From NCBI GenBank assembly GCA_944384505.1, contig CALWTQ010000010.1:1-64000 (forward strand): a DNA stretch of 64,000 nucleotides, written 5' to 3'. Below, one piece after another: positions 1 to 64,000 of this stretch. The position numbers and the translations under genes were made by a program. The notes under the pieces were generated by a model, which was not told the DNA's origin, made no database searches, and saw nothing but the letters and a program-made list of their open reading frames with translations. The DNA is from an uncultured Mediterraneibacter sp. (lineage in GTDB: Bacteria > Bacillota > Clostridia > Lachnospirales > Lachnospiraceae). Positions within the stretch are counted from its first letter, which is position 1. The number at the start of each line of letters is the position of its first letter.

Positions 1-1181
<1,181 letters not shown>

Positions 1182-1215
1182 TTACATAGAAATATAAATA
1201 TTCACATGTGATTTA

Positions 1216-1244
1216 ATTATATCTCCAAAAATGACAAAAGTCCA
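1216..1244 (-). promoter_or_regulatory. Sigma-A type promoter of nifJ
   Basis: On the minus strand TGGACT (1244-1239), a 17-base spacer and a perfect TATAAT (1221-1216) lie about 55 bases upstream of the nifJ start codon. A short palindromic sequence, CACATGTG (1204-1211), lies in the 5' leader and could be an operator; nothing else supports that. Confidence 0.6.
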
Positions 1245-1288
1245 TAGAGGGCAGTCGGTTTTTTTGTATCTTTTGAGGTGCAGAGTTG

Positions 1289-1399
1289 CTATTTTCCATC
1301 CATATACGCGTCCAGACATCCGATACAATACAGCGGATAATTCACCATCCACTCCTGCTCTCTGTAATCTGACATAGACGTCCTCACTGCATACTTCAT
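1289..1399 (-). CDS. Possible 36-residue small protein, unknown
   Basis: A short minus-strand frame starts at ATG 1399 and ends at TAG 1289, between the end of the aspartate-dehydrogenase-like gene and nifJ. The peptide contains SDYREQEWMVNYPLYC and ends CLDAYMDGK. Two cysteines and several aromatic residues make it look less random than most short frames, and an internal ATG at residue 9 is also possible. No clear ribosome site precedes either ATG. I do not recognise a family. It may be a real small gene, the remnant of a larger one, or chance. Confidence 0.25.
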   Translation of the reverse strand: MKYAVRTSMSDYREQEWMVNYPLYCIGCLDAYMDGK

Positions 1400-1411
1400 A
1401 TAATATTCGTC

Positions 1412-2161
1412 TTACACAAATCTGAACTCTCCGCTTCCGCCCAGTACTTTGAACATACTGGACACTGCGGAATACGGCGTATATTTGCCTGTCACACCGC
1501 CGCCCGCCTGGCTGCTGACCACGATCTCGAAATGGATGCCGTCTCCGTCCACTGTGATAGTGTGAGCGTTTGTGCTCACAGCCGGATCTGATATGATCCT
1601 GGACTGCGTCTTATCAAAGCCCAATCCGGCCAGAGCCACTGCGGCGTGTACATTGACGTTCCTCGGATATTCCCGGCATGCCTGCCGCGTGCTGCCCTCA
1701 TATACCACTGTGCGTTCTGTATCTGTGCGTCCCAGGCTCTTTGGATTCTTCGTTGTCTCGATCCGGACGCTCTTGATCACCTTCCGGCCGTCCGCGATCC
1801 CGTCAAGGCCGAGAATCGCGCCGTGAGGCAGATAAATCGTCCGTCCGTACTTTTCTGTCAGCTCTTTGGCCTGTGCGTAGAACGCCTCATCGGAAAATGC
1901 CGTCACGGAGAACACCATCAGATTGCAGTGCTTTAAAATCGCCTCCACATTTTCCTTTAATACATCTACTGTTGCGGACTCAATCACCAGATCTGTCTTC
2001 TCAAGCAGTGTCTCATCTGATTTTTCCGTCACCGGGCAGGGTTTCCCCTCCTGCCCGACAAACGGATCCTGAATAAATGTAACTTCATTTTTCCCGTCTT
2101 CAAGGAGCGCGGAAAGCATGGCCCCGCCGATCTTCCCGCATCCTAAAAATCCAACCTTCAT
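1412..2161 (-). CDS. L-aspartate dehydrogenase-like (DUF108 family) oxidoreductase
   Basis: Members of this family interconvert L-aspartate and iminoaspartate with NAD(P), or reduce other iminosuccinate-like compounds, in the cytoplasm. The protein starts MKVGFLGCGKIGGAML, a Rossmann GxGxxG motif, and has the family signature NVNVHAAVALAGLGFD near residue 170, which carries the putative catalytic histidine. The ATG at 2161 is preferred over an upstream in-frame start at 2221, because the Rossmann strand begins right there and GAGAGGG lies just upstream. This gives 249 residues, close to the usual 240-270. It is the last gene of the minus-strand operon that begins at 9230. With two aminotransferases upstream, a role in oxidising or reducing an imino or amino dicarboxylate is likely; a role in NAD synthesis is less likely because nadA and nadB are absent. 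Confidence 0.75.
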   Translation of the reverse strand: MKVGFLGCGKIGGAMLSALLEDGKNEVTFIQDPFVGQEGKPCPVTEKSDETLLEKTDLVIESATVDVLKENVEAILKHCNLMVFSVTAFSDEAFYAQAKELTEKYGRTIYLPHGAILGLDGIADGRKVIKSVRIETTKNPKSLGRTDTERTVVYEGSTRQACREYPRNVNVHAAVALAGLGFDKTQSRIISDPAVSTNAHTITVDGDGIHFEIVVSSQAGGGVTGKYTPYSAVSSMFKVLGGSGEFRFV

Positions 2162-2230
2162 TCTGTCTGTCCCTCTCTGTCTGTAGTACTTATCCCGGCT
2201 GCTGCCGCTGTTCACTGACAATACAATATC

Positions 2231-3445
2231 CTAACGATATCTCTCCACGATCTTCAGGAGTCTTACAATCGCGTCGTGAGCCTTCTTCGGATCCTGAGAA
2301 AAGTTCAGACGGAAGCAGTCTGTAAACTGCGGGCCGAACTCAGTTCCCGGCGTTACAGTCACTCCTGCCTGCAGACGCAGGATCTTTGTGAAGTCCTGAA
2401 TACTCCTCTTCAGTCCCTCTACTCTCGGGAAGATATAGCTTCCTCCTTCTGTCGGCCTCACTTCAATTCCATCAGTGCTGTTAAAGAGCGCCAGCAGATC
2501 GTCACGGATCGCCTGATGAGCCGCTACACGTTCTTTCATCCATCCTTCCGGCTCATGGAACCAGGTTTTGAATACTGCCTGGTTATATCCCGCACAGCGC
2601 AGGGATACAATCGCCTGCAGCTTCTCCATACGCGCGATCACCTTCGGAGAACCGAATGCAGCTCCCAGACGGAAACCGCTTAAGGACTCCGTCTTTGACG
2701 GTCCGATGATCGTGATCAGATTGTCCGGATTCATCAGATTCTGCGCGCGCAGATGAGTGTAGGTGCGGCCGTCGAAGATCTGACGTGAATACAGCTCATC
2801 CACGATCACGGATGCCCCGTATTTTTCAGCCAGCTTCGCGATCTGGCAGATCTCGTCATGGCTGCAGATGGCGCCGACCGGATTGTTCGGGTTGGAGAAT
2901 TCAAACAGCTTCACACCGTCTTTAAATACCTGTTCCAGCTGATCCAGATCAAGCCCTGCTCCATCTTTCGCCTGCATGTAATGCATCTGGACCGGCACCA
3001 GCTCTCCGTCGAAAAATTCGACAAGCTTTCTGTTCGCAAAGTAATCCGGCTCTACGATCGCAACCTTATCTCCCCGGCCAATAAGAGAACCCATCGCCAG
3101 GAACAGAGCGCCCTGGGTCCCCGGTGTGAGGATCAGTCCGTCAGAAGCGGAGACCGGAGCGCCGGTAAACGCTGCCAGATCCTCTGCAAGCTGGTCGCGG
3201 ATAAAGCCTTTTCCTCTGTACTCTGTGTACGCCTGAGCCCCGCCGATCTTAAATCCTTCCTCAAACGCGTCAAAGGATCCCGGAACCGGCTCAAACGCGT
3301 CCACATCACCGTGAGAGAAATCAACAGGAGCTCCCTCGATCTTCTCCCCAACCATGTCAAGATTGTCCGTTTTCTGCCTTACTTCCTGACCGGGCGCATT
3401 GTCCACGCCCAGTTTTGCGAATTTTTCTGTAATATAGTCCGCCAT
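2231..3445 (-). CDS. PLP-dependent aminotransferase, class I/II (fold type I)
   Basis: Transfers an amino group between an amino acid and a 2-oxo acid with pyridoxal phosphate in the cytoplasm; the substrate is unknown. The 404 residues carry the fold-type-I hallmarks: SNPNNPVG at about 184-191, VDELYS with the pyridine-binding aspartate D216, and the Schiff-base lysine K251 in GPSKTESLSGFRLG. Length fits the family. The start lies 2 bases after the stop of the upstream class V aminotransferase and its own ribosome site is weak, so translation is probably coupled. It could also act as a lyase or decarboxylase, since this fold is versatile. The adjacent aspartate-dehydrogenase-like gene suggests that aspartate or a relative is one reactant. 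Confidence 0.85.
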   Translation of the reverse strand: MADYITEKFAKLGVDNAPGQEVRQKTDNLDMVGEKIEGAPVDFSHGDVDAFEPVPGSFDAFEEGFKIGGAQAYTEYRGKGFIRDQLAEDLAAFTGAPVSASDGLILTPGTQGALFLAMGSLIGRGDKVAIVEPDYFANRKLVEFFDGELVPVQMHYMQAKDGAGLDLDQLEQVFKDGVKLFEFSNPNNPVGAICSHDEICQIAKLAEKYGASVIVDELYSRQIFDGRTYTHLRAQNLMNPDNLITIIGPSKTESLSGFRLGAAFGSPKVIARMEKLQAIVSLRCAGYNQAVFKTWFHEPEGWMKERVAAHQAIRDDLLALFNSTDGIEVRPTEGGSYIFPRVEGLKRSIQDFTKILRLQAGVTVTPGTEFGPQFTDCFRLNFSQDPKKAHDAIVRLLKIVERYR

Positions 3446-3447
3446 TT

Positions 3448-4533
3448 TTACTTATCCCCCTCTTCTAGTTCTTTGATTACCTGCTCTGCCGCATAAAGGA
3501 ATGCCGCTATATCCGTCTCGCATACATAGCCCATTGTACCGACGCGGAACGTTGTGTTATACAGGTCTGCCTGTCCGTTGTAGATCTGGACGCCGTACTC
3601 TTCCGCCAGCTTTGACACAAACTGCGGGCTCTTGTCATATGCGAATGTGTTCACAGATTTTGACGCATAAGAAGGATCTTTTGCAAACAAGTGGATTCCC
3701 AGCTTCTCCATACCTTCCACTACCATCTTAGACAGCTTGTCGTTGCGCTTCACTACATTGTCGATGCCTTCCTCCACAATCATCTTCACACTCTCGTTTA
3801 ATCCGATGATCGAATAGATCGCCGGAGTCCAGGGATGCTGCCCCTTCTCGCCGAATTCCTTGGCCAGTTTAAGATCCAGATAGAACTTCGGCAGTGTAGA
3901 AGTTTCAACCGCCTTCCATGCCTTCTGGCTTAAGCAGATCACAGCAGTTCCCGGCGCGCCCATCAATGCCTTCTGAGAACTTGCAAAGGCCACGTCCACA
4001 TGCCAGTCGTCAAAGGCAAACTCCAGTGCCCCGATACCGCTGACCGTATCAACTACAAGGAGGGCTCCCGTGTCTTTGAGCGCCTCTCCGAACGCCTGTA
4101 TATCGCAGGTAACGCCCGTAGCGCTCTCGTTGTGCACGATGAATACGCCCTTTGTATTCTCTGTCACATGAGCCATCACCTCATCTACAGTCACAACTTC
4201 ACCGTTGGGCTTTGTAATTCTCGTCACGTTCAGACCATATGCTTCTGCCATGGACGCCATTCTGGCGCTGAACACGCCGAGCACGGCAACAATGACTTCA
4301 TCCCCTGCGGAAAAGCAGTTCTGAACTGCCGCTTCCATGGCCGCTGTTCCGGATCCGGTCAGTACCATAACCTCTTCTTTTGTCTTAAAGACTTTCTTTA
4401 AGTTCGCGTTCAGTTCCTTTGTAATGTCTTCAAACTCTTTTGAGCGGTGGAACGGCACCTGACGGTCCATTGCCTTGATCTCTCTCTCCGGTATTGCTGT
4501 CGGTCCCGCCATCAGCATGATATTTTTTTTCAT
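3448..4533 (-). CDS. Class V aminotransferase, alanine-glyoxylate / serine-pyruvate type
   Basis: Family members transaminate small amino acids (alanine, serine, aspartate, ureidoglycine) to glyoxylate or pyruvate. The protein begins MKKNIMLMAGPTAIPE, the usual glyoxylate-aminotransferase start, with GSGTAAMEAA near residue 60, VDTVSGIG with D162, and SSQKAL with the PLP lysine K188. I chose ATG 4533 over GTG 4542: GGGAAGG sits about nine bases before the ATG, and the ATG overlaps the stop of the upstream gene as ATGA, a classic coupling junction. This gives 361 residues. Its position beside a second aminotransferase and an M20 hydrolase suggests it takes the amino group off a freed amino acid. 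PucG (ureidoglycine-glyoxylate aminotransferase) belongs to the same family, but no ureide genes are next to it. Confidence 0.85.
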   Translation of the reverse strand: MKKNIMLMAGPTAIPEREIKAMDRQVPFHRSKEFEDITKELNANLKKVFKTKEEVMVLTGSGTAAMEAAVQNCFSAGDEVIVAVLGVFSARMASMAEAYGLNVTRITKPNGEVVTVDEVMAHVTENTKGVFIVHNESATGVTCDIQAFGEALKDTGALLVVDTVSGIGALEFAFDDWHVDVAFASSQKALMGAPGTAVICLSQKAWKAVETSTLPKFYLDLKLAKEFGEKGQHPWTPAIYSIIGLNESVKMIVEEGIDNVVKRNDKLSKMVVEGMEKLGIHLFAKDPSYASKSVNTFAYDKSPQFVSKLAEEYGVQIYNGQADLYNTTFRVGTMGYVCETDIAAFLYAAEQVIKELEEGDK

Positions 4534-5501
4534 ACAATACACCTTCCCTTTTCTATGATTTTCTTTCCGTCGATCTCTACATCCGGATTCCGGTATACGC
4601 CGTCGATATGTACAGTGGCATTATTTACGCCGCCCTGATCCGCGTTGTGCCCGAACCCGAAGTGGCATGTGCCGTAGGCGCCTTCATCTTCCAGCATGGA
4701 GCCCTTTAACTCTGCCTTGTCATTGAGCCCGATTCCGAACTCGGCCAGCACAAGATTGTTCGGGTTTTCATTTCCCTTTAACAGCTCGCGGAACTTCTCC
4801 GCCTCAGCGCCGCCCTTAAATTCCGTGATCCTGCCGTCCTCAATGCGCAGTGTCACAGGAGACGATACTACGCCAATCTCCGGCATGGGGATGCTTCCAT
4901 CAATCACCACGATTCCCTGAGTCTCGTTTTCAATGGGAGAGACATTCACCTCAATATTCGGCGGTGATCCCCATGTCCCCGGGACCCGGCACACGCCGGA
5001 TACTTCGTTGCCGATCCTTCCTTTCGCGTTAAGCCAGATATCTGTCCCTGCCTCTGTAGTAACATGGATTTTTTCCGCGTCGGTCAAGATCTGCTGCATC
5101 TTTTTCACCAATTTATAGATTTCCAGAAAATCCGCGTCCAAAGCTCCGCCTTTGAGCATATCGTCTGTGTAATCCGGCATGCTGATAAAGCGGGCTCCGT
5201 TTTCATTCGCAGCAATCCTCGCGTTCGAATGGGACAGAGAAAATCTGGTCGGCGCAAAGATCACGTCCGCCCCAAGCATGGCCTTCGATATTGCGTCCGT
5301 GGGGTCCTCTCCGTGAGTGCTCCTCGGCTCCATGATGCATACGCTGTACTCAGCGCCCACGCTTTTCACCGCGTATGCCAGAGCTTTCGCTCTGTCGAGG
5401 TTCTCTGTATCGCACACGATCAGAGCCCTCTCATCCGGCTTCAAACCGGCATTAATCTGCACAAGCCTCAAAGCTCCGTGCAGCATCTGGATGTCTTTCA
5501 T
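4530..5501 (-). CDS. M29-superfamily metalloenzyme (aminopeptidase T / NicX-like fold)
   Basis: The superfamily contains thermophilic M29 aminopeptidases and 2,5-dihydroxypyridine dioxygenase (NicX), all with a C-terminal metal site. The C-terminal part shows the metal-ligand pattern: AEFGIGLN, then EDEGAYGTCHFGFGHN with Glu and His candidates, then HIDGVYRNPDVEIDG with an HxD. The N-terminal part (MKDIQMLHGALRLVQINAGL, DERALIVCDTEN) is the usual alpha/beta domain. At 323 residues it is shorter than true M29 aminopeptidases (about 400-410) and nearer the NicX-like branch. It overlaps both neighbours by ATGA junctions (4530-4533 and 5498-5501). Peptide hydrolysis, another hydrolysis, or metal-dependent ring opening are all possible; the sequence does not decide. 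Confidence 0.7.
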   Translation of the reverse strand: MKDIQMLHGALRLVQINAGLKPDERALIVCDTENLDRAKALAYAVKSVGAEYSVCIMEPRSTHGEDPTDAISKAMLGADVIFAPTRFSLSHSNARIAANENGARFISMPDYTDDMLKGGALDADFLEIYKLVKKMQQILTDAEKIHVTTEAGTDIWLNAKGRIGNEVSGVCRVPGTWGSPPNIEVNVSPIENETQGIVVIDGSIPMPEIGVVSSPVTLRIEDGRITEFKGGAEAEKFRELLKGNENPNNLVLAEFGIGLNDKAELKGSMLEDEGAYGTCHFGFGHNADQGGVNNATVHIDGVYRNPDVEIDGKKIIEKGRCIV

Positions 5502-6679
5502 GACTCGCCGTCTCCTTCCATCGCATTTTCCTCCGCTTCATCCACGCCGGCCACTTTTTCGATCCTGCCGCTCTGCGCAGACTTATAGATTGCCTCTGTG
5601 ATCTGCTGGACTTTATATGCGTCCTCGATACCGGGCGTCTTTTCCTCTTCGTTTATAATACCTTCCACAAAATCATATACGCTCGCGATATGATACCTCA
5701 GCCAGGAGATAGTCACACGCGGAGGCGGGAATACCGCCGCTCCCCCGTACTTCTGGGTTGTCTCGATGGCTCTAAATCCTCCGAAGCCGCCAACAGGTTC
5801 TTTCGGGTCCTCGTTGTTGAAATAGTAGATTACATTTGCATTATTGTGATCGAACTTGATAGCGCCTTTTTCTCCGTAGATCTCGAAGGTAAAGTCGATC
5901 CCCGATCCGGCCGCCACCTGGGACAGAAGCAGATTGCCCACCACATCGTCCTTACAGGTAAGCTGGGCGTTTACAATATCCTCGATCTCCACTTTCTTCA
6001 TCTGAGTGGGATCTTCCTTTAATGGCCGCTCTTTAAAATGAGTTCTCTGCTGGGCAAACACTTCCTCCACGTCTCCCACAAGATAACGGATCAGGTCAAT
6101 CGCATGTGTCCCAAGAGCATAGAGAACGCCGCCGCCGGAAAGTTCTTTCGTAGACTGCCAGCTGATGCACCGGGCCGGATCAAGGAACTCACAGCCGTAA
6201 TATTTGAAGTTAAAGTTGATCAGCTTTCCGATATCCCCGTTCTCGATCATCTGCTTCGCGCGGATAATGGCGGGAACAAAGCGGTACTCAAAGCATACCC
6301 GGTTCACCATGTCATAGCCCAGCTTCTCCTTGCAGGCCATCACGCCCTCGGCGCCTGTCAGATCTGTCGTAAGGGGCTTCTCACAGTAGATATATTTCTT
6401 TTTCTCCATGGCCTTTTTCAGGACGTCCGCATGGAGATAATTAGGTCCGCAGATATCCGCGATATCTACGTTTTCATCGTCCAGGAGCTCCTCCCAGGAA
6501 GTGTAGTATTTCTGGAATTTCACCGGAAGTTCCTCCGGTTTTTTTGAAGTCGCAACTGCGTACAGGCACACATCCGCGTCACAGTTGTAATAATACTTCA
6601 GATTATCATAGCACATGGAATGCATCTTCCCCATGTATCCAAAGCCTATGATTCCCACATTCAGCGTTTTTTTCGTCAT
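5498..6679 (-). CDS. Gfo/Idh/MocA-family NAD(P)-dependent oxidoreductase
   Basis: The family oxidises or reduces a hydroxyl or imine group on sugars, cyclitols and amino-acid derivatives with NAD(P). The protein has the Rossmann start NVGIIGFGYMGKMHS (residues about 7-21), the family motif YCEKPLT near residue 96 with the conserved lysine, and a C-terminal alpha/beta domain including GGGVLYALGTHAID. The length, 393 residues, is normal. The ATG overlaps the following gene by ATGA. The 94-base gap to the upstream M20 gene holds a GGCCGGA/TCCGGCC hairpin (6723-6742). In this operon it could reduce or oxidise an N-substituted amino acid, like opine or imino-acid enzymes of the same superfamily, but the substrate cannot be read from the sequence. 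Confidence 0.85.
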   Translation of the reverse strand: MTKKTLNVGIIGFGYMGKMHSMCYDNLKYYYNCDADVCLYAVATSKKPEELPVKFQKYYTSWEELLDDENVDIADICGPNYLHADVLKKAMEKKKYIYCEKPLTTDLTGAEGVMACKEKLGYDMVNRVCFEYRFVPAIIRAKQMIENGDIGKLINFNFKYYGCEFLDPARCISWQSTKELSGGGVLYALGTHAIDLIRYLVGDVEEVFAQQRTHFKERPLKEDPTQMKKVEIEDIVNAQLTCKDDVVGNLLLSQVAAGSGIDFTFEIYGEKGAIKFDHNNANVIYYFNNEDPKEPVGGFGGFRAIETTQKYGGAAVFPPPRVTISWLRYHIASVYDFVEGIINEEEKTPGIEDAYKVQQITEAIYKSAQSGRIEKVAGVDEAEENAMEGDGES

Positions 6680-6722
6680 GCGGTTTGTCTCCTTTCCATT
6701 CCACAGAGTCAGCGAAAGCCAC

Positions 6723-6742
6723 GGCCGGAAATAAATCCGGCC
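6723..6742 (-). other. Intercistronic hairpin in the catabolic operon
   Basis: A GGCCGGA / TCCGGCC stem with a six-base A/T loop lies in the only sizeable gap (94 bases) of this operon, between the M20 gene and the Gfo/Idh gene. No U-tract follows, so a processing or stability element is more likely than a terminator. Confidence 0.45.
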
Positions 6743-6773
6743 ACGGCCATATATGCTTTATTTCTGTGTTTAT

Positions 6774-7922
6774 TTATTTTAAAGCTTCCAGGATGGTCAG
6801 GGCGTACACTTTTGCCGCCTCTTCCAGCTCTGAAATCTTTACATACTCATTTGGCATGTGCGCCAGCACTCCTGTGCCAGGTCCGTACAGAACCGTCGGG
6901 ATATGTCCCACATTCGTCAGGAAATCCGCATCGTCATGCTGAGGCGTGCCATAGAGCGGACAGTCCTTTCCGATTCCCTCATGAGCCTTCACGATCGCTT
7001 TTACGATGTCTGCGTCCTCATCAACGATAGACGGATTAGAATCATAGGTCAGTTCCACGTCAGCTTTAAAGTCCGGATCCTCCGCCTTAAGTTTCTCAAA
7101 GATCTCTTCGATCTGCTTTAAGAACAGCTCGCTTCCCTCACCCGGCACCGTGAATCTGGAACACTTCAGTGTACAGGTGTCCGGAACCACGCTGGAGCGG
7201 CAGCCGCCCTCGATGACTCCCGGATTGATAGAACCGCTTCCGGTATATTTATTTACGCCCGGAACGATCTTCTCTAATTCTTCAACCACCCTGCACATCA
7301 TGACAATGGCGTTCTTGCCTTCCTTCGGAGTCGCCCCATGCGCTCCCACGCCATGAGTCGTGATCTTGACTTCAAGCATTCCCTCGCATGCCAGGCACAC
7401 ATGAAGGTCTGTGTCCTCTCCGTTTACAGCCATATCTCCTGTAAACCCGTCTTTAAGAGCAAGGTAAGTTCCCTTTCTCTGAACGTTCTGGACCTCTTCC
7501 TCCACAGGGTACATCAGGCAGATCTCCCCTGCAAAATCAGCTCCGGCCTGTTTTACAGACAGGGCTGCTGTAATCTGTGAACCGATGGCCGCCTTGCAGT
7601 CCGTGCTTCCTCTTCCCCAGATCTTATCTCCATCGATCTTTCCGGAGAACGGGTCGTCATCCCATCCTTCTCCGACTTCCACCGTATCCAGATGGCTGTT
7701 GAAGATCAGACGTTTTCCCGGCCTGTTTCCTTTAATATAGGCGAAAAAGTTTCCGTGTCTGTCAGTCTCACACTCAAATCCGAGATCTGTACAGTACTTC
7801 ATCAGATACTTTGCCAGCTCCGCCTCATTTCCGCTGACGCTGGGGATCTTTACCATGTCTGACACAAGCTGGATCATCCTGTCCCGATTAGCGTCTACGC
7901 AGCTTAATACCTTTTCCTTCAT
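6774..7922 (-). CDS. M20-family metallohydrolase (ArgE/DapE/YgeY-like)
   Basis: M20 enzymes are two-metal hydrolases that cleave N-acyl, N-carbamoyl or peptide bonds. The 382-residue protein shows the ligand set in order: NSHLDTVEVG with the first His and Asp, GRGSTDCKAAIG with the bridging Asp, PVEEEVQN with the catalytic Glu pair, AVNGED, the dimerisation-domain GVGAHGATP, and the final ligand in VLAHMPNEYV. The inserted dimerisation domain spans roughly residues 180-290. It resembles YgeY of the purine cluster 17 kb away but is not a recent duplicate. It is the second gene after the transporter, so it may perform the first hydrolysis of the imported substrate, releasing an amino acid for the aminotransferases downstream. 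Confidence 0.88.
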   Translation of the reverse strand: MKEKVLSCVDANRDRMIQLVSDMVKIPSVSGNEAELAKYLMKYCTDLGFECETDRHGNFFAYIKGNRPGKRLIFNSHLDTVEVGEGWDDDPFSGKIDGDKIWGRGSTDCKAAIGSQITAALSVKQAGADFAGEICLMYPVEEEVQNVQRKGTYLALKDGFTGDMAVNGEDTDLHVCLACEGMLEVKITTHGVGAHGATPKEGKNAIVMMCRVVEELEKIVPGVNKYTGSGSINPGVIEGGCRSSVVPDTCTLKCSRFTVPGEGSELFLKQIEEIFEKLKAEDPDFKADVELTYDSNPSIVDEDADIVKAIVKAHEGIGKDCPLYGTPQHDDADFLTNVGHIPTVLYGPGTGVLAHMPNEYVKISELEEAAKVYALTILEALK

Positions 7923-7970
7923 ATTTCTGCCTTTCTCCTTTCTTCCTGCTTTTGAACTTATTCTAATGCG

Positions 7971-9230
7971 CTAGCCGATCATATTCATCAATGACGGAAT
8001 GACACTGTTGATAATCGTATTCAGCGCAAACAGTATTGTAAGGATTGTAACAATACCGAAGATAACATTTTTCACTGTATTGTTGACATATTCGCCCATA
8101 AATTTCTTCTTATTGCACAGTACCCAGCACAGGATGAATACCAGCGGAAGAGCTACTCCGTTCAGCGCCTGAGCTGTGATGATCAGCTCTGTCGGTGAAG
8201 AGCCAAGAGCTGCAACAATGATAACCGGAATGATAAATACAAGCAGAGTCACAATCAGGTTGTGTTTTGCTTTCGGATCATCACTTACGTCAAATGCCTT
8301 CGGAAGCAGCATTCCATGGATAGATATCTGATAAATTACAGATGAAAACGCAGCTCCAAACAGGCCCAGCGAGAAGAAGATTCCCGCGAAATTTCCAAGC
8401 AGAGGCACAAGCTGTTCCGCCATCTCGCCCGCGGATGTGATCTGGATTCCCTGCGGATGCAGAAGAGTCGCAGAACAGATAATGATAGATGCTGTGATCA
8501 GGAAAGTAACCGCCATGTTAAACCCAAGGCCGAAGTTATTCAGCTTGATCAGATTCGTTTCATCCCCGGTCTTCACGGTCGGGTATTTCTGCTTCAAAAA
8601 TGACGAGTATCCAAGTACCAGATTCGGTGTTACTGTCGTTGCCAGAAGTGACAGTGCAAGTGTTGCATTCCCACCCGGGATACGGAAGGAAAATCCCTCA
8701 GAAAGCATCTCTCCCACATTCGCGTGACATGTCAGAGCTGTAATCACAAACGCGAGCACCATCAAAATAATAAGGATCTGGTTGATGTTCTCGATCACGT
8801 TATAATGCTTCATCAGAATAATCACAAGAGCGATCACAGAGATCACAACCGCCCAGAACAAATTCGTTGTACCCGGGAAAATATAAGTCAGCGCCATTCC
8901 CGCTCCGGAAAGGTTTCCTGCCTGGAATGCTATAGATCCCACAAGCACTACAATATACAGGAAAATCGCCCATCCTTTTCCAAGATTGGTCCGGATTCCT
9001 GTCATAACGTCTTCCTTACATCCCAGGGCAATCCTCGTTCCAGGCTCCTGGAAGAAGTATGCAATCACACAGGCCAGAAGAATCAGCCATAAGCTCTCAT
9101 ATCCGTAACTGGCGCCCTGTGTGGAAGCTGTCGTCACACTTCCAGGTCCGATGATAGCCGCAGCCATAATCGCGCCTGGTCCAAGACTTGTCAGGTAATC
9201 TTTAATTGTCAGTTTTTTCTTGTCTGCCAT
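7971..9230 (-). CDS. Nramp-superfamily transporter lacking the canonical metal-binding residues
   Basis: Nramp proteins (LeuT/APC fold) are proton-coupled Mn/Fe importers. The 419 residues give about 11 hydrophobic segments and start LTIKDYLTSLGPGAIMAAA. Canonical Nramps bind metal through DPGN in segment 1 and MPH in segment 6. Here segment 1 reads IIGPGSVTT (Asp to Gly at residue 28, Asn to Ser at 31) and segment 6 reads TTVTPNLVLG (Met to Thr, His to Asn). All four classical positions are therefore changed. It is the first gene of a catabolic operon and is read from the promoter at 9306-9335 opposite a LysR gene. I infer that it imports the organic substrate of the operon rather than Mn or Fe. 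Annotation as MntH would be misleading. Confidence 0.8.
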   Translation of the reverse strand: MADKKKLTIKDYLTSLGPGAIMAAAIIGPGSVTTASTQGASYGYESLWLILLACVIAYFFQEPGTRIALGCKEDVMTGIRTNLGKGWAIFLYIVVLVGSIAFQAGNLSGAGMALTYIFPGTTNLFWAVVISVIALVIILMKHYNVIENINQILIILMVLAFVITALTCHANVGEMLSEGFSFRIPGGNATLALSLLATTVTPNLVLGYSSFLKQKYPTVKTGDETNLIKLNNFGLGFNMAVTFLITASIIICSATLLHPQGIQITSAGEMAEQLVPLLGNFAGIFFSLGLFGAAFSSVIYQISIHGMLLPKAFDVSDDPKAKHNLIVTLLVFIIPVIIVAALGSSPTELIITAQALNGVALPLVFILCWVLCNKKKFMGEYVNNTVKNVIFGIVTILTILFALNTIINSVIPSLMNMIG

Positions 9231-9305
9231 ACCACATTCCTCCTTATAATAGAAAAAGAGAGCAGGGAACTTCTGGCCGGCACCCTTGCTCTCTCAGATG
9301 TATAT

Positions 9306-9335
9306 ATCTTACAGTTTTTTATGCTAAAATGTCAA
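9306..9335 (-). promoter_or_regulatory. Promoter of the Nramp-like/M20/aminotransferase operon
   Basis: On the minus strand a perfect TTGACA (9335-9330) is followed after 18 bases by TAAGAT (9311-9306). The predicted start is about 70 bases upstream of the transporter ATG. The LysR operator 9375-9396 lies about 40 bases upstream of the -35, the usual activator position. Confidence 0.6.
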
Positions 9336-9374
9336 TTGGTTTATGCAATTTTCTAAGACCTGTTTTATACCACA

Positions 9375-9396
9375 CTTATAACCAAATAGTTATAAG
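9375..9396. promoter_or_regulatory. Palindromic operator for the divergent LysR regulator
   Basis: CTTATAAC, six bases, GTTATAAG: a perfect 8-bp inverted repeat that also fits the T-N11-A rule for LysR-type operators. It sits between the two divergent promoters and ends five bases before the -35 of the lysR gene, so autorepression and activation of the operon are both plausible. Confidence 0.7.
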
Positions 9397-9400
9397 ACTC

Positions 9401-9429
9401 TTGACTTCCTTATTCTCAGGACGTATATT
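9401..9429 (+). promoter_or_regulatory. Promoter of the LysR-family regulator
   Basis: TTGACT (9401-9406), 17 bases, TATATT (9424-9429). The predicted transcript starts near 9436, about 75 bases before the chosen ATG at 9512, which argues against an in-frame upstream start at 9206. Confidence 0.6.
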
Positions 9430-9511
9430 AATCAGAGAATCCGCCGTCAGCATGCATATAAGCTTGTCGCATCACCCGCGGAAATATATCAGATTACGAA
9501 AGAGAGCTCTT

Positions 9512-10396
9512 ATGGAAATCCGACAGTTATCCTATTTTAAAACGATCGCAGAAACAGAGAATATGTCCCTGGCGTCAAAACGGCTTCACGTCTCCCAGCC
9601 ATTCTTAAGCCGCACCGTCCGAAGCCTGGAGGAAGAACTGGGAGTTGCCCTGTTTGATAGAAAAGGGCGGAAAATCTCTTTAAACGAGAACGGACAGACG
9701 CTCTATCACTATGCGGAACATATCCTCCGTCTGCACAGTCAGGCTGTCTCTGAGTTAAAGCAGCGCCAAGACGGCAGTTCCCGCCTGCTGAAAATCGCCA
9801 TGCTCAACGCGACGAATATTTTCCCGGAGCTGATCACCAGATTCAGCGAGGAACACAGCGATGTCCGCTTTTCTATCCTGAGATTCTCTTCCCCTGACGA
9901 AATACCGGATAACTGCGACATCATCATACACGCCTCAGATTCGCTTGCGAACACAATGGAAAGCACAATTCTTTTCCAGGAAGAATGCCTGCTCGGCATG
10001 AGCGTTCATCATCCGCTCGCCTCCGCAGATGCCATCTATCCCGATCAGCTTGAAGAAGAAACGTTTCTTCTCCTGACCCAGGACAATTCTCTGGGAGAGC
10101 TTACCAGACGGTATTTCAAACCCCTTCACATCCGTCCGAAAGTGCCGCTGCAGTGCGACAGTCAGCAGACTCTTACCGCCTTTGTAGAGGAGGGGATGGG
10201 ACTGGCCTTCTTTCCCTCCAGAACATGGAAAATCGAGAGTGACAAGATCCTGTTAAGACACATCGAAGGCCATACTCTGCAGCGCAATATCTACATATCT
10301 CTGCCAAATGAAGAGTACTCTTCCGCGGTCAGGACTTTCCGCAGTTTTGTCTTCCGCTGTGTGAATCATTCAGACCCCCACGAGATCAGCTCCTAA
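9512..10396 (+). CDS. LysR-family transcriptional regulator
   Basis: DNA-binding regulator with an N-terminal winged helix-turn-helix and a C-terminal periplasmic-binding-protein-like effector domain. The protein starts MEIRQLSYFKTIAETENMSL, followed by the recognition helix in SKRLHVSQPFLSRTVRSLEE and LFDRKGRKISL, the standard LysR signature. The effector domain covers roughly residues 90-290. ATG 9512 is chosen because the HTH begins there, GAAAGAGAG precedes it, and the promoter at 9401-9429 lies upstream; this gives 294 residues, normal for the family. Divergent to the Nramp-like operon and separated from it by the palindrome at 9375-9396, it is almost certainly the local regulator. The inducer is probably the imported substrate or an early product. 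It converges on the next gene with an 8-base gap. Confidence 0.92.
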   Translation: MEIRQLSYFKTIAETENMSLASKRLHVSQPFLSRTVRSLEEELGVALFDRKGRKISLNENGQTLYHYAEHILRLHSQAVSELKQRQDGSSRLLKIAMLNATNIFPELITRFSEEHSDVRFSILRFSSPDEIPDNCDIIIHASDSLANTMESTILFQEECLLGMSVHHPLASADAIYPDQLEEETFLLLTQDNSLGELTRRYFKPLHIRPKVPLQCDSQQTLTAFVEEGMGLAFFPSRTWKIESDKILLRHIEGHTLQRNIYISLPNEEYSSAVRTFRSFVFRCVNHSDPHEISS

Positions 10397-10403
10397 TGAC
10401 AAT

Positions 10404-10814
10404 TCAGGCGTCTTTCCCAAAAATCTCCCCGTATGCTTTTTCCGCAGCATTCTTCATCTCCGTCTCCAGCTTTTCGTACTGCTCGAGGAGCCAAAGCCCT
10501 CTCCGGCTCAGCCGGGCGCTTCCGCCGTTTTTCCCGCCGTGGGAGCGCTCCACAACAATATATCCCAGTTCTCGCTCCACGCGGTCAAGAAGCTTCCTGC
10601 CTTTGCTGTAGGACAGTCCCATCTTTTCGCAGGCGTCCCTGACAGAGCCCTGTTCCCTGATGCAGATCAGGAGAGTCTTTACTCCCGGCCCAAAGAAAGG
10701 CTCTGTTCCCACAAGCTGAACTTTTACGCGGGGACGGATCTCTTTTTTGAGCCCGGTCTCACTTGTTGTTTCTGATTCCGTCCCGGTCTTCGGGATTCTA
10801 TCTGACGGATTCAC
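10404..10814 (-). CDS. ModE N-terminal-type winged-helix regulator without a molybdate-binding domain
   Basis: The core matches the DNA-binding domain of the molybdate regulator ModE: GPGVKTLLICIREQGSVRDA, then CEKMGLSYSKGRKLLDRVER, then VVERSHGGKNGGSARLSRRG. There is no MOP/TOBE molybdate-binding domain, and the protein is only 136 residues. A GTG at 10820 is also in frame, but AGAGGAGG ends only two bases before it, whereas the GTG at 10814 has AGGAGG eight bases upstream; I use 10814. The site lies in the end of the Se-dependent xanthine dehydrogenase gene, so this is the last gene of the minus arm of the purine cluster. A role in coupling molybdenum enzyme expression to cofactor status is plausible, but the sensor must be indirect. 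Confidence 0.8.
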   Translation of the reverse strand: MNPSDRIPKTGTESETTSETGLKKEIRPRVKVQLVGTEPFFGPGVKTLLICIREQGSVRDACEKMGLSYSKGRKLLDRVERELGYIVVERSHGGKNGGSARLSRRGLWLLEQYEKLETEMKNAAEKAYGEIFGKDA

Positions 10815-10829
10815 CTGCACATCCTCCTC

Positions 10830-13397
10830 TTATTTTGTCCCTTTCTTTTTCCTCTCATAAGGGGTATTGACCAGCGGCAGTTTCGTCTGAAACTGACCAT
10901 TCCATTTGTAATATGCCCCTGCGACAGCGGGAGCCGTGGGGATGGATGTGATCTCACCGATTCCGATTGCCCCGTACCCCACGTCTACGCCCGGTTTCTC
11001 AACGATAATCGGCTCCACATCCGGCACCTTGTCCGCCTTAAAGAGCCCCAGCGTGCCATATTTTGACAGCGGCCTTCCGTCTTTGAGCTCATACTGTTCT
11101 GTCAGTGCATAGCCAAGGCTCATAACAACGCCGCCTTCAATCTGCCCCTCTACACTGACCGGGTTCACTGCTTTTCCCACATCATGGGCCGCCACAACTT
11201 TCTTGACCGTGCCGTCTTCATTCAGGATACACACCTGAGTGGCATAACCATAAGCCACATGAGATACCGGATTAGGCACATCGCTTCCCATCTTGTCTGT
11301 CTTTGCAAGATATTCTCCCGTGTAATCTCTTCCATCCAGCTCTTCCAGAGTATGTTCTTTCAGATCCTCCAGCAGTTTCTCACAAGCGCGCTTTGCCGCC
11401 TCCCCTGTGATCAGTGTCTGTCTAGAGCCGGATGTAGTTCCGGAGTCCGGAGAATTAGCCGTATTCGGCCGGCAGTACACGATTTTATCAATGCCAAATC
11501 CTGTCGTCTCTGAGACCACCTGAGTCAGCACCGTGCCAAGGCCCTGACCGATACAGGACGCCCCTGCATGGATCTCCACTTTTCCGTCCTTAACCAGCAG
11601 GCGGCAGCGCCCCCAGTCCGGAAGCCCCACGCCGACCCCTGCGTTTTTCATCGCGCACGCGATTCCCGCATAGGGTTCGCTCTCATAGACCTCTTTCACC
11701 GCTTCCAGCGTCTCCGCAACACCGGTGGACGGATCTGCGATCTGGCCGTTCGGCAGCACCTGTCCCGGGCGGATGGCGTTGCGGTAACGGATCTCCCAGG
11801 GTGAAATTCCCACCTTTTCAGCCAGCAGATCAAGATTCCTCTCCGAACCAAAGCAGGTCTGCGTCACCCCGAATCCGCGGAACGCTCCGGCCGGCGGATT
11901 ATTCGTATATACTGCCTTTCCGTCAATGTCAATCACCTGGAAGTTATAAGGTCCTGCCGCATGGGTACAGGCCCTCTGGAGAACCGGTCCGCCAAGCGAC
12001 GCATAGGCGCCCGTATCGGATACAACGACTGCCTTCATAGCCGTCAGGTATCCGTTCTCATCACAGGCTGTTGTGATGTCCATCCACATCGGATGACGCT
12101 TCGGATGCACCAGTATGCTCTCCTGCCTGGAAAGCTTCACTTTGACAATACGCTTTGTCAGATAGGCGATCAGCGCTGCGTGATGCTGTACAGACACGTC
12201 TTCTTTTCCTCCGAATCCGCCGCCCACCAGCTTATTCTCTACAATCACTTTCTCCGGCGGCAGCCCCAGCATGATACAGCATTCATGCTGCGTATCATAG
12301 GTACCCTGATCCGCAGAATAAATGAATACGCCGTCGTCAAAGGGCATTGCGACCGCACACTCCGGCTCCAGGAATGCATGCTCCGTCCACGGAGTCTCAT
12401 AGTGCATGGTCACTTTATATTTTGACTCTGCAATTACTTTTTCCGCATCACCTCTTACAAGGTGCTCATGAGCCAGGATATTCCCGTCCCCGTGTACAAG
12501 GGGCGCTTCCTCCTTCATGGCCTCAAAGGGATCCAGCACAGGCTCCAGGACCTCATAGTCCACTTTTACTTTGGCTTTTGCCACCTCCAGAATCTCCGGC
12601 GTCTCCGCAGCCACAAGGCAGATGGCGTCCCCGAGATAATGCGTGATCTTCCCTACCGGAATCATTGTATCCCAGTCATGCTTTAAGTGCCCCACTTTCA
12701 CTTCCCCAGGGATATCATCCGCTGTAAACACCCCGATAACGCCCTCCATGGCAAGCGCTTCCTCCGTATGAATGGCAAGCACCCTCGCCCTGGGATACTC
12801 AGAGCGCACCGCGCTTCCGTAGATCATGCCGTCCAGATAGATGTCATCCGGATACTCCCCTGTGCCCAGCACTTTCTCCCGGGCATCAATCCTCTGGATC
12901 GCCTGCCCCACATTCACCACGCCGCTCTCCTCATGAACCGGAAGATTCTCCCGGAAGATCTTTGCGCTTAGCAGGATTCCTTCTATAATCTTCTTATAAC
13001 CTGTGCACCGGCAGATATTATTCCGTATCGCAGCTGCGGCTTCCAGGCGCGACGGATCTGGATTCTGATCGATCAGGCCCTTTGCGCACATCACCATACC
13101 GGGGATGCAGAAACCACACTGCACAGCTCCCGCCGTCGCGAACGCATAGGCGTAGACGTCCTGCTCTCTCTGGCTCAGCCCCTCCACAGTGACGATCTCT
13201 TTGCCATCCACCTTAGAGAGCATCGGAATACAGGCGCGGGTCGCTTTCCCGTCCACAAGTACAGTGCAGGTCCCGCAGGCTCCCTGGCTGCATCCGTCTT
13301 TTACAGAAGTCAGATGCAGATCGTCCCGGAGGAAACGCATCAGTTTTTTATCTTTCTCCACTTCATATGTTTTTCCATTTACCAGAACCTTAATCAT
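10830..13397 (-). CDS. xdh: Selenium-dependent xanthine dehydrogenase, Fe-S and molybdopterin domains fused
   Basis: Hydroxylates purines (xanthine/hypoxanthine, or the reverse reduction of urate) at a molybdopterin centre thought to carry a labile selenium ligand; cytoplasmic. The N-terminal domain has the plant-type [2Fe-2S] cysteines C36, C41, C44, C56 and the second cluster C94, C97, C129, C131. The molybdenum domain follows with GGGFGGKEDVSVQHHAA, GAFRGFGVTQ, GASCIGQGLGT and the catalytic glutamate in GAIGIGEITS. There is no FAD domain, so electrons must leave to a partner flavoprotein, for which YgfK is the obvious candidate. At 855 residues it matches the Se-dependent branch related to E. 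coli XdhD/YgfN. AAGGAG lies seven bases before the ATG. Dependence on selenium is inferred from the branch and from the yqeB, yqeC and mocA genes upstream. Confidence 0.92.
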   Translation of the reverse strand: MIKVLVNGKTYEVEKDKKLMRFLRDDLHLTSVKDGCSQGACGTCTVLVDGKATRACIPMLSKVDGKEIVTVEGLSQREQDVYAYAFATAGAVQCGFCIPGMVMCAKGLIDQNPDPSRLEAAAAIRNNICRCTGYKKIIEGILLSAKIFRENLPVHEESGVVNVGQAIQRIDAREKVLGTGEYPDDIYLDGMIYGSAVRSEYPRARVLAIHTEEALAMEGVIGVFTADDIPGEVKVGHLKHDWDTMIPVGKITHYLGDAICLVAAETPEILEVAKAKVKVDYEVLEPVLDPFEAMKEEAPLVHGDGNILAHEHLVRGDAEKVIAESKYKVTMHYETPWTEHAFLEPECAVAMPFDDGVFIYSADQGTYDTQHECCIMLGLPPEKVIVENKLVGGGFGGKEDVSVQHHAALIAYLTKRIVKVKLSRQESILVHPKRHPMWMDITTACDENGYLTAMKAVVVSDTGAYASLGGPVLQRACTHAAGPYNFQVIDIDGKAVYTNNPPAGAFRGFGVTQTCFGSERNLDLLAEKVGISPWEIRYRNAIRPGQVLPNGQIADPSTGVAETLEAVKEVYESEPYAGIACAMKNAGVGVGLPDWGRCRLLVKDGKVEIHAGASCIGQGLGTVLTQVVSETTGFGIDKIVYCRPNTANSPDSGTTSGSRQTLITGEAAKRACEKLLEDLKEHTLEELDGRDYTGEYLAKTDKMGSDVPNPVSHVAYGYATQVCILNEDGTVKKVVAAHDVGKAVNPVSVEGQIEGGVVMSLGYALTEQYELKDGRPLSKYGTLGLFKADKVPDVEPIIVEKPGVDVGYGAIGIGEITSIPTAPAVAGAYYKWNGQFQTKLPLVNTPYERKKKGTK

Positions 13398-13411
13398 ACG
13401 ACTTCTCCTTT

Positions 13412-14785
13412 TTATAGACTTTCTAAATCTTCTCTCCGGTCCACGTCAATGAGCTCCTCCGCATCCGTCTCCACCAGGCGGATCCTGTCACGGTATTTCT
13501 CCATGATCTGTCGTCCGCCCACGTCTCCTGAAAGTTCCATCAGTTCAGGAAAATATTCCCGATTCCACAGGACCGGATTGCCGGTGCGCCCCGCGCGCCC
13601 CGCGCAGACGATGGCGCCGGGGTGGCGCGCTCCTGTATTGAAGATTCTCTGCATTGTTGAAACTGAAAGTCCCGGCTGGTCACAGACGGAACAGAGAACG
13701 CCTTTTAACTGCCCCACCGCGTCAGGGAATCTGTCCTGTACAGCTGCAAGCCCCAGTTTTAAAGACCTTGCGATCCCCTGCTCCGGCTCTCTGTTCCACA
13801 CCGGCATGACGCCGCATCTCTGCGCTTCACCTGCAATGATCTCACTTCCGGTCACGATAAACGCCGGAAAGGAAGAAAATGCCCGGACTTTGTCCAGCAT
13901 ATGCTGATACAGAGCGCGCCCCCGGACCGGCGTGCTCAATTTATCCCCGCCGAATCTGGTCCCCGCTCCCGCGGCAAGTATGACAATGGCATACCTGCCC
14001 TTGATACTCTCAAATAAACTCACAGCCTCCAGAACTCCGCCGCCAATGGCCCGCGCCTTATCAGAAATGGTACAACAGTGGGAGATCTCGGCCCTCGCGT
14101 CTATATCTCCGATTTTCAGATTCTCAGTGACCCGCACTCCCTCCTGGAGCATCCCCCTGACGATCCCGCTCATCTGTGCATAGACAGGCCTGCCGCCTGT
14201 GACTGCAACAACACTGCCCTTTTCAACAAAGTCTCCGATCTGCGCCTTTGGCTCCATTCGGCCCTCAGCAGACGCCCGGATCAGCCGCTCGATCGTATAG
14301 CCGCCCACATTGCCCGGCACCCCGGTATTGGGAATGGCGCTTCCCTTCCAGATAATATTTCCGAGCGTATGCCCCCGCTTTGTCTCCACCACACAGTGGC
14401 AGTCACATCCGGCTGTAAAGCCAGGTCCCACGCCAATGACAAGCGGAGCGTCTGTAATCTCTGTCCCCAGATTCCTCTTTGCCAGGATCGCGTCCACAAC
14501 AACATCCGGCTTGTACCATTTCCGGCACTCCGCCTTCGGATCCACCATAACGGGGACATCTCCACGGGCCAGGATCTGTTCTGCCTCTTCCTGTGAATCC
14601 GCGCGGATCCCTTTCATCTCCTCCACTTGTGCGCTGCCCTCATAGACAGCTCTTGACAGAGCGACTGTCCTCCGCACGGTAAGGGGCACCCCGATCTCTG
14701 TCATCATGATCTGATGCCCCGAGCCATACAGCCTGGAGGCAATGCCTGTCGCCAGATCTCCCGCACCCTTGATCAGTATTTTCAT
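13412..14785 (-). CDS. yqeB: YqeB (EF2563 family) fused to MocA/YgfJ nucleotidyltransferase: Se-Mo hydroxylase maturation
   Basis: Two maturation functions in one 457-residue chain. Residues 1 to about 265 are the YqeB/EF2563 module (MKILIKGAGDLATGIASRLY, VIGVGPGFTAGCDCHCVVET, PNTGVPGNVGG), associated with labile-selenium molybdenum hydroxylases. Residues about 268 to 457 are a MobA-like nucleotidyltransferase of the MocA/YgfJ type (VILAAGAGTRFGGDKL, CSVCDQPGLS, GNPVLWNREYFPEL), which normally joins CMP to molybdopterin. The junction ESIKGRYAIVILAAG reads through without a stop, and both halves keep their key motifs. The gene lies just upstream of the Se-dependent xanthine dehydrogenase it presumably matures. 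Its ribosome site is weak (AGAAGG, about 13 bases away). Confidence 0.9.
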   Translation of the reverse strand: MKILIKGAGDLATGIASRLYGSGHQIMMTEIGVPLTVRRTVALSRAVYEGSAQVEEMKGIRADSQEEAEQILARGDVPVMVDPKAECRKWYKPDVVVDAILAKRNLGTEITDAPLVIGVGPGFTAGCDCHCVVETKRGHTLGNIIWKGSAIPNTGVPGNVGGYTIERLIRASAEGRMEPKAQIGDFVEKGSVVAVTGGRPVYAQMSGIVRGMLQEGVRVTENLKIGDIDARAEISHCCTISDKARAIGGGVLEAVSLFESIKGRYAIVILAAGAGTRFGGDKLSTPVRGRALYQHMLDKVRAFSSFPAFIVTGSEIIAGEAQRCGVMPVWNREPEQGIARSLKLGLAAVQDRFPDAVGQLKGVLCSVCDQPGLSVSTMQRIFNTGARHPGAIVCAGRAGRTGNPVLWNREYFPELMELSGDVGGRQIMEKYRDRIRLVETDAEELIDVDRREDLESL

Positions 14786-14833
14786 AAATTTTCAGCCTTC
14801 TTTCTTCGTACAGCCTGCACAGAGGTTGCCCTG

Positions 14834-15640
14834 TCAGACTGCGCTTAGTCCGTCCTCCCGTCTCATACCGGCATGGGATGTGACAATCACTGTTCCCCTC
14901 ATGCAGCCCTTCAGTTTTCTGCATATAGAAAGCGCCTCGTCCCGTCTCTTCTGACTGTCCGCTTTATTTAAAACAACGATATACTCCGCCCCTTCCGGGC
15001 ATCCTCTCCTCCCGGATTCCCGCGAAACGGCGAGAATCGCAAGATCCTCTTCGGTAATGCGCTCTGTTCTCTCTTTGTGTAAAATCTGTTCTGCCAGCTC
15101 TGCCCGGAAACAGACTTCCTCCATTCTTTTTCCCAGCGCGTCCAGCCCATACAGGGACAATACATGGGTGGTGCGCGGATGTATCACGGGTTCATGGCCC
15201 GCGGGAACTTTCACCGGCATACGTCTGGCGCCGTCCGCTTCAATCAGCACGGGCAGATCCAGTTTCCATATCTGATCCATCATCTCCAGCGGCAGAGTCT
15301 TAAGCTTCCCTCCCGCAGCGGCCGCTCCGGTCCACACCTGGCCAAACTCCTCTGCATATCTGCGCAGTTCTTGCAGAAACAGCGCCGGATCCTCCGGCGC
15401 CCTGTAAAAATATGGAAGTTCTTCCTCCATAATATGCGTGGTCGTTGTCACCACTGCCTGCTGCCCTGCCCGAACAAATTCATCCGCCAGCCGGTGAAGC
15501 GTCGTCGTTTTCCCGCCTGCCCCCACGGCTGAAATCACAGGACGGTCACACGCTTCCAGCGCTTCCAGAAATGTGGGAACCTCACGCAGACTGTCATTCT
15601 CATAAACCCATATCATCCTACTTGGCGCCGTGACGCACAT
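14834..15640 (-). CDS. yqeC: YqeC, selenium-cofactor maturation protein with a P-loop
   Basis: YqeC proteins co-occur with selenium-dependent molybdenum hydroxylases and are thought to act in placing the labile selenium; the reaction is unproven. The protein has an early Walker A motif, SAVGAGGKTTTLHRLADEF, then VVTTTTHIMEEE, VLIEADGARRMPVKVPAGHEP and the late VVLNKADSQKRRDEA, all typical of YqeC. Two starts are possible. ATG 15640 overlaps the end of hydA and has GGAG about 13 bases upstream. ATG 15616 begins one base after the hydA TAG stop and gives an N-terminus closer to that of E. coli YqeC. Either way translation is coupled to hydA. Confidence 0.88.
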   Translation of the reverse strand: MCVTAPSRMIWVYENDSLREVPTFLEALEACDRPVISAVGAGGKTTTLHRLADEFVRAGQQAVVTTTTHIMEEELPYFYRAPEDPALFLQELRRYAEEFGQVWTGAAAAGGKLKTLPLEMMDQIWKLDLPVLIEADGARRMPVKVPAGHEPVIHPRTTHVLSLYGLDALGKRMEEVCFRAELAEQILHKERTERITEEDLAILAVSRESGRRGCPEGAEYIVVLNKADSQKRRDEALSICRKLKGCMRGTVIVTSHAGMRREDGLSAV

Positions 15641-16985
15641 AAGTCCCGGCCTTCTCCGTAAGTATTTTCCCGTTCTCCGCCGCGAGAGTTCCTCTTAAAT
15701 ACACCTGCTCGGCCCTTCCGCGGATCTTTGTACCCTCCATAGGGCAATAATCACATGCGGACTGCTGGCCTTCTGCGCTCAGTGTCCACTCCGTCTCCGG
15801 ATTCCACACTACGATATCCGCGTCCGCTCCGGGAATGAGCGCGCCTTTCCACGGATAGAGATGATAGAGCTTGGCCGGATTCTCTGACAGATAAATACAC
15901 ATCTGTTCCGCCGTAATCCGCTCTTCATTCACTCCATAGTGCCAGATCAGCGCCGGGCGTTCCTCGGCCCCCGGCATTCCGCACGGTGTTTTCGAGAAAT
16001 CTTCCGCCCCGGCGTCTTTCTGCGCTTTCGTAAAGCTGCAGTGATCCGTGGCAATAGTCTGAATCCTGCCTTCCTTAAGTGCCTGCCAGAGAACTTCCTG
16101 ATTCTTCTTCTTCCGAAGCGGCGGAGCGATCATATAACGCCTCGCCTCCTCGGCCGGAAGGGAATATTTCTCATCGTCCATGACAAGGTACTGAGGACAG
16201 GTCTCCACATAAACAGTCTGTCCTTCCTCCCTTGCTTTCAGTATCTCCCGATATCCCGCCGCGGTGCTTAAGTGCACTACGATCACCGGAGTATCCACGC
16301 ATTTGGCAATCTTTAGCAGGCGGGCAGCCGCCTCTGCCTCTGCTTCCTTCGGTCTCGTCCACGGATAATCAGAAACGTCTCTGCGATTTCCCTTTCTCTT
16401 CTCCGTCTCTTTGAGCCTTGCCTGAATGATCCCGTTATTCTCACAGTGAACTCCCGCGATCCCTCCCAGCTCTTTTAAGCGGGCCAGAATTTCATACATG
16501 GTTTCATCATCCACCATAGTATCATATGTCATATACAGCTTAAAGGACATCGTCTCCTTCTCCACAATCTCGGCAAGTTCACGGCTGATCTCTTCGTTCC
16601 AGTCTGTCAGCGCCAGATGAAACGCATAGTCACAGGATGATTCCCCGTCCGCTTTCTTATGCCAGTTGTCAAGAGCCTGTCTTAAGCTTTCCCCGCGGTA
16701 CTGAGTGGCATAGTCAATGATACATGTAGTGCCGCCGGCCAGCTCCGCCTTTGTTCCTGTGTCAAACTTATCCGCTGTGATCGTATTGCTGACCTCCAGT
16801 GCCATATGGGTATGAGCGTCAATGAAGCCCGGAAATAGGAGCTTTCCTCTCACATCCACGATCTCGGCGTCTTTAAACTCCAGATCTTCGCCCACTGCAA
16901 GGATCTTCTCCCCCTTCACAAGGAGATCCACTTTTCTCATTCCCTCACCACTGACCACTGTTCCGCCTTTGAATAGCCGTTTCAT
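15618..16985 (-). CDS. hydA: Dihydropyrimidinase / hydantoinase-type amidohydrolase
   Basis: Cyclic-amide hydrolase of the amidohydrolase superfamily (E. coli YgeZ/HydA, hyuA), opening hydantoin, dihydropyrimidine or related rings; cytoplasmic with two metals. Ligands are visible in order: FPGFIDAHTHM with H58 and H60, the carbamylated lysine K149 in SFKLYMTYD, GVHCENNGI, VIVVHLSTAAGY and the catalytic Asp in ATDHCSFT. The 455 residues match the family. It lies between ygfK and yqeC and is part of the conserved gene set tied to anaerobic purine degradation, where it would open a ring derived from urate or xanthine. The precise ring substrate is not settled by sequence. Confidence 0.9.
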   Translation of the reverse strand: MKRLFKGGTVVSGEGMRKVDLLVKGEKILAVGEDLEFKDAEIVDVRGKLLFPGFIDAHTHMALEVSNTITADKFDTGTKAELAGGTTCIIDYATQYRGESLRQALDNWHKKADGESSCDYAFHLALTDWNEEISRELAEIVEKETMSFKLYMTYDTMVDDETMYEILARLKELGGIAGVHCENNGIIQARLKETEKRKGNRRDVSDYPWTRPKEAEAEAAARLLKIAKCVDTPVIVVHLSTAAGYREILKAREEGQTVYVETCPQYLVMDDEKYSLPAEEARRYMIAPPLRKKKNQEVLWQALKEGRIQTIATDHCSFTKAQKDAGAEDFSKTPCGMPGAEERPALIWHYGVNEERITAEQMCIYLSENPAKLYHLYPWKGALIPGADADIVVWNPETEWTLSAEGQQSACDYCPMEGTKIRGRAEQVYLRGTLAAENGKILTEKAGTYVRHGAK

Positions 16986-17021
16986 CTGCTGACCCCTTCT
17001 TTCTGTGTATACTCTAGTGTC

Positions 17022-17050
17022 GTAATAGTTCAGCCATCAAAGATGGCCAA
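17022..17050. repeat. Short repeat end, AGTTCAGCCAT family, with hairpin
   Basis: GTAATAGTTCAGCCAT (17022-17037), followed by a GCCATC-AAA-GATGGC hairpin, lies in the 73-base gap between hydA and ygfK. The same end occurs at 26567, 27834, 27971, 39741, 45177 and 52861. Confidence 0.5.
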
Positions 17051-17058
17051 ACTTCTGT

Positions 17059-20055
17059 TTAATCTCTCAGAAGATAAGCGTAATCCCTGCACACTGCCTC
17101 CATCAGTTTTAACAGGCCTTCCGGGATTCTCGTCTCTTCTCCCTTTGTCCATACATAAGTCTCTCCGAAGAATCTTACTTTACACTTCACCGCATCTTTG
17201 TCAAGCACGGCAAAGCCCTGGTTCTTGCTGTCCTCCATATCCTTCTCATCCGCGAACAGCGTGAATTTGTCCAGATACGGAGCGCTGTCATAGGGGCAGA
17301 AGCTCCGGCAGTTTCCACACTCATTGCACATATAATCCACATGGATGATCTGATGCTTCTCCATGCCCGGAACCCGGATGGAAATATTGGCCCTGTTCGG
17401 GCAGACTTCCACGCAGTTTTCACAGATTCCTTCGCATCCGAGGCACCGTCCCGTCTCATCTTTATCTTCCCGGACGTCAGCAAGTTTTCCTCTTCTGGAA
17501 TATATCACATCCTCATCTGTCAGAGAAGCCTGATCTGTCACCAGTTTTTCCCCGATCACAGCCTCAGCCGCTCTTAAGCCGTCACGGATACCTTCCACCA
17601 CAGTGGAGGGACCTCCCAGGCCGTCCCCGGCCACATAGACGCCTTCTATATTCGTCTCGCCGGTCTCCTCATTGACAATAGCACGGCCTCTGTCATTTAC
17701 ATTAATTCCATTCGCCTGATAATAAGCGGTCGGAACCCTCTCGCCGACTGCGGCAATGACAGTGTCTGCCGGGATCTCTTTCTCTTCTCCGGTTTCTACA
17801 ACGCCTCTTCTTCCTGATGCGTCATAATCCCCCAGCTTCATTACTTTGCAGAGAAGCTTTCCATTCTCTAACTTAACCGGCGAGAGCAGTTCCATGAACT
17901 CAACGCCGTCTTCTACAGCCAGTTCAAGCTCTTCCTCGTCCGCCGGCATATATCTCTTTGTCCTTCTGTATACAAGATACGCGTGCTCCACGCCCTTTGT
18001 CCGTTTTGCCGCCCTTGCCGTGTCCATGGCTGTATTTCCGCCGCCGATTACTACCACGTTTTTCCCGATATCCAGATCTCCGTCTTTCTCTTTGAACTCT
18101 GCCAGGAACTCCAGCGCATTCACCGGTTCTCCCTTCTCCAGCTTAAGCACGCCTGGTTCAGACGCACCCACAGCCAGGATCACCGCGGTATATCCTGCGT
18201 TCTTTAACATACCGATCTCTGTAATCTCAGAGTTCAGACAGATATTGACTCCCAGTTTCTCAAGGAGCGCCGCGTCCTTATCAATAGCGTCTCCCGGAAT
18301 GCGGAATTCAGGAATCACGCTGCGAACTACTCCGCCAAGGGCTCCTGTCTTCTCAAAAAGAGTTACTTCCATGCCGCCCCTGCGCAGGAAATACGCCGCC
18401 GCCATGCCTGCGGGTCCGCCGCCGATCACCGCGGCTTTGCCCGGTCTTGTCACTGCCGGGGCTGTAATCTTCCCGATCAGCGCGTCATATCCGTTCTCTG
18501 CCGCGATCTTCTTCATCTCACGGATATGAACAGATTCCTCATAGAAATTGCGGGTACATTTGCCCATGCAAGGGTGAGCGCAGATCGTACCTGTAATAAA
18601 CGGAAGCGGATTCTTCTCTGTGATCACCTTTAGAGCCTCTTCATATTTTTCCGCTTTCACAAGCTGCAGATATGCCGGGATATCCTGATGGATCGGACAT
18701 CCTTCCTTGCACGGAGCCGCGAAGCAGTCCAGAAGCGGAACCTGCTTTTTCATCTTCCTGGATGGGAGCGGTTTTACCGCCTTGACATGGTGCGGGTCCG
18801 TTCTCACCTCGTCCGCAAGTTTAGCTGTACCCTCCACGCTGACTCCTGTGAACACATCATTTTCTTTCTCCAGAAGCGCCGCCATCTGAGGCATTCTGTC
18901 ATATCCGCCCGGCTTTAAGAGCGTGGTCGCAACGGTCACAGGCCATATTCCCGCGTCCACGATGCCTTTGATATTGTGGAAATCCGCACCGCCCGAATAG
19001 GAAATGCGCAGTTTTCCTCCAAACTCTTTCGCCAGCTTTGCCGCCAGAGAAATGGACAGAGGATACAGGGACTTCCCAGACATGTACATTTCTTCGCTTG
19101 GAAGTTCATTCTGCTTCACATCCACAGGGAAGGTGTTCGTGATCTTCACACCAAACTCAAGATTCCTCTCCTCGCAGACCTTCATCAGCCTGTTCAGCAT
19201 AGGAACCGCGTCCTCCCACTGCAGGTCGTCCTTAAAATGGAAATCCCCGAACGCCACGTAATCATATCCCATGTCGTCCATGATCTTTCTCGCGAACTCA
19301 TAGCCAAGGAGCGTCGGATTACATTTGATAAATGTATGGAATCCTTTCTCCGTAATCAGGTACATAGCGATCCGCTCGATCTCCTGCGGCGGACATCCGT
19401 GGAGAGTGGAAATAGTCACGGAATTGCAGATATCCCCTGAAATGCTCTCAACATCCTCCTTTGTCACATGCTCAAACATATCCACATGTTCCAGAAGGTA
19501 TGCCCTGCAGGACTTAAATACTTCAGAATCCTGAGCATGTTTCATCGTATTTAAGAAGTTGTCAATCTTCTCAGATTTGATTCCCGCCAGGTCATAGCCC
19601 ACGCTTATATTAAACTGAAAGCCATCCATGCTGCCCAGAGCGAATTCCTTAGCGATCACTTTGCAGAGGAACCAAGCTTTAATATACTCTTCCATAGCCT
19701 CCGGCACATAAAGTTCTGTAGACCACTCGCAGTTATAACATTCGTCATCCGCCTTGATACAGGGCTTGTTCACGCATGCCGACAGCTCCGCCCCGTCCAT
19801 AACCTGAACTGTTTTCAGCTCGAAGAAACGGCTGCCCGTATAGTAAGCGGCCACTATATTTTGCGCGAGCTGTGTATGCGGGCCTGCCGCCGGTCCCACC
19901 GGCGTCTCCAGAGGCCGCTCAAATATGACTCTCGCACATTTTGCATCAGCACGGTAGGGGTGATGCTCCCCAAACACCGTGCCGCTTTTTTTATGTTCTG
20001 TCAGTGTCCAGTTCAGCAGCTGGGCAAATGACATTGGTCTCATAATATCACTCAT
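17059..20055 (-). CDS. ygfK: YgfK, large Fe-S flavoprotein of the Se-dependent purine cluster
   Basis: Annotated elsewhere as putative selenate reductase subunit, but its gene context is purine catabolism, where it probably shuttles electrons between NAD(P)H and the molybdenum hydroxylase or reduces a pyrimidine-like ring. Domains in order: a dihydroorotate-dehydrogenase-like barrel (about residues 30-400, with ERPLETPVGPAAGPHTQ); a Cys-rich DPD/GltD-type domain with CFAAPCKEGCPIHQDIP and ICAHPCMGKCTRNF; two dinucleotide folds with AAVIGGGPAGMAAAYFLRRG (FAD) and VVVIGGGNTAMDTARAAKR (NADPH); and two [4Fe-4S] sites in CLGCEGICENCVEVCPN and CNECGNCRSFCPYD. The 998 residues are close to E. coli YgfK. 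AGGAGG precedes the ATG, and the gene follows the permease in the minus arm. Confidence 0.93.
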   Translation of the reverse strand: MSDIMRPMSFAQLLNWTLTEHKKSGTVFGEHHPYRADAKCARVIFERPLETPVGPAAGPHTQLAQNIVAAYYTGSRFFELKTVQVMDGAELSACVNKPCIKADDECYNCEWSTELYVPEAMEEYIKAWFLCKVIAKEFALGSMDGFQFNISVGYDLAGIKSEKIDNFLNTMKHAQDSEVFKSCRAYLLEHVDMFEHVTKEDVESISGDICNSVTISTLHGCPPQEIERIAMYLITEKGFHTFIKCNPTLLGYEFARKIMDDMGYDYVAFGDFHFKDDLQWEDAVPMLNRLMKVCEERNLEFGVKITNTFPVDVKQNELPSEEMYMSGKSLYPLSISLAAKLAKEFGGKLRISYSGGADFHNIKGIVDAGIWPVTVATTLLKPGGYDRMPQMAALLEKENDVFTGVSVEGTAKLADEVRTDPHHVKAVKPLPSRKMKKQVPLLDCFAAPCKEGCPIHQDIPAYLQLVKAEKYEEALKVITEKNPLPFITGTICAHPCMGKCTRNFYEESVHIREMKKIAAENGYDALIGKITAPAVTRPGKAAVIGGGPAGMAAAYFLRRGGMEVTLFEKTGALGGVVRSVIPEFRIPGDAIDKDAALLEKLGVNICLNSEITEIGMLKNAGYTAVILAVGASEPGVLKLEKGEPVNALEFLAEFKEKDGDLDIGKNVVVIGGGNTAMDTARAAKRTKGVEHAYLVYRRTKRYMPADEEELELAVEDGVEFMELLSPVKLENGKLLCKVMKLGDYDASGRRGVVETGEEKEIPADTVIAAVGERVPTAYYQANGINVNDRGRAIVNEETGETNIEGVYVAGDGLGGPSTVVEGIRDGLRAAEAVIGEKLVTDQASLTDEDVIYSRRGKLADVREDKDETGRCLGCEGICENCVEVCPNRANISIRVPGMEKHQIIHVDYMCNECGNCRSFCPYDSAPYLDKFTLFADEKDMEDSKNQGFAVLDKDAVKCKVRFFGETYVWTKGEETRIPEGLLKLMEAVCRDYAYLLRD

Positions 20056-20097
20056 GATAATTCCTCCTGCTTTCAGAATTCTATTTTTATGATGGCC

Positions 20098-21531
20098 TTA
20101 AGCCTGGGCATCCGGCGCGTCCTTCGGCAGAATCAGATTAAGAAGCACTGCGAATATTGTCGCCAGAACCACAGGTGACGACGCAAACGTATTGTTGATA
20201 ATAGACTGAAAACTCTCCAGGCTCATACCCATATTCAGTGCGCTGTGGATGCTCTGCGTCATCTGATTTAAGCAGCCGTCGCTCAGTGAAACTCCCATGC
20301 CGATAGCAATGGAAAGCCCTGCTACTGTTGTATTGCGGTAGGTCAGCTTCTCTGTTACCAGCAGCTTGATTCCTGTCATCGCGATAGACGCGAACACAGA
20401 GGCCACTGCCCCTCCCAGCACGCACTGCGGGATTGTCCTGAGAAGAGCCGAGAACTTCGGGATAAGCCCGGCTACCAGAAGAATTGCCGCAGCCACAGAG
20501 AATACTCTCCTGGCAATTACTTTCGTAGAGCCTACAATTCCCACATTCTGGCTGTACGTCGCGGTAGGCGGGCATCCGAAAAACGCGCCGATAATATTGC
20601 TGACGCCATAACCGATGATTCCCCCGTTCAGCTCATCATCTGTCGGAAGCCGGTCCATTCCGCCTGTTGTCGTAGCAGAGAAATCTCCCATCGCCTGGAT
20701 TGAGTTCACCAGGAACAGGATGCCAAGCGGAAGCATCGCCGAGACGTCAAATTTCATGCCAAACTCCAGAGGCATGGGAACCTGGAACCATCCTGCCGTA
20801 GAAAGCGCTGTAAAATCCACCATTCCAAACAGCAGCGCCACCACATACCCACAGAGCAGGCCGATCAGAATAGACGCCAGCTTAAACAGCCCTTTCCCGT
20901 AATGATTCAAAAGAACCACAATCCCCAGCGTAATGAACGCCACCAGCCAGTTCTGCCAGGAACCGTATACAAGCGCTTCCGTCTTTCCCTGCTGTTCTAC
21001 AATCACTTCATATGTATTGGAAGAATTTCCCGCCATATAATTGACCGCCGTGCTATAAAGGGAAAGGCCGATTGCCAGGATCACCGTCCCAATGACAAGC
21101 GGCGGGAAAACCCTGCGAATCTGCCGGATAAACAAACCTACCAGAATCGCCACAACACCGCCGATGATCATAGCGCCGAATATAGTGTCCACATCTTTTG
21201 CCTGAGCGGCAATCGCCGTCATTGTAGGAACATAGGAAAAGCTGACGCCGATAATCACCGGAAGCCCGCTCCCCAGACGGATCTTCTGCGCATACAGCTG
21301 CAGAAATGTTGAGAGCGCGGCAAATACCAGGGACGCCTGGATCAGCAGTCCCATATTCACATTTCCTCCGGCATTGTTTGCGGCGTTCGCCACCAGAATC
21401 GCCGGCGTCACACATCCCACGACTGCCGCAAGTACGTGCTGGGCCGCCAGCGGCAGCACCTGACCCACGGTCGGCTTTCCATCCCATTTAAAAAGTTCAT
21501 CGTTACTTTTTACCGTATTATTCTTACTCAT
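20098..21531 (-). CDS. NCS2-family purine (xanthine/urate) permease
   Basis: Nucleobase:cation symporter-2 protein in the cytoplasmic membrane that imports xanthine, urate or uracil with protons. The 477 residues contain about 14 hydrophobic segments, the N-terminal QHVLAAVVGCVTPAILVANA with the segment-1 histidine, the family motif GDFSATTTGGMDRLPTDDEL, and the substrate-domain NIIGAFFGCPPTATYSQNVG. It is the second gene after ssnA, and a short CCCGGC/GCCGGG hairpin lies in between. Context points to xanthine or urate (the UacT/XanQ branch) rather than uracil, but residues that separate these were not resolved by eye. Confidence 0.9.
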   Translation of the reverse strand: MSKNNTVKSNDELFKWDGKPTVGQVLPLAAQHVLAAVVGCVTPAILVANAANNAGGNVNMGLLIQASLVFAALSTFLQLYAQKIRLGSGLPVIIGVSFSYVPTMTAIAAQAKDVDTIFGAMIIGGVVAILVGLFIRQIRRVFPPLVIGTVILAIGLSLYSTAVNYMAGNSSNTYEVIVEQQGKTEALVYGSWQNWLVAFITLGIVVLLNHYGKGLFKLASILIGLLCGYVVALLFGMVDFTALSTAGWFQVPMPLEFGMKFDVSAMLPLGILFLVNSIQAMGDFSATTTGGMDRLPTDDELNGGIIGYGVSNIIGAFFGCPPTATYSQNVGIVGSTKVIARRVFSVAAAILLVAGLIPKFSALLRTIPQCVLGGAVASVFASIAMTGIKLLVTEKLTYRNTTVAGLSIAIGMGVSLSDGCLNQMTQSIHSALNMGMSLESFQSIINNTFASSPVVLATIFAVLLNLILPKDAPDAQA

Positions 21532-21551
21532 TTTTTCACCCTTAATTTTCC

Positions 21552-21569
21552 CCCGGCGTTTCTGCCGGG
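21552..21569 (-). other. Hairpin between ssnA and the permease
   Basis: CCCGGC / GCCGGG stem with a short loop in the 67-base ssnA-permease gap. No U-tract follows on the minus strand, so it is more likely a stability or processing site than a terminator. Confidence 0.4.
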
Positions 21570-21598
21570 TCCCTTCCTTACATTGAGTCAGTGTGTCC

Positions 21599-22930
21599 TC
21601 AGCCGTTGATCCGTTCTGCCATCTCCCGTGCCGCCTGCCGGCAGTCTGCCATCACCTTCGCCTCGTCAATCTGTGTCAGCCGCCTGTCTTTCATAAGAAC
21701 TTTTCCGTTTGCGACTGTGGTCACAACGTCGTGTCCTGTCACGCCAAACACAAGATGCCCGTTTATATTGTTCTCATTCATCGGAGTCAGTGGATCATAA
21801 GCCACGATGATCACATCTCCCGCCGCTCCTTCTTTGAGGACGCCCAGCTCTTGCTTGAAATATCTGCCCGCAATCTTCGCATTGTTCTCAAACAGCATCT
21901 TCGGCACCTCTGACCACGCGGCATTCGGATCGCATAGATGATGTTTGTGCAGCACGTTGGCCACCTTGAACGATTCCATCATATCATGGGTATAGCCGTC
22001 TGTACCAAGGCCGGTCAAAATCCCTCTGTGCACCAGTTCCATAGTGGGAGGACATCCGCAGGCATTGCCCATGTTGGATTCAGGGTTATGCACAACCATG
22101 GTGTCCGTCTCTTTAATCAGATCCATCTCATGGGGATTGATATAGATACAGTGGCCAAGCAGGGTCTTCTCGCCGAGAATGCCGTGATCCATCAGGCGGT
22201 CCACAATCCGCTTTCCATAATGTTTCAGGCAGTGGTGCAGATCTTCGATTCCCTCCGCCACATGGATGTGGTATCCCACTTGGTCCGGCTTGTTCTCGGC
22301 AGCCAGCTCAAAAGTTTCATCTGAAATGGTAAACTGCGCGTGCATTCCCATCATGCCGGCGATCATACCCGTATCGTCTTTCAACGCATGGCGTATAAAC
22401 TCTGCATTCTCCATCACAGAAGCTCTTGCCTTATCCATGCCGTCACGATCCGAGATCTCGTAGCACAGGCAGGAACGCACGCCGGTTTCTTTCGCCGCCT
22501 TCTCAATTTCAAAAAGAGAGCCTCCTATGGACCCGAAACTTGCATGGTGGTCAAAGATCGTCGTCACTCCGTTCTTGATACAGTCCACATAAGTCGCCAT
22601 AGCGCTTAAATATGTATCATGGAGCGTAAGGTTCCGGTCAATCGTCCACCACATTCCGTCCAGGATGTCAAGGAACCCTTTCGGATTGTAGCCCTTGATA
22701 GAAAGCCCTCTTGCAAACGCGCTGTAAATATGTTCATGTACATTAATAAACGCGGGCATAATCAGGCCGCCCTTCGCATCAATATACTCCGCGTCCGGAT
22801 ATGCCGCCCGGATCTCGTCTGTCGTTCCAACCCGGCTGATCACGCTGCCGTCGATCGCCACGGCACCGTCTTCAATAAACGGACGGGCAGCGTCTCTTGT
22901 GATCACTTTTCCGTTACCTAAAACAAGCAT
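21599..22930 (-). CDS. ssnA: SsnA, putative aminohydrolase of the purine cluster
   Basis: Amidohydrolase-superfamily protein related to guanine and S-adenosylhomocysteine deaminases, always found with Se-dependent molybdenum hydroxylase genes; it presumably deaminates a purine-derived ring. Metal ligands are visible: FINVHEHIYSAFARG with H65 and H67, MMGMHAQFTISD, GYHIHVAEG, LGHCIYIN and the catalytic Asp in LGTDGYTHDMMES. The 443 residues match the family. It is the first gene of the minus arm (ssnA, permease, ygfK, hydA, yqeC, yqeB-mocA, xdh, modE-like), read from a promoter at 23028-23056 divergent to the YheO-type regulator. Confidence 0.93.
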   Translation of the reverse strand: MLVLGNGKVITRDAARPFIEDGAVAIDGSVISRVGTTDEIRAAYPDAEYIDAKGGLIMPAFINVHEHIYSAFARGLSIKGYNPKGFLDILDGMWWTIDRNLTLHDTYLSAMATYVDCIKNGVTTIFDHHASFGSIGGSLFEIEKAAKETGVRSCLCYEISDRDGMDKARASVMENAEFIRHALKDDTGMIAGMMGMHAQFTISDETFELAAENKPDQVGYHIHVAEGIEDLHHCLKHYGKRIVDRLMDHGILGEKTLLGHCIYINPHEMDLIKETDTMVVHNPESNMGNACGCPPTMELVHRGILTGLGTDGYTHDMMESFKVANVLHKHHLCDPNAAWSEVPKMLFENNAKIAGRYFKQELGVLKEGAAGDVIIVAYDPLTPMNENNINGHLVFGVTGHDVVTTVANGKVLMKDRRLTQIDEAKVMADCRQAAREMAERING

Positions 22931-23027
22931 CTTTCTTCTCCTTTTTTATTCATTCTACACACATCAGGTTCCGCACACTTTCTCATTTTTCTGTGCATTT
23001 CGCATATAAATAATCTCCGCTGTCTAT

Positions 23028-23056
23028 AGAATACCATCAAAAGTATATAAATGCAA
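23028..23056 (-). promoter_or_regulatory. Promoter of the ssnA arm
   Basis: On the minus strand TTGCAT (23056-23051), 17 bases, TATTCT (23033-23028). Both hexamers are imperfect, as expected for an activated promoter; the two palindromes at 23064-23100 lie directly upstream of the -35. Confidence 0.5.
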
Positions 23057-23063
23057 TACGAAT

Positions 23064-23100
23064 CCTAAAAAAATTTTAGATCACCTAAAAAATTTTTAGA
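23064..23100. promoter_or_regulatory. Tandem palindromic operators between the two purine arms
   Basis: CCTAAAAAAATTTTAGA (23064-23080) and CCTAAAAAATTTTTAGA (23084-23100) are near-identical palindromic boxes spaced 20 bases start to start, about two helical turns. They sit between the -35 elements of the divergent ssnA and regulator promoters, placing a bound dimer pair on one helix face next to both. The adjacent YheO-type regulator is the likely ligand. Confidence 0.65.
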
Positions 23101-23107
23101 AAAACTA

Positions 23108-23135
23108 TTGACTCTCTTTTTTTTTATGCTATGAT
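23108..23135 (+). promoter_or_regulatory. Promoter of the regulator/dpaL arm
   Basis: TTGACT (23108-23113), 16 bases, TATGAT (23130-23135). The -10 overlaps in-frame ATGs near 23131, so these cannot be translated from this promoter; the ATG at 23200 is the real start of the regulator. Confidence 0.65.
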
Positions 23136-23199
23136 GGGTTTAGAGACACACATCAGAAACACATTTTCCCGCTGGCTCATAATAAAGGCAGGTGAATCA

Positions 23200-23847
23200 A
23201 TGGTTCAAAAACTTGAATTTCTAAAACAGCTTGCTCACGGGCTCACGGCACAGTTCGGCAGCTCCTGCGAAGTGGTCATTCACGATCTTACAAAAAAAGA
23301 TCTCGACCAGTCCATTGTCTATATAGAAAACGGACATGTCTCCAACCGCCATACCGGCGACGGCCCATCCGGGATCGTGCTCGAGACGCTGCGCTCTGAC
23401 CCCCAGAAAATCCAGGACAAACTGGCATATCTCACCCGTACGGAAGACGGCAGAATACTGAAGTCCAGCACACTGTATATACGGGATGAGAATGGAAGAA
23501 TCATTTATATCTTTTCCATAAACTTTGATATTACAACTCTGCTGGCGGCCGAGAACTTAATTCACGGTCTGATACATACAGAGGATACGGATGAGTCAGA
23601 GAAAAACAGCGCTGATGCGCCTCAGAAAATCACTCACAACGTGACTGAGCTTCTTGATCTTCTGATCGAACAGGCTATCGCAAAAGTCGGAAAGCCTGTA
23701 GCCCTTATGAATAAGGATGATAAAATCGCTGTTGTGCAGTTTCTGAACAACGCAGGGGCATTTCTGATCACAAAGTCAGGCGACAAAGTCTCATCCATGC
23801 TTGGAATATCAAAATTCACACTGTACAGCTACATGGACAAAGGCTGA
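23200..23847 (+). CDS. YheO-type (PAS-like plus HTH) transcriptional regulator of the purine cluster
   Basis: Regulators of this family have an N-terminal PAS-like sensing domain and a C-terminal helix-turn-helix. Here the sensor spans residues about 1-115 (FLKQLAHGLTAQFGSSCEVV, YIFSINFDITTLL) and the HTH lies at the end (KDDKIAVVQFLNNAGAFL, VSSMLGISKFTLYSYM). ATG 23200 is chosen because an upstream in-frame start at 23131 falls inside the -10 box and because AGGTGA precedes 23200; this gives 215 residues. It begins the plus arm, 45 bases before dpaL, and lies beside the tandem palindromes at 23064-23100. I infer that it senses a purine or a catabolite and controls both arms; activator versus repressor cannot be told. 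Confidence 0.85.
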   Translation: MVQKLEFLKQLAHGLTAQFGSSCEVVIHDLTKKDLDQSIVYIENGHVSNRHTGDGPSGIVLETLRSDPQKIQDKLAYLTRTEDGRILKSSTLYIRDENGRIIYIFSINFDITTLLAAENLIHGLIHTEDTDESEKNSADAPQKITHNVTELLDLLIEQAIAKVGKPVALMNKDDKIAVVQFLNNAGAFLITKSGDKVSSMLGISKFTLYSYMDKG

Positions 23848-23892
23848 GCAGGATACAATTTCACTATCAATCATTATCAAGGAGGTTCCAAA

Positions 23893-25098
23893 ATGGAAAC
23901 AATCAAATGGGCAGTCAACACAATGCCAAAGACCGAAGATTCTAATCTTCCCATCATGGGGCTTGACGAGGTCCGCAAGGCCCGCACCTTTCATGAGAGC
24001 TTTCCCCAGTACAGTGTCACACCACTGGCCAAACTGGATCACATGGCGTCTTACCTGGGCCTGAAAGAAGTGTATGTAAAGGACGAATCCTATCGGTTCG
24101 GACTAAACGCTTTCAAAGTGCTCGGCGGTTCCTTTGCGATGGCTCGCTACATAGCAAAGCAGACAGGAAAGGACGTGTCGGAGCTTCCGTATAATGTGCT
24201 CACATCCGAAGAGCTGAAAAAGGAGTTCGGTCAGGCCACCTTCTTTACGGCAACTGACGGAAACCATGGCCGCGGAGTTGCTTGGGCGGCAAACAAGCTG
24301 GGACAGAAAGCCGTCGTCCTTATGCCGAAGGGAAGCACTCAGACAAGGCTGAATAACATCCTTGCGGAAGGCGCCGAGGCCACAATCGAAGAATACAACT
24401 ATGATGAATGCGTGCGCATGGCAAACGCCATGGCTGAAAAAACAGAGAACGGCGTTATGGTGCAGGATACCGCATGGGACGGATATGAAGAAATCCCCTC
24501 ATGGATCATGCAGGGATACGGCACCATGGCAATGGAAGCAGACGAACAGCTCCATGACTACGGCTGCGAACGTCCGACCCACGTGTTTATCCAGGCTGGC
24601 GTAGGCTCTCTCGCAGGGGCGGTTCAAGGATACTTTGCGAACCGTTATCCGGAGAACCCGCCGAAGGTCGTAGTAGTGGAAGCGGAAGCTGCCGCCTGCC
24701 TGTATAAAGGAGCATGCGCAGGCGACGGGAATATCAGGATCGTGGACGGCGATATGGTAACGATCATGGCCGGTCTTGCCTGCGGGGAACCGAACACAAT
24801 CTCCTGGGATATCCTGAAAAACCACGTAGATACATTTGTCGCTTCCCCGGACTGGGTGGCCGCAAAGGGAATGCGCATGCTGGCAGCTCCTGTTAAGGGA
24901 GATCAGCCGGTAACTTCCGGCGAATCCGGCGCCGCTCCGTTCGGAACACTTGCGTGCATCATGACTATGGATGAATACAAACCGCTCCGTGATCACCTTG
25001 GACTGGATGAGAATTCAAGAGTCCTCCTTTTCTCAACCGAAGGCGACACAGATCCGGACAGGTACAAATCCATTGTCTGGGACGGGAACGACAAATAA
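23893..25098 (+). CDS. dpaL: 2,3-Diaminopropionate ammonia-lyase (YgeX)
   Basis: PLP-dependent fold-type-II lyase converting 2,3-diaminopropionate to pyruvate and two ammonia, through a 2-aminoacrylate intermediate. The sequence has the PLP lysine in FGLNAFKVLGGS (about residue 75), the family segment TATDGNHGRGVAWAA, a glycine-rich phosphate loop QAGVGSLAGAV, and the late GESGAAPFGTL. The 401 residues match E. coli YgeX. AAGGAGG sits seven bases upstream. In the purine pathway it acts after ring opening and hydrolysis, and its aminoacrylate product explains the ridA gene three genes downstream. Confidence 0.95.
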   Translation: METIKWAVNTMPKTEDSNLPIMGLDEVRKARTFHESFPQYSVTPLAKLDHMASYLGLKEVYVKDESYRFGLNAFKVLGGSFAMARYIAKQTGKDVSELPYNVLTSEELKKEFGQATFFTATDGNHGRGVAWAANKLGQKAVVLMPKGSTQTRLNNILAEGAEATIEEYNYDECVRMANAMAEKTENGVMVQDTAWDGYEEIPSWIMQGYGTMAMEADEQLHDYGCERPTHVFIQAGVGSLAGAVQGYFANRYPENPPKVVVVEAEAAACLYKGACAGDGNIRIVDGDMVTIMAGLACGEPNTISWDILKNHVDTFVASPDWVAAKGMRMLAAPVKGDQPVTSGESGAAPFGTLACIMTMDEYKPLRDHLGLDENSRVLLFSTEGDTDPDRYKSIVWDGNDK

Positions 25099-25146
25099 TT
25101 GTCTTTTCCTTATACTAAAATGACACATTTCAACTCTATCCGATCA

Positions 25147-25182
25147 GGCGGGCCAGGTTATGCCCTCCATACCCGGCCCGCC
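25147..25182. other. GC-rich intercistronic hairpin
   Basis: GGCGGGCC and GGCCCGCC form an 8-bp stem with a 20-base loop in the dpaL-ygeY gap. There is no T-tract, so this is likely an mRNA stability or processing element inside the operon. Confidence 0.45.
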
Positions 25183-25233
25183 CGGTAAAGAAGCATTTTA
25201 ACACCATTTCCATCAGAAAAGGAGACAACAACT

Positions 25234-26544
25234 ATGGATTTCAACAAGATCAAAGAAGCCGCACAGAATTATCAGGCAGACATGACCGCATTCCTGCGCG
25301 CCATTGTCAGAAACCCGGGCGAGAGCTGCGATGAGAAAGCGCACATTGACACAATCGCCGCTGAGATGAAAAAACTCGATTTTGACGATGTAGTCATTGA
25401 CCCCCAGGGAAATGTCATCGGCTATATGGGAACCGGCGACAAAATTATAGCCTACGATGCACATATCGACACAGTAGGCATCGGAAACATTGACAACTGG
25501 ACATTCGATCCATATGAAGGTTACGAAAATGACACCGAGATCGGCGGACGCGGCGTGTCCGATCAGTGCGGCGGTATTGTATCCGCAGTTTATGGCGCAA
25601 GGATTATGAAAGATATGGACCTGATCCCCGAGGGCTGCAAGATCATGGTAGTGGGAACTGTTCAGGAAGAGGACTGCGACGGTCTGTGCTGGCAGTACAT
25701 CATCAACGAGGACAAGATCCGTCCGGAATTCGTTGTTTCTACCGAGCCCACGGACGGCGGTATTTACAGAGGCCAGAGAGGACGTATGGAGATCCGCATC
25801 GATGTCAAAGGCGTTTCCTGCCACGGTTCTGCTCCGGAGCGCGGCGACAACGCGATCTACAAGATGGCTGACATCCTCCAGGATGTGCGCGCCCTCAACG
25901 AAAACGACGACGCAGACGAGACCGAGATCAAAGGTCTGGTAAAAATGTTAAATCCGAAATACAATCCGGACTGGGAAGAGGCAAGATTCTTAGGCCGCGG
26001 AACAGTAACCGTATCCCAGATCTTCTACACCTCTCCGAGCCGCTGTGCGGTTGCTGATTCCTGCGCGGTATCTCTTGACCGCCGCATGACATTCGGCGAG
26101 ACATGGGAGAGCTGCCTGGATGAGATCCGCGCGCTTCCAAGCGTACAGAAGTACGGTGACGACGTTGTTGTTTCTATGTATAATTATGACCGACCGTCCT
26201 ACACAGGATGCGTATACGAAATTGAGTGCTACTTCCCGACCTGGGCGATTCCGAAGGATCATAAAGTAACAAAAGCGCTTGAGAAAGCTTACACATCACT
26301 GTATGGGGACAAGAGAATCGGCGCTCCTGAAACTCTCGAGATGCGCCAGAGCCGCCCGCTTACAGATAAGTGGACCTTCTCCACAAACGGAGTGTCCATC
26401 ATGGGAAGAAACGGCATCCCCTGCATCGGCTTCGGACCGGGAGCTGAGGCTCAGGCACACGCGCCAAATGAGAAAACCTGGAAACAGGATCTTGTAACAT
26501 GCGCCGCTGTATATGCGGCACTGCCGAACTGCTACTGCGAGTAA
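25234..26544 (+). CDS. ygeY: YgeY, M20-family hydrolase of the Se-linked purine cluster
   Basis: Two-metal hydrolase; its position between dpaL and ygeW suggests it frees 2,3-diaminopropionate or a related amino acid from an N-carbamoyl or N-acyl precursor. Ligands: [12 protein letters not shown] with His and Asp, [11 protein letters not shown] with the bridging Asp, [10 protein letters not shown] with the catalytic Glu pair, VSTEPTDG, and the last ligand in [12 protein letters not shown]. The dimerisation domain ([15 protein letters not shown]) lies mid-chain. The 436 residues are typical. AAGGAG lies upstream of the ATG. It differs from the M20 protein at 6774-7922, which has a shorter chain and a different operon. 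Confidence 0.93.
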
Positions 26545-26566
26545 GCCCGCCAGCGCGTCTTTGCGG

Positions 26567-26584
26567 ATGGCGCAGGCTGAACTG
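26567..26584. repeat. Short repeat end, AGTTCAGCC family
   Basis: ATGGCGCAGGCTGAACTG in the ygeY-ygeW gap, matching 27971-27987 and 39741-39758 with one or two differences; upstream GCCCGCCAGCGCG may be the degraded partner arm. Confidence 0.45.
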
Positions 26585-26637
26585 CTGCCATTTTCAGAAA
26601 GTATTTTTATTTTATATATCAAGGAGGATAAACAAAT

Positions 26638-27831
26638 ATGAAAACTTTACAGGATTACATCGATAAGCTGAATTCCCTGAACTTCAAGGATATGTACAAC
26701 GGAGACTTTTTCCTGACATGGGAGAAGACAGACGAGGAACTGGAAGCTGTATTTACAGTAGCTGACGCCCTGCGGTTCATGAGAGAGAACAACATCTCCA
26801 CAAAGGTATTCGAAAGCGGTCTTGGAATCTCTCTTTTCCGTGACAACTCTACACGTACCCGCTTCTCCTTCGCTTCTGCCTGCAATCTGTTAGGACTTGA
26901 GGTGCAGGACCTGGACGAGGGCAAATCTCAGGTTGCCCACGGTGAGACCGTCCGCGAGACAGCAAACATGATCTCCTTCATGGCAGACGTAATCGGTATC
27001 CGCGACGATATGTATATCGGCAAGGGAAACGCATATATGCACGAAGTTGTTGACGCTGTAACACAGGGAAATAAGGATGGCATCCTGGAGCAGAAGCCAA
27101 CCCTTGTAAACCTGCAGTGCGACATTGACCACCCGACTCAGGCTATGGCTGACATGCTTCACATCATCCATGAGTTCGGCGGCGTCGAGAACCTCAAAGG
27201 CAAGAAGATCGCTATGTCATGGGCTTACTCTCCGTCCTACGGCAAGCCGCTCTCTGTTCCGCAGGGTATCATCGGACTGATGACTCGTTTCGGAATGGAC
27301 GTTGTTCTGGCTCATCCGGAAGGATATGAAGTATTCCCCGAAATCGAGGCAGTTGCCGCTGAGAACGCGAAGAAATCCGGCGGTACATTCACAAAGACAA
27401 ACAATATGGCAGAAGCATTCAAGGACGCTGACATCGTCTATCCGAAGAGCTGGGCTCCGTTCGCAGCTATGGAGAAACGTACAGAGCTGTACGGAAACGG
27501 CGACTTCGAAGGGATCAAAGAACTGGAGAAAGAGCTCCTCGCTCAGAACGCGCAGCACAAAGACTGGGCATGCACAGAGGAACTGATGAAGACAACAAAA
27601 GACGGCAAAGCCCTCTATATGCACTGCCTGCCGGCTGACATCACCGGCGTAAGCTGCGAGGAAGGCGAGGTTGACGCAAGCGTATTCGACCGCTACAGAG
27701 ATCCGCTGTACAAAGAGGCAAGCTACAAGCCGTACATCATCGCAGCAATGATCTTCCTCGCTAAATTCGCTGATCCGGCTGATATCCTTAAGAAGCTGGA
27801 AGAGAAAGGAACACCGAGAATCTTTAAATAA
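26638..27831 (+). CDS. ygeW: YgeW, knotted carbamoyltransferase
   Basis: Member of the aspartate/ornithine carbamoyltransferase superfamily with unknown natural substrate. In this cluster it is thought to run in the catabolic direction, turning a carbamoylated (ureido) intermediate plus phosphate into carbamoyl phosphate. It has the carbamoyl-phosphate motif FRDNSTRTRFSFA near residue 67, DIDHPTQAMADML and the late HCLPADITGV. The 397 residues equal E. coli YgeW and exceed ordinary transcarbamoylases (310-340). AAGGAGG precedes the ATG. The carbamate kinase two genes downstream would convert its product to ATP. Confidence 0.94.
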   Translation: MKTLQDYIDKLNSLNFKDMYNGDFFLTWEKTDEELEAVFTVADALRFMRENNISTKVFESGLGISLFRDNSTRTRFSFASACNLLGLEVQDLDEGKSQVAHGETVRETANMISFMADVIGIRDDMYIGKGNAYMHEVVDAVTQGNKDGILEQKPTLVNLQCDIDHPTQAMADMLHIIHEFGGVENLKGKKIAMSWAYSPSYGKPLSVPQGIIGLMTRFGMDVVLAHPEGYEVFPEIEAVAAENAKKSGGTFTKTNNMAEAFKDADIVYPKSWAPFAAMEKRTELYGNGDFEGIKELEKELLAQNAQHKDWACTEELMKTTKDGKALYMHCLPADITGVSCEEGEVDASVFDRYRDPLYKEASYKPYIIAAMIFLAKFADPADILKKLEEKGTPRIFK

Positions 27832-27833
27832 AA

Positions 27834-27987
27834 AGTTCAGCCATGGAACCACTCAGGAGAGAAAAATATGCTCGCATATTTTTTCGAGTGGGTGGTTTCA
27901 TGAGTTGAGCGCCTGCTCATGAGGAAAACAGCGACGCAGCCGCAATTAGCACGTTAGTGCGGTTTTCCGAATGGCGCGGGCTAAACT
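27834..27987. repeat. 154-bp MITE-like repeat with terminal inverted repeats
   Basis: Begins AGTTCAGCCAT (27834-27844) and ends ATGGCGCGGGCTAAACT (27971-27987), inverted copies apart from a GCGG insertion and one mismatch. It fills almost the whole ygeW-ridA gap. Inside are an AAATATG-CTCG-CATATTT hairpin followed by T residues, and further stems. No coding potential. Only the ends are shared with the other copies in this window. Confidence 0.6.
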
Positions 27988-28017
27988 ACACAACAATCAA
28001 AAGGAGGTACTTACACT

Positions 28018-28401
28018 ATGTTAAAATATGTTGATACAAAAAACGCACCTGCAGCAATCGGACCATACTCCCAGGGAATCATCCTGAACGGAATCGCTTT
28101 CTACTCCGGACAGATCCCGCTCTCACCGGAGACAGGAGAAGTGGTCGGCTCTGACATCAAAGAGCAGGCTGAACAGGTCATGAAGAATGTAGGCGCGCTT
28201 CTGGAAAGCCAGGGCGCATCCTTTACAGACGTTGTCAAGACCACATGCTTCCTCGCTGATATGGCTGACTTTGCGGCATTTAACGAAGTATACGCTAAAT
28301 ATTTCACAGGCAATCCGGCTCGTTCCTGCGTTGCTGTGAAAGATCTTCCCAAGGGAGTACTCTGTGAAGTTGAGACAATCGCCGCTGTAAAAGAGGATTA
28401 A
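28018..28401 (+). CDS. ridA: RidA-family 2-aminoacrylate/imine deaminase
   Basis: Hydrolyses reactive enamines and imines such as 2-aminoacrylate to 2-oxo acids and ammonia; small cytoplasmic trimer. The 127 residues contain the family features [20 protein letters not shown], the catalytic arginine in [12 protein letters not shown] (about residue 105), and the glutamate in [19 protein letters not shown] lies upstream. In the same operon DpaL produces 2-aminoacrylate, so this copy probably protects PLP enzymes and completes pyruvate formation. A second, diverged RidA gene lies at 55045-55452. Confidence 0.93.
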
Positions 28402-28417
28402 TCCCGGGAGGCAGTTT

Positions 28418-29362
28418 ATGGAAAAGAAAAAACGTATTGTCATTGCCTTGGGCGGAAACGCCCTCGGCAACACTCTTCCCGAGCAGATGAAAGCCGTGAA
28501 AATCACGTCACGCGCTATCGTTGACCTGATCCAGGAAGGATGCGAAGTCGTGGTTGCACACGGGAACGGACCTCAGGTCGGCATGGTCAACAACGCGATG
28601 ATCGCTCTGACACACGAGGATCCTCAGCAGCCCAATACCCCGCTGTCCGTCTGTGTTGCCATGAGCCAGGCGTACATCGGATATGATCTGCAGAACGCGC
28701 TCCGTGAAGAGCTGTTAAACAGAGGGATCACAGATATTCCGGTTGCGACCATGATAACACAGGTACGTGTGGATCCTGACGATCCGGCATTTGAACATCC
28801 TTCCAAACCTATCGGCCGTTTTATGACAAAAGAACAGGCTGATATGATGGCTGAGAAATATGATTACATCATGAAAGAGGACGCAGGCCGCGGCTATCGC
28901 CGTGTTGTCGCCTCCCCAAAGCCTCAGGAGATCATTGAGATCGGAACCATCCGCAATATGGTGGATTCCGGCGATGTTGTCATCGCCTGCGGAGGCGGCG
29001 GAATCCCTGTTACACGCCAGGGCAACCACCTAAAGGGCGCCAGTGCGGTAATAGATAAAGACTTCGCAAGCTGTCTGCTCGCCAAAGAACTGGGTGCTGA
29101 TTTTCTCATCATCCTGACCGCTGTAGAAAAAGCGGCGATCAACTATGGAAATCCGAATGAGAAATGGCTCGGTGACATTACCGTGGACGAAGCAAAACAG
29201 TACATAGCCGAAGGGCACTTTGCACCGGGAAGCATGCTTCCGAAAGTGCAGGCCGCTGTAGAATTCGCAGAGTCCAAGCCCGGAAGGCAGGCGCTCATCA
29301 CACTGCTTGAGAAGGCGAAAGACGGAATCCTGGGCAAAACCGGGACAAGAATCCATCTATAA
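28418..29362 (+). CDS. arcC: Carbamate kinase
   Basis: Transfers phosphate from carbamoyl phosphate to ADP, giving ATP, CO2 and ammonia. The sequence has the amino-acid-kinase motifs VIALGGNALGN, VVAHGNGPQVGMVNNA, the inserted subdomain around PSKPIGRFM, VIACGGGGIPV and KDFASCLLAKELGAD. The 314 residues match ArcC/YqeA. GGGAGG lies eight bases upstream, 16 bases after ridA. It ends the plus arm, before the hairpin terminator at 29425-29477, and is the energy-conserving step of the pathway when fed by YgeW. Confidence 0.95.
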   Translation: MEKKKRIVIALGGNALGNTLPEQMKAVKITSRAIVDLIQEGCEVVVAHGNGPQVGMVNNAMIALTHEDPQQPNTPLSVCVAMSQAYIGYDLQNALREELLNRGITDIPVATMITQVRVDPDDPAFEHPSKPIGRFMTKEQADMMAEKYDYIMKEDAGRGYRRVVASPKPQEIIEIGTIRNMVDSGDVVIACGGGGIPVTRQGNHLKGASAVIDKDFASCLLAKELGADFLIILTAVEKAAINYGNPNEKWLGDITVDEAKQYIAEGHFAPGSMLPKVQAAVEFAESKPGRQALITLLEKAKDGILGKTGTRIHL

Positions 29363-29424
29363 ACCACCGGATCGCTGCAAGGTCCGAAAAGTAAATAACT
29401 GTCAAAACTCCTAAAACATATAAT

Positions 29425-29477
29425 AGCGGGATATTGCACGGTTTTGCCATGAGCCGCAGCAATATCCCGCTTCTTTT
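29425..29477. terminator. Bidirectional intrinsic terminator between arcC and the anti-sigma gene
   Basis: AGCGGGATATTGC (29425-29437) pairs perfectly with GCAATATCCCGCT (29459-29471), followed by TCTTTTG on the plus strand; A-rich sequence on the other side gives a weak tail on the minus strand. It separates convergent genes. Confidence 0.8.
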
Positions 29478-29504
29478 GCAGTGAGTAAATCACTGATACC
29501 CGGA

Positions 29505-30176
29505 TTATCTCTCTTCCCTCTCCCAGACCAATTCGAGTTCTGAAACATCATCCAGGAAATGCGCCGGATCATCTTTCCTCCAGTCAAACTCACCGTAATA
29601 GATCCTTTCAACTTCATCGCTCTCCCCAATATAGAACGAGCTTTCCTCTCTCTTTTCATCTTCGGAAGTAAAAACAGGCTCCACATATTCTGACCACAAT
29701 GTTGAGTAGAAGTAAAAGACCGCTGCATTCACCTGCTCTCCACCTATTTCTACGGAATTAGCGTCCACTCCTACCGCTCCGGCCATATTCCCCCTCCCCA
29801 GAACAGCATAAATGCTCCCATCCCGCTCCTCAAACCGGATTGCGCCATCGTCAAACGGAATGCATTCTTTTGTCATCGCCATATACGAATAAACCCCGGC
29901 CAGCACTGCCAGCGTTAGAATCACGGACACCGCAGACACGATGAATTTCTTTTTGAGAAATCTCTTTTTCACTCCTTTCAACACCTTCATCTCGGCAATC
30001 CGCACGGTTTTGCTGGCCGGAAGAACCACATCCCGCTTCAGCGCAGAAGCCTCTTTTCTGCACGATTCGCATGTTTGCAGGTGCTCCTCGACCATCTGTC
30101 TTGTATCCTCACTTACCACTCCGTCCAGATAAAGTGGAAGCACGTCTTTTATAATATTACAGCTTACCTTCTTCAT
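29505..30176 (-). CDS. Anti-sigma factor with zinc-finger (zf-HC2) domain, single-pass membrane protein
   Basis: Partner of the ECF sigma factor just upstream. The cytoplasmic N-terminus carries the anti-sigma zinc motif: C at residue 5, then HLQTCESC around residues 32-39. It continues to one membrane segment, FIVSAVSVILTLAVLAGVYS, near residue 75-95, and an outer domain of about 125 residues rich in acidic and aromatic residues. It should bind and hold the sigma factor until an envelope signal is sensed. The gene overlaps the sigma gene by 20 bases, the usual coupled arrangement. The outer domain is not one I recognise, so the signal is unknown. Confidence 0.85.
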   Translation of the reverse strand: MKKVSCNIIKDVLPLYLDGVVSEDTRQMVEEHLQTCESCRKEASALKRDVVLPASKTVRIAEMKVLKGVKKRFLKKKFIVSAVSVILTLAVLAGVYSYMAMTKECIPFDDGAIRFEERDGSIYAVLGRGNMAGAVGVDANSVEIGGEQVNAAVFYFYSTLWSEYVEPVFTSEDEKREESSFYIGESDEVERIYYGEFDWRKDDPAHFLDDVSELELVWEREER

Positions 30177-30660
30177 GCCCTGTCACCTCCATATACTCTA
30201 TGATCTGCTTCTTTGCCCGGTAGTACGTCACCCTGGCCCATCCCGGACTCTTGCCGAATATCTGCCCGATCTTTTCAAACGGAAGTTCCCCGAAAACTCT
30301 CAGGCTGAACACTTCTTTATAGGGCTCCGCCATATCGTGCAGGAAGCGGTGAATGCGGAAGGCACTTTCTTCGTCCACAAACTGTTCTGTAAAGTCATAC
30401 TGCGCGCCGCCTTCATTTTCAGACAGTTCTTCGTCTGCATAGATCTTCTGCCGCCGGCAGTATGTGTAGTATGTGTTCCTTGCGATTGTAAACAGCCATG
30501 CCCTGATATCCCTGGAACCATCGAAAGAATCAATCGCCTTCAACGCCCTCACAAAGGTCTCCTGGGTGATTTCCTCAGCTATATCCGTCCCGGCGGACAG
30601 TCCCCGCAAATACAGGAATACGTCCTTGAAATACAGTCTGTATATCTCCTCGAAGTTCAT
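30157..30660 (-). CDS. ECF-type RNA polymerase sigma factor
   Basis: Directs RNA polymerase to a stress regulon. The 167 residues contain region 2 (YRLYFKDVFLYLRGLSAGTD, EITQETFVRALKAIDSF, WLFTIARNTYYTYCRR) and region 4 (VFGELPFEKIGQIFGKSPGW, VTYYRAKKQI), with no region 1 or 3, as in the extracytoplasmic-function group. It is co-transcribed with the anti-sigma gene. The 45 bases upstream contain TGTAACATTT on the minus strand, similar to the AAC-containing -35 of ECF promoters, which hints at autoregulation. The large repeat at 30710 begins at this very point. Confidence 0.92.
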   Translation of the reverse strand: MNFEEIYRLYFKDVFLYLRGLSAGTDIAEEITQETFVRALKAIDSFDGSRDIRAWLFTIARNTYYTYCRRQKIYADEELSENEGGAQYDFTEQFVDEESAFRIHRFLHDMAEPYKEVFSLRVFGELPFEKIGQIFGKSPGWARVTYYRAKKQIIEYMEVTGHEEGKL

Positions 30661-30709
30661 GCCTCTCGCCCCCTTTCACTTTATTAACTCATAAGATATA
30701 GAAATGTTA

Positions 30710-31180
30710 CAGCTATTTAGTGCACTAACATATCCTGTGACTCACGTCCGGAAGCGGAGCGGATGTTTGAAACGTATTCTTGGAGAGGGGACGTGTGTGT
30801 ACTGCTCCGTTCCGGAATCCGGGAAGAATCTAAGAAGCCGGAGAGCTGTTTAAATACAAAGCGGCGCTCCGGGCAACTCGCTCCGCTCAGACAATCCCTG
30901 CGCACCGCTTAACAACAGCTCTCCGACTTCTAATATCTTCCATCAGATTCCTCCAAAGTCACAGTCCCCACACGTCCCCTCTCCAAGAACTTACGCTTCA
31001 AACATCCCCTCCACTTCCTGCGCATCTCCTGTCGGAAGTGCCATTGCCCAAATAGGCTGAAACGCGAAGTTGGCGCGGCTTGAAGTCTTTCCATTACGAA
31101 AGTCTTCCGGCCGCGCCTGCTGCTTGTAGCAGCTATATATTCATTAGCTCCCGGCCTGAAAAGCCCAGAAAACAGCCCAA
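30710..31180 (+). repeat. Large structured non-coding repeat, unit A (471 bp)
   Basis: Starts CAGCTATTTAGTGCACTAAC (30710-30729), nearly the same 20-bp end as the element at 51882-52647. It contains a giant hairpin: the 21-base arm at 30777-30797 pairs perfectly with 30969-30989, with further paired blocks inside (GGAGAGCTGTT with AACAGCTCTCC) and flanking paired blocks outside (GGATGTTTGAA with TTCAAACATCC). The apical segment reads CAACTCGCTCCGCTCAGACA. A second GGCGCGGC...GCCGCGCC hairpin lies near 31075-31120, and the unit ends GAAAAGCCCAGAAAACAGCC. The same blocks occur in the same order in the reverse complement of 52175-52647. No gene is evident in it. Confidence 0.8.
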
Positions 31181-31384
31181 TACCGAATATTGAAAAGACA
31201 CCCTTGACAAGTATATGTCTTGGATGTCTTCAAAGATATCATTGTAAAATCAGATTTGCAGTAGGTTTTTTATCAAAAACCGGGTTATCAACAAATTTGC
31301 TTGAATTATAAAAAGTTATCTCCAGCCTGTTCACAATTTCGCGCATCACATATCGGCACAAGTGTATCCGATTACCTGCTTTTT
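31181..31384. other. Non-coding gap after repeat unit A
   Basis: A/T-rich sequence between repeat unit A and the xdhC stop. It holds a short GGTTTTT-TATC-AAAAACC hairpin (31264-31281) but no clear U-tract, promoter or gene. The hairpin may help terminate the xdhABC transcript. Confidence 0.4.
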
Positions 31385-31954
31385 TTACTCAGCCGTCTGT
31401 CCTGCCGCAGCTTCTTTTTCAGAAAGCCGTTTTTTCATGGTCTTCTCTACCGCATTCAGAATATTCTCATACCCCGTGCACCGGCACAGATGCCCGGACA
31501 GCAGCTTTCTGAGTTCGTCTCTTGTGTACTCTTTCCCGCTCTCCAGGATCTCCACAGCGCTCATGATCACGCCCGGCGTGCAGAATCCGCACTGTACCGC
31601 CGCCTCGTCGATGAATGCCTGCTGGATATCTGAGAGCTCTCCGTTCGGCCCCATCAGGCCTTCGAGAGTCCGGATATCCTTTCCATCTGCCCAGACGGCA
31701 AGATATATACAGGAATTGTAACATTCTCCGTCTATGATTACATTGCAGGCGCCGCACTCTCCGACTTCGCATCCCTTCTTTACGCTGCTCAGGGAATAGT
31801 CGTTCCGCAGCATATCCGTAAGCGAGGCCCGCACATCCACCATAGTTTCCCGCTCCACTCCGTTGATCCGGCAGCGCACCAGCTTATACTGTTTCCCGCT
31901 GCCCGGGTCTGTCATGACTGCATGCTTCATTACAGGATTCTTCTTTTCTTCCAT
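31385..31954 (-). CDS. xdhC: Xanthine dehydrogenase-type [2Fe-2S] subunit
   Basis: Small electron-transfer subunit of a three-part molybdenum hydroxylase. It shows C62, C67, C70 and C82 (GCEVGECGACNV) for the plant-type cluster and C122, C125, C157 and C159 (QCGFCTPGVIM, LCRCTGYENI) for the second cluster. ATG 31954 overlaps the stop of xdhB as TGATG, and GGAGGTG lies nine bases upstream, so the GTG one codon earlier is not needed. The 189 residues are slightly longer than usual (about 160) because of an N-terminal extension. It is the last gene of the guaD-xdhA-xdhB-xdhC operon. Confidence 0.92.
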   Translation of the reverse strand: MEEKKNPVMKHAVMTDPGSGKQYKLVRCRINGVERETMVDVRASLTDMLRNDYSLSSVKKGCEVGECGACNVIIDGECYNSCIYLAVWADGKDIRTLEGLMGPNGELSDIQQAFIDEAAVQCGFCTPGVIMSAVEILESGKEYTRDELRKLLSGHLCRCTGYENILNAVEKTMKKRLSEKEAAAGQTAE

Positions 31955-32835
31955 CACACAGCACCTCCCGCTCTTAGGACTGCCTCTCTTAAGGCTCTCT
32001 TGCAGAGTACTTTTGAGATATGCTCACGGAATGCCTTGCTCGCCCGCCAGCTGTCCCTGGGCGTTACGTCCTCGAGAACCGTATCGCCGATCTTCTCGAT
32101 GTTCCCGTCAGTAACCTCAAGCCCCCGGCCGGCTTCTTCTGCGTGAACCGCGCGCATCGGCACCGGGCCTGCCACACCGTAGGCAATACGGACGTCCTCA
32201 AATACCTTTTTATCTGCTGAGAGCTTTACATTGACAGAGCATCCCAGCGTTGCGATGTCCATAGCGTTTCGCATGGCATACTTGATATAGTGCCCCGCGT
32301 ACCCTTCGTATGATTCTTTCCGGATCAGAATCCCTGTCTGGATCTCTGCCGGCCGCAGATCTACCTTTCCCGCCTTAATGTAAAAATCTTTGATCGGGGT
32401 CAGCCGGACCCCTTGCGGTCCTGTCAATTCAATGACTGCATCCCATGCGTGCAGAGTGGACGCCGAGTCCGCCGAGGTGACGCCATTGCATGTATTCCCT
32501 CCGATGGTTCCGATATTCCGGATCTGAGGTCCGCCCACCATATCTACGGCCTCGCCTAAAACATTGATGTATTTCTGGATGAGCGGATCTTTTGTAATGT
32601 GCGAGAAACTGGTCAGAGAGCCGATACGCAGCGTCCCGTCCTCCTCCAGCTTTACTCCTCTGAGTTCATCCAGACCATATATGCTTACCAGCTCCACGCC
32701 AGCCCTTTTCCCCTCTCTCATCTGCACAAGCACGTCGCTCCCACCTGCTATGATCTGGGCTTCAGGGTGTTCCTCCAGAAGCCGCACCGCATCCTGTACA
32801 CTTTCCGCCTCATATAGTGCTTTCATATCATACAT
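31954..32835 (-). CDS. xdhB: Xanthine dehydrogenase-type FAD-binding subunit
   Basis: Carries FAD and passes electrons from the Fe-S subunit to NAD. The 293-residue protein has the FAD loop EAQIIAGGSDVLVQMREGK (residues about 25-43), GGPQIRNIGTIGGNTCNGVT around residue 110, and a C-terminal CO-dehydrogenase-flavoprotein domain (ITPRDSWRASKAFREH type). GAGGTGG lies six bases before ATG 32835. The coding overlap with xdhC suggests equimolar synthesis. Unlike the Se-dependent enzyme at 10830-13397, this complex has its own flavin subunit and should be able to use NAD directly. Confidence 0.92.
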   Translation of the reverse strand: MYDMKALYEAESVQDAVRLLEEHPEAQIIAGGSDVLVQMREGKRAGVELVSIYGLDELRGVKLEEDGTLRIGSLTSFSHITKDPLIQKYINVLGEAVDMVGGPQIRNIGTIGGNTCNGVTSADSASTLHAWDAVIELTGPQGVRLTPIKDFYIKAGKVDLRPAEIQTGILIRKESYEGYAGHYIKYAMRNAMDIATLGCSVNVKLSADKKVFEDVRIAYGVAGPVPMRAVHAEEAGRGLEVTDGNIEKIGDTVLEDVTPRDSWRASKAFREHISKVLCKRALREAVLRAGGAV

Positions 32836-32851
32836 ATCTTTCCACCTCTTT

Positions 32852-35149
32852 TCAGATCAGCTCTGCCTTCTTGAATTCATCAAACAGAAGATGCGGCCTC
32901 ATCGGTATCTCATTTAACGCCACGCCTGTGGCCTGCAGGATCGCATTGCGGATCGCCGGAGCAGGAGAACAGGTCGGCGGCTCTCCCAGTGCCTTTGTGC
33001 CATATGCGCTGGTCGGCTCATAATTCTCAATAAATGATGCCTGCAGATCCGGATGATCCATAAATGTGGACAGCTTATAGTCCAGCAGATTATTATTCAG
33101 CGGCCGCCCGGTTCTCTCATCGTAGAGGAGCTTTTCAGAGAGCGCATAGCCGATTCCCATGCTCATGCCGCCGTGCACCTGGGCTTCTGCCAGCGCCGGA
33201 TTAATCAGCTGACCGCAGTCGTGCACGTTTAAGATATCTGTCACCTGCGCACGGCATCCTGGTATGTCAACCTCTACTTCCACAAAGGTACACCCGAATG
33301 AATACGCGTTATTCTTGATCTGGTAACTGCTCTCCGCGGTCAGATGGCCGTTGTTCGTCAGGCTGTACAGCTTTTCCGTTGCAAGCTCTCCTAAGGACAT
33401 CAGGATGTCTCCATCTGTCGTGCGGACAATATTACCGTCCACAACATCCAGGTTTTCCTTCATCTGGCGGGTCAGCTCGCAGGCGGTTTCAATGATCTTC
33501 GCTTTTAAGAGCTCTCCGGTCTGGCGGATGGAAAACCCTGCCATATAGGTCTGTCTGGATGCATACGCTCCGGTTCCGAACGGAGTTATGTCTGTATCCT
33601 GGGTGGAAACGACATGAACCATCTCAAAAGGAATTCCCACTGTGTCCGCCGCCATCTGGGCAAACGCAGTATCCGCTCCCTGCCCGATCTCCGTCTCTCC
33701 TACCTGGACCTGGATGCTGCCATCCTGATTGAGCACCATACGGCAGGCTGATGTTTCAAGAGAGATGGGCCATACGCCTGTGTTATACCAGAACACAGCC
33801 ATTCCGACGCCGCGCCGGATCTCGCCTGTCTGATGGGCGTATTTCTCCAGTCTTTTATCATAACCGAATTCTTTTCTTCCTTTTTCCATACATTCACGGA
33901 ATGTATCGTAATAATTCACGTTTTTCGAGAATCCGTCGGTAAAACCTTTTGGCATGACATTCTTCATACGGAATTCATACGGGCTTACTCCAAGCGCCCG
34001 TGCCACATCGTCCGTATGGCTCTCCATGGCAAACATAGCCTGTGGAATCCCATATCCCCTCATAGCGCCTGACGCTGCCTTATTTGTAAATACAGTATAA
34101 GTATCCGCCTCAATATTAGGACAGGGATAAAGCTGCGGGAAACATCCCATCCCTTTCGCCGCGATGCTGTGTCCATGGGATGCGTACGCTCCCTGATCCG
34201 AAAAGCTCTCAAACTTCCGGGCAGCATATGTGCCGTCCTCTCTCACATAAGAAACGATATGAAAATGAATTGCATGCCGTACTCTTGTAGACGAAAATGT
34301 CTCCTCCCGGGGGATTTCCAGTTTCACGGTCCTCCCGCCCACCACAGTGCTCAGATACGCACAGAGAGGTTCATAGAGCACATCCTGCTTATTACCGAAA
34401 CCGCCACCAATATAAGGTTTGATGATCCTTACCTGTCCCCAGGGAATCCCAAGAGCCTGTCCCACCACACGCCGGCAGATATGCGGGATCTGAGTGGAGG
34501 ACACAACAACCACTCTCCCCTGTTCCATATAGGCATAACAGACCGGATTCTCTATGTGGCAGTGCTGAACCGTAGGCGTCTGGTACCACCCCTCCACTTT
34601 CTTAAGCCCCGGCTCTTTGATAGCGTTTTCGTAATCGCCGTTTCGGATAGAAGTGTGCGCCAGGATATTGTTCGGATATTTCTCATGAAGCTGGGGAGCC
34701 CCGTCTTCCATCGCCTTATGTACATCCAGGACAAAAGGAAGCTCTTCATACTCCACTTTCAGCGCCCGCACCGCCTGAGCGGCAGCAACTTCATTCTCCG
34801 CCACAACAGCAGCCACATCGTCCCCGTAATACCTGACATGATCAGTCAGCAGCAGCCGGTCCGCCACATCCTGGTGGGCCGGCTCCGTGGACCATGGATG
34901 CCCTGCCGTCGGGAAATAATTCTTCGGCACATCAAAACATGTGACAATGCGTACCACTCCCGGGATCTTCTCCGCCTCAGCAGTATCGATCGACTTTACA
35001 TACCCGTGGGCAATCGTTGAGTGGAGCACTTTCGCCACATATGCATTGCGGTCACACAAATCATCCGTATACTTTGCGCGCCCGGTCACTTTTTCAAAGG
35101 CATCCACTCGTTTTACACTTTTTCCGATTACACCATTTTTCTCTTTCAT
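32852..35149 (-). CDS. xdhA: Xanthine dehydrogenase-type molybdopterin-binding subunit
   Basis: Catalytic subunit of the three-part hydroxylase. The 765 residues begin with the small alpha/beta domain (GKSVKRVDAFEKVTGRAKYT) and continue with molybdopterin-contact motifs: GGGFGNKQDVLYE, GAMRGYGIPQ, GETEIGQGADT and the catalytic glutamate in KALGEPPT near the C-terminus. The last motif is ALGEPP, as in classical xanthine dehydrogenases and aldehyde oxidases, whereas the Se-dependent enzyme in this window has GIGEIT. The gene sits between guaD and xdhB, so xanthine made from guanine is the obvious substrate, though hydroxylases of this family act on many N-heterocycles. Confidence 0.92.
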   Translation of the reverse strand: MKEKNGVIGKSVKRVDAFEKVTGRAKYTDDLCDRNAYVAKVLHSTIAHGYVKSIDTAEAEKIPGVVRIVTCFDVPKNYFPTAGHPWSTEPAHQDVADRLLLTDHVRYYGDDVAAVVAENEVAAAQAVRALKVEYEELPFVLDVHKAMEDGAPQLHEKYPNNILAHTSIRNGDYENAIKEPGLKKVEGWYQTPTVQHCHIENPVCYAYMEQGRVVVVSSTQIPHICRRVVGQALGIPWGQVRIIKPYIGGGFGNKQDVLYEPLCAYLSTVVGGRTVKLEIPREETFSSTRVRHAIHFHIVSYVREDGTYAARKFESFSDQGAYASHGHSIAAKGMGCFPQLYPCPNIEADTYTVFTNKAASGAMRGYGIPQAMFAMESHTDDVARALGVSPYEFRMKNVMPKGFTDGFSKNVNYYDTFRECMEKGRKEFGYDKRLEKYAHQTGEIRRGVGMAVFWYNTGVWPISLETSACRMVLNQDGSIQVQVGETEIGQGADTAFAQMAADTVGIPFEMVHVVSTQDTDITPFGTGAYASRQTYMAGFSIRQTGELLKAKIIETACELTRQMKENLDVVDGNIVRTTDGDILMSLGELATEKLYSLTNNGHLTAESSYQIKNNAYSFGCTFVEVEVDIPGCRAQVTDILNVHDCGQLINPALAEAQVHGGMSMGIGYALSEKLLYDERTGRPLNNNLLDYKLSTFMDHPDLQASFIENYEPTSAYGTKALGEPPTCSPAPAIRNAILQATGVALNEIPMRPHLLFDEFKKAELI

Positions 35150-35163
35150 ACCTTCACCTCCGG

Positions 35164-36447
35164 TCAGGAAAGATCAATTTCTCCCCCGTTTACATATTTT
35201 GCGCGGATCTCGCGCTCATCCGCCAGATAGATCAGGCGCTCCAGCCTGCTTCTGATATCCAGTGGCTGAGGATGCGCAAGCCTGACATCATCAAGCACCA
35301 CCGCGTCAAACTCATATCCCTCTTCAAAGCTTCCTGCCTTCCCAAAGAATGCGCCGCCTCCTTTGGTCGCCATATAGAAAACTTCCTCTGCAGTCAGAGC
35401 CTCCAGCCTTTCATCCTGGATCCGCCACCGCAGCTTAGAAGCCTGGATTGCATGAGCCATGCAGCGGAACATGTTTTCCGTCGTACCGCCCGCCACATCA
35501 CTTCCGAGACCCACATTCAGCCCCTCTTCGAGATATTTTCTCACAGGAGCGATCCCTGACGCCAGATTCATATTTGACTCCGGGCAGTGCGCGATAAATA
35601 CGCCGTTTTCCTTCATGCGGGCGATCTCTTTGTCACCGCTGTACACACAGTGGGCCATAATCGTCGGACAGTCCGCGCCGAACAGACCAAACCTGTCATA
35701 TGCGTCCCCGTAGAACTCTGACCACGGGCATAACTCTTTCACCCATTCAATCTCACTCTGATTCTCTGAAAGATGCGACTGAAGCGGCAGCTCATACCGC
35801 ATTTGGATCTTCTTGAGTTCCTCCATCAGCTCATCCGTACAGCTGGGAGTAAACCTCGGCGTCAGTATCGGGCGGGTGCTGGCGTACTTCCGATGATTTA
35901 CATCTTTGATCCACTCCAATGTCTCCTCAGCAGATTCAGATGTTTCCTCGCACAGATACTCCGGACAATTCCGGTCCATATTCACCTTGCCCACCATTGT
36001 GGCAAGTCCGGCCTTCTCGAGCATATCCATAAGAAGCAGTGTTGCCGGGCGATGCACGGTAGCGAAGATACAGGCCCTTGCAGTGGCGCTCCTTCTCAGA
36101 TTGTCCGCGAATATCTTATAAGACTTCTCCGCATAGTCTATATCCTCAAACTTTGCCTCCTCCGGAAATGTATTCGTCTCAAGCCACTCCAGAAGCTCCA
36201 TATCCATTCCCAGACCTCTGAATGAGTACTGCGGCGCATGCACATGCAGGTCAACAAGTCCCGGGATAATCAGGCAGTCCCCGTAATCACGGATCGGGGT
36301 TCCGCCCAGTCGGAAGGGAAGAGTCTGATATACTCCCTCCACTTTTCCTTCCCTGCACACCAGGTATCCATGCTCACATATCGCAAGCTCTGTCTGGCTT
36401 TTACTGTACACAATATTTCCCTTCAAAATAAAAATAGATTCATTCAT
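35164..36447 (-). CDS. guaD: Guanine deaminase
   Basis: Zinc hydrolase converting guanine to xanthine and ammonia. Ligand motifs: LVDLHVHAPQYSFRGLG with H68 and H70, PLQSHLSENQSE, IMAHCVYSGD and the Asp in VGLGSDVAGGT; the segment CPESNMNLASG is typical of guanine deaminases. ATG 36447 is preferred to an upstream in-frame start at 36501, because GGAG lies about ten bases upstream and the family N-terminus (ESIFILKGNIVY) begins there; this gives 427 residues, the usual size. It is first in the operon with xdhABC, so guanine to xanthine to urate (or another oxidised purine) is the natural reading. Confidence 0.92.
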   Translation of the reverse strand: MNESIFILKGNIVYSKSQTELAICEHGYLVCREGKVEGVYQTLPFRLGGTPIRDYGDCLIIPGLVDLHVHAPQYSFRGLGMDMELLEWLETNTFPEEAKFEDIDYAEKSYKIFADNLRRSATARACIFATVHRPATLLLMDMLEKAGLATMVGKVNMDRNCPEYLCEETSESAEETLEWIKDVNHRKYASTRPILTPRFTPSCTDELMEELKKIQMRYELPLQSHLSENQSEIEWVKELCPWSEFYGDAYDRFGLFGADCPTIMAHCVYSGDKEIARMKENGVFIAHCPESNMNLASGIAPVRKYLEEGLNVGLGSDVAGGTTENMFRCMAHAIQASKLRWRIQDERLEALTAEEVFYMATKGGGAFFGKAGSFEEGYEFDAVVLDDVRLAHPQPLDIRSRLERLIYLADEREIRAKYVNGGEIDLS

Positions 36448-36587
36448 CGTCTGACGTCTCCTTTCATAACTACAGCTACGCGGCACATCCTTTGTGCCCA
36501 CACACTTATAGTCAACCGTTTACGGCGGCTGGTAGAGACGTTCAACCGATTATGAACCTATATAAGTACACATATTTTCTTTCTTGT

Positions 36588-36617
36588 TATGGTAACACCA
36601 TAGGGAGAACCTGTCAA
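36588..36617 (-). promoter_or_regulatory. Promoter with internal palindrome upstream of guaD-xdhABC
   Basis: On the minus strand TTGACA (36617-36612) is followed by a 17-base spacer and TACCAT. The palindrome TATGGT-GTT-ACCATA (36602-36588) covers the spacer end and the -10. A dyad in this place is typical of repressors or MerR-type activators. No regulator gene is adjacent, so the binder is unknown. Confidence 0.45.
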
Positions 36618-36624
36618 CCATTAT

Positions 36625-37578
36625 TTACATTCTTTCCAGCATTACTTCCACAACGCCGCCGCAGACCATTCCCTCATCCTCTGCGGCCTCCATTGTCATA
36701 TCCACTTTACAGATCTGGAAATCCGGACTTCCCGTCCGCATCATCAGAAGTGCCTTTTGAATAATCTCACTCTCCACGCATCCGCCGCCGATAGTGTCAA
36801 CCGTACTTCCATCCTCCCGGATCAGCATTTTCGTCCCAACACCGCGGGGAGCGGACCCTTTCCTGGAGATAATTGTGGAGAGCACTTTCGCTCCCGAATC
36901 GTCTAAAATAGCGGCAAGCAGTTCTTTCGAATATCCGCTGCCTTTCTCTCTTCCATTCTTTACCTGGATGATCTCCGCCATGACAGATACCGCGATCTCC
37001 TCTGGCGTCTGAGCGCCGATCTTCAATCCGATGGGCGTGTGGACTCCTTCAAGGATCTCCCTGCTGATCCCCGTTTTCTCAATCTGGTCTTTCACAATAG
37101 CCACGCGCCGCCTGCTGCCCATCATCCCCACATATGCATAGGGCTTATGGAGGATGTTTTCAAGGCAGATCGTATCATACCTGTGTCCTCTGGTCACAAT
37201 GACAAACCAGGAATCCAAGTCGCCGCTGATCTGCGAAAGCCCTTTTTCAAAAGTCTCACAGATCACCTGATCCGCCCCCGCCGCTCTTGCGTTGTCAGCA
37301 AATTTCGGGCGGTCCTCCAATACTGTCACCTCAAACCCCAGCATTTTCCCAATGCGGATGATCGGCATGGAAACATGTCCTCCTCCACAGATAACAAGCT
37401 TCGCCGGGCGGCTGATCCGCTCACAGAATACATGTCCCCCCGTTTCCTGTCCTGAATGCGGCGCGGCTGTTAAAAGTCTTTTTTCTCCCGCATGCTCTCC
37501 TTCCAGCACAGTCTCTGACCAGATATCTCCATCTGTATTTTTCATTGCTTCTTCCAGCCGTCTGTAAAATGAATTCAT
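36625..37578 (-). CDS. XdhC/CoxI-family molybdenum hydroxylase maturation protein, domain order reversed
   Basis: XdhC/CoxI proteins bind molybdenum cofactor, help sulfurate it and insert it into xanthine dehydrogenase or CO dehydrogenase. The usual order is a CoxI-type domain first and a Rossmann domain second. Here the Rossmann part comes first (PAKLVICGGGHVSMPIIRIG near residue 60, VTVLEDRPKFADNA, FVIVTRGHRYD, YVGMMGSRRR), and the CoxI part is C-terminal (STIISRKGSAPRGVGTKMLI, TIGGGCVESEI, MVCGGVVEVMLE). All motifs look intact in 317 residues. It is upstream of guaD-xdhABC on the same strand, with the guaD promoter in between, and is the likely maturation factor for XdhABC. Confidence 0.87.
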   Translation of the reverse strand: MNSFYRRLEEAMKNTDGDIWSETVLEGEHAGEKRLLTAAPHSGQETGGHVFCERISRPAKLVICGGGHVSMPIIRIGKMLGFEVTVLEDRPKFADNARAAGADQVICETFEKGLSQISGDLDSWFVIVTRGHRYDTICLENILHKPYAYVGMMGSRRRVAIVKDQIEKTGISREILEGVHTPIGLKIGAQTPEEIAVSVMAEIIQVKNGREKGSGYSKELLAAILDDSGAKVLSTIISRKGSAPRGVGTKMLIREDGSTVDTIGGGCVESEIIQKALLMMRTGSPDFQICKVDMTMEAAEDEGMVCGGVVEVMLERM

Positions 37579-37599
37579 CTCTCCGCCTCCAATCCAGCT

Positions 37600-39057
37600 T
37601 CACTGCGCAAGTCTGGCCAGCACGTCTTTGAGCAGCATATAAAACCGTTCAAAAGAATCCAGCGGCATATTTTCATCCGGTGTATGCACATTGTTCAAGG
37701 TGGGCCCCACCGCGATCGCGTCCAGCCCCGGCAGCGCGTCCGCAAATAATCCGCACTCGAGTCCCGCATGAAGCGCTTCCAGCTCCAATTCTTTTCCAAA
37801 AAGTTCCCTGTAGCTGTCACTAAATACTTCCCGAATCCGGGATTCCTCTTTGAAGTCCCACCCCGGGTATTCTCCCCTGTAAGAGATCGCAAAACCAAAC
37901 GTCTTCGCAAGCAGCGCAAATCTCTCTTTCATATCCTCTTTAAGCGACGACACACAAGAGCGCGGAGCCGCAACAATGAGTATCTCTTCGTTATCGGCTT
38001 TCACGATGCCCAGGTTTGAGGAGGCTTCAACAAATCCATCCATTTTCATGCTTCTTCTGCCCACTCCGTTTGGCGCAAGACGGATCACTCCCAGAAGAGC
38101 CTCCGCATCTTCTGCTTTCAGGGCCGGCACACTTCTCCCCTCTTCGACTGACACCTCACACGCAAAGTCCGGTTCTGACGACGCATTCTCTGCGGCGATA
38201 ATCTCCGCCAGAGCACAGGCAGTCTCCTCCGCATTCTCCGCCTGTTCCCTGTCCTCATAAATCAGGGATGCCTCGCATTCTCTCGGAATCGCATTGTCCT
38301 TCGTTCCTCCTGAAAAGGTCACAAGCTTCCCGCCTGTCTGACACATCATCCGCTCCACTATGCGTGCCATGAGGAGGTCTGCATTCTGTCTTTCCTTATC
38401 AATATCTGTCCCGGAATGTCCTCCCAGCAGCCCTTCTATCTTAATCTGCACTAGAGTCCCTTCTGCCTCCACTCTTTCCACAGGCTTAGTCAGCCGTACA
38501 CGAACTCCCCCTGCGCAGCTGACTGCGGCGATCCCCTCTTCTTCTGAATCCAGATTAATCATCGTCCGCGCCGTAATCTTTGATTTATCAAGGGTTCGGG
38601 CGCCATTGAGCCCCACTTCCTCCTCCGTTGTAAACACACATTCCACCGGCGGATGTATAATCTCCTCATCGTCCAGCACCATCATCATCAATGCCACAGC
38701 GGCGCCGTCATCCGCTCCGAGAGTTGTCCCGTCAGCGGAAATCACACCGTCTTTGAAGATCAGATGGATCCCTTCCTTCTCAAAATCGTGCTCTACTCCC
38801 GCCAGCTTGTCGCACACCATATCAATGTGGCCCTGCAGCATAACAGGCGGTTTATCCTCCGCGCCTTTGCTTCCCTGCTTTTTTATAATCACATTGTACG
38901 CTTCATCCTGATAAACTGTAAGTCCGCGGTCCTCTGCAAATTTCACAAGGAAATCGCTGATCCCCTTCTCATTGCCTGATCCCCTCGGGATTGCGCAGAT
39001 ATCTTCAAAATAATGAAATAATTTTTCCGGCTGAAATCCTAAAATCTTATACTCCAT
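37600..39057 (-). CDS. pepD: Cytosolic dipeptidase PepD (M20C, beta-Ala-His/Xaa-His type)
   Basis: Metallo-dipeptidase that cleaves Xaa-His and many other dipeptides. Motifs: PPVMLQGHIDMVCDK with His and Asp, GTTLGADDGAAVALM with the bridging Asp, VFTTEEEVGLNGAR with the catalytic Glu, LDSEEEG, GLLGGHSGTDIDKERQNA, and HAGLECGLF near the end. ATG 39057 is chosen over 39096, because AAGGAGAG lies directly upstream; the result, 485 residues, equals E. coli PepD. It may share a transcript with the XdhC-like gene 21 bases downstream. No functional link to purines is evident. Confidence 0.93.
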   Translation of the reverse strand: MEYKILGFQPEKLFHYFEDICAIPRGSGNEKGISDFLVKFAEDRGLTVYQDEAYNVIIKKQGSKGAEDKPPVMLQGHIDMVCDKLAGVEHDFEKEGIHLIFKDGVISADGTTLGADDGAAVALMMMVLDDEEIIHPPVECVFTTEEEVGLNGARTLDKSKITARTMINLDSEEEGIAAVSCAGGVRVRLTKPVERVEAEGTLVQIKIEGLLGGHSGTDIDKERQNADLLMARIVERMMCQTGGKLVTFSGGTKDNAIPRECEASLIYEDREQAENAEETACALAEIIAAENASSEPDFACEVSVEEGRSVPALKAEDAEALLGVIRLAPNGVGRRSMKMDGFVEASSNLGIVKADNEEILIVAAPRSCVSSLKEDMKERFALLAKTFGFAISYRGEYPGWDFKEESRIREVFSDSYRELFGKELELEALHAGLECGLFADALPGLDAIAVGPTLNNVHTPDENMPLDSFERFYMLLKDVLARLAQ

Positions 39058-39092
39058 TTTATCTCTCTCCTTTCTCACTTCTGATATTCCTT

Positions 39093-39410
39093 TCATAGTC
39101 CCAGAAATGCGCAGCTCACGGCAATCACAATCGCCGGCAGCATATTCGCCACTTTCAGCTTCTTCTCCCAGAGAAGGTTCACTCCCACACAGAAAATAAG
39201 CATCCCTTCCCCATAGAAGCCGTCATCACACAGATAATAATCATATCCAGCACTGCTTTCAGCGTCAGCGTAGAAGGATCCCCCGATATCCCGTCCTGTA
39301 TAGCGCCCACAACTGCCATAGCTCCGATACATACAGTAAGCGACGCTGATACAAAAGCGTCCACAAACTTCTTCTCTCTGCTGTTCCCGGTTTTCACCTT
39401 CAGCTTAGAA
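39093..39410 (-). pseudogene. Remnant of a DUF554-family membrane protein gene
   Basis: Two overlapping minus-strand frames each match part of DUF554 proteins (YdfK/YqgA type, normally about 225-240 residues). Frame one (39397-39179) holds SREKKFVDAFVSASLTVCIG and MAVVGAIQDGISGDPSTLTL, the middle of the family. Frame two (ending 39093) holds GEGMLIFCVGVNLLWEKKLK and VANMLPAIVIA, its C-terminus. The N-terminal ~80 residues are missing, about 45-60 residues between the two parts are deleted, and the frames are shifted. No ribosome site precedes either part. A former gene decayed here between pepD and the mgtE leader. Confidence 0.75.
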
Positions 39411-39449
39411 GTATACGCCTATTTTTATTCTGTAACAAGCAGTTTTTTC

Positions 39450-39478
39450 TTGACATTCCCTCCCGGCAGGGCTACAAT
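39450..39478 (+). promoter_or_regulatory. Promoter of the M-box/mgtE transcript
   Basis: TTGACA (39450-39455), 17 bases, TACAAT (39473-39478), just upstream of the M-box leader. Confidence 0.7.
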
Positions 39479-39504
39479 AACCACGTAATTAAACAAAATA
39501 CATT

Positions 39505-39640
39505 ATTTCGGTAGGTGAGGTTACCACAGGGATTGGGGAAAAACCCCGAAGATTGCTGCCGCGAGATTGTGGAGACACAATAAGATGGTCAGCAGGCTGT
39601 GTCGTGAAGGTGCAGCCTAATGCAATTGATATGCCCTGTG
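39505..39640 (+). promoter_or_regulatory. M-box (ykoK) magnesium riboswitch
   Basis: The leader contains the M-box hallmarks in order: GGTAGGTGAGG near 39510, a variable GGGG-AAAA-CCCC stem, GCTGCCGC, GATGGTCAGCAGGCTG, and the closing GGTGCAGCCTAATGC near 39617-39631. M-boxes fold when Mg2+ is high and stop transcription of Mg transporter genes. The gene downstream is mgtE and a terminator follows at 39703-39730, so the assignment is mutually supported. Confidence 0.88.
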
Positions 39641-39702
39641 ATACTAAAGCTTGAACGATGCATACTGCTCATATTATTCCTCATTATGGGATAATTCATT
39701 TC

Positions 39703-39730
39703 GTCATTGTTCAGGCAATGGCGTTTTTTA
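39703..39730 (+). terminator. Riboswitch-controlled terminator upstream of mgtE
   Basis: GTCATTG (39703-39709) and CAATGGC (39716-39722) form a short stem followed by GTTTTTTATT. It lies between the M-box and the coding region, the expected expression platform. Confidence 0.65.
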
Positions 39731-39740
39731 TTATAACAGA

Positions 39741-39762
39741 ATGGCGCGGGCTGAACTGTTAC
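39741..39762. repeat. Short repeat end, ATGGCGCGGGCTGAACTG
   Basis: Copy of the short repeat end, directly after the mgtE leader terminator. It matches 27971-27987 in all but one of 17 positions. Confidence 0.5.
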
Positions 39763-39785
39763 TACTGAAAGAAGGAGGTGAGGTT

Positions 39786-39974
39786 ATGGACTCTGGTGCC
39801 AGTTGTCACTTGTGCAGCTTATTATCGTTAAAAAATTACATAAAGAGAGGTACTTATCATGAACAAAGATATTTTTGTAAAACTCCTCCAGCAGCGTCAG
39901 TTCAAAGCTGTGAGGAGCATTCTGGATGTAATGAACGAAGTGGACATAGCCTCCCTTCTCTCAGAACTGGATGA
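39786..39974 (+). CDS. Possible upstream open reading frame overlapping mgtE (62 codons)
   Basis: ATG 39786 has a perfect AAGGAGG seven bases upstream, better than the site of mgtE itself. The frame begins MDSGASCHLCSLLSLKNYIK and runs 116 bases into mgtE in another frame. Only the first ~24 codons are free of mgtE constraint. A short translated leader could tune mgtE translation. No family is recognised, and the part inside mgtE is probably without meaning. Confidence 0.3.
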   Translation: MDSGASCHLCSLLSLKNYIKRGTYHEQRYFCKTPPAASVQSCEEHSGCNERSGHSLPSLRTG

Positions 39975-41190
39975 TAAAGAACTGGCCCTTGCGTTCCGTC
40001 TGATTCCGAAGGATAAAGCGGCGGAAGTGTTTGCCAACATGGACAGCTCCATGCAGTCAAATCTCGTAGAAATGTTTTCTGAAACAGAGCTGCGCGAGCT
40101 TCTTGACGACTTATATATGGATGATACCGTTGACATGCTGGAAGAGCTCCCTGCAAACCTGGTAAACCGCATCCTCGATACGGTAAGCCCTTCTGACCGC
40201 GCGCTGATCAATCAGCTTCTGAACTATCCCGAAGACAGCGCCGGAAGCATTATGACAACAGAATATGTGGATATCCGGGAATCCATGACCGTGGCACAGG
40301 CAATGGCTCATATCAAAGAAACCGGGATCCACAAAGAGACGATCTATACCTGTTACGTCACTGACAAGCGCCGGCTGATCGGCATTGTCAGCGCCAAAGA
40401 TCTGATGACCACAGACGATGATGTACTGATCCAGGATCTCATGGAAAAGGAGATTATATCCGTACATACCCATACAGATAAAGAGGAAGTAGCCCAGCTT
40501 TTCACAAAGTATGATTTTCTGGCAATCCCCGTACTCGATGCAGATGAAAGAATGGTCGGTATCGTAACATTTGACGATGCGATGGACGTCATGGTAGACG
40601 AGGCCACAGAAGACATCACAAAGATGGCTGCTATCAATCCCAGTGAAAAGACTTATTTTGAAACATCGGTTTTCACCCATGCGAAAAACAGGATTCCATG
40701 GCTGTTAATTCTCATGTTTACATCGATCATAACCGGTACGATTATTACAAAATACGAGGATGCGTTTGCGGCGATTCCCCTGCTCGTTTCCTTCATCCCC
40801 ATGCTGATGGACACGGGCGGAAACTGCGGTTCCCAGAGTTCCACGCTGATCATCCGCGGTATTGCGCTGTCCCAGATCCGTTTTAAAGACTTTTTCCGGG
40901 TCATCTTTAAGGAATTCCGGATCTCCCTGATCGTAGGGGCTGTGCTGGCGGTCTCCAACGGAATCCGGATCATGATCCAGTATGACAATCCAAGCCTTGC
41001 CCTTGTGATTGCATTCTCCCTCGTCGGCACAGTCATCATGGCCAAGCTGATCGGCTGCATGCTTCCCCTGCTGGCAAGCAGAGTTCATCTGGATCCGGCG
41101 ATTATGGCGTCGCCTTTGATTACAACATTAGTAGATATCTTTTCAATCTTGATTTATTTTAATATTGCGACAATGCTGTTTAACCTGTAA
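39859..41190 (+). CDS. mgtE: Magnesium transporter MgtE
   Basis: Mg2+-gated Mg2+ channel in the cytoplasmic membrane. Domains in order: the cytosolic MgtE N-domain (residues about 1-130, MNEVDIASLLSELDDKEL, NRILDTVSPSDRALI, NYPEDSAGSIMTTEYV), two CBS domains (about 131-260, YVTDKRRLIGIVSAKDLM, VLDADERMVGIVTFDDAMD), and five membrane helices (285-443) with the pore motif LMDTGGNCGSQSSTLIIR. The 443 residues are normal. AGAGAGG lies upstream of the ATG. Expression is predicted to be shut off at high Mg2+ by the M-box. Confidence 0.95.
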   Translation: MNKDIFVKLLQQRQFKAVRSILDVMNEVDIASLLSELDDKELALAFRLIPKDKAAEVFANMDSSMQSNLVEMFSETELRELLDDLYMDDTVDMLEELPANLVNRILDTVSPSDRALINQLLNYPEDSAGSIMTTEYVDIRESMTVAQAMAHIKETGIHKETIYTCYVTDKRRLIGIVSAKDLMTTDDDVLIQDLMEKEIISVHTHTDKEEVAQLFTKYDFLAIPVLDADERMVGIVTFDDAMDVMVDEATEDITKMAAINPSEKTYFETSVFTHAKNRIPWLLILMFTSIITGTIITKYEDAFAAIPLLVSFIPMLMDTGGNCGSQSSTLIIRGIALSQIRFKDFFRVIFKEFRISLIVGAVLAVSNGIRIMIQYDNPSLALVIAFSLVGTVIMAKLIGCMLPLLASRVHLDPAIMASPLITTLVDIFSILIYFNIATMLFNL

Positions 41191-41204
41191 GGTGGAATTG
41201 ATTC

Positions 41205-41275
41205 AAAAAAGGATGCGGCAGATTTTCTTTTGAACCTTGAAGATTCTCAAGAAAATCTATCGCATCCTATTTATT
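41205..41275. terminator. Bidirectional terminator between mgtE and ilvE
   Basis: GGATGCGGCAGATTTTCTT (41211-41229) pairs at 17 of 19 positions with AAGAAAATCTATCGCATCC (41249-41267), with A-rich sequence before and T-rich sequence after. It separates convergent genes. Confidence 0.75.
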
Positions 41276-42300
41276 TACTCGATTACCTTAAGCCATCCTT
41301 CCGGAGCCTCGATGTGTCCCATCTGGATTCCTGTCAGTGTGTCATAAAGTTTCTGTGTAATCGGTCCCATCTTCTCCATGCCGCTCGGGAAGCAGATCTC
41401 TTTCCCGTGATCCACAACCTTTCCAACCGGAGAGATCACCGCTGCTGTTCCGCAAAGGCCGCACTCTGCAAAGTCTTTCACCTCGTCAAAGTACACGTCT
41501 CTCTCCTCAACTTCCAGTCCCAGGTAATGCTCTGCCACATACATGATAGATCTTCTCGTGATAGACGGAAGGATCGTGTTGGAATGCGGAGTTACAACTT
41601 TATTATCCTTTGTGATAAAGATAAAGTTTGCTCCTCCTGTCTCCTCGACTTTTGTTCTTGTCGCGGAATCCAGATACATATTTTCATCAAATCCATTCGC
41701 ATGAGCCGTCACGATTGCATGCAGGCTCATCGCATAGTTCAGACCTGCCTTGATATGTCCTGTTCCGTGAGGCGCAGCGCGGTCAAAATCCGATACGCAG
41801 ATCGTAATCGGTTTTGCGCCGCCTTTAAAGTATGGACCTACCGGAGTTGTAAATACGCGAAACTGATATTCATCCGCCGGCTTCACACCGATTACAGGAT
41901 TGATTCCGAACATGTACGGCCTGATATAAAGAGTTGCTCCTGATCCGTAGGGCGGTACATAAGCCGCATTCGCCTTTACAGTCTGGACAACCGCGTCCAC
42001 AAAACGATCCTCCGGAAATACCGGCATCTCCAGACGCTTTGCCGAATCAACCATGCGGGCCGCGTTCAGATCCGGACGGAACGTAACGATTCGGCCGTCC
42101 TCTGTCGTATATGCCTTCATTCCTTCAAACACAGTCTGCGCATACTGCAGAACACCGGCACACTCATTCATTGTGATATTCGCGTCATCAATCAGGGCAC
42201 CGTCATCCCATTTCCCGTCTTTGAAATTTGACACATACCGTTTGTCAGTCTGTATATAACCAAATCCAAGGTTCTCCCAGTCAATATTCTTTTTCTCCAT
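41275..42300 (-). CDS. ilvE: Branched-chain amino acid aminotransferase
   Basis: PLP fold-type-IV transaminase for the last step of valine, leucine and isoleucine synthesis. The protein has FEGMKAYTTEDGRIVTFRPD early, the PLP lysine in GTGHIKAGLNYAMSL near residue 200, TRTKVEETGGANFIF, and SNTILPSITRRSIM. ATG 42300 is chosen because GGAGGA lies six bases upstream; this gives 341 residues, typical of the Bacillus-type enzyme. It has its own promoter (42375-42403) but lies just downstream of ilvB-ilvN, so read-through is also possible. Confidence 0.94.
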   Translation of the reverse strand: MEKKNIDWENLGFGYIQTDKRYVSNFKDGKWDDGALIDDANITMNECAGVLQYAQTVFEGMKAYTTEDGRIVTFRPDLNAARMVDSAKRLEMPVFPEDRFVDAVVQTVKANAAYVPPYGSGATLYIRPYMFGINPVIGVKPADEYQFRVFTTPVGPYFKGGAKPITICVSDFDRAAPHGTGHIKAGLNYAMSLHAIVTAHANGFDENMYLDSATRTKVEETGGANFIFITKDNKVVTPHSNTILPSITRRSIMYVAEHYLGLEVEERDVYFDEVKDFAECGLCGTAAVISPVGKVVDHGKEICFPSGMEKMGPITQKLYDTLTGIQMGHIEAPEGWLKVIE

Positions 42301-42374
42301 TTCGAATCCTCCATTCATCCGGACAAACAGCCCTTATCTTATCTGTTACTATTCAATAACTCTTGTCTGCTGAC

Positions 42375-42403
42375 ATTATAATACTGTGTTTAAGAAAAAT
42401 CAA
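42375..42403 (-). promoter_or_regulatory. Promoter of ilvE
   Basis: On the minus strand TTGATT (42403-42398), 17 bases, TATAAT (42380-42375). Confidence 0.65.
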
Positions 42404-42422
42404 GAGTGCGCTCGGTTTTTTA

Positions 42423-42932
42423 TCAGCGCTCCATCATACTGATCGATTCAATCCCGACGCTTCCGCCTCTTACAACCTCTATTGTCTTAAATTCTTCTTT
42501 CATCAGCTTCACTACCGCATCATTTTTCGTTGCGGTCTGTACAAATTCCACAAGCACGCTGTCTCTTCCGTAGTCAATGACCTTTGCTTTGAATGTCTCA
42601 GCGATCTGGAACACCTCTACTTTATCGGCCGCGGAGCATTTGAAGACTTTAATGTACAATATTTCCTTCATGCGGACGAAAATATCAGTGAAATCAATCA
42701 CTTTGATGACCTCGACCATCCGGTTTAACTGCTTTTTGATCTGCTCAAATGTCTCGTCATCGCTGACAGTGGCAATGGTCATTCTGGATACGGTAGGATC
42801 TTCTGTCGTACCCACAGTGAGACTGTCCAGATTATAAGATTTTGCCGAAAACAGCCCGGATATTTTTGAGAGCACGCCCACCTGGTTTTCTACATAAAGG
42901 GAGATCCATCTTTTTTTCATATTATTGTCCAT
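42423..42932 (-). CDS. ilvN: Acetolactate synthase small (regulatory) subunit
   Basis: Valine-binding regulatory subunit of acetolactate synthase. The 169 residues start with an ACT domain (RWISLYVENQVGVLSKISGL, FSAKSYNLDSLTVG) and continue with the C-terminal ALS-SS domain (EVFQIAETFKAKVIDYG). AAGGAG lies upstream, 17 bases after ilvB. It should stimulate IlvB and confer valine feedback. Confidence 0.93.
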   Translation of the reverse strand: MDNNMKKRWISLYVENQVGVLSKISGLFSAKSYNLDSLTVGTTEDPTVSRMTIATVSDDETFEQIKKQLNRMVEVIKVIDFTDIFVRMKEILYIKVFKCSAADKVEVFQIAETFKAKVIDYGRDSVLVEFVQTATKNDAVVKLMKEEFKTIEVVRGGSVGIESISMMER

Positions 42933-42949
42933 TCTAAACGCACTCCTTT

Positions 42950-44674
42950 CTAACAGTCCATAATCATATCTTCCAGGGTTCCGCCCGGCTGGATCATCGG
43001 GTAAACCAGATCTTCCGGATCGATGATAAATTCAATCAGTGTCGGCACCTTTGTGTTCTGCTTCGCCGCTTCAAACGCCGGAGCGATCTCTTCCTTCTTT
43101 GTAACTCGGATTCCTTTCGCGCCATAGCTTTCCGCCAGCTTCACGAAATCTGGAGTATATTCCGGCATCTCCTCCCCGTTGGTCCTGCGGTACAGGGCTC
43201 CTGAGCGCAGATTTGTCATACCGTATCTCTTGCCGTAGAACAGCTTCTGCCACTGGCGCACCATGCCGAGATACTCATTGTTGAACACACAGAGAATCAG
43301 CGGGAGTTCTTCCAGAACTGCTGTCGCGAACTCCTGGATATTCATCTGCATTCCGCCGTCTCCTGAAATGGCGATAACCGTTTTATCCGGATTGCCCAGT
43401 TTCGCTCCAATCGCAGCCGGGAATCCGTATCCCATAGTTCCCAGCCCGCCGGATGTGACAAGCTGCTTCTTCTCTGTAATCTCCGCATACTGGGTGACAA
43501 ACATCTGATGCTGCCCCACATCCGTGGCAATAATTGCGTCATCAAACTGACGGTTCATTTCATCGATAATATCCATTGGAGTCATATGGTTATAATTTTT
43601 CATTGTCAGCGGATGCTCTTCTTTCCATTCGCGGATCTGAGCAAGCCATTTTTCCGTATCACATGATTCCACATACTCATTCATCTTTGTGACCGCCTCC
43701 AGCGCGTCAGCGACAATGGGAACGTGCACATGAATGTTCCGGGAGATAGACGCGGTATCAATATCAATATGCACAATCTCCGCGTTCGGCGCAAATGCGT
43801 GAAGTTTTCCTGTGATCCGGTCATTGAACCGTGTGCCGATAGAGAACAGCAGGTCACACTCCCCAACTGCCATATTCGCCGCATACTGTCCGTGCATCCC
43901 GAGATTCCCGATAAACAGCGGATGATTGGTCGGCACTGCGCCGCGTCCCATGATCGTTGTGACTACCGGAACATTTGTCTTATTTACCACTTCGGTAAAT
44001 ACTTTTCCTGCCCGGGCAATATTCACGCCGCCCCCTGCCAGGAACAAGGGTTTTTTCGCCTTTTTGAGCATCTTAAGGGCCCTCTTTAACTGTCCCATAT
44101 GTACGCTCGTATTGGGCTTATATCCTCTGATATTTACTGTTTCCGGATACTCCGCGCTTCCAAGTTCTCCCATGACGTCTTTTGGAAGATCAATGAGCAC
44201 CGGACCCGGACGGCCTGTTCTTGCGATATAGAACGCCTCCTTGATAATCCGGCCCAGATCCTCCCTGTTGCGGACCGTGACGCCGTATTTTGTAATGCTC
44301 CGCGTGATTCCTACGATGTCAACCTCCTGAAAGGCATCATTTCCAATCAGGTTCTTTGCTACCTGCCCGGTAAAGCACACAAGAGGAACGCTGTCATAAT
44401 TTGCCGTGGCAAGTCCTGTCACCAGATTTGTCGCCCCAGGGCCGCTGGTCACAAGGCAGACCCCCACCTTTCCCGTTGTTCTTGCATAAGCGTCCGCTTC
44501 ATGTACAAGCGCCTGCTCGTGGCGCGGCAGAATCACCCGGATATCATCCTGCTTATACAGTTCGTCACTGATATCAATGGTACAGGCTCCCGGATATCCG
44601 AAAATTGTATCCACGCCCTCTTCTTTCAAAGCTCTTACCAGTAATTTGTTTCCTGTGATCTGTCTCAATTTCAT
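42950..44674 (-). CDS. ilvB: Acetolactate synthase large (catalytic) subunit
   Basis: Thiamine-diphosphate enzyme joining two pyruvates, or pyruvate and 2-oxobutyrate, in branched-chain amino acid synthesis. The 574 residues show [20 protein letters not shown], the catalytic glutamate in [20 protein letters not shown]-domain segments ([11 protein letters not shown]) and the ThDP motif [15 protein letters not shown] through [16 protein letters not shown]. It is preceded by a T-box leader and followed by ilvN. Anabolic use is favoured by the presence of the regulatory subunit. Confidence 0.95.
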
Positions 44675-44778
44675 ACCTCCTCTTTTCTTCAGACTGCCTC
44701 TCCGGCATTCTGTTTTAAAGACTGTTTTTCAAAAGACCGCTTTCAAAGATTCTTTTCCCCTATACAAGCCGTAACCGA

Positions 44779-45110
44779 AAAGAAAAACCCTGAGCAAAAT
44801 GCTCAGGGCGAATATATCATCCGTGTTACCACCTAAATTCAGAGAAAGCTCTCTGCACTCTGCCGGTACGGGAACCTTACTGCCGCAGCTGTCGTCCAGC
44901 CAGCCCGCATATATTGTCCGATACCGCTTCCCTGTAACGTAGGAAAAACGTTGAAGCCTACTTAGCATAAATGCCGTTCAGTTCACTGCTCGAAGGCTAC
45001 CTTCCACAGCGTCCTCACGGGGATTCTCACCGGCCATCCCCTCTCTTTGCATCAGAAGCTATGTACTCCTCCCTGTCACTGCATTTCGTCTATGGTTTAA
45101 AAGCTGAAAT
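44779..45110 (-). promoter_or_regulatory. T-box leader with antiterminator/terminator upstream of ilvB
   Basis: On the minus strand the conserved T-box segment TAGGTGGTAACACGG (44837-44823 region) precedes a CCCTGAGC-GCTCAGGG hairpin (44788-44808) followed by TTTTTCTTTT, the terminator. Upstream are a stem I with GGCCGGTGAGAATCC-type conserved parts and GAAGGTAGCCTTCGAGC. GTA (Val) is a candidate specifier in this last segment, but I am not certain of it. Uncharged tRNA should favour read-through into ilvB-ilvN. Confidence 0.88.
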
Positions 45111-45118
45111 TTATATAC

Positions 45119-45147
45119 ATTATAATGTGTATAATTATCATTGTCAA
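45119..45147 (-). promoter_or_regulatory. Consensus promoter of the T-box/ilvBN transcript
   Basis: On the minus strand a perfect TTGACA (45147-45142), 17 bases and a perfect TATAAT (45124-45119): a strong constitutive promoter, as expected when control is by attenuation. Confidence 0.8.
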
Positions 45148-45176
45148 TCCCATTTTCTTGATCTTTTTTAATATCC

Positions 45177-45192
45177 GTAACAGTTCAGCCAT
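45177..45192. repeat. Short repeat end, GTAACAGTTCAGCCAT
   Basis: Lies between the ilvB promoter and the yhhN stop. The next bases, AGGACTGTTAC, give an imperfect partner, so this may be a collapsed copy of the element. Confidence 0.45.
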
Positions 45193-45209
45193 AGGACTGT
45201 TACTAATAT

Positions 45210-45917
45210 TCACTCTGCCATCCATATTCCTGCCGCGAACAGATACACCGCCAGATAATACAGCACCAGCACAGCCGCGCCCTTCGCCCGGCTCCGCTTT
45301 CTTCCAAGCCTGTTCTGCCCCAGAAGCACATCAGATATCACAAAGCAGACGCCCCCGGCCGCGAGAACCGCTCCGCTCATTCCGCCTTTTATGATTCCCG
45401 CTGATGCCGCGCTGGCGGCCATGGCGCTTAGGATAACAAGATAGGCAGCCGCCGGGAGAAACAGCTTCTTCGCTCTCAGATGAAATATATATCGGCGCAG
45501 GGCAAAGCAGGCTGCTCCCATATAAACGCAAAAGAAAACCACTGCAATCCAAAAGAAGCGGCCGCACTTTTCCTGAGTAAAATCTCCGATAGCCAGCCCG
45601 GACATAAATCCCGCCATCATGCAGATATGCCCTGCGGCAAATGAGACAGCGCCCCATACGAATCTGCACTCCAGCAGCACGTCTGCCGCCATATAAAAAA
45701 GGACCGCCGCCAGCGTCCAGTATCCGGCGGCGGGCAGGCCGCCGTTTTCCATCCCATAGAGCAGGAGAAGCAGTCCCGGCATAGCCGTGGCCGCTGCTTT
45801 GCAGGCAAGCGCCTTCACCCGCTCATCCCTTTTCTTCTGAAAATAGTATGTTCCAAAAAGTATCATGGCAGCCACTGCCAGCAGTGCGCGAATCACCGCC
45901 GCCGCACTCATTGTCAT
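45210..45917 (-). CDS. YhhN-family integral membrane protein (lysoplasmalogenase-like)
   Basis: The YhhN/TMEM86 family contains lysoplasmalogenases, which cleave the vinyl-ether bond of lysoplasmalogens; some clostridia make plasmalogens, so this is plausible here. The 235 residues give about eight hydrophobic segments, with family-like FYMAADVLLECRFVWGAVSF, FAAGHICMMAGF and the late GGVCFVISDVLLGQNR. ATG 45917 is chosen because GGGGAGG lies upstream and it overlaps the preceding permease gene by ATGA. It ends the thyA-folA-znu operon. No zinc link is known to me. Confidence 0.75.
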   Translation of the reverse strand: MTMSAAAVIRALLAVAAMILFGTYYFQKKRDERVKALACKAAATAMPGLLLLLYGMENGGLPAAGYWTLAAVLFYMAADVLLECRFVWGAVSFAAGHICMMAGFMSGLAIGDFTQEKCGRFFWIAVVFFCVYMGAACFALRRYIFHLRAKKLFLPAAAYLVILSAMAASAASAGIIKGGMSGAVLAAGGVCFVISDVLLGQNRLGRKRSRAKGAAVLVLYYLAVYLFAAGIWMAE

Positions 45918-46744
45918 TTCAGACCTCCCCGGTTTTTCAACAATCCAATCACAGAATAAATGAGAAGCGCCGCAATATTTGCCATAACCACGCTTGCCCC
46001 GGCCGGAGTGGCCCACACATAAGACACGGCAATGCCCATTACCAGGCAGACTACTGAGACAACAGCCGAACTGATGATCACACCCTTAAAGGTTCTGCAC
46101 ACCCGCATGGAAGTAAGGGCGGGGAAAATGATCAGACTGGAGATCAAAAGCGCTCCCATCATCCTCATACCGAGCACAATCGTCACCGCAGTCAGTACCG
46201 CTATCATTGTATTGTAAAGATCTGCCCTCACTCCGGTTGCCTGGGCAAAAGTCTCGTCAAATGTAATGGCAAATATTTTATTATAGAAAAATATATACAG
46301 CACAAGTACAATCACCGCCAGAGCTACGCTCAGATATACATCTTCCGCGCTCATGGCAAGAATACTGCCGAACATATAATTATATACGTCCGTGTTCATC
46401 CCGGTTGTCATAGAGATCACCATCACGCCCACTGCCAGAGAACTGGTAGAGATCAGCGCGATTGCCGCATCGCCTTTTATCCGGCTGTTTCCCCGGATCC
46501 TGAGCAGCAGAACCGCCGCCGCGATCACCACAGGGATTGCCACGCCAAGAGGCGCCACATTCATTGCCGCCGCGATGGCAAGGGCGCCGAACCCCACATG
46601 CGACAAACCGTCCCCGATCATTGAATATCGTTTCAGCACAAGGCTGACCCCCAGAAGCGCAGAACAAAGCGCCACCAGAGATCCTACTGTAAAAGCCCGC
46701 ACCATAAAGGGATAAGAGAACATCTCAAAAATCGTATCAAACAT
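45914..46744 (-). CDS. znuB: Zinc/manganese-type ABC transporter permease (ZnuB family)
   Basis: Membrane subunit of a metal importer of the ABC-3 family. The 276 residues have about eight to nine membrane segments, including LGVSLVLKRYSMIGDGLSHV and GFGALAIAA, the conserved ABC-contact region of this family. ATG 46744 is chosen because GGAGGTG lies six bases upstream, and it overlaps the ATPase gene by 8 bases. Zinc is the more likely substrate because of the His-rich binding protein encoded upstream. Confidence 0.9.
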   Translation of the reverse strand: MFDTIFEMFSYPFMVRAFTVGSLVALCSALLGVSLVLKRYSMIGDGLSHVGFGALAIAAAMNVAPLGVAIPVVIAAAVLLLRIRGNSRIKGDAAIALISTSSLAVGVMVISMTTGMNTDVYNYMFGSILAMSAEDVYLSVALAVIVLVLYIFFYNKIFAITFDETFAQATGVRADLYNTMIAVLTAVTIVLGMRMMGALLISSLIIFPALTSMRVCRTFKGVIISSAVVSVVCLVMGIAVSYVWATPAGASVVMANIAALLIYSVIGLLKNRGGLK

Positions 46745-47471
46745 GGGTTTCACCTCCGCTCTCTTCTCCTGACGCACCGCTTAAAAATCTTCTTCCAGCC
46801 CGGCTCTTTCTGTAATCCTCCGCGGTGCCGAAGAAGAGCATTTTCTCCTGCAGGTGGAGGATATGTGTCGCGTCTTCCACGGCGCTTTCAATATCATGAG
46901 ATACCATCACCACCGCAATGCCGGATTCCCGGTTGATCTTCCGGATAAGCTGATAAAACTCCGCCGTCACAATGGGATCCAGCCCGGTGACAGGCTCATC
47001 CAGAAGAAGCACTGCCTTTGTGGCGCACAGCGCCCGAGCCAGAAGCGCCCTCTGCTTTTGGCCGCCGGACAGATCCCGGAAGCACTGCTTTGCCAGATCG
47101 CGGATTCCGAGAAGTTCCATCTTTGCCACAGCCTCTCTCTTATCCGCAGCCGTATAAAACGGCTTTAATCCCCTGCTGTTCAGTCTGCCGGAAAGCACCA
47201 CTTCATACACACTGGCAGGAAAGTCTTTCTGAACATCCGTCTGCTGCGGGAGATATCCGATCTCATTCTGCCTCAGGCCGTCCCCGTAGACAATCCGCCC
47301 TTTCTCAACGCTTTTAAGTCCCAGAAGGCTCTTCACAAGCGTGCTTTTCCCGGAGCCGTTCTCTCCGACAATACACAGGTAGTCCCCTTCATTGATAGAG
47401 AAATTAAGATCGCGCACTACAGTCTGTCCTTCATAACCGATAGAAACATCCTCACATCTGATCAGCGCCAT
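46737..47471 (-). CDS. znuC: Zinc-type ABC transporter ATP-binding protein
   Basis: Cytoplasmic ATPase of the metal importer. The 244 residues contain Walker A GENGSGKSTLVKSL, the Q-loop (GYLPQQTDVQ), the signature LSGGQKQRALLARAL, Walker B AVLLLDEPVTGLD and the H-loop MVSHDIESA. Its ATG overlaps the znuA stop by one base. The family is mainly zinc and manganese specific. Confidence 0.92.
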   Translation of the reverse strand: MALIRCEDVSIGYEGQTVVRDLNFSINEGDYLCIVGENGSGKSTLVKSLLGLKSVEKGRIVYGDGLRQNEIGYLPQQTDVQKDFPASVYEVVLSGRLNSRGLKPFYTAADKREAVAKMELLGIRDLAKQCFRDLSGGQKQRALLARALCATKAVLLLDEPVTGLDPIVTAEFYQLIRKINRESGIAVVMVSHDIESAVEDATHILHLQEKMLFFGTAEDYRKSRAGRRFLSGASGEESGGETHV

Positions 47472-48559
47472 CAGTTTAAAACCTCCTTTAATGTCTCCAC
47501 GTTTTTCTGCATCATACTCAGATAAGTCTCTCCGCTTTCAAAATCATCCGCGGATAAATTATGACAGCTGTAGAAAACCTTCACCTCAGTCCCCGTCGCT
47601 TCCGCGATGGCATTTGCGATGTCTGAGTTTGTCAGCTCCATCTTCAATACCGCCGGCACTTTCTCCTCTTTTACCTTCTCTATCAGAAACGCCATAGTCG
47701 CCGCGCTGGGCTCTGTATCTCCCGCGCATCCCGGAAACGCGGCATAATAATCCAAGCCGTACTCATCCGCAAAATATCGGAACGGGAAACGGTCCCCAAA
47801 AATCAGAAGCCTCCGTTCTGCCTGACTTACTGTATCTCGGAATTCCTGATCCAGTTCCAGCAGTTTTTCTTCATATCTCTCAGCATTCTGTGCATACAGC
47901 TCACTGTGATCCGGATCTGCCCCGGCAAGTACTCCACAGACTGCTTCAGTGATCTGGACAGCATTTGCCGGAGAGGTCCACACATGCTCATCTATCTCAT
48001 GAACAGACTCCTCATCATCCGCGTGAACGTCCCCGGTTTCAGCGTTCTCCGACATCTCTCCATCATGAGGATCTCCCGTCTCTTCATCATGAGAATGCCC
48101 GGCAGAACCTTTCATCCCTTCTACCTGTTCCTCCTCCACGGTTTCCACGCAGTCCACAAGCCTTAATGTCACCCGCTCCTCATCCGGCATTGAGCTTAAG
48201 ATATCTTCCACCCACACATCATTTTCTCCCCCTGTGTAGATAAAGACATCACTGTTCTGTATAGCGATTATATCCTGCGGGGTCGGTTCATAAGAATGAG
48301 TCTCCTCGCCGGGCTTCAAAAGCATCTGCAGTTCAACAGCGTCTCCCGCGATCTCCCTCACAAAATCATAAGGCGGAAAGATCGTTGTAACCACGCGGAT
48401 CCTGCCGTTTTCATTCCGTCTGTTTTCCCCGTCGCTCTCCTGACTGTCCCTCCGGCCGCTTCCTCCGGCCGCGCAGCCGTTCAGAAGTACCGCCGCGCAC
48501 AAGATGGCCGGCAGAAGCACTTTCCTTACCGCAGCACCCGCCGCGCTCCTTCGCCTCAT
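47471..48559 (-). CDS. znuA: Zinc-binding lipoprotein of the metal ABC transporter
   Basis: Extracellular metal-capture subunit (cluster A-I/ZnuA-AdcA type). It begins with a signal peptide and lipobox LLNGCAAGG, with the lipidated cysteine at residue 29. Domains: VVTTIFPPYDFVREIAG, the first ligand His in EETHSYEPTPQDI, a His/Asp/Glu-rich loop (about 165-205, with HSHDEETGDPHDGE and EIDEHVWTSP), GDRFPFRYFADEYGLDYYA and LTNSDIANAIAEATG. The acidic His-rich loop is typical of zinc-specific members. It overlaps folA by ATGA. At 362 residues it is somewhat long because of this loop. Confidence 0.92.
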   Translation of the reverse strand: MRRRSAAGAAVRKVLLPAILCAAVLLNGCAAGGSGRRDSQESDGENRRNENGRIRVVTTIFPPYDFVREIAGDAVELQMLLKPGEETHSYEPTPQDIIAIQNSDVFIYTGGENDVWVEDILSSMPDEERVTLRLVDCVETVEEEQVEGMKGSAGHSHDEETGDPHDGEMSENAETGDVHADDEESVHEIDEHVWTSPANAVQITEAVCGVLAGADPDHSELYAQNAERYEEKLLELDQEFRDTVSQAERRLLIFGDRFPFRYFADEYGLDYYAAFPGCAGDTEPSAATMAFLIEKVKEEKVPAVLKMELTNSDIANAIAEATGTEVKVFYSCHNLSADDFESGETYLSMMQKNVETLKEVLN

Positions 48560-49050
48560 CGTTTTCTCCGTTCATATCTTGTAAAGCAGAACTCCAGGTC
48601 AAAGCATGTCTGCTCCTCTCCTTCCTCTGCCAGCTCCCAGTCGTCCATCTCGTCCAGATTCGGGAAAAAGGTATCTGCCTGGAACGCACGGTCGATCTTC
48701 GTCACATAAACGGTATCACAGTAGGGAAGCATCATCCGGTAAATACTCTCTCCTCCGATTACATACACGTCGTCTGTATTATATTTTTTCAGTTCCTTCA
48801 TCAGCTCTTCTTCCGTATGGACAATCACCGCGCCCTTCGCCTGGTACTCCCGGTTTCCTGTCAGAACAATATTCGTCCGGTTTTTCAGGGGAAGCCCGTT
48901 CGGAAAACTTTCCAGTGTCTTCCTGCCCATAACGACCACTTTTCCCGTTGTAGTCTGGCGGAAATACTTCATATCTGACGGAATACTGACGAGCAGCTTG
49001 TTGTTGCATCCGATCCCCCAGTTTTTGTCAGCTGAAAGTATTGCTTTCAT
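48556..49050 (-). CDS. folA: Dihydrofolate reductase
   Basis: NADPH-dependent reduction of dihydrofolate, needed after thymidylate synthase. Motifs: MKAILSADKNWGIGCNNKLL, PSDMKYFRQTTTGKVVVMGR, ESFPNGLPLKNRTNIVLT, VYVIGGESIYRMMLPYCD and a late DTFFPNLDEMDDWELAEE. ATG 49050 is chosen because GGGAGG lies upstream and the family N-terminus starts there; this gives 164 residues. It follows thyA by 43 bases and overlaps znuA by ATGA. Confidence 0.95.
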   Translation of the reverse strand: MKAILSADKNWGIGCNNKLLVSIPSDMKYFRQTTTGKVVVMGRKTLESFPNGLPLKNRTNIVLTGNREYQAKGAVIVHTEEELMKELKKYNTDDVYVIGGESIYRMMLPYCDTVYVTKIDRAFQADTFFPNLDEMDDWELAEEGEEQTCFDLEFCFTRYERRKR

Positions 49051-49093
49051 ATCATGTTTCCTCCCGTTTATCTCATAGATTATCACAGTCAGC

Positions 49094-49942
49094 TTATACT
49101 GCCACCGGTATGTTTTTGATCTGCGGATGGGTTTCATAATTGTCAAGCCTTACATCATCCGGCGTAAACTCATAGAAATCCTTAATTTCCGGATTCAGCC
49201 AGAACACCGGCGCCGGAAGCGGCTCTCTCTGAATCAGCTCCTCTACAAGAGGAATATGCCTGTCATAGATGTGCGCGTCCGCGATCACGTGCACCAGCTC
49301 TCCTGCCCGCATGCCGCACACCTGCGCCAGCATATGGAGGAGCACCGCGTACTGGCATACATTCCAGTTGTTCGCTGTAAGCACATCCTGGGACCTCTGG
49401 TTTAGAATCCCGTTCAGCACCAGGACGTCGCTGTCTTTCTCCTTTGTCACGTTAAATGTCATACTGTATGCGCACGGATACAGATTCATCTCATGGAGAT
49501 CCTGATGTACATACAGATTCGTCATGATCCTTCTGCTGTACGGATTATTCTTAAGATCATAGATCACCCGGTCTGTCTGATCCATCATGCCCTCTTTATA
49601 CTGATGCTTCACGCCCATCTGATAGCCATATGCCTTGCCGATTGATCCTGTTTCATCCGCCCAGCTGTCCCAGATATGGCTCTTTAAATCGTGTACATTA
49701 TTAGACTTTTTCTGCCATATCCAGAGCATCTCATCCACACAGCTTTTAATGGCTGTGCGCCGGAGGGTCAGAGCCGGAAATTCCTTAGAAAGGTCATACC
49801 GGTTTACCACTCCGAATTTCTTAACTGTATAGGCGGACGTGCCGTCCGCCCAGACAGGACGCACTTTCTCTCCCTCTGTGCTTGTTCCATTCTCAATAAT
49901 GTCCCTGCACATATCTATAAACACTTTATCTGCGTAACTCAT
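49094..49942 (-). CDS. thyA: Thymidylate synthase
   Basis: Methylates dUMP to dTMP with methylene-tetrahydrofolate. The 282 residues hold the dUMP-binding and catalytic region MNLYPCAYSMTFNV, with the nucleophile Cys after Pro, then NQRSQDVLTANNWNVCQYAV and HVIADAHIYDRHI, all ThyA landmarks. The residue after the catalytic Cys is Ala rather than the usual His, a variation seen in some branches. With folA directly downstream the folate cycle for dTMP is complete. The gene is 18 bases from the marR stop. Confidence 0.93.
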   Translation of the reverse strand: MSYADKVFIDMCRDIIENGTSTEGEKVRPVWADGTSAYTVKKFGVVNRYDLSKEFPALTLRRTAIKSCVDEMLWIWQKKSNNVHDLKSHIWDSWADETGSIGKAYGYQMGVKHQYKEGMMDQTDRVIYDLKNNPYSRRIMTNLYVHQDLHEMNLYPCAYSMTFNVTKEKDSDVLVLNGILNQRSQDVLTANNWNVCQYAVLLHMLAQVCGMRAGELVHVIADAHIYDRHIPLVEELIQREPLPAPVFWLNPEIKDFYEFTPDDVRLDNYETHPQIKNIPVAV

Positions 49943-49960
49943 TTCATCCTCCTTAATTCT

Positions 49961-50395
49961 TCACGGATCCGCAATATTGTATAACAATTTTTCGAGATTT
50001 TTCCTGAGGGCATCTACTTCACGCTTGGTCAGTCCTCTGGTCAGCTCCCGGTCAAGCTTTCTCCGGTCCGCTTCCATTCTCCGCTGAATATCATACGCCT
50101 TCTCCGTGAGATAGATATTCTTTTTCCTCCGGTCCTTTGCATTTGGTACGCAGAGTATATACCCCTTCTCATCCAGGCGCTTTAATATTCCTGTCACCGT
50201 AGGATTCTTCAGGTTCAGATTTCGCTCAACATCGCGCTGATTCACTTCCTCTTTGCTCGTATGGAATAAATAATCCAGCACCTCACACTGAGAGGAAGTA
50301 ATCCCTGTGTGCCTAAGCCTTTCATTTAGTTCCTTCTCAAATACATTATTAATCTGTTTGATCAAAAACCCCAATGGTCTGCTGCGCTGTTCCAT
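49961..50395 (-). CDS. MarR-family transcriptional regulator
   Basis: Winged-helix dimer that usually represses nearby genes. The 144 residues contain TGITSSQCEVLDYLF, EVNQRDVERNLNLKNPTVTG with the recognition helix, and a wing LCVPNAKDRRKKNIYLTEKA. AGGAGAAAAG precedes the ATG. It sits between hom and thyA in a chain of same-strand genes. Zinc-sensing MarR proteins (AdcR) regulate zinc importers in streptococci, and a zinc importer lies four genes downstream. AdcR-like metal ligands were not established here. Confidence 0.88.
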   Translation of the reverse strand: MEQRSRPLGFLIKQINNVFEKELNERLRHTGITSSQCEVLDYLFHTSKEEVNQRDVERNLNLKNPTVTGILKRLDEKGYILCVPNAKDRRKKNIYLTEKAYDIQRRMEADRRKLDRELTRGLTKREVDALRKNLEKLLYNIADP

Positions 50396-50429
50396 CTTTT
50401 CTCCTGTTCCTATCCTCTGCTGTTAGTTA

Positions 50430-51713
50430 TCATTCCGCATATTCTCTGATCACACTGCTGATCTCATAGATCCGGTCCATGGACTTCAATTCATCCAACG
50501 CTCTGTTCATATATTTCTCTTTCACCAGCTCTGTCACAATAACCAGCTCCGCGCTCTCAGGCTCCGCGTGATCCTGCACCACGCGCTCAATACTCACTTT
50601 GTGCTCTCCGAACACCTGGGCAATAGCCGCCAGAACTCCCGGCTGGTTCTTCACCTGCATCCGGATAAAAAACTTGTTCCGCACGTCTCCCCAGGATTTG
50701 ATGGGGAGATCACGATAGCATGTACAATTAATACGCGCTGTGCAGTTATGCTGAATATCCCTGGCCGCGTCAATCACATCGCCTACCACCGCGCTGGCTG
50801 TCGGCATCTCCCCCGCGCCGCGTCCATAGAACATGGCGTCATCCACGGCATCACCGTGGATAAACACAGCATTGAAAGAATCTCTCACTGAGGCGAGCGG
50901 ATGATCCTTGCCGATCATCATAGGATATACGCCTGCCTCAATGCCATCCTCCGTATTTTTCGCCACACCCAGCAGCTTAATCACAAGTCCAAAATCCTTT
51001 GCATAGGCGATATCTCTCGCTGTAATCTTCGTAATTCCCTGCGTATATACATCTGAGAACACCACCCTGGAATGAAATGCAATAGACGCCATAATCGCCA
51101 CCTTGCGCGCCGCGTCCAGCCCTTCGATATCCGATGTGGGGTCTGCCTCCGCGTAGCCCAGCTCCTGTGCTTTCCCCAAAGCATCGCCAAACTCCATACC
51201 ATCCTCAAACATCCGGGTCAGGATATAGTTTGTCGTTCCATTGACAATTCCCATCACATTGGAAATCTCATTCCCCGCAAGACATTGTTTCAAAGGTCTT
51301 ATAATGGGGATTCCCCCGGCAACTGCTGCCTCAAACAGAAAATCTCTGCCATTCTCCTGAGCAGTATCCAGAAGGATCCGCCCGTCTTCCGCAATCAGAT
51401 CCTTATTCGCAGAAACTACATTTTTCCCGGCTTTCAGCGCTTCCAGAATGATCGTCCTGGCAGGCTCCATACCGCCCATCACTTCCACGATAATCTGTAT
51501 CTCATCATCATGAATCATCTCTTTCCAGTCATCCGTGAGAAGGGAAGAATCTACATTTTCTCTTTTCTTATTTATATTATGGACCAAAATCTTTCTGATC
51601 TCTAACTTTGCTCCAACCGTATGCTCCATATCATCCGCGCGCATGTGCAGCAGCTTATATACTCCCGTACCCACTGTTCCAAGACCCAACAGGCCTATTC
51701 CGATCTTCTTCAT
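50430..51713 (-). CDS. hom: Homoserine dehydrogenase
   Basis: Reduces aspartate semialdehyde to homoserine for threonine and methionine synthesis. The 427 residues contain the Rossmann start GIGLLGLGTVGTGVYKLL, ISANKDLIAEDG-like ADP contacts (NVVSANKDLI), GIVNGTTNYILTRMFEDG, the catalytic region EADPTSDIEGLDAARKVAIM, and a C-terminal ACT domain (FFIRMQVKNQPGVLAAIAQV). GGGAGAG precedes the ATG. It is preceded by a promoter at 51811-51839 and starts the chain hom-marR-thyA-folA-znuACB-yhhN. Confidence 0.95.
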   Translation of the reverse strand: MKKIGIGLLGLGTVGTGVYKLLHMRADDMEHTVGAKLEIRKILVHNINKKRENVDSSLLTDDWKEMIHDDEIQIIVEVMGGMEPARTIILEALKAGKNVVSANKDLIAEDGRILLDTAQENGRDFLFEAAVAGGIPIIRPLKQCLAGNEISNVMGIVNGTTNYILTRMFEDGMEFGDALGKAQELGYAEADPTSDIEGLDAARKVAIMASIAFHSRVVFSDVYTQGITKITARDIAYAKDFGLVIKLLGVAKNTEDGIEAGVYPMMIGKDHPLASVRDSFNAVFIHGDAVDDAMFYGRGAGEMPTASAVVGDVIDAARDIQHNCTARINCTCYRDLPIKSWGDVRNKFFIRMQVKNQPGVLAAIAQVFGEHKVSIERVVQDHAEPESAELVIVTELVKEKYMNRALDELKSMDRIYEISSVIREYAE

Positions 51714-51810
51714 ATTGATTCTCTCCCTTGCTTATTTTCCCATCTGTTCTCTTCCCCCGTACCTGGTTTCCCACGGCGTACAGGCCTCCGTCAATCAACA
51801 GTTACAGTAT

Positions 51811-51839
51811 AGCATATCATACCTGGCAAGTGTAGGCAA
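51811..51839 (-). promoter_or_regulatory. Promoter of hom
   Basis: On the minus strand TTGCCT (51839-51834), 17 bases, TATGCT (51816-51811), about 100 bases upstream of the hom ATG. Confidence 0.5.
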
Positions 51840-51881
51840 ACAAAAAAGTTGGTTTTATCTAACTATTAGTAATTAATTCAG

Positions 51882-52174
51882 CAGCTATTTAGTTCACTAA
51901 CGTCCTTTGGCAAAACGTCCGAAAACAGAGGCAATTCTCAAAACGTATTCTGCGGGGATGGAGGATGGCTCTGGGCTTCGCTCCAGGGGATAAGGGAAAC
52001 TAGGAAGCTGCGAATGCGGACTAAATACAAGGACAGCAGGTGAACAACTCGCTTTAGCTCAGACAAGTTCACCTGCTGTCCTAACGTCCACCTCCGCAGC
52101 TTCCTAGTTTCACTAATCTCCTTCCGAAGGCGCCCGTCGCCCTCCTCCATCCCCGCAGAATCTTTCTCGAAATG
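51882..52174 (+). repeat. Large structured repeat, left partial unit of element B
   Basis: Begins CAGCTATTTAGTTCACTAAC (51882-51901). It contains a giant hairpin from 51947 to 52161: outer arms 51947-51967 and 52141-52161 match at 19 of 21 positions, the middle arms GAAACTAGGAAGCTGCG (51996-52012) and 52095-52111 are perfect, and inner arms AGGACAGCAGGTGAAC and its complement flank the apical CAACTCGCTTTAGCTCAGAC. The stem sequences are unlike those of the other two units, but the apical loop is shared. It stops where the tail of the oppositely oriented unit (GAAAAGCCCAGAAAACAGCC) begins. Confidence 0.8.
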
Positions 52175-52647
52175 GGGCTGTTTTCTGGGCTTTTCAAATC
52201 GGATGTCAGTGAATATATAGCTGCCACAAGAAGCAGGCGCGGCCGGAAGGCTTTCGCAGCGAAAAGCCCTCAAGCCGCGCCAATTGCGCTTTACAGCCTG
52301 TTTAGGGCAGTAACATTTCCGACAGGAAATGCGCAGGAAGCGGAGCGGACGATTTGAGTATGCTTTCTGGGGGAAGGAGACAGCCGGGAGATGTGACTTT
52401 GGAAGAATCTGCTGAAAATCTTGAGGGCGAAGAGATGTTGTTAAGCAGTGCGGGGAGACTTGTCTGAGCGAAGCGAGTTGCTCCCCGTGCTGCTTTGTCC
52501 TTAAACAGCTCTTCGGCCTGTTAGATTTTCCAGATTCTGGAACGGAACATCGCACGGCTGTCTCCTTTTCACAGAATACGCACTGCAAAACATTCGCTCC
52601 GCTTCCGGACACATTTTGACGGAAAGTGTTAGTGAACTAAATAGCTG
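52175..52647 (-). repeat. Large structured repeat, full right unit of element B (473 bp)
   Basis: On the minus strand it starts CAGCTATTTAGTTCACTAAC (52647-52628), identical to the left end of element B. It shares with unit A, in order: GTCCGGAAGCGGAGCG, the giant hairpin (here 52365-52576, arms with GGAGACAGCC and GGCTGTCTCC), the apical CAACTCGCTTCGCTCAGACA, CTTCCTGCGCAT-TCCTGTCGGAA, the GGCGCGGC...GCCGCGCC hairpin, GCAGCTATATATTCA and GAAAAGCCCAGAAAACAGCC. The length of 473 bp equals that of unit A within a few bases. It lies immediately downstream of tRNA-Gly. Confidence 0.82.
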
Positions 52648-52663
52648 AACTATTGCAACTACT

Positions 52664-52700
52664 GAAAAAGCACTTGCATATATTTGCAAGTGCTTTTCTG
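52664..52700 (-). terminator. Intrinsic terminator of the tRNA-Gly gene
   Basis: GCACTTGCA and TGCAAGTGC form a stem around a short A/T loop, followed on the minus strand by TTTTTCAG. It lies five bases past the tRNA 3' end. Confidence 0.75.
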
Positions 52701-52704
52701 TAAG

Positions 52705-52777
52705 AGCGACAGACGGGGCTCGAACCCGCGACCCCGACCTTGGCAAGGTCGTACTCTACCAACTGAGCCACTGTCGC
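52705..52777 (-). tRNA. tRNA-Gly (GCC)
   Basis: The minus strand reads a complete 73-nt cloverleaf: acceptor GCGACAG/CTGTCGC with discriminator T, D-arm GCTCAGTTGGTAGAGTA, anticodon stem CGACC/GGTCG around TTGCCAA (anticodon GCC), and T-arm GCGGG-TTCGAGC-CCCGT. CCA is not encoded. It is a solitary tRNA with its own terminator. Confidence 0.97.
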
Positions 52778-52860
52778 ATTTGTTTGTGTTCCGCTGACCG
52801 GAACAATAAATACTATACTATATCCATTTCCAAAAGTCAACAACTTTTTTAAATTTTTTT

Positions 52861-53081
52861 TACCAGTTCAGCCATCTGACATCAGGAATCGGATTTATGC
52901 CTGCATAAGAATCCGGTGACTGACGCTCAGATGTACTGAACACCATTCGGGAGCGCAGGTCCTTGCCATTTTCTGTTTTTTATACTATACTAACGACAGA
53001 CAGCGCAGGCGGCAGTTCTTTGAATCTGGCCGCCCGTGTTTTCCAGAATTCTCATTTATATATTTGAAGGAGTGAAATTAT
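52861..53081. other. Non-coding gap with a short-repeat end and a long imperfect hairpin
   Basis: TACCAGTTCAGCCAT (52861-52875) is a copy of the short repeat end. CATCTGA (52873-52879) pairs with TCAGATG (52927-52933), enclosing a CGGATTTATGC/GCATAAGAATCCG stem. The rest up to the hicB ribosome site shows nothing else I can name. Confidence 0.45.
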
Positions 53082-53360
53082 ATGAAGTTTATATATCCTG
53101 CGGTATTCCGCCCGAAAAAGGATGGCGGATTTGACGCCTTTTTCCCGGATCTTGAATGCTGCGAGGCATCCGGTGATACATTAGACGACGCTATTGACAA
53201 CGCAAATGAAGCAGCCCGCAACTGGATTACAGTAGAGCTGGAGGAAGAGGAACCGCTTCTTCCGTATGTATCAGATATCAGCGATATTGAAATTCAGGAA
53301 GGAGATATCGTGAGAAATATCTCTGTAAATATCAGATTTTATGAGGGGTGGGATGAATAA
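53082..53360 (+). CDS. Orphan HicB-like antitoxin-family protein
   Basis: HicB antitoxins pair a partly degraded RNase-H-like fold with a DNA-binding tail to block HicA toxin. The 92 residues match the fold: MKFIYPAVFRPKKDGGFDAF, FPDLECCEASGDTLDDAIDN, ANEAARNWI. There is no ribbon-helix-helix or HTH tail, and no hicA is found on either side. GAAGGAG precedes the ATG. Tail-less solitary HicB proteins are common in Firmicutes and their role is unknown. The 3' end shares a hairpin with the convergent MATE gene. Confidence 0.82.
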   Translation: MKFIYPAVFRPKKDGGFDAFFPDLECCEASGDTLDDAIDNANEAARNWITVELEEEEPLLPYVSDISDIEIQEGDIVRNISVNIRFYEGWDE

Positions 53361-53374
53361 TCATCCCACCTCTC
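53343..53374. terminator. Hairpin shared by the ends of hicB and the MATE gene
   Basis: GAGGGGTGGGATGA (53343-53356) pairs with TCATCCCACCTCTC (53361-53374). The hicB stop is in the loop and the MATE stop is in the stem, so both 3' ends are protected by one hairpin made of coding sequence. There is no strong U-tract. Confidence 0.5.
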
Positions 53375-54683
53375 TACGCAGCTTTGCCAGTTTCACTATC
53401 TGATAGCCGATCATAACCGTCCACCCCACAGCACACGCATAAGCCGCTCCATTCATGCCGATTCGCGGCAGGAGCAGATATACAAAGATCACCCGCAGGG
53501 TAATCTGTATACAGGTTGCCGCAAAAGTAACTTTCATTCTCTGAATTCCCCTGAAAAATCCCTGAATCCCATTTGTAATAGCCGGCAAAATATAAAATAC
53601 AGCCATCACTTTCAAATAATCCGTCCCGATGTTTGTCATGCTTCCGCTCCCAAAGAGCCGGATGATTGGGCCGCGGAACCAGAAAATCGCAAGGAAAATC
53701 AATATGCCATAACCTATTTCCAGTATCATCCCCTTGCGGAATCCTTCTTTCATCTTCTCCTTGTTTCCCGCTCCGTCGCACTGGCTCGTATAATTCATAA
53801 TAGCATGGCTGATGCTCTGCTCCGGTATACATGCAAAATCATCCACACGGTTCACGGCGTTGAAGGCCGCTATCACACTGACTCCATATCCGTTGATACA
53901 CCCCTGTATCAGCACCTTGCCGATCGGCTGCATCAGCTGCTGGAATGCTGTTATCGACCCATTTTTTAAAACCGTTCTCATAATCTGCCTATCTGGCGTC
54001 CACTCGCCTTTTTTCAAAGAAAAGACCGGAACATTCCTATAGACGTGCGCGAGACAGAGCACACAGGAAATGCCTTCCGCAAACAGAGTGGCGATAGCCG
54101 CCCCTGCTGCCGACATATGGAACTGACGCACAAGGATCACATCCAGGACAATATTGATCGCACAGGAAATACCCAGGAAAATAATAGGCGTCTTGGAGTC
54201 TCCTACACTGCGCAGAGACGCTGTCAGCACATTATACAAAAAAGTAAACGGGAAGCTGAGCAGCACGATCCGAAGGTACTGTTCAGTCAGGCTGTACGCC
54301 TCCTGAGGAACCTGCAGCGCCATAAGCAGCGGATGACAGAATATCATGCACACTGCCAGAATCGCAAATGCCATCACAAGGCTTAAAAGCATTACGGATG
54401 CGAAGGCCTGCTTTAGCTGCTTCATCTTCTTCGCCCCATAACACTGTCCCATAAAAGCGGACGCACCGATGGAGATTCCCGACGCGCCCAGTATTACAAT
54501 AGACATAACCGGACCACATATCCCGACAGCCGCAAGGGCCGCTTCTGAGGCATACCTGCCGACCACTATGGAATCCACCGCGTTATATGTAAGCTGGAGC
54601 AGATTCCCCAGCAGAATCGGAACTGCAAATTCAGTCAGATTCCGATATACATTTCCTTGTGTAAGATCTTTCATTGATCCCAT
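53361..54683 (-). CDS. MATE-family multidrug/toxin efflux transporter
   Basis: Cation-coupled exporter of the MATE superfamily with 12 predicted membrane helices in two bundles. The 440 residues contain typical segments: LTQGNVYRNLTEFAVPILLG, VDSIVVGRYASEAALAAVGI, YLRIVLLSFPFTFLYNVLTA, and in the second half QQLMQPIGKVLIQGCINGYG and NAVNRVDDFACIPEQSISHA. It belongs to the DinF/NorM-like branch frequent in Clostridia. The substrate is unknown. It stands alone, convergent with hicB. Confidence 0.9.
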   Translation of the reverse strand: MGSMKDLTQGNVYRNLTEFAVPILLGNLLQLTYNAVDSIVVGRYASEAALAAVGICGPVMSIVILGASGISIGASAFMGQCYGAKKMKQLKQAFASVMLLSLVMAFAILAVCMIFCHPLLMALQVPQEAYSLTEQYLRIVLLSFPFTFLYNVLTASLRSVGDSKTPIIFLGISCAINIVLDVILVRQFHMSAAGAAIATLFAEGISCVLCLAHVYRNVPVFSLKKGEWTPDRQIMRTVLKNGSITAFQQLMQPIGKVLIQGCINGYGVSVIAAFNAVNRVDDFACIPEQSISHAIMNYTSQCDGAGNKEKMKEGFRKGMILEIGYGILIFLAIFWFRGPIIRLFGSGSMTNIGTDYLKVMAVFYILPAITNGIQGFFRGIQRMKVTFAATCIQITLRVIFVYLLLPRIGMNGAAYACAVGWTVMIGYQIVKLAKLRREVG

Positions 54684-54737
54684 AATTCATCACCGTTTTA
54701 ATATTAACACACATTTTTATAATTTCAATGGCGCCGC

Positions 54738-54803
54738 AAAAAAAGTATCCACGCATGAATCTTACCCTGTTAGATTCCGATTCATGCGCGGATATTTTGT
54801 CCG
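54738..54803 (-). terminator. Terminator after the 32-residue small gene
   Basis: On the minus strand ATATCCGCGCATGAATC and GATTCATGCGTGGATAC form a long stem with one mismatch, followed by seven T residues. It lies just downstream of the small gene at 54832-54930 and supports that gene being a real transcription unit. Confidence 0.75.
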
Positions 54804-54831
54804 ATTAGCAATACCATTTTTTGCATTGCTT

Positions 54832-54930
54832 TTACTCCATGTATTCTCTGTATTCCGATTCGCTTGCAAAGAGCATGTATCTTCCGTTCACGTATCCCAT
54901 GTATCCTTCTGCTGTTGTGTATCCTTTCAT
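54832..54930 (-). CDS. 32-residue small protein, KGYTT...YMLFASE type
   Basis: A minus-strand frame from ATG 54930 to TAA 54832 with a perfect GGAGGTG nine bases upstream. The peptide starts MKGYTTAEGYMGYVNGRYML and ends FASESEYREYME: seven tyrosines, four glycines, glutamate-rich end, no hydrophobic segment. Two YMGYV/YVNGRYML-like turns suggest a small beta unit. The isolated monocistronic layout with its own terminator and strong ribosome site argues for a translated gene. I have the impression that similar tiny proteins occur in other Lachnospiraceae, but I cannot confirm it. Function unknown. Confidence 0.7.
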   Translation of the reverse strand: MKGYTTAEGYMGYVNGRYMLFASESEYREYME

Positions 54931-55044
54931 ATTACTGCACCTCCAAAATCGCTGCTTTGTTTTCTGATCTGGATACACTTTATAACATTAGGTGTACTAT
55001 AAAACGGACTTTACTCCTGATTCTGTTTTAAAACACAATCCTTT

Positions 55045-55452
55045 CTACTCCTCATCCGGTTTTACATATCCCCTGGATGCGATAGCGTCAATCTCCACAA
55101 GAGCTCCCATAGGCAGAGCCGCCACCTGGAAGCACACTCTGGCCGGCGATTCTTCCGGGAAATATCTGCCATACACTTCATTCATTGCCGCAAAATCCGC
55201 AATGTCAGCCAAAAGAACAGTTGTTTTAAGTACATTTTCATATCCGACTCCAGCCTTTTCAAGAACGGCTCCGAGATTTTTCAGACTCTGCTCAGTCTGC
55301 TCCCGGATTCCTCCTTCTACAATCTTCCCGGTTGCAGGATCTGTGGGAAGCTGTCCCGAAATAAACTGCACCGCATTGATGCAGACTCCCTGTGAATACG
55401 GTCCGACTGCTGCCGGCGCTTTATCTGTATGAATAATTGTCTTTGTACTCAT
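55045..55452 (-). CDS. RidA-family enamine/imine deaminase (second copy)
   Basis: Hydrolyses 2-aminoacrylate or similar enamines to 2-oxo acids. The 135 residues include HTDKAPAAVGPYSQGVCINA, FISGQLPTDPATGKI, the catalytic arginine in ARVCFQVAALPMGA and the glutamate in VEIDAIAS. ATG 55452 is chosen since GAGAGG lies upstream and the family N-terminus starts there. It overlaps the end of the MarR gene region (MarR stop 55454) and forms a two-gene unit with it. It is clearly diverged from RidA at 28018-28401. A PLP beta-lyase (57410-58582) nearby would release 2-aminoacrylate, a direct reason for its presence. Confidence 0.92.
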   Translation of the reverse strand: MSTKTIIHTDKAPAAVGPYSQGVCINAVQFISGQLPTDPATGKIVEGGIREQTEQSLKNLGAVLEKAGVGYENVLKTTVLLADIADFAAMNEVYGRYFPEESPARVCFQVAALPMGALVEIDAIASRGYVKPDEE

Positions 55453-55453
55453 A

Positions 55454-55984
55454 TCATTTTCCTCTCTTTCTCTGTGAAAGTCCACTCACGTTTTTATCCC
55501 CCAGATTCAGGTTCTTCCCTTCCTCAACATCCTGGTGGAACCCTGTGTTAATCAGCTTCTGGACCTTAATAAATATCTTGAATTCTTCTTCTGTACAGTC
55601 CTTAAGGAGCTCATATGTACGTTTATAGCATTTCTCCTCAAACTGTCTGTGATTCTGATAGATCACTTTCCCCGCGTCTGTCAGATATAGATTGTAAACC
55701 CGGTTATTCTGTTCATTCCGCTCCTGTACGATCCAGCCTTTTTTCTTCAATTTCTTAACAAGCTGGGAGCAGGCGCTGACCGTCTTATTGAAAACTCTGG
55801 CGCACTCTGCCGCCGAGATACCCGGATTGTTCCCAATCAGCTTTATAAACTGAGATTCCGCCTGATATAGTACCACCCCATTATAATCATGCAGCTGGGA
55901 ATCATACTCTTCAATCAGGGTGGACGCCTCGTCAATCTCATTTATCATATCCAAAAATAATTCATACCTGGTCTTCTCTTCCAT
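55454..55984 (-). CDS. MarR-family transcriptional regulator
   Basis: Winged-helix regulator of 176 residues: AESQFIKLIGNNPGISAAEC, ARVFNKTVSACSQLVKKLKK with the recognition helix, and a wing WIVQERNEQNNRVYNLYLTD. The promoter at 56086-56114 carries the dyad AGAAT-T-ATTCT inside its spacer, a likely site of autorepression. It is two bases upstream of ridA and follows the M20D/C-S lyase/transporter operon, whose upstream region has another dyad (CTTAA-N4-TTAAG, 61398-61411). It probably controls this region. Confidence 0.88.
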   Translation of the reverse strand: MEEKTRYELFLDMINEIDEASTLIEEYDSQLHDYNGVVLYQAESQFIKLIGNNPGISAAECARVFNKTVSACSQLVKKLKKKGWIVQERNEQNNRVYNLYLTDAGKVIYQNHRQFEEKCYKRTYELLKDCTEEEFKIFIKVQKLINTGFHQDVEEGKNLNLGDKNVSGLSQRKRGK

Positions 55985-56085
55985 AATTTCCCCTTATCTC
56001 CTGTTCCGGGATGTCACATAAGGAGCAGTCAATCCGGAAATGAATCGCTGCTCCTGTAATCCATTTTTTCGTAATCTTTCCTTAT

Positions 56086-56114
56086 ATTTTAAAGAGAATT
56101 ATTCTATAAGTCAA
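56086..56114 (-). promoter_or_regulatory. Promoter with internal dyad for marR-ridA
   Basis: On the minus strand TTGACT (56114-56109), 17 bases, TAAAAT (56091-56086). The spacer contains the 11-bp dyad AGAATTATTCT (56095-56105). Confidence 0.6.
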
Positions 56115-56135
56115 CCAGGATTATGGCTCACACGA

Positions 56136-57395
56136 TCAGAAAAGCCTGTCCTTATATGCCTCGTACACCGCTTCCGGAGTATCATCCATCACAGCCTCTG
56201 CATCCGAGTTCAAGAAACATACTGCATATACCGCAAATGCTTCCACGCCCTTATATAAAAGCCCACCTTTCAAATCGAACTCCGGAGAATGATGCGCCGC
56301 TCCGCAGCCCTGATCATTCTGAATTCCCAGAAATGCAAGAACGCTCGGGTACATAATCGAAAAGAACGAGTATGATTCTGACGCCATCCACGGTTCCGCA
56401 TGCGTTACGGAATCCTCTCCAATATATTCGCGGAACCATTTTCCCGCGAGACCGGCCAGCATCTCATGATTATGGACCGATGGGATCGGCTTCATTATCC
56501 AGCCGTACTCTGTCCTGCAGTCATAGATTTCCGCGTCCTTATCTACGATCTTTAACGCCTGTTCAAGGAACGGATCCGCCGTCTTTTTTGCATCAAAAAA
56601 TCTTCCCAGGCACGAAAACCTCACACGCTCCGGTATTACATTGCTCTTGTCCCCGCCCTGGAGGAATCCCACCGCCCATGTCAGGCATTCGCTTGGATCC
56701 GTATGACGCATACGGATGCCGTTCAGGTCATTATAAATGCTGACAAAACAGTCTACCGGATTATTGCTCAGATCCGGCCTGGAGCTGTGTCCGCTCCGCC
56801 CGATCAAAGAAACATCAAACCCAAACGCTCCACACATGACATTTCCGGGCTCCACGGAGATTTTTCCTTCTGGCACCGCGGCGTTTACGTGAATTGCAAA
56901 ACATCCATCAGGCCGGATCTGATTCTCAAGCATGTATTTCAATATCGCGGTAATTCCAAACGCAGATTCCTCCCCTCGCTCAAATAGTGCGGCAATCTTC
57001 CCTTTCAGTTCATCTTTATGTCTGATCAGAATTTCAAGCGCATTAAGCAGCATCGCCGTATGCGCGTCATGACCGCACGCGTGGGATACTCCCTCCCGGC
57101 TGCTCACTACTTCTTTCGGCCCCTTCAGATTATCAGCGCTCTCCCGAACCGGGAGGGCATCTATATCTGCCCGAAGGAGCAGCGTTTTCCCCGGTTTTCC
57201 AGAATCCAGCCAGGCAAGGATACCGCCATCCTCAATCTCTTCGAACGGAAGGCCCATGCCGCTGAGCCTTCCTTTGATATATTCCAGAGTCTCAAACTCT
57301 TCCCCGGACAGTTCCGGATGCATATGAAGATATGCCCTTTCTTTCTGCACCTTCTCCGCTGCTGATTCACATTCCTTTATGATATCACCCAGCAT
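56136..57395 (-). CDS. M20D amidohydrolase (N-acyl-amino acid / aminoacylase type)
   Basis: Family members remove N-acyl groups from amino acids and amino-acid conjugates (hippurate hydrolase, IAA-amino acid hydrolase, N-acetylcysteine-conjugate deacetylases). The 419 residues show LHMHPELSGEEFETLEYI, LLLRADIDALPV, the metal pair C107/H109 in HACGHDAHTAM, the Glu pair near residues 142-143 in FERGEESAF, FAIHVNAAVPEG, and the dimerisation domain GRSGHSSRPDLSNNP, ending with AAHHSPEFD. It is last in an operon with a C-S lyase and two transporters, so it would deacylate an imported N-acyl-cysteine conjugate. Confidence 0.9.
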   Translation of the reverse strand: MLGDIIKECESAAEKVQKERAYLHMHPELSGEEFETLEYIKGRLSGMGLPFEEIEDGGILAWLDSGKPGKTLLLRADIDALPVRESADNLKGPKEVVSSREGVSHACGHDAHTAMLLNALEILIRHKDELKGKIAALFERGEESAFGITAILKYMLENQIRPDGCFAIHVNAAVPEGKISVEPGNVMCGAFGFDVSLIGRSGHSSRPDLSNNPVDCFVSIYNDLNGIRMRHTDPSECLTWAVGFLQGGDKSNVIPERVRFSCLGRFFDAKKTADPFLEQALKIVDKDAEIYDCRTEYGWIMKPIPSVHNHEMLAGLAGKWFREYIGEDSVTHAEPWMASESYSFFSIMYPSVLAFLGIQNDQGCGAAHHSPEFDLKGGLLYKGVEAFAVYAVCFLNSDAEAVMDDTPEAVYEAYKDRLF

Positions 57396-57409
57396 ATGTA
57401 TGCCTCCTG

Positions 57410-58582
57410 TCAGTCGCGAAACTTTGACATTGCCTTGTCGAACCGCTCTAGAGCTTCATCCAGAACCTTTGTTGTACAGGCCAGATTAATCCGCTCGAAT
57501 CCTTCTCCACATTTTCCGAAAATGTAACCGTCATCCAGGTAGAGATAAGCTTCTTTTCTCAGATACTCAGCAAGTTCCTTTGCTTCCATGCCAAAGCACT
57601 TACAGTCAAACCAGGCAAGATAAGTTCCCTCCAGGTCTGCCACCCAGACATCCGGATAATGCGATGCCATAAACTCTTTAAATTTCTTATAGTTCGCATA
57701 GATATGCTCATTGAGCTGATCTACCCAGTCCGCGCATTTCATATAGCCTGTCTCCAACGCTCTGACTCCAAATATACTCCACGTATAACATCCGGATACA
57801 TTTACTTGATTATTAAATTTTTTCCAAAGATCTTTATTCGGTATAAACGCATTTGCGACACATAGCGCGGCCAGAGAAAATGTCTTGCTCGCCGCATTGA
57901 GTGTAACGCTGTGCTGAGCAAATTCTTCACTGATGCTGGCAAATACTGTATGTTTGTAAGGCGGCATGATAATATCAAAATGAATTTCATCGCTTACAAC
58001 CAGTACGTTGTGTTTAATACAGATTTCGCCCATCCGTCTCAGTTCATCTACGGTCCAGACACGTCCTACAGGATTATGCGGATTACAAAGGATAAAGATC
58101 TTTGACTGTTTCGCTTTTTCTTCAAAGTCCTCAAAATCGATCTCATATCTTCCGTTTACAAGCTTAATCTCATTCTCTACGATCTTCCTCTGATTTGTCT
58201 CTATTGCGCCATAAAACGGATAATATACCGGCGTCTGAATCAAAACTCCGTCTCCCGGTTCGGAGAAAGCGCGTACTGCCGCATATAACCCCTGTACAAC
58301 TCCATTCGTCTGAACAATCCACTCTCGTTCTATCTCCCAATTGTGACGTGTCTTCATCCAGTGTTTCACAGCCTCAGCATAACGGTCTCCCCACCAGGTG
58401 TAGCCATACATACCAAACTCAGCAGTTTCTTTCAATTCCTGAATAATCTCCGGAGCAGTGAGCAATTCCATATCTGCAACAGATAAAGGAACCACATCAC
58501 TCCCTACGTTTTTATCCATTTCATCCCACTTTGCGGATTCCATGTTCACTCTGCTTCTTGAAATTTCAAAATTGTATTTCAT
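57410..58582 (-). CDS. MalY/PatB-family PLP C-S beta-lyase
   Basis: Cleaves C-S bonds in cysteine S-conjugates or cystathionine, giving a thiol, ammonia and pyruvate through 2-aminoacrylate; cytoplasmic. The 390 residues begin like MalY/PatB (SRVNMESAKWDEMDKNVGSD), have YGYTWWGDRY, NPHNPVGRVWT, D198 in VVSDEIHFDI, and the PLP lysine K233 in NAASKTFSLAAL. The start is upstream of the M20D gene, with a 14-base gap. PatB-like enzymes also act as aminotransferases, but the neighbouring deacylase and RidA favour beta-lyase action. Confidence 0.9.
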   Translation of the reverse strand: MKYNFEISRSRVNMESAKWDEMDKNVGSDVVPLSVADMELLTAPEIIQELKETAEFGMYGYTWWGDRYAEAVKHWMKTRHNWEIEREWIVQTNGVVQGLYAAVRAFSEPGDGVLIQTPVYYPFYGAIETNQRKIVENEIKLVNGRYEIDFEDFEEKAKQSKIFILCNPHNPVGRVWTVDELRRMGEICIKHNVLVVSDEIHFDIIMPPYKHTVFASISEEFAQHSVTLNAASKTFSLAALCVANAFIPNKDLWKKFNNQVNVSGCYTWSIFGVRALETGYMKCADWVDQLNEHIYANYKKFKEFMASHYPDVWVADLEGTYLAWFDCKCFGMEAKELAEYLRKEAYLYLDDGYIFGKCGEGFERINLACTTKVLDEALERFDKAMSKFRD

Positions 58583-58609
58583 ACTAATTGCCTCCTTTAT
58601 TCTTTTCCT

Positions 58610-59896
58610 TTATTCTGCTTGTGTCTTATTTTCCTGCTTTACCGCAAGCTGATGTTTTTTAATCACTCTATTTCCAATATATCCGCCTAAAAGTCCTAAA
58701 CAGGATACAACGAGTCCAAAGATGAAAATCGTCCTGTACGCCGCTGCAAATTCCATTTTATCCATAAATGAACCGTACAGAGTATTCAGGAAAGTATCCG
58801 GAAGGAAACCAACGATTGAAGCCATACCTGTTACTGTTCCTACCATATACTTTGGTGTTCCTGCTTCGTCAATCATAGCCCAGTATACAGCTCTGTTGCA
58901 GAAATACGAAAAACTTACCAGCATCATAATCACCAAGATAATCGGCAGAAATCCTGGGTTCTCTGGAATTATGATAAGCAGCACACTAAGTATAATCAAC
59001 CCTATACAAGCCATCATGATAACGCCCGTAGACCGTCCCTGCTTTTTAGATATCATACCTGCTATCGGCGACGCGGCAAGAGCTCCCAACCCTCTGATTG
59101 TTGCAAAAGTTGATGCCGCAACTGCTGTCATACCAAATGCCCCCTGCAGATAAGGAGCATAATAGGATGCAGTAGCCATCATAACTGAACATGTGAAAAT
59201 AACTGCGGCCAGGCACCATGTGATCGGAAGTTTAAAGCTTTTTCCAATAACTGCAAGGCTCTCTTTCATGCTGGATGTTGTTGTTTTTTCGCTATTAGTC
59301 TTAGGCAGTAAGAAAGCTAAAACAACACCTACAGCTATCATTATTACTGAAGTTACAACAACAACTCCAGTCATTCCGACTGCATTATTAATTTTGGTGC
59401 TCAGATATGCGAACAGCGCAAGACATCCCCAGGTAATTACCAAATTTATTGCAGTTCTTCCTCCTTCAAGAATTCCGAACATCTGTCCCTGCTCATCTGA
59501 TGCCGCCAGCATATTTACGACCTTTACGGAAGACGACCAGAATGTAAGAACTGTAGTAATGCCAAACAATATGTGTATAATCATGAGGCTTGTATAGCCC
59601 GGCCATGTACTGAGCCACAGTCCAAGCACTCCCGTTCCTACCATTGAAAATACCATCAGCTTTTTCGCATCAAACTTATCGGCTATAATTCCTCCCGGAA
59701 TATAACAGATCAGATTCATAATTCCGTAAACAGATGTAAGATTACCATATGCCGTAGCGTCATCCATTAATCCCATCGCTTCCTGCAGCGGCGTAAAATA
59801 TGTATATCTCAGATATGGAAGGATATAAATCGTAGTCATAGAAAGCATCATTAAAACAAGCACTAAATATTTTTGTGAAAATTTACCTTTCTTCAT
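58610..59896 (-). CDS. Major facilitator superfamily transporter
   Basis: Twelve predicted membrane helices in 428 residues, with MFS features such as GGIIADKFDAKKLMVFSMVG after helix 2 (the family loop motif in altered form) and SPIAGMISKKQGRSTGVIMM in the second half. The closest general look is the nitrate/oxalate-formate or sugar-phosphate antiporter side of the superfamily, but the substrate cannot be read. It lies between the YfcC-type transporter and the C-S lyase gene, so it probably moves the conjugate in or a product out. Confidence 0.88.
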   Translation of the reverse strand: MKKGKFSQKYLVLVLMMLSMTTIYILPYLRYTYFTPLQEAMGLMDDATAYGNLTSVYGIMNLICYIPGGIIADKFDAKKLMVFSMVGTGVLGLWLSTWPGYTSLMIIHILFGITTVLTFWSSSVKVVNMLAASDEQGQMFGILEGGRTAINLVITWGCLALFAYLSTKINNAVGMTGVVVVTSVIMIAVGVVLAFLLPKTNSEKTTTSSMKESLAVIGKSFKLPITWCLAAVIFTCSVMMATASYYAPYLQGAFGMTAVAASTFATIRGLGALAASPIAGMISKKQGRSTGVIMMACIGLIILSVLLIIIPENPGFLPIILVIMMLVSFSYFCNRAVYWAMIDEAGTPKYMVGTVTGMASIVGFLPDTFLNTLYGSFMDKMEFAAAYRTIFIFGLVVSCLGLLGGYIGNRVIKKHQLAVKQENKTQAE

Positions 59897-59917
59897 CGCA
59901 TTTCTCCTCTAATCATC

Positions 59918-61300
59918 TCATCCCGTCCAGCCGATTCCTGTCAGAAATACAAGCAGTATTGACAGACACACAAACGATATAACAATAAACGGGAAAACAA
60001 ACCGAAACCATTTTCCAAACGGTACTTTTGCAATCATCAAAGCTCCCATCAGCGCTGAAAATGTCGGAATACACAAATTGGTCAGACCGTCCCCGTAGAT
60101 AAACGCTGAGACAATCACCTGATCCGTAATCCCCAGCACATCTCCGATTGGAAGCATTAGTGGAAGCACCACTGCCGCCTGTCCGGAGCCGGACGGGATA
60201 AAGAAATTGATAATCGCATTGCTCAAAAACAGGAATACACTCGCCGCCTGTGCTCCGAGATATCCCAGCGGGATTGTAATATAATAGATAATCGTGTGGA
60301 GAATCCCGCCTGTCTCCATCACAAGACCAATCGTTCTAGCGAATCCGATGATCACGGCGATGCCGGCCATCTGCATAACGCCCGATATAAAACTGTTCGC
60401 GATCTCGGACAATGACTTTCTATATATCATTCCCGTGATAACCGCCAGTATCATCAGAATCAGCACAAATGTATTGTAGTTAAGCCCCCACATAGGAACG
60501 ATCACCGCGATAATAACGAAGCTGATAATAAGAAGCAGAAGCGCAGCCACAGCTCTCTTATCAAGTTTCACTTCTTCCTGATTCTCTTCACTCTGGCTGT
60601 TTTCAATCTCCTGGAGCCAGTCCGTATTTCCCATCAGAGAATTTGCCGGATTTTTCAAAATCCGCCGGCAGTATCTCACCACATATACACAGAGCAGTCC
60701 GGTCATAAAGAACAGAACCATCAGCCTCACAAAGAATCCTGAAAGCGGCTCTACTCCTGCGATCGTCTGTGCAGTCATACAGAAAGGACCCGAGAAGAAG
60801 CCGACGAAACTCGACATAAAGAAAATCGCAACAGCTGCAATTGGGTCAAGCTTTAACTTCCGTGCAACGATCACCCCTACAGGCACAAATGCCACAAATG
60901 CATCACTCCCGCCGACAGATGCCAGCAGAGACATCAGCACCATACAGAAAATCACCGGCATAAGTGTACTTTTCCCATTCATCCTGTATATCGTATAGCC
61001 GATCACATTTTCGATTGATCCATAAGAGAGAATGGAGCAGATAGAACCGCCCATCAGCATAACAATAAAAATAATGTAGGCGCTCCCATTCATTCCATCC
61101 AGAATCATTGACAGAGCTTTTACCGGAGAGACGGTCACATTTTCTACAAAGTGAAATGTTCCCGCAATTACGTTTCCACTGCTGTCCAGATCATACTCGC
61201 CCGACGGTACGATGTACGTCAAAATACTTGCCAGTACAATCAAAGCCACTGTCAGCCAGAGCAGGTTCGGCGCTCTGACTTTTTTCTTCTGTTTACTCAA
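59918..61300 (-). CDS. YfcC-family (C4-dicarboxylate/short-chain acid carrier type) transporter
   Basis: About 12 hydrophobic segments in 460 residues: APNLLWLTVALIVLASILTY followed by IVPSGEYDLDSSGN, the family start, GGSDAFVAFVPVGVIVARKL with inverted-repeat hairpin features, and FFIPSGSGQAAVVLPLMLPI in the second half. The family, in the ion-transporter superfamily, includes putative arginine/ornithine, basic amino acid and dicarboxylate carriers. It is first in the operon, with a clear promoter at 61436-61464. Uptake of an acidic N-acyl amino acid would suit it, by inference only. Confidence 0.85.
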   Translation of the reverse strand: MSKQKKKVRAPNLLWLTVALIVLASILTYIVPSGEYDLDSSGNVIAGTFHFVENVTVSPVKALSMILDGMNGSAYIIFIVMLMGGSICSILSYGSIENVIGYTIYRMNGKSTLMPVIFCMVLMSLLASVGGSDAFVAFVPVGVIVARKLKLDPIAAVAIFFMSSFVGFFSGPFCMTAQTIAGVEPLSGFFVRLMVLFFMTGLLCVYVVRYCRRILKNPANSLMGNTDWLQEIENSQSEENQEEVKLDKRAVAALLLLIISFVIIAVIVPMWGLNYNTFVLILMILAVITGMIYRKSLSEIANSFISGVMQMAGIAVIIGFARTIGLVMETGGILHTIIYYITIPLGYLGAQAASVFLFLSNAIINFFIPSGSGQAAVVLPLMLPIGDVLGITDQVIVSAFIYGDGLTNLCIPTFSALMGALMIAKVPFGKWFRFVFPFIVISFVCLSILLVFLTGIGWTG

Positions 61301-61397
61301 TTCTTACTCCCTCCATTCCTCTACTCTAAAAAGTTAACATTTCCGATCCAGCGCTGTATTGATCGCCCCAAATATAAAGCTATTAATTCAATAAGCT

Positions 61398-61411
61398 CTT
61401 AATTAGTTAAG
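61398..61411. promoter_or_regulatory. Dyad CTTAA-N4-TTAAG upstream of the YfcC-type gene
   Basis: A 14-bp inverted repeat just downstream of the -10 of the promoter at 61436-61464, in the 5' leader. Its size and placement suit a MarR-type repressor site; the MarR gene at 55454-55984 is the candidate. Confidence 0.45.
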
Positions 61412-61435
61412 CTACTTTATATTTAAGATACTTAT

Positions 61436-61464
61436 ATTATAGTTCAATAAATATTCTTTGGCAA
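61436..61464 (-). promoter_or_regulatory. Promoter of the YfcC-MFS-C-S lyase-M20D operon
   Basis: On the minus strand TTGCCA (61464-61459), 17 bases, perfect TATAAT (61441-61436), in a long A/T-rich leader. Confidence 0.6.
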
Positions 61465-61521
61465 TACTGTAATATTTCTCAAATAAATCGAACAATTTTT
61501 GTATGATTCTCACAAAAAGCA

Positions 61522-61552
61522 ACAGACAAAAAGAGGATCTCTTTTTGTCTGT
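61522..61552 (-). terminator. Terminator after the BCCT gene
   Basis: ACAGACAAAAAGA (61522-61534) pairs perfectly with TCTTTTTGTCTGT (61540-61552), followed on the minus strand by TGCTTTTTG. It closes the SDR-BCCT transcript, 38 bases after its last stop codon. Confidence 0.75.
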
Positions 61553-61589
61553 CAACATTCAAAATATATGATATTTAATTATTACTGTT

Positions 61590-63107
61590 TCAGATATCGT
61601 GCTCCCGCACCATATTGTAAATGCTCTTCATCAGTACGATACACACTGCAATCAGAGGAAATCCCGCGATGACACATACTACCTGTATAGTTTCAAAGCC
61701 ACCGACAATCATAATCCCGGCTGAAAACATTACAAAGACAACAGCCCATAAAAGTCGGTTCCATCTGGCGGGCTGTTCATATCCAGTCAGTTTTCTGCTG
61801 GTCATTGACGATATAATAAAAGCAGATGAACTCACGGTCGTTGCCAGGAATATGAAGCAGGATATACAGTAGGCCACAAGCATAATCTTCGACATCGGAA
61901 GACTTTGTATTACAGCGGCAATCGCCGCCTCCTGCCCCTGTTCATTGAGGATCGAAACAAGATCAACGGTTCCGGTCTTCTGAAGATAGAGAGAATATCC
62001 GCCCATTACTCCGAAAAACGTCATGCAGCCCAGAGAACCCCATAACACTTCTCCGGTTATCACCTGCCGGATCGTGCGCCCCCTGGAAATTCTCGCTACA
62101 AAAAGTCCCATAACAGGCATATAAGCAAGCCACCATCCCCAGTAGAACATAGTCCAATTCTGCGGAAATCCACTCTGCACATTGGGATCGGTATAAGTGC
62201 TCATCCGGACAAAATTGGAAAGAAGCATCCCCACCGAATTAATTTCGGAATCAACAATATACAGTGTCGGGCCAACAATAAACATTACTCCTAAGAATGC
62301 AAGCACAACATATATATTGATTGTACTCAGATTCTGAATCCCTTTATCCAGTCCCAGATAGACAGTTCCGCCAAACAGTACCAGGAGAAGCAGAAGGGCA
62401 AAAAGCTTCATCCCTATCGTATTCTCTGTACCGAGCAGGGTTGATATAATCTGCGAGATCACAGGTATCTCTAATCCGATTGATGCTCCTATACCTCCCA
62501 TAATTCCGAAGACCACAATGATATCAATAAGGATCAGACAGTATTTATGCCAGACCTTCTTCTTATTTCCAAAAGCAGCTGCGCACGCTGTACTTACTCT
62601 CGTTGTATCTCCATTCTTCACATACAGCACATAGGCAATAGCTATTGTAGCCGGTATATACATCATCCAGGCACTTGGCCCCCAGTGAAACTGTCCGTAC
62701 ATATGGGCATAATCATATGCCTGATTTGAAAAAGGTTCAATCTCAAAAGGCGGTGCCTGGAGATACTGCAGGGGTTCAAACAGACTCATGATCATAATCG
62801 ATGCATCTATTCCTGTTGTAAACACCATACAGATCCAGGCAAATTTTCCGTATTCCGGCTTTTCATCCGGTTTTCCGAAACGTATCTTTCCATAGCGCCC
62901 AAAAGCCAGCCATCCCAGGAAGACAAAATTTGCAATATAAATACATAAATATGCCCATCCGAAATCCTTTGTTATCAACCCCAGAAGGCGGCTGAGAAAG
63001 CTGTATGCCTCTTCAGAACTTGTTATCATGATCAGGGACATTACAATGAATACTAATAAAGTAGGTATAAATATCTTAAGATCAATGTTAAATTTTGTTT
63101 TTTTCAT
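61590..63107 (-). CDS. BCCT-family (betaine/carnitine/choline) transporter
   Basis: Imports or exchanges quaternary ammonium compounds; 505 residues with 12 predicted membrane helices. Landmarks: FTTGIDASIMIMSLFEPLQY, YGQFHWGPSAWMMYIPATIA, and the signature WTMFYWGWWLAYMPVMGLFV followed by ARISRGRTIRQV, which is the classic BCCT segment 8. Substrate (betaine, carnitine, choline, crotonobetaine or another) cannot be told. The lack of long charged N- and C-terminal tails suggests a nutrient transporter or exchanger rather than an osmosensor. It lies 24 bases from the SDR gene in the same transcript. Confidence 0.92.
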   Translation of the reverse strand: MKKTKFNIDLKIFIPTLLVFIVMSLIMITSSEEAYSFLSRLLGLITKDFGWAYLCIYIANFVFLGWLAFGRYGKIRFGKPDEKPEYGKFAWICMVFTTGIDASIMIMSLFEPLQYLQAPPFEIEPFSNQAYDYAHMYGQFHWGPSAWMMYIPATIAIAYVLYVKNGDTTRVSTACAAAFGNKKKVWHKYCLILIDIIVVFGIMGGIGASIGLEIPVISQIISTLLGTENTIGMKLFALLLLLVLFGGTVYLGLDKGIQNLSTINIYVVLAFLGVMFIVGPTLYIVDSEINSVGMLLSNFVRMSTYTDPNVQSGFPQNWTMFYWGWWLAYMPVMGLFVARISRGRTIRQVITGEVLWGSLGCMTFFGVMGGYSLYLQKTGTVDLVSILNEQGQEAAIAAVIQSLPMSKIMLVAYCISCFIFLATTVSSSAFIISSMTSRKLTGYEQPARWNRLLWAVVFVMFSAGIMIVGGFETIQVVCVIAGFPLIAVCIVLMKSIYNMVREHDI

Positions 63108-63131
63108 TTCTCACGCCCCGTTCCACATCGC

Positions 63132-63899
63132 TTACTGCGCTGTATAGCACCCGTCAATCGCAAGAGAAGTTCCTGATACAAATTCGGCTTCATCCGAAGA
63201 CAGGTATACATATCCATAGGCGATATCTTCTGGTTTTCCAAGATATCCAATCGGATGTTTCCGGATAAATTCCTCTGAATACTCTTCAATCGTCTGACCG
63301 TTCTGTCTGGCATCATCATAGGCCATCGGAGTAATAATATATCCGGGATGTACAGAATTAACACGAATATTCAGCCTGTTCTCTCCACAGTATAAAGCCG
63401 CAGCTTTCGTCATCAGAGTAACAGCTCCCTTTGCCGCGCAGTATGCGAAAAACGCTGATTCTGCCACAAGCCCTTCGATAGAAGATGCATTTGCAATGGA
63501 GCATTTCTCCCCGTTTTTCCTCATTTCCTCAATCGCAAGCTGCATACCATAGAATACACTGGTCTGATTGATCGCGATTGTCTTGTCCCACTCTTCCAGG
63601 GTCGTGTTAGAGATATCTTTTCTATATGAAATAGCCGCGTTATTAATCAATACATTCAGTTTTCCAAATTCAGATGTCGTATATGCGATACACGCCTTCC
63701 AATTCTCATAGTCCGTAACGTTCAATTTGAAAAAGCGCGCGTCCGGTCCGATACTGTCAGCTACAGCCTGCCCCTTTTCTTCATTTAAATCAGCAATAAC
63801 AACCTTTGCCCCTTCCTTTACGAACAGCCTTGCCGTGCACTCTCCGATTCCCTGAGCCGCTCCTGTTATAATTGCAACTTTATTTTCTAATCGTCCCAT
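63132..63899 (-). CDS. Short-chain dehydrogenase/reductase (SDR, classical)
   Basis: NAD(P)-dependent oxidoreductase of 255 residues. Motifs: IITGAAQGIGECTARLF (TGxxxGIG), NVLINNAAISYRKDI (NNAG-type), the catalytic Ser in IANASSIEG and YCAAKGAV with Tyr and Lys, then HPGYIITPM. VVIADLNEEKG with an acidic residue after strand 2 points to NAD rather than NADP. AGGAGG lies six bases before the ATG. Being co-transcribed with a BCCT transporter, it may act on the imported compound (for example a hydroxyl group on a carnitine-like molecule), but that is a guess. Confidence 0.9.
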   Translation of the reverse strand: MGRLENKVAIITGAAQGIGECTARLFVKEGAKVVIADLNEEKGQAVADSIGPDARFFKLNVTDYENWKACIAYTTSEFGKLNVLINNAAISYRKDISNTTLEEWDKTIAINQTSVFYGMQLAIEEMRKNGEKCSIANASSIEGLVAESAFFAYCAAKGAVTLMTKAAALYCGENRLNIRVNSVHPGYIITPMAYDDARQNGQTIEEYSEEFIRKHPIGYLGKPEDIAYGYVYLSSDEAEFVSGTSLAIDGCYTAQ

Positions 63900-63961
63900 A
63901 ACTTTCCTCCTGTTATCTAATGGTCATCTGTTTTCTAACTTAAACTTATTTTTATACTCAA

Positions 63962-64000
63962 CTATTCTGTATCTGATTCTGCTGTGTCATCTTCTCGATT
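63962..64000 (-). CDS. Possible C-terminus of a gene entering from the right edge
   Basis: The last 39 bases, read on the minus strand, give NREDDTAESDTE and a TAG stop. The acidic tail looks like a protein C-terminus and the 62-base gap to the SDR start suits an operon, but the piece is too short to name or to be sure of. Confidence 0.3.
   Translation of the reverse strand, partial: NREDDTAESDTE

Follow-up and report, generated by a model that had tools for sequence, protein, structure and literature searches.

Giant fold-back hairpin repeats of a Mediterraneibacter genome: probable copies of a mobile element with a loop found in distant phyla

Among the described bacterial repeats, MITEs such as MITEPsy1 are short, gene-free, bounded by terminal inverted repeats, present in many copies and associated with a target duplication (PMC3189936). 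REPINs (PMC3116915) and the GTAG/CGTC-tagged REPs (PMC3733652) are inverted pairs of palindromes that are intergenic, dispersed and found in several phyla, with REP units of 20–40 bp, and IS66 elements generally generate 8-bp target duplications (PMC3916326). The repeat considered here lies in a 64,000-nucleotide stretch of an uncultured Mediterraneibacter sp. (contig CALWTQ010000010.1, positions 1 to 64,000; the window), and its layout works like that of a MITE or a REPIN. As in MITEs, there are 20-bp inverted ends (in copy 2 and in many others), a length of 766 bp and ORFs without a Pfam match; the target duplication of MITEs is matched by relatives in another genus, g47, whereas the copies of the window's own genome have none above control. 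It differs from MITEs in that the interior is a hairpin core whose loops are kept over genera, and the apical loop over phyla, and in that the arms of these elements evolve in concert. The two inverted palindromes of a REPIN are present as hairpins A and C, but the units here are 100–350 bp as opposed to 20–40 bp, no association with RAYT was found over 71 genomes, and the g47 relatives, unlike REPINs, have 8-bp target duplications. That length of duplication is shared by the IS66 family and the g47 elements, and an IS66-like subfamily has ends (GTTACTGTTCA) that resemble those of the g47 elements; however, no transposase lies inside the element, the IS66-like gene of the window's genome was not found in the g47 genomes G417 and G103, and the window's ends are different.

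The original prediction described two colinear units of about 471 bp (30710–31180 and 52175–52647) with a common 20-bp end. Both units are real, about 471 bp of them being alignable together with 22 further copies, and the end pattern CAGCTATWTANTNCACTNAC was found without mismatch at 30710 on the + strand and at 52628 on the − strand (three matches in the window versus 0.26 expected). The length, in contrast, was too short, as copy 2 extends to 51882, where an inverted end is located. The complete element (51882–52647) is thus 766 bp with 20-bp terminal inverted repeats, and consists of an end, giant hairpin A, a small GC-rich hairpin, giant hairpin C in the opposite orientation, and the inverted end. 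In copy 1 the similarity to other copies stops at about 31180 and the right part is missing. The features are as follows.

30710–31180, + strand: copy 1, left part (left end, hairpin A, GC-rich hairpin and inner repeat), from the alignment with 23 copies
30710–30729, + strand: left terminal repeat of copy 1, from the end-pattern search
30750–31018, + strand: inverted repeat forming giant hairpin A of copy 1, from the opposite-strand self-match and fold
30875–30893, + strand: apical loop motif AACTCGCTCCGCTCAGACA of copy 1, from the motif search
31072–31117, + strand: small GC-rich hairpin of copy 1, from sequence reading and fold
51882–52647, − strand: copy 2, the complete 766-bp element, from the inverted ends and the recurrence in the genome of end pairs about 760 bp apart
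52628–52647, − strand: left terminal repeat of copy 2, from the end-pattern search
52298–52644, − strand: giant hairpin A of copy 2, from the opposite-strand self-match and fold
52461–52479, − strand: apical loop motif of hairpin A of copy 2, from the motif search
52236–52281, − strand: small GC-rich hairpin of copy 2, from sequence reading and fold
51882–52223, + strand: giant hairpin C, the second unit, in the opposite orientation, from the opposite-strand self-match
52047–52066, + strand: apical loop of hairpin C, a variant with one extra base (L031)
51882–51901, + strand: right terminal repeat of copy 2, the inverted left end, from the end-pattern search

The perfect 21-bp arm predicted for the giant hairpin is present, but its proposed extent of about 213 bp has to be enlarged, because the match of copy 1 to its own reverse complement spans 30750–31018; the GC-rich hairpin was located in both copies as expected. 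Folding z-scores against shuffles are −14.4 for copy 1 and −10.5 for copy 2. The view that no convincing gene is present also stands, since the ORFs that cross the copies (62 and 224 amino acids) have no Pfam match at E ≤ 0.1. Elsewhere in the window, Rfam models match a purine riboswitch (36489–36585), an M-box (39500–39668), a T-box leader (44801–45088) and a tRNA gene (52705–52777); 57 bp separate the end of the tRNA gene from copy 2.

In the window's genome (3.95 Mb in 141 contigs), the end pattern has 351 matches with up to two mismatches, as opposed to three for the reversed pattern, and the apical loop has 172 as opposed to none. At least 40 same-strand copies of 82–100% identity, some of them partial, were recorded (40 of 288 candidates were scored), so the repeat family that had been postulated is real but far exceeds two copies. 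In the sampled contigs, end pairs with a spacing of about 760 bp are found repeatedly, together with shorter variants of 157–598 bp. The flanking sequence varies between copies, and none of 25 elements placed in 0.85 Mb lies inside a called gene, in agreement with the proposal of dispersed intergenic repeats; it should be noted that the gene calls were simple and ORF-based and that ORFs of <260 amino acids overlapping an element were not counted as genes, so that insertions into short genes would be missed. The gaps that hold these 25 elements are tandem in 16 cases, divergent in five and convergent in four, a distribution that is the same as the background of 318 element-free gaps (196, 65 and 57, respectively), and a role as terminator judged from flanking gene orientation was discarded. 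An 8-bp target duplication is seen at ≥7/8 positions in 7 of 37 own-genome copies, against 20% in the control, so none stands above control. Mobility in this genome is nevertheless likely, as judged from copy number, differing flanks and inverted ends, and the repeat to which the window's hairpin belongs, with copies numbering well above a hundred, is probably mobile.

More direct indications of movement come from G417 and G103, which hold 289-bp relatives with one hairpin. Of 35 loop occurrences, 8 that lack one or both ends were dropped; for the remaining 27 elements, the 8 bases directly outside the two ends agree as a direct repeat at all 8 positions in 16, at 7 in 6 and at fewer in 5, whereas exchanged pairs never agree at 8/8 and do so at 7/8 in 0.27%; no exact duplications of 5, 6, 7, 9, 10 or 11 bases were found for these elements. 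The exact 8-bp duplications point to a DDE-type reaction. For one G417 insertion, the orthologous locus of G103 has both flanks, 21 bases apart, without the element, but this empty site is not clean, about 30 junction bases being different as well; a second candidate empty locus was matched on the left side only. Mobility of the 289-bp relatives is strongly supported by these comparisons. The non-autonomous mobile element of the original prediction, for which empty sites and target duplications were to be sought, is therefore well founded in g47 (22 of 27 duplications and one site without the element), whereas in the window's genome the duplications remain at the control level.

The arms of the g47 elements were compared only in the 21 that are exactly 289 bp long. 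Within an element, the two 60-base arms are identical at 55–60 positions, compared with a median of 31 between elements (n = 21), and 15 nearest-neighbor pairs have 85 mirrored, 29 one-arm and 3 mixed differences. The two 14-base ends are identical in 14 of the 21 elements, with seven different sequences among those, and the median likeness is 0.90 for cores as opposed to 0.53 for arms. Counts by subfamily (59 shared and 14 single; 294 and 28) mix subfamilies owing to a loose pattern, and the nearest-neighbor counts were relied on for this reason. The g47 arms evolve in concert. Insertion of the element at pre-existing host hairpins was also considered and dropped, because conserved sequence runs on beyond the variable stems in G171 and the g47 duplications are located outside the arms.

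A search of the genome and of related Lachnospiraceae, the course that had been proposed, gave many copies, and relatives in other genera. DNA matches to the element are present in 11 of 58 genomes of the genus, its own included, and the apical loop is found in 33 of 397 family genomes and 31 of 334 genera, the 33 including at least one unrelated tandem array (G328). Loci from ten other family genomes give long hairpins on folding, in which the loop sits at the tip or close to it. A TAA.../AAC internal loop about 15 pairs from the tip is found in 12 of 45 parsed hairpins, all from Lachnospiraceae (genera g1, g47, g115 and g52, and locus L214), and is absent in several other hairpins of the family. 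In an alignment of 35 cores (26 rows from nine genomes of g1, four from two of g47, three from one of g115, one from one of g52, and one from a Lachnospiraceae genome of unknown genus), the internal-loop columns are nearly invariant, with TAA and C in 35 of 35 rows and the opposite AAC in 34, 33 and 35, and the 3' CAAAGTCAC loop columns are kept in 29–35 rows, whereas the mean majority share over 76 stem columns is 0.64. RNAalifold finds 36 pairs in these cores, with double changes in 34. When a mini-hairpin is included, double changes are seen in 36 of 39 pairs and 377 cells, compared with 121 cells in shuffles and at most 101 in slid structures, although the structure was derived from the sequences on which it was scored and one control was contrary, the 86 pair types being reached in 78 of 500 shuffles. 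The mini-hairpin lies inside the apical loop, where column pairs 88–96 and 89–95 change on both sides. Stems that are private to each copy and yet self-complementary are also found in G137 and G171, and, judged by eye, in the Peptococcaceae genome G459.

The apical loop extends well beyond this family. An exact-loop scan of genome contigs gave at least 118 stretches, compared with an estimate of about 7 expected by chance in the whole collection; as the loop was the search key, its own conservation in this set is given. It is carried on unrelated self-complementary stems in Pseudomonadota, Bacteroidota, Nitrospirota and Fusobacteriota, and the taxa among the matches listed include Marinobacter, Luteimonas, Stenotrophomonas, Variovorax, Polaromonas, Ralstonia, Sphingobacterium, Parabacteroides, Bacteroides, Nitrospira, Selenomonas, Fusobacterium, Peptococcaceae and Lachnospiraceae. 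A flanking stem score of ≥8 is reached by 82 of 131 loop occurrences but by 4% when arms are swapped between occurrences, indicating that each stem is complementary to itself but not to those of other occurrences. In 21 genomes chosen because the loop is present, there are 3–144 matches each (≤1 mismatch), and the reversed loop is absent from 20 of these and occurs five times in the genome with 144. Paired loops in opposite orientation lie close together, as in the window's element, at L138, L142, L150, L154, L167 and L187. The TAAC internal loop is not enriched outside Lachnospiraceae (TTAAC 12 of 131 versus 7 shuffled; TAAC 14 versus 21). A partner gene was sought beside the 118 loci, where the largest shared cluster comprised 12 loci and was transporter-like, with nothing specific. 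Complementarity of the loop to Escherichia coli rRNA does not exceed that of shuffles, and spread by viruses, phages or plasmids was set aside, as 2.9 million viral contigs contain seven loop stretches and phage and plasmid records gave no hit for the 766-bp element. In L145, L147, L164, L176, L203, L216 and other cross-phylum loci, a small hairpin is located upstream of the main hairpin, and it is possible that its loop pairs with bases just downstream to form a pseudoknot.

The only PF03050 match in the window's genome is at locus L126 (97.9 bits, cut-off 23.1), which scores 160.8 bits against the NCBIfam IS66 model, below its cut-off of 180. This gene is flanked by perfect 14-bp inverted repeats (GTTACTGTTCACAC), and similar ends are found in its relatives from G126, G355 and G108. 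The GTTACTGTTCA ends of the IS66-like subfamily resemble those of the g47 elements, one of which (L265) starts with the 12 bases of the L126 end; most other g47 ends fit GTWACNGTTCA, with which the window's own ends have little beyond GTTCAC in common. An L126-like gene is not a convincing partner of the loop, being present in 4 of 31 loop-bearing and 8 of 40 loop-free family genomes (the 31 are the 33 without G328 and the doubtful G386) and undetected in G417 and G103, and an IS66-like gene is not a general partner, as G137, with 13 loops, lacks a PF03050 match. A different repeat, terminated by GTTACTGTTCAGAGG, is located at several contig edges of G417, and in two pairs of these edges the same 8 bases lie outside it. 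This repeat is a candidate autonomous element that may use the same chemistry as the g47 elements; a search of 14 small contigs, some of them read in part, did not recover its body.

The explanation that we favor, with moderate confidence, is that the units are a non-autonomous mobile DNA element composed of giant fold-back hairpins, MITE-like and, in layout, REPIN-like. A putative transposase encoded elsewhere would act on the terminal inverted repeats and insert the element between genes, the mover in g47 being presumably a DDE-type transposase with IS66-like ends. The element may at times be folded on itself, as a single strand or a cruciform, and in this state one arm would be copied or mismatch-repaired from the other, as the mirrored changes suggest, so that the stems could drift freely and yet remain complementary. 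The apical and internal loops would be kept by selection, and their conservation points to a widespread factor that presumably recognizes them in the extruded hairpin. That all such loci form one class of mobile DNA hairpins spanning phyla, with the loops of the extruded hairpin, the apical one common to all, recognized by a widespread host or helper factor, movement or repair in the folded form, arms rewritten at each passage into private stems, and ends borrowed from different local transposases, is a more tentative proposal that we regard as possible but not probable. The other part of the original prediction, a large structured RNA family, finds agreement in the conservation of structure and loops. 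According to this reading, the hairpin would be transcribed and act in trans or in cis, with mobility merely spreading it; the strong covariation, the internal loops that are invariant across genera, the two-pair mini-hairpin with paired changes and the presence of the loop in several phyla all agree with it. However, selected RNA is expected to show G-U above A-C at consensus pairs, and the counts are 80 versus 126 cells in the own A units, 64 versus 97 in the own C units and 17 versus 33 in the g47 core, and are about equal for single-copy cells (25 versus 28, 18 versus 22, and 8 versus 7, respectively). An RNA read from the loop strand gains no support from these counts, which fit folded DNA with mismatch correction. 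The arm changes are also mostly mirrored and not one-sided, and Rfam has no match at the gathering score in either copy or in 16 cross-phylum loci, the matches at E ≤ 10 in the window's copies being weak and far below gathering, in keeping with the original view that this is no named RNA family. Assignment of the cross-phylum hairpins to the "skipping-rope" RNA was not borne out, as there is no Rfam match. We therefore consider the RNA reading rather unlikely.

It is less likely still that the repeat is a passive fold-back sequence, without function or present mobility in the window's species, whose arms are kept alike by replication slippage (quasi-palindrome correction). The control-level target duplications in the own genome, own copies that are only 82–95% alike, and mirrored changes that require no selection are in accord with it, but correction alone should erase asymmetric internal loops, whose letters persist across genera, and the recurrence of the loop on unrelated stems in distant phyla and the transposition of the g47 relatives argue against it. 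Movement of a REPIN as a single strand by a Y1/RAYT transposase would suit the two inverted hairpin units, the intergenic location and the high copy number, but is very improbable in view of the 8-bp target duplications in g47 and units of 100–350 bp, and because neither gene is associated with the loop over the 71 genomes (31 loop-bearing, 40 loop-free): Y1 genes are present in 18 of 31 versus 26 of 40, and long weak-scoring RAYT-like frames (≥200 amino acids) in 6 of 31 versus 9 of 40. No description of this element was found by topic searches, nor were the loop and 5'-module sequences found, in a searched literature that covers few subscription journals, and the searches made did not give any of the outcomes that the original prediction had named as speaking against it, such as a restriction to these copies or identity with a known rRNA, group II intron, IS or Rfam family. 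If the mobile hairpin element is real, intergenic repeats of five or more bacterial phyla would carry one hairpin motif, with over a hundred copies in some gut bacteria; its mirrored mutations would record how often such DNA has folded inside cells and would thereby provide a natural test of whether cruciforms or hairpins form in vivo, and its invariant loops would point to a binding factor that is open to direct search.

Several loci depart from the standard arrangement. In G103, L331–L335 lack the core of the g47 element and comprise a 67-bp palindrome made of its arms only, together with isolated single arms, and in the congener loci L036, L040, L046 and L055 the element is adjoined by an additional large hairpin module that has a repeated sequence of its own. 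In some own-genome copies, 14–16 bp of the terminal sequence are repeated once more immediately beyond one end, which may be that of either side (L006, L009, L025, L027, L029 and L030; G000:C1:4298, C15:48771, C17:48614 and C6:48192). At G000:C15:48787–50219 (L029), element ends 1.43 kb apart flank an IS200-like Y1 transposase match (49353–49709), apparently an IS inserted into a copy of the element. Copies L028 and L403 look chimeric, with arms of different types, as would be expected from recombination at the loop.
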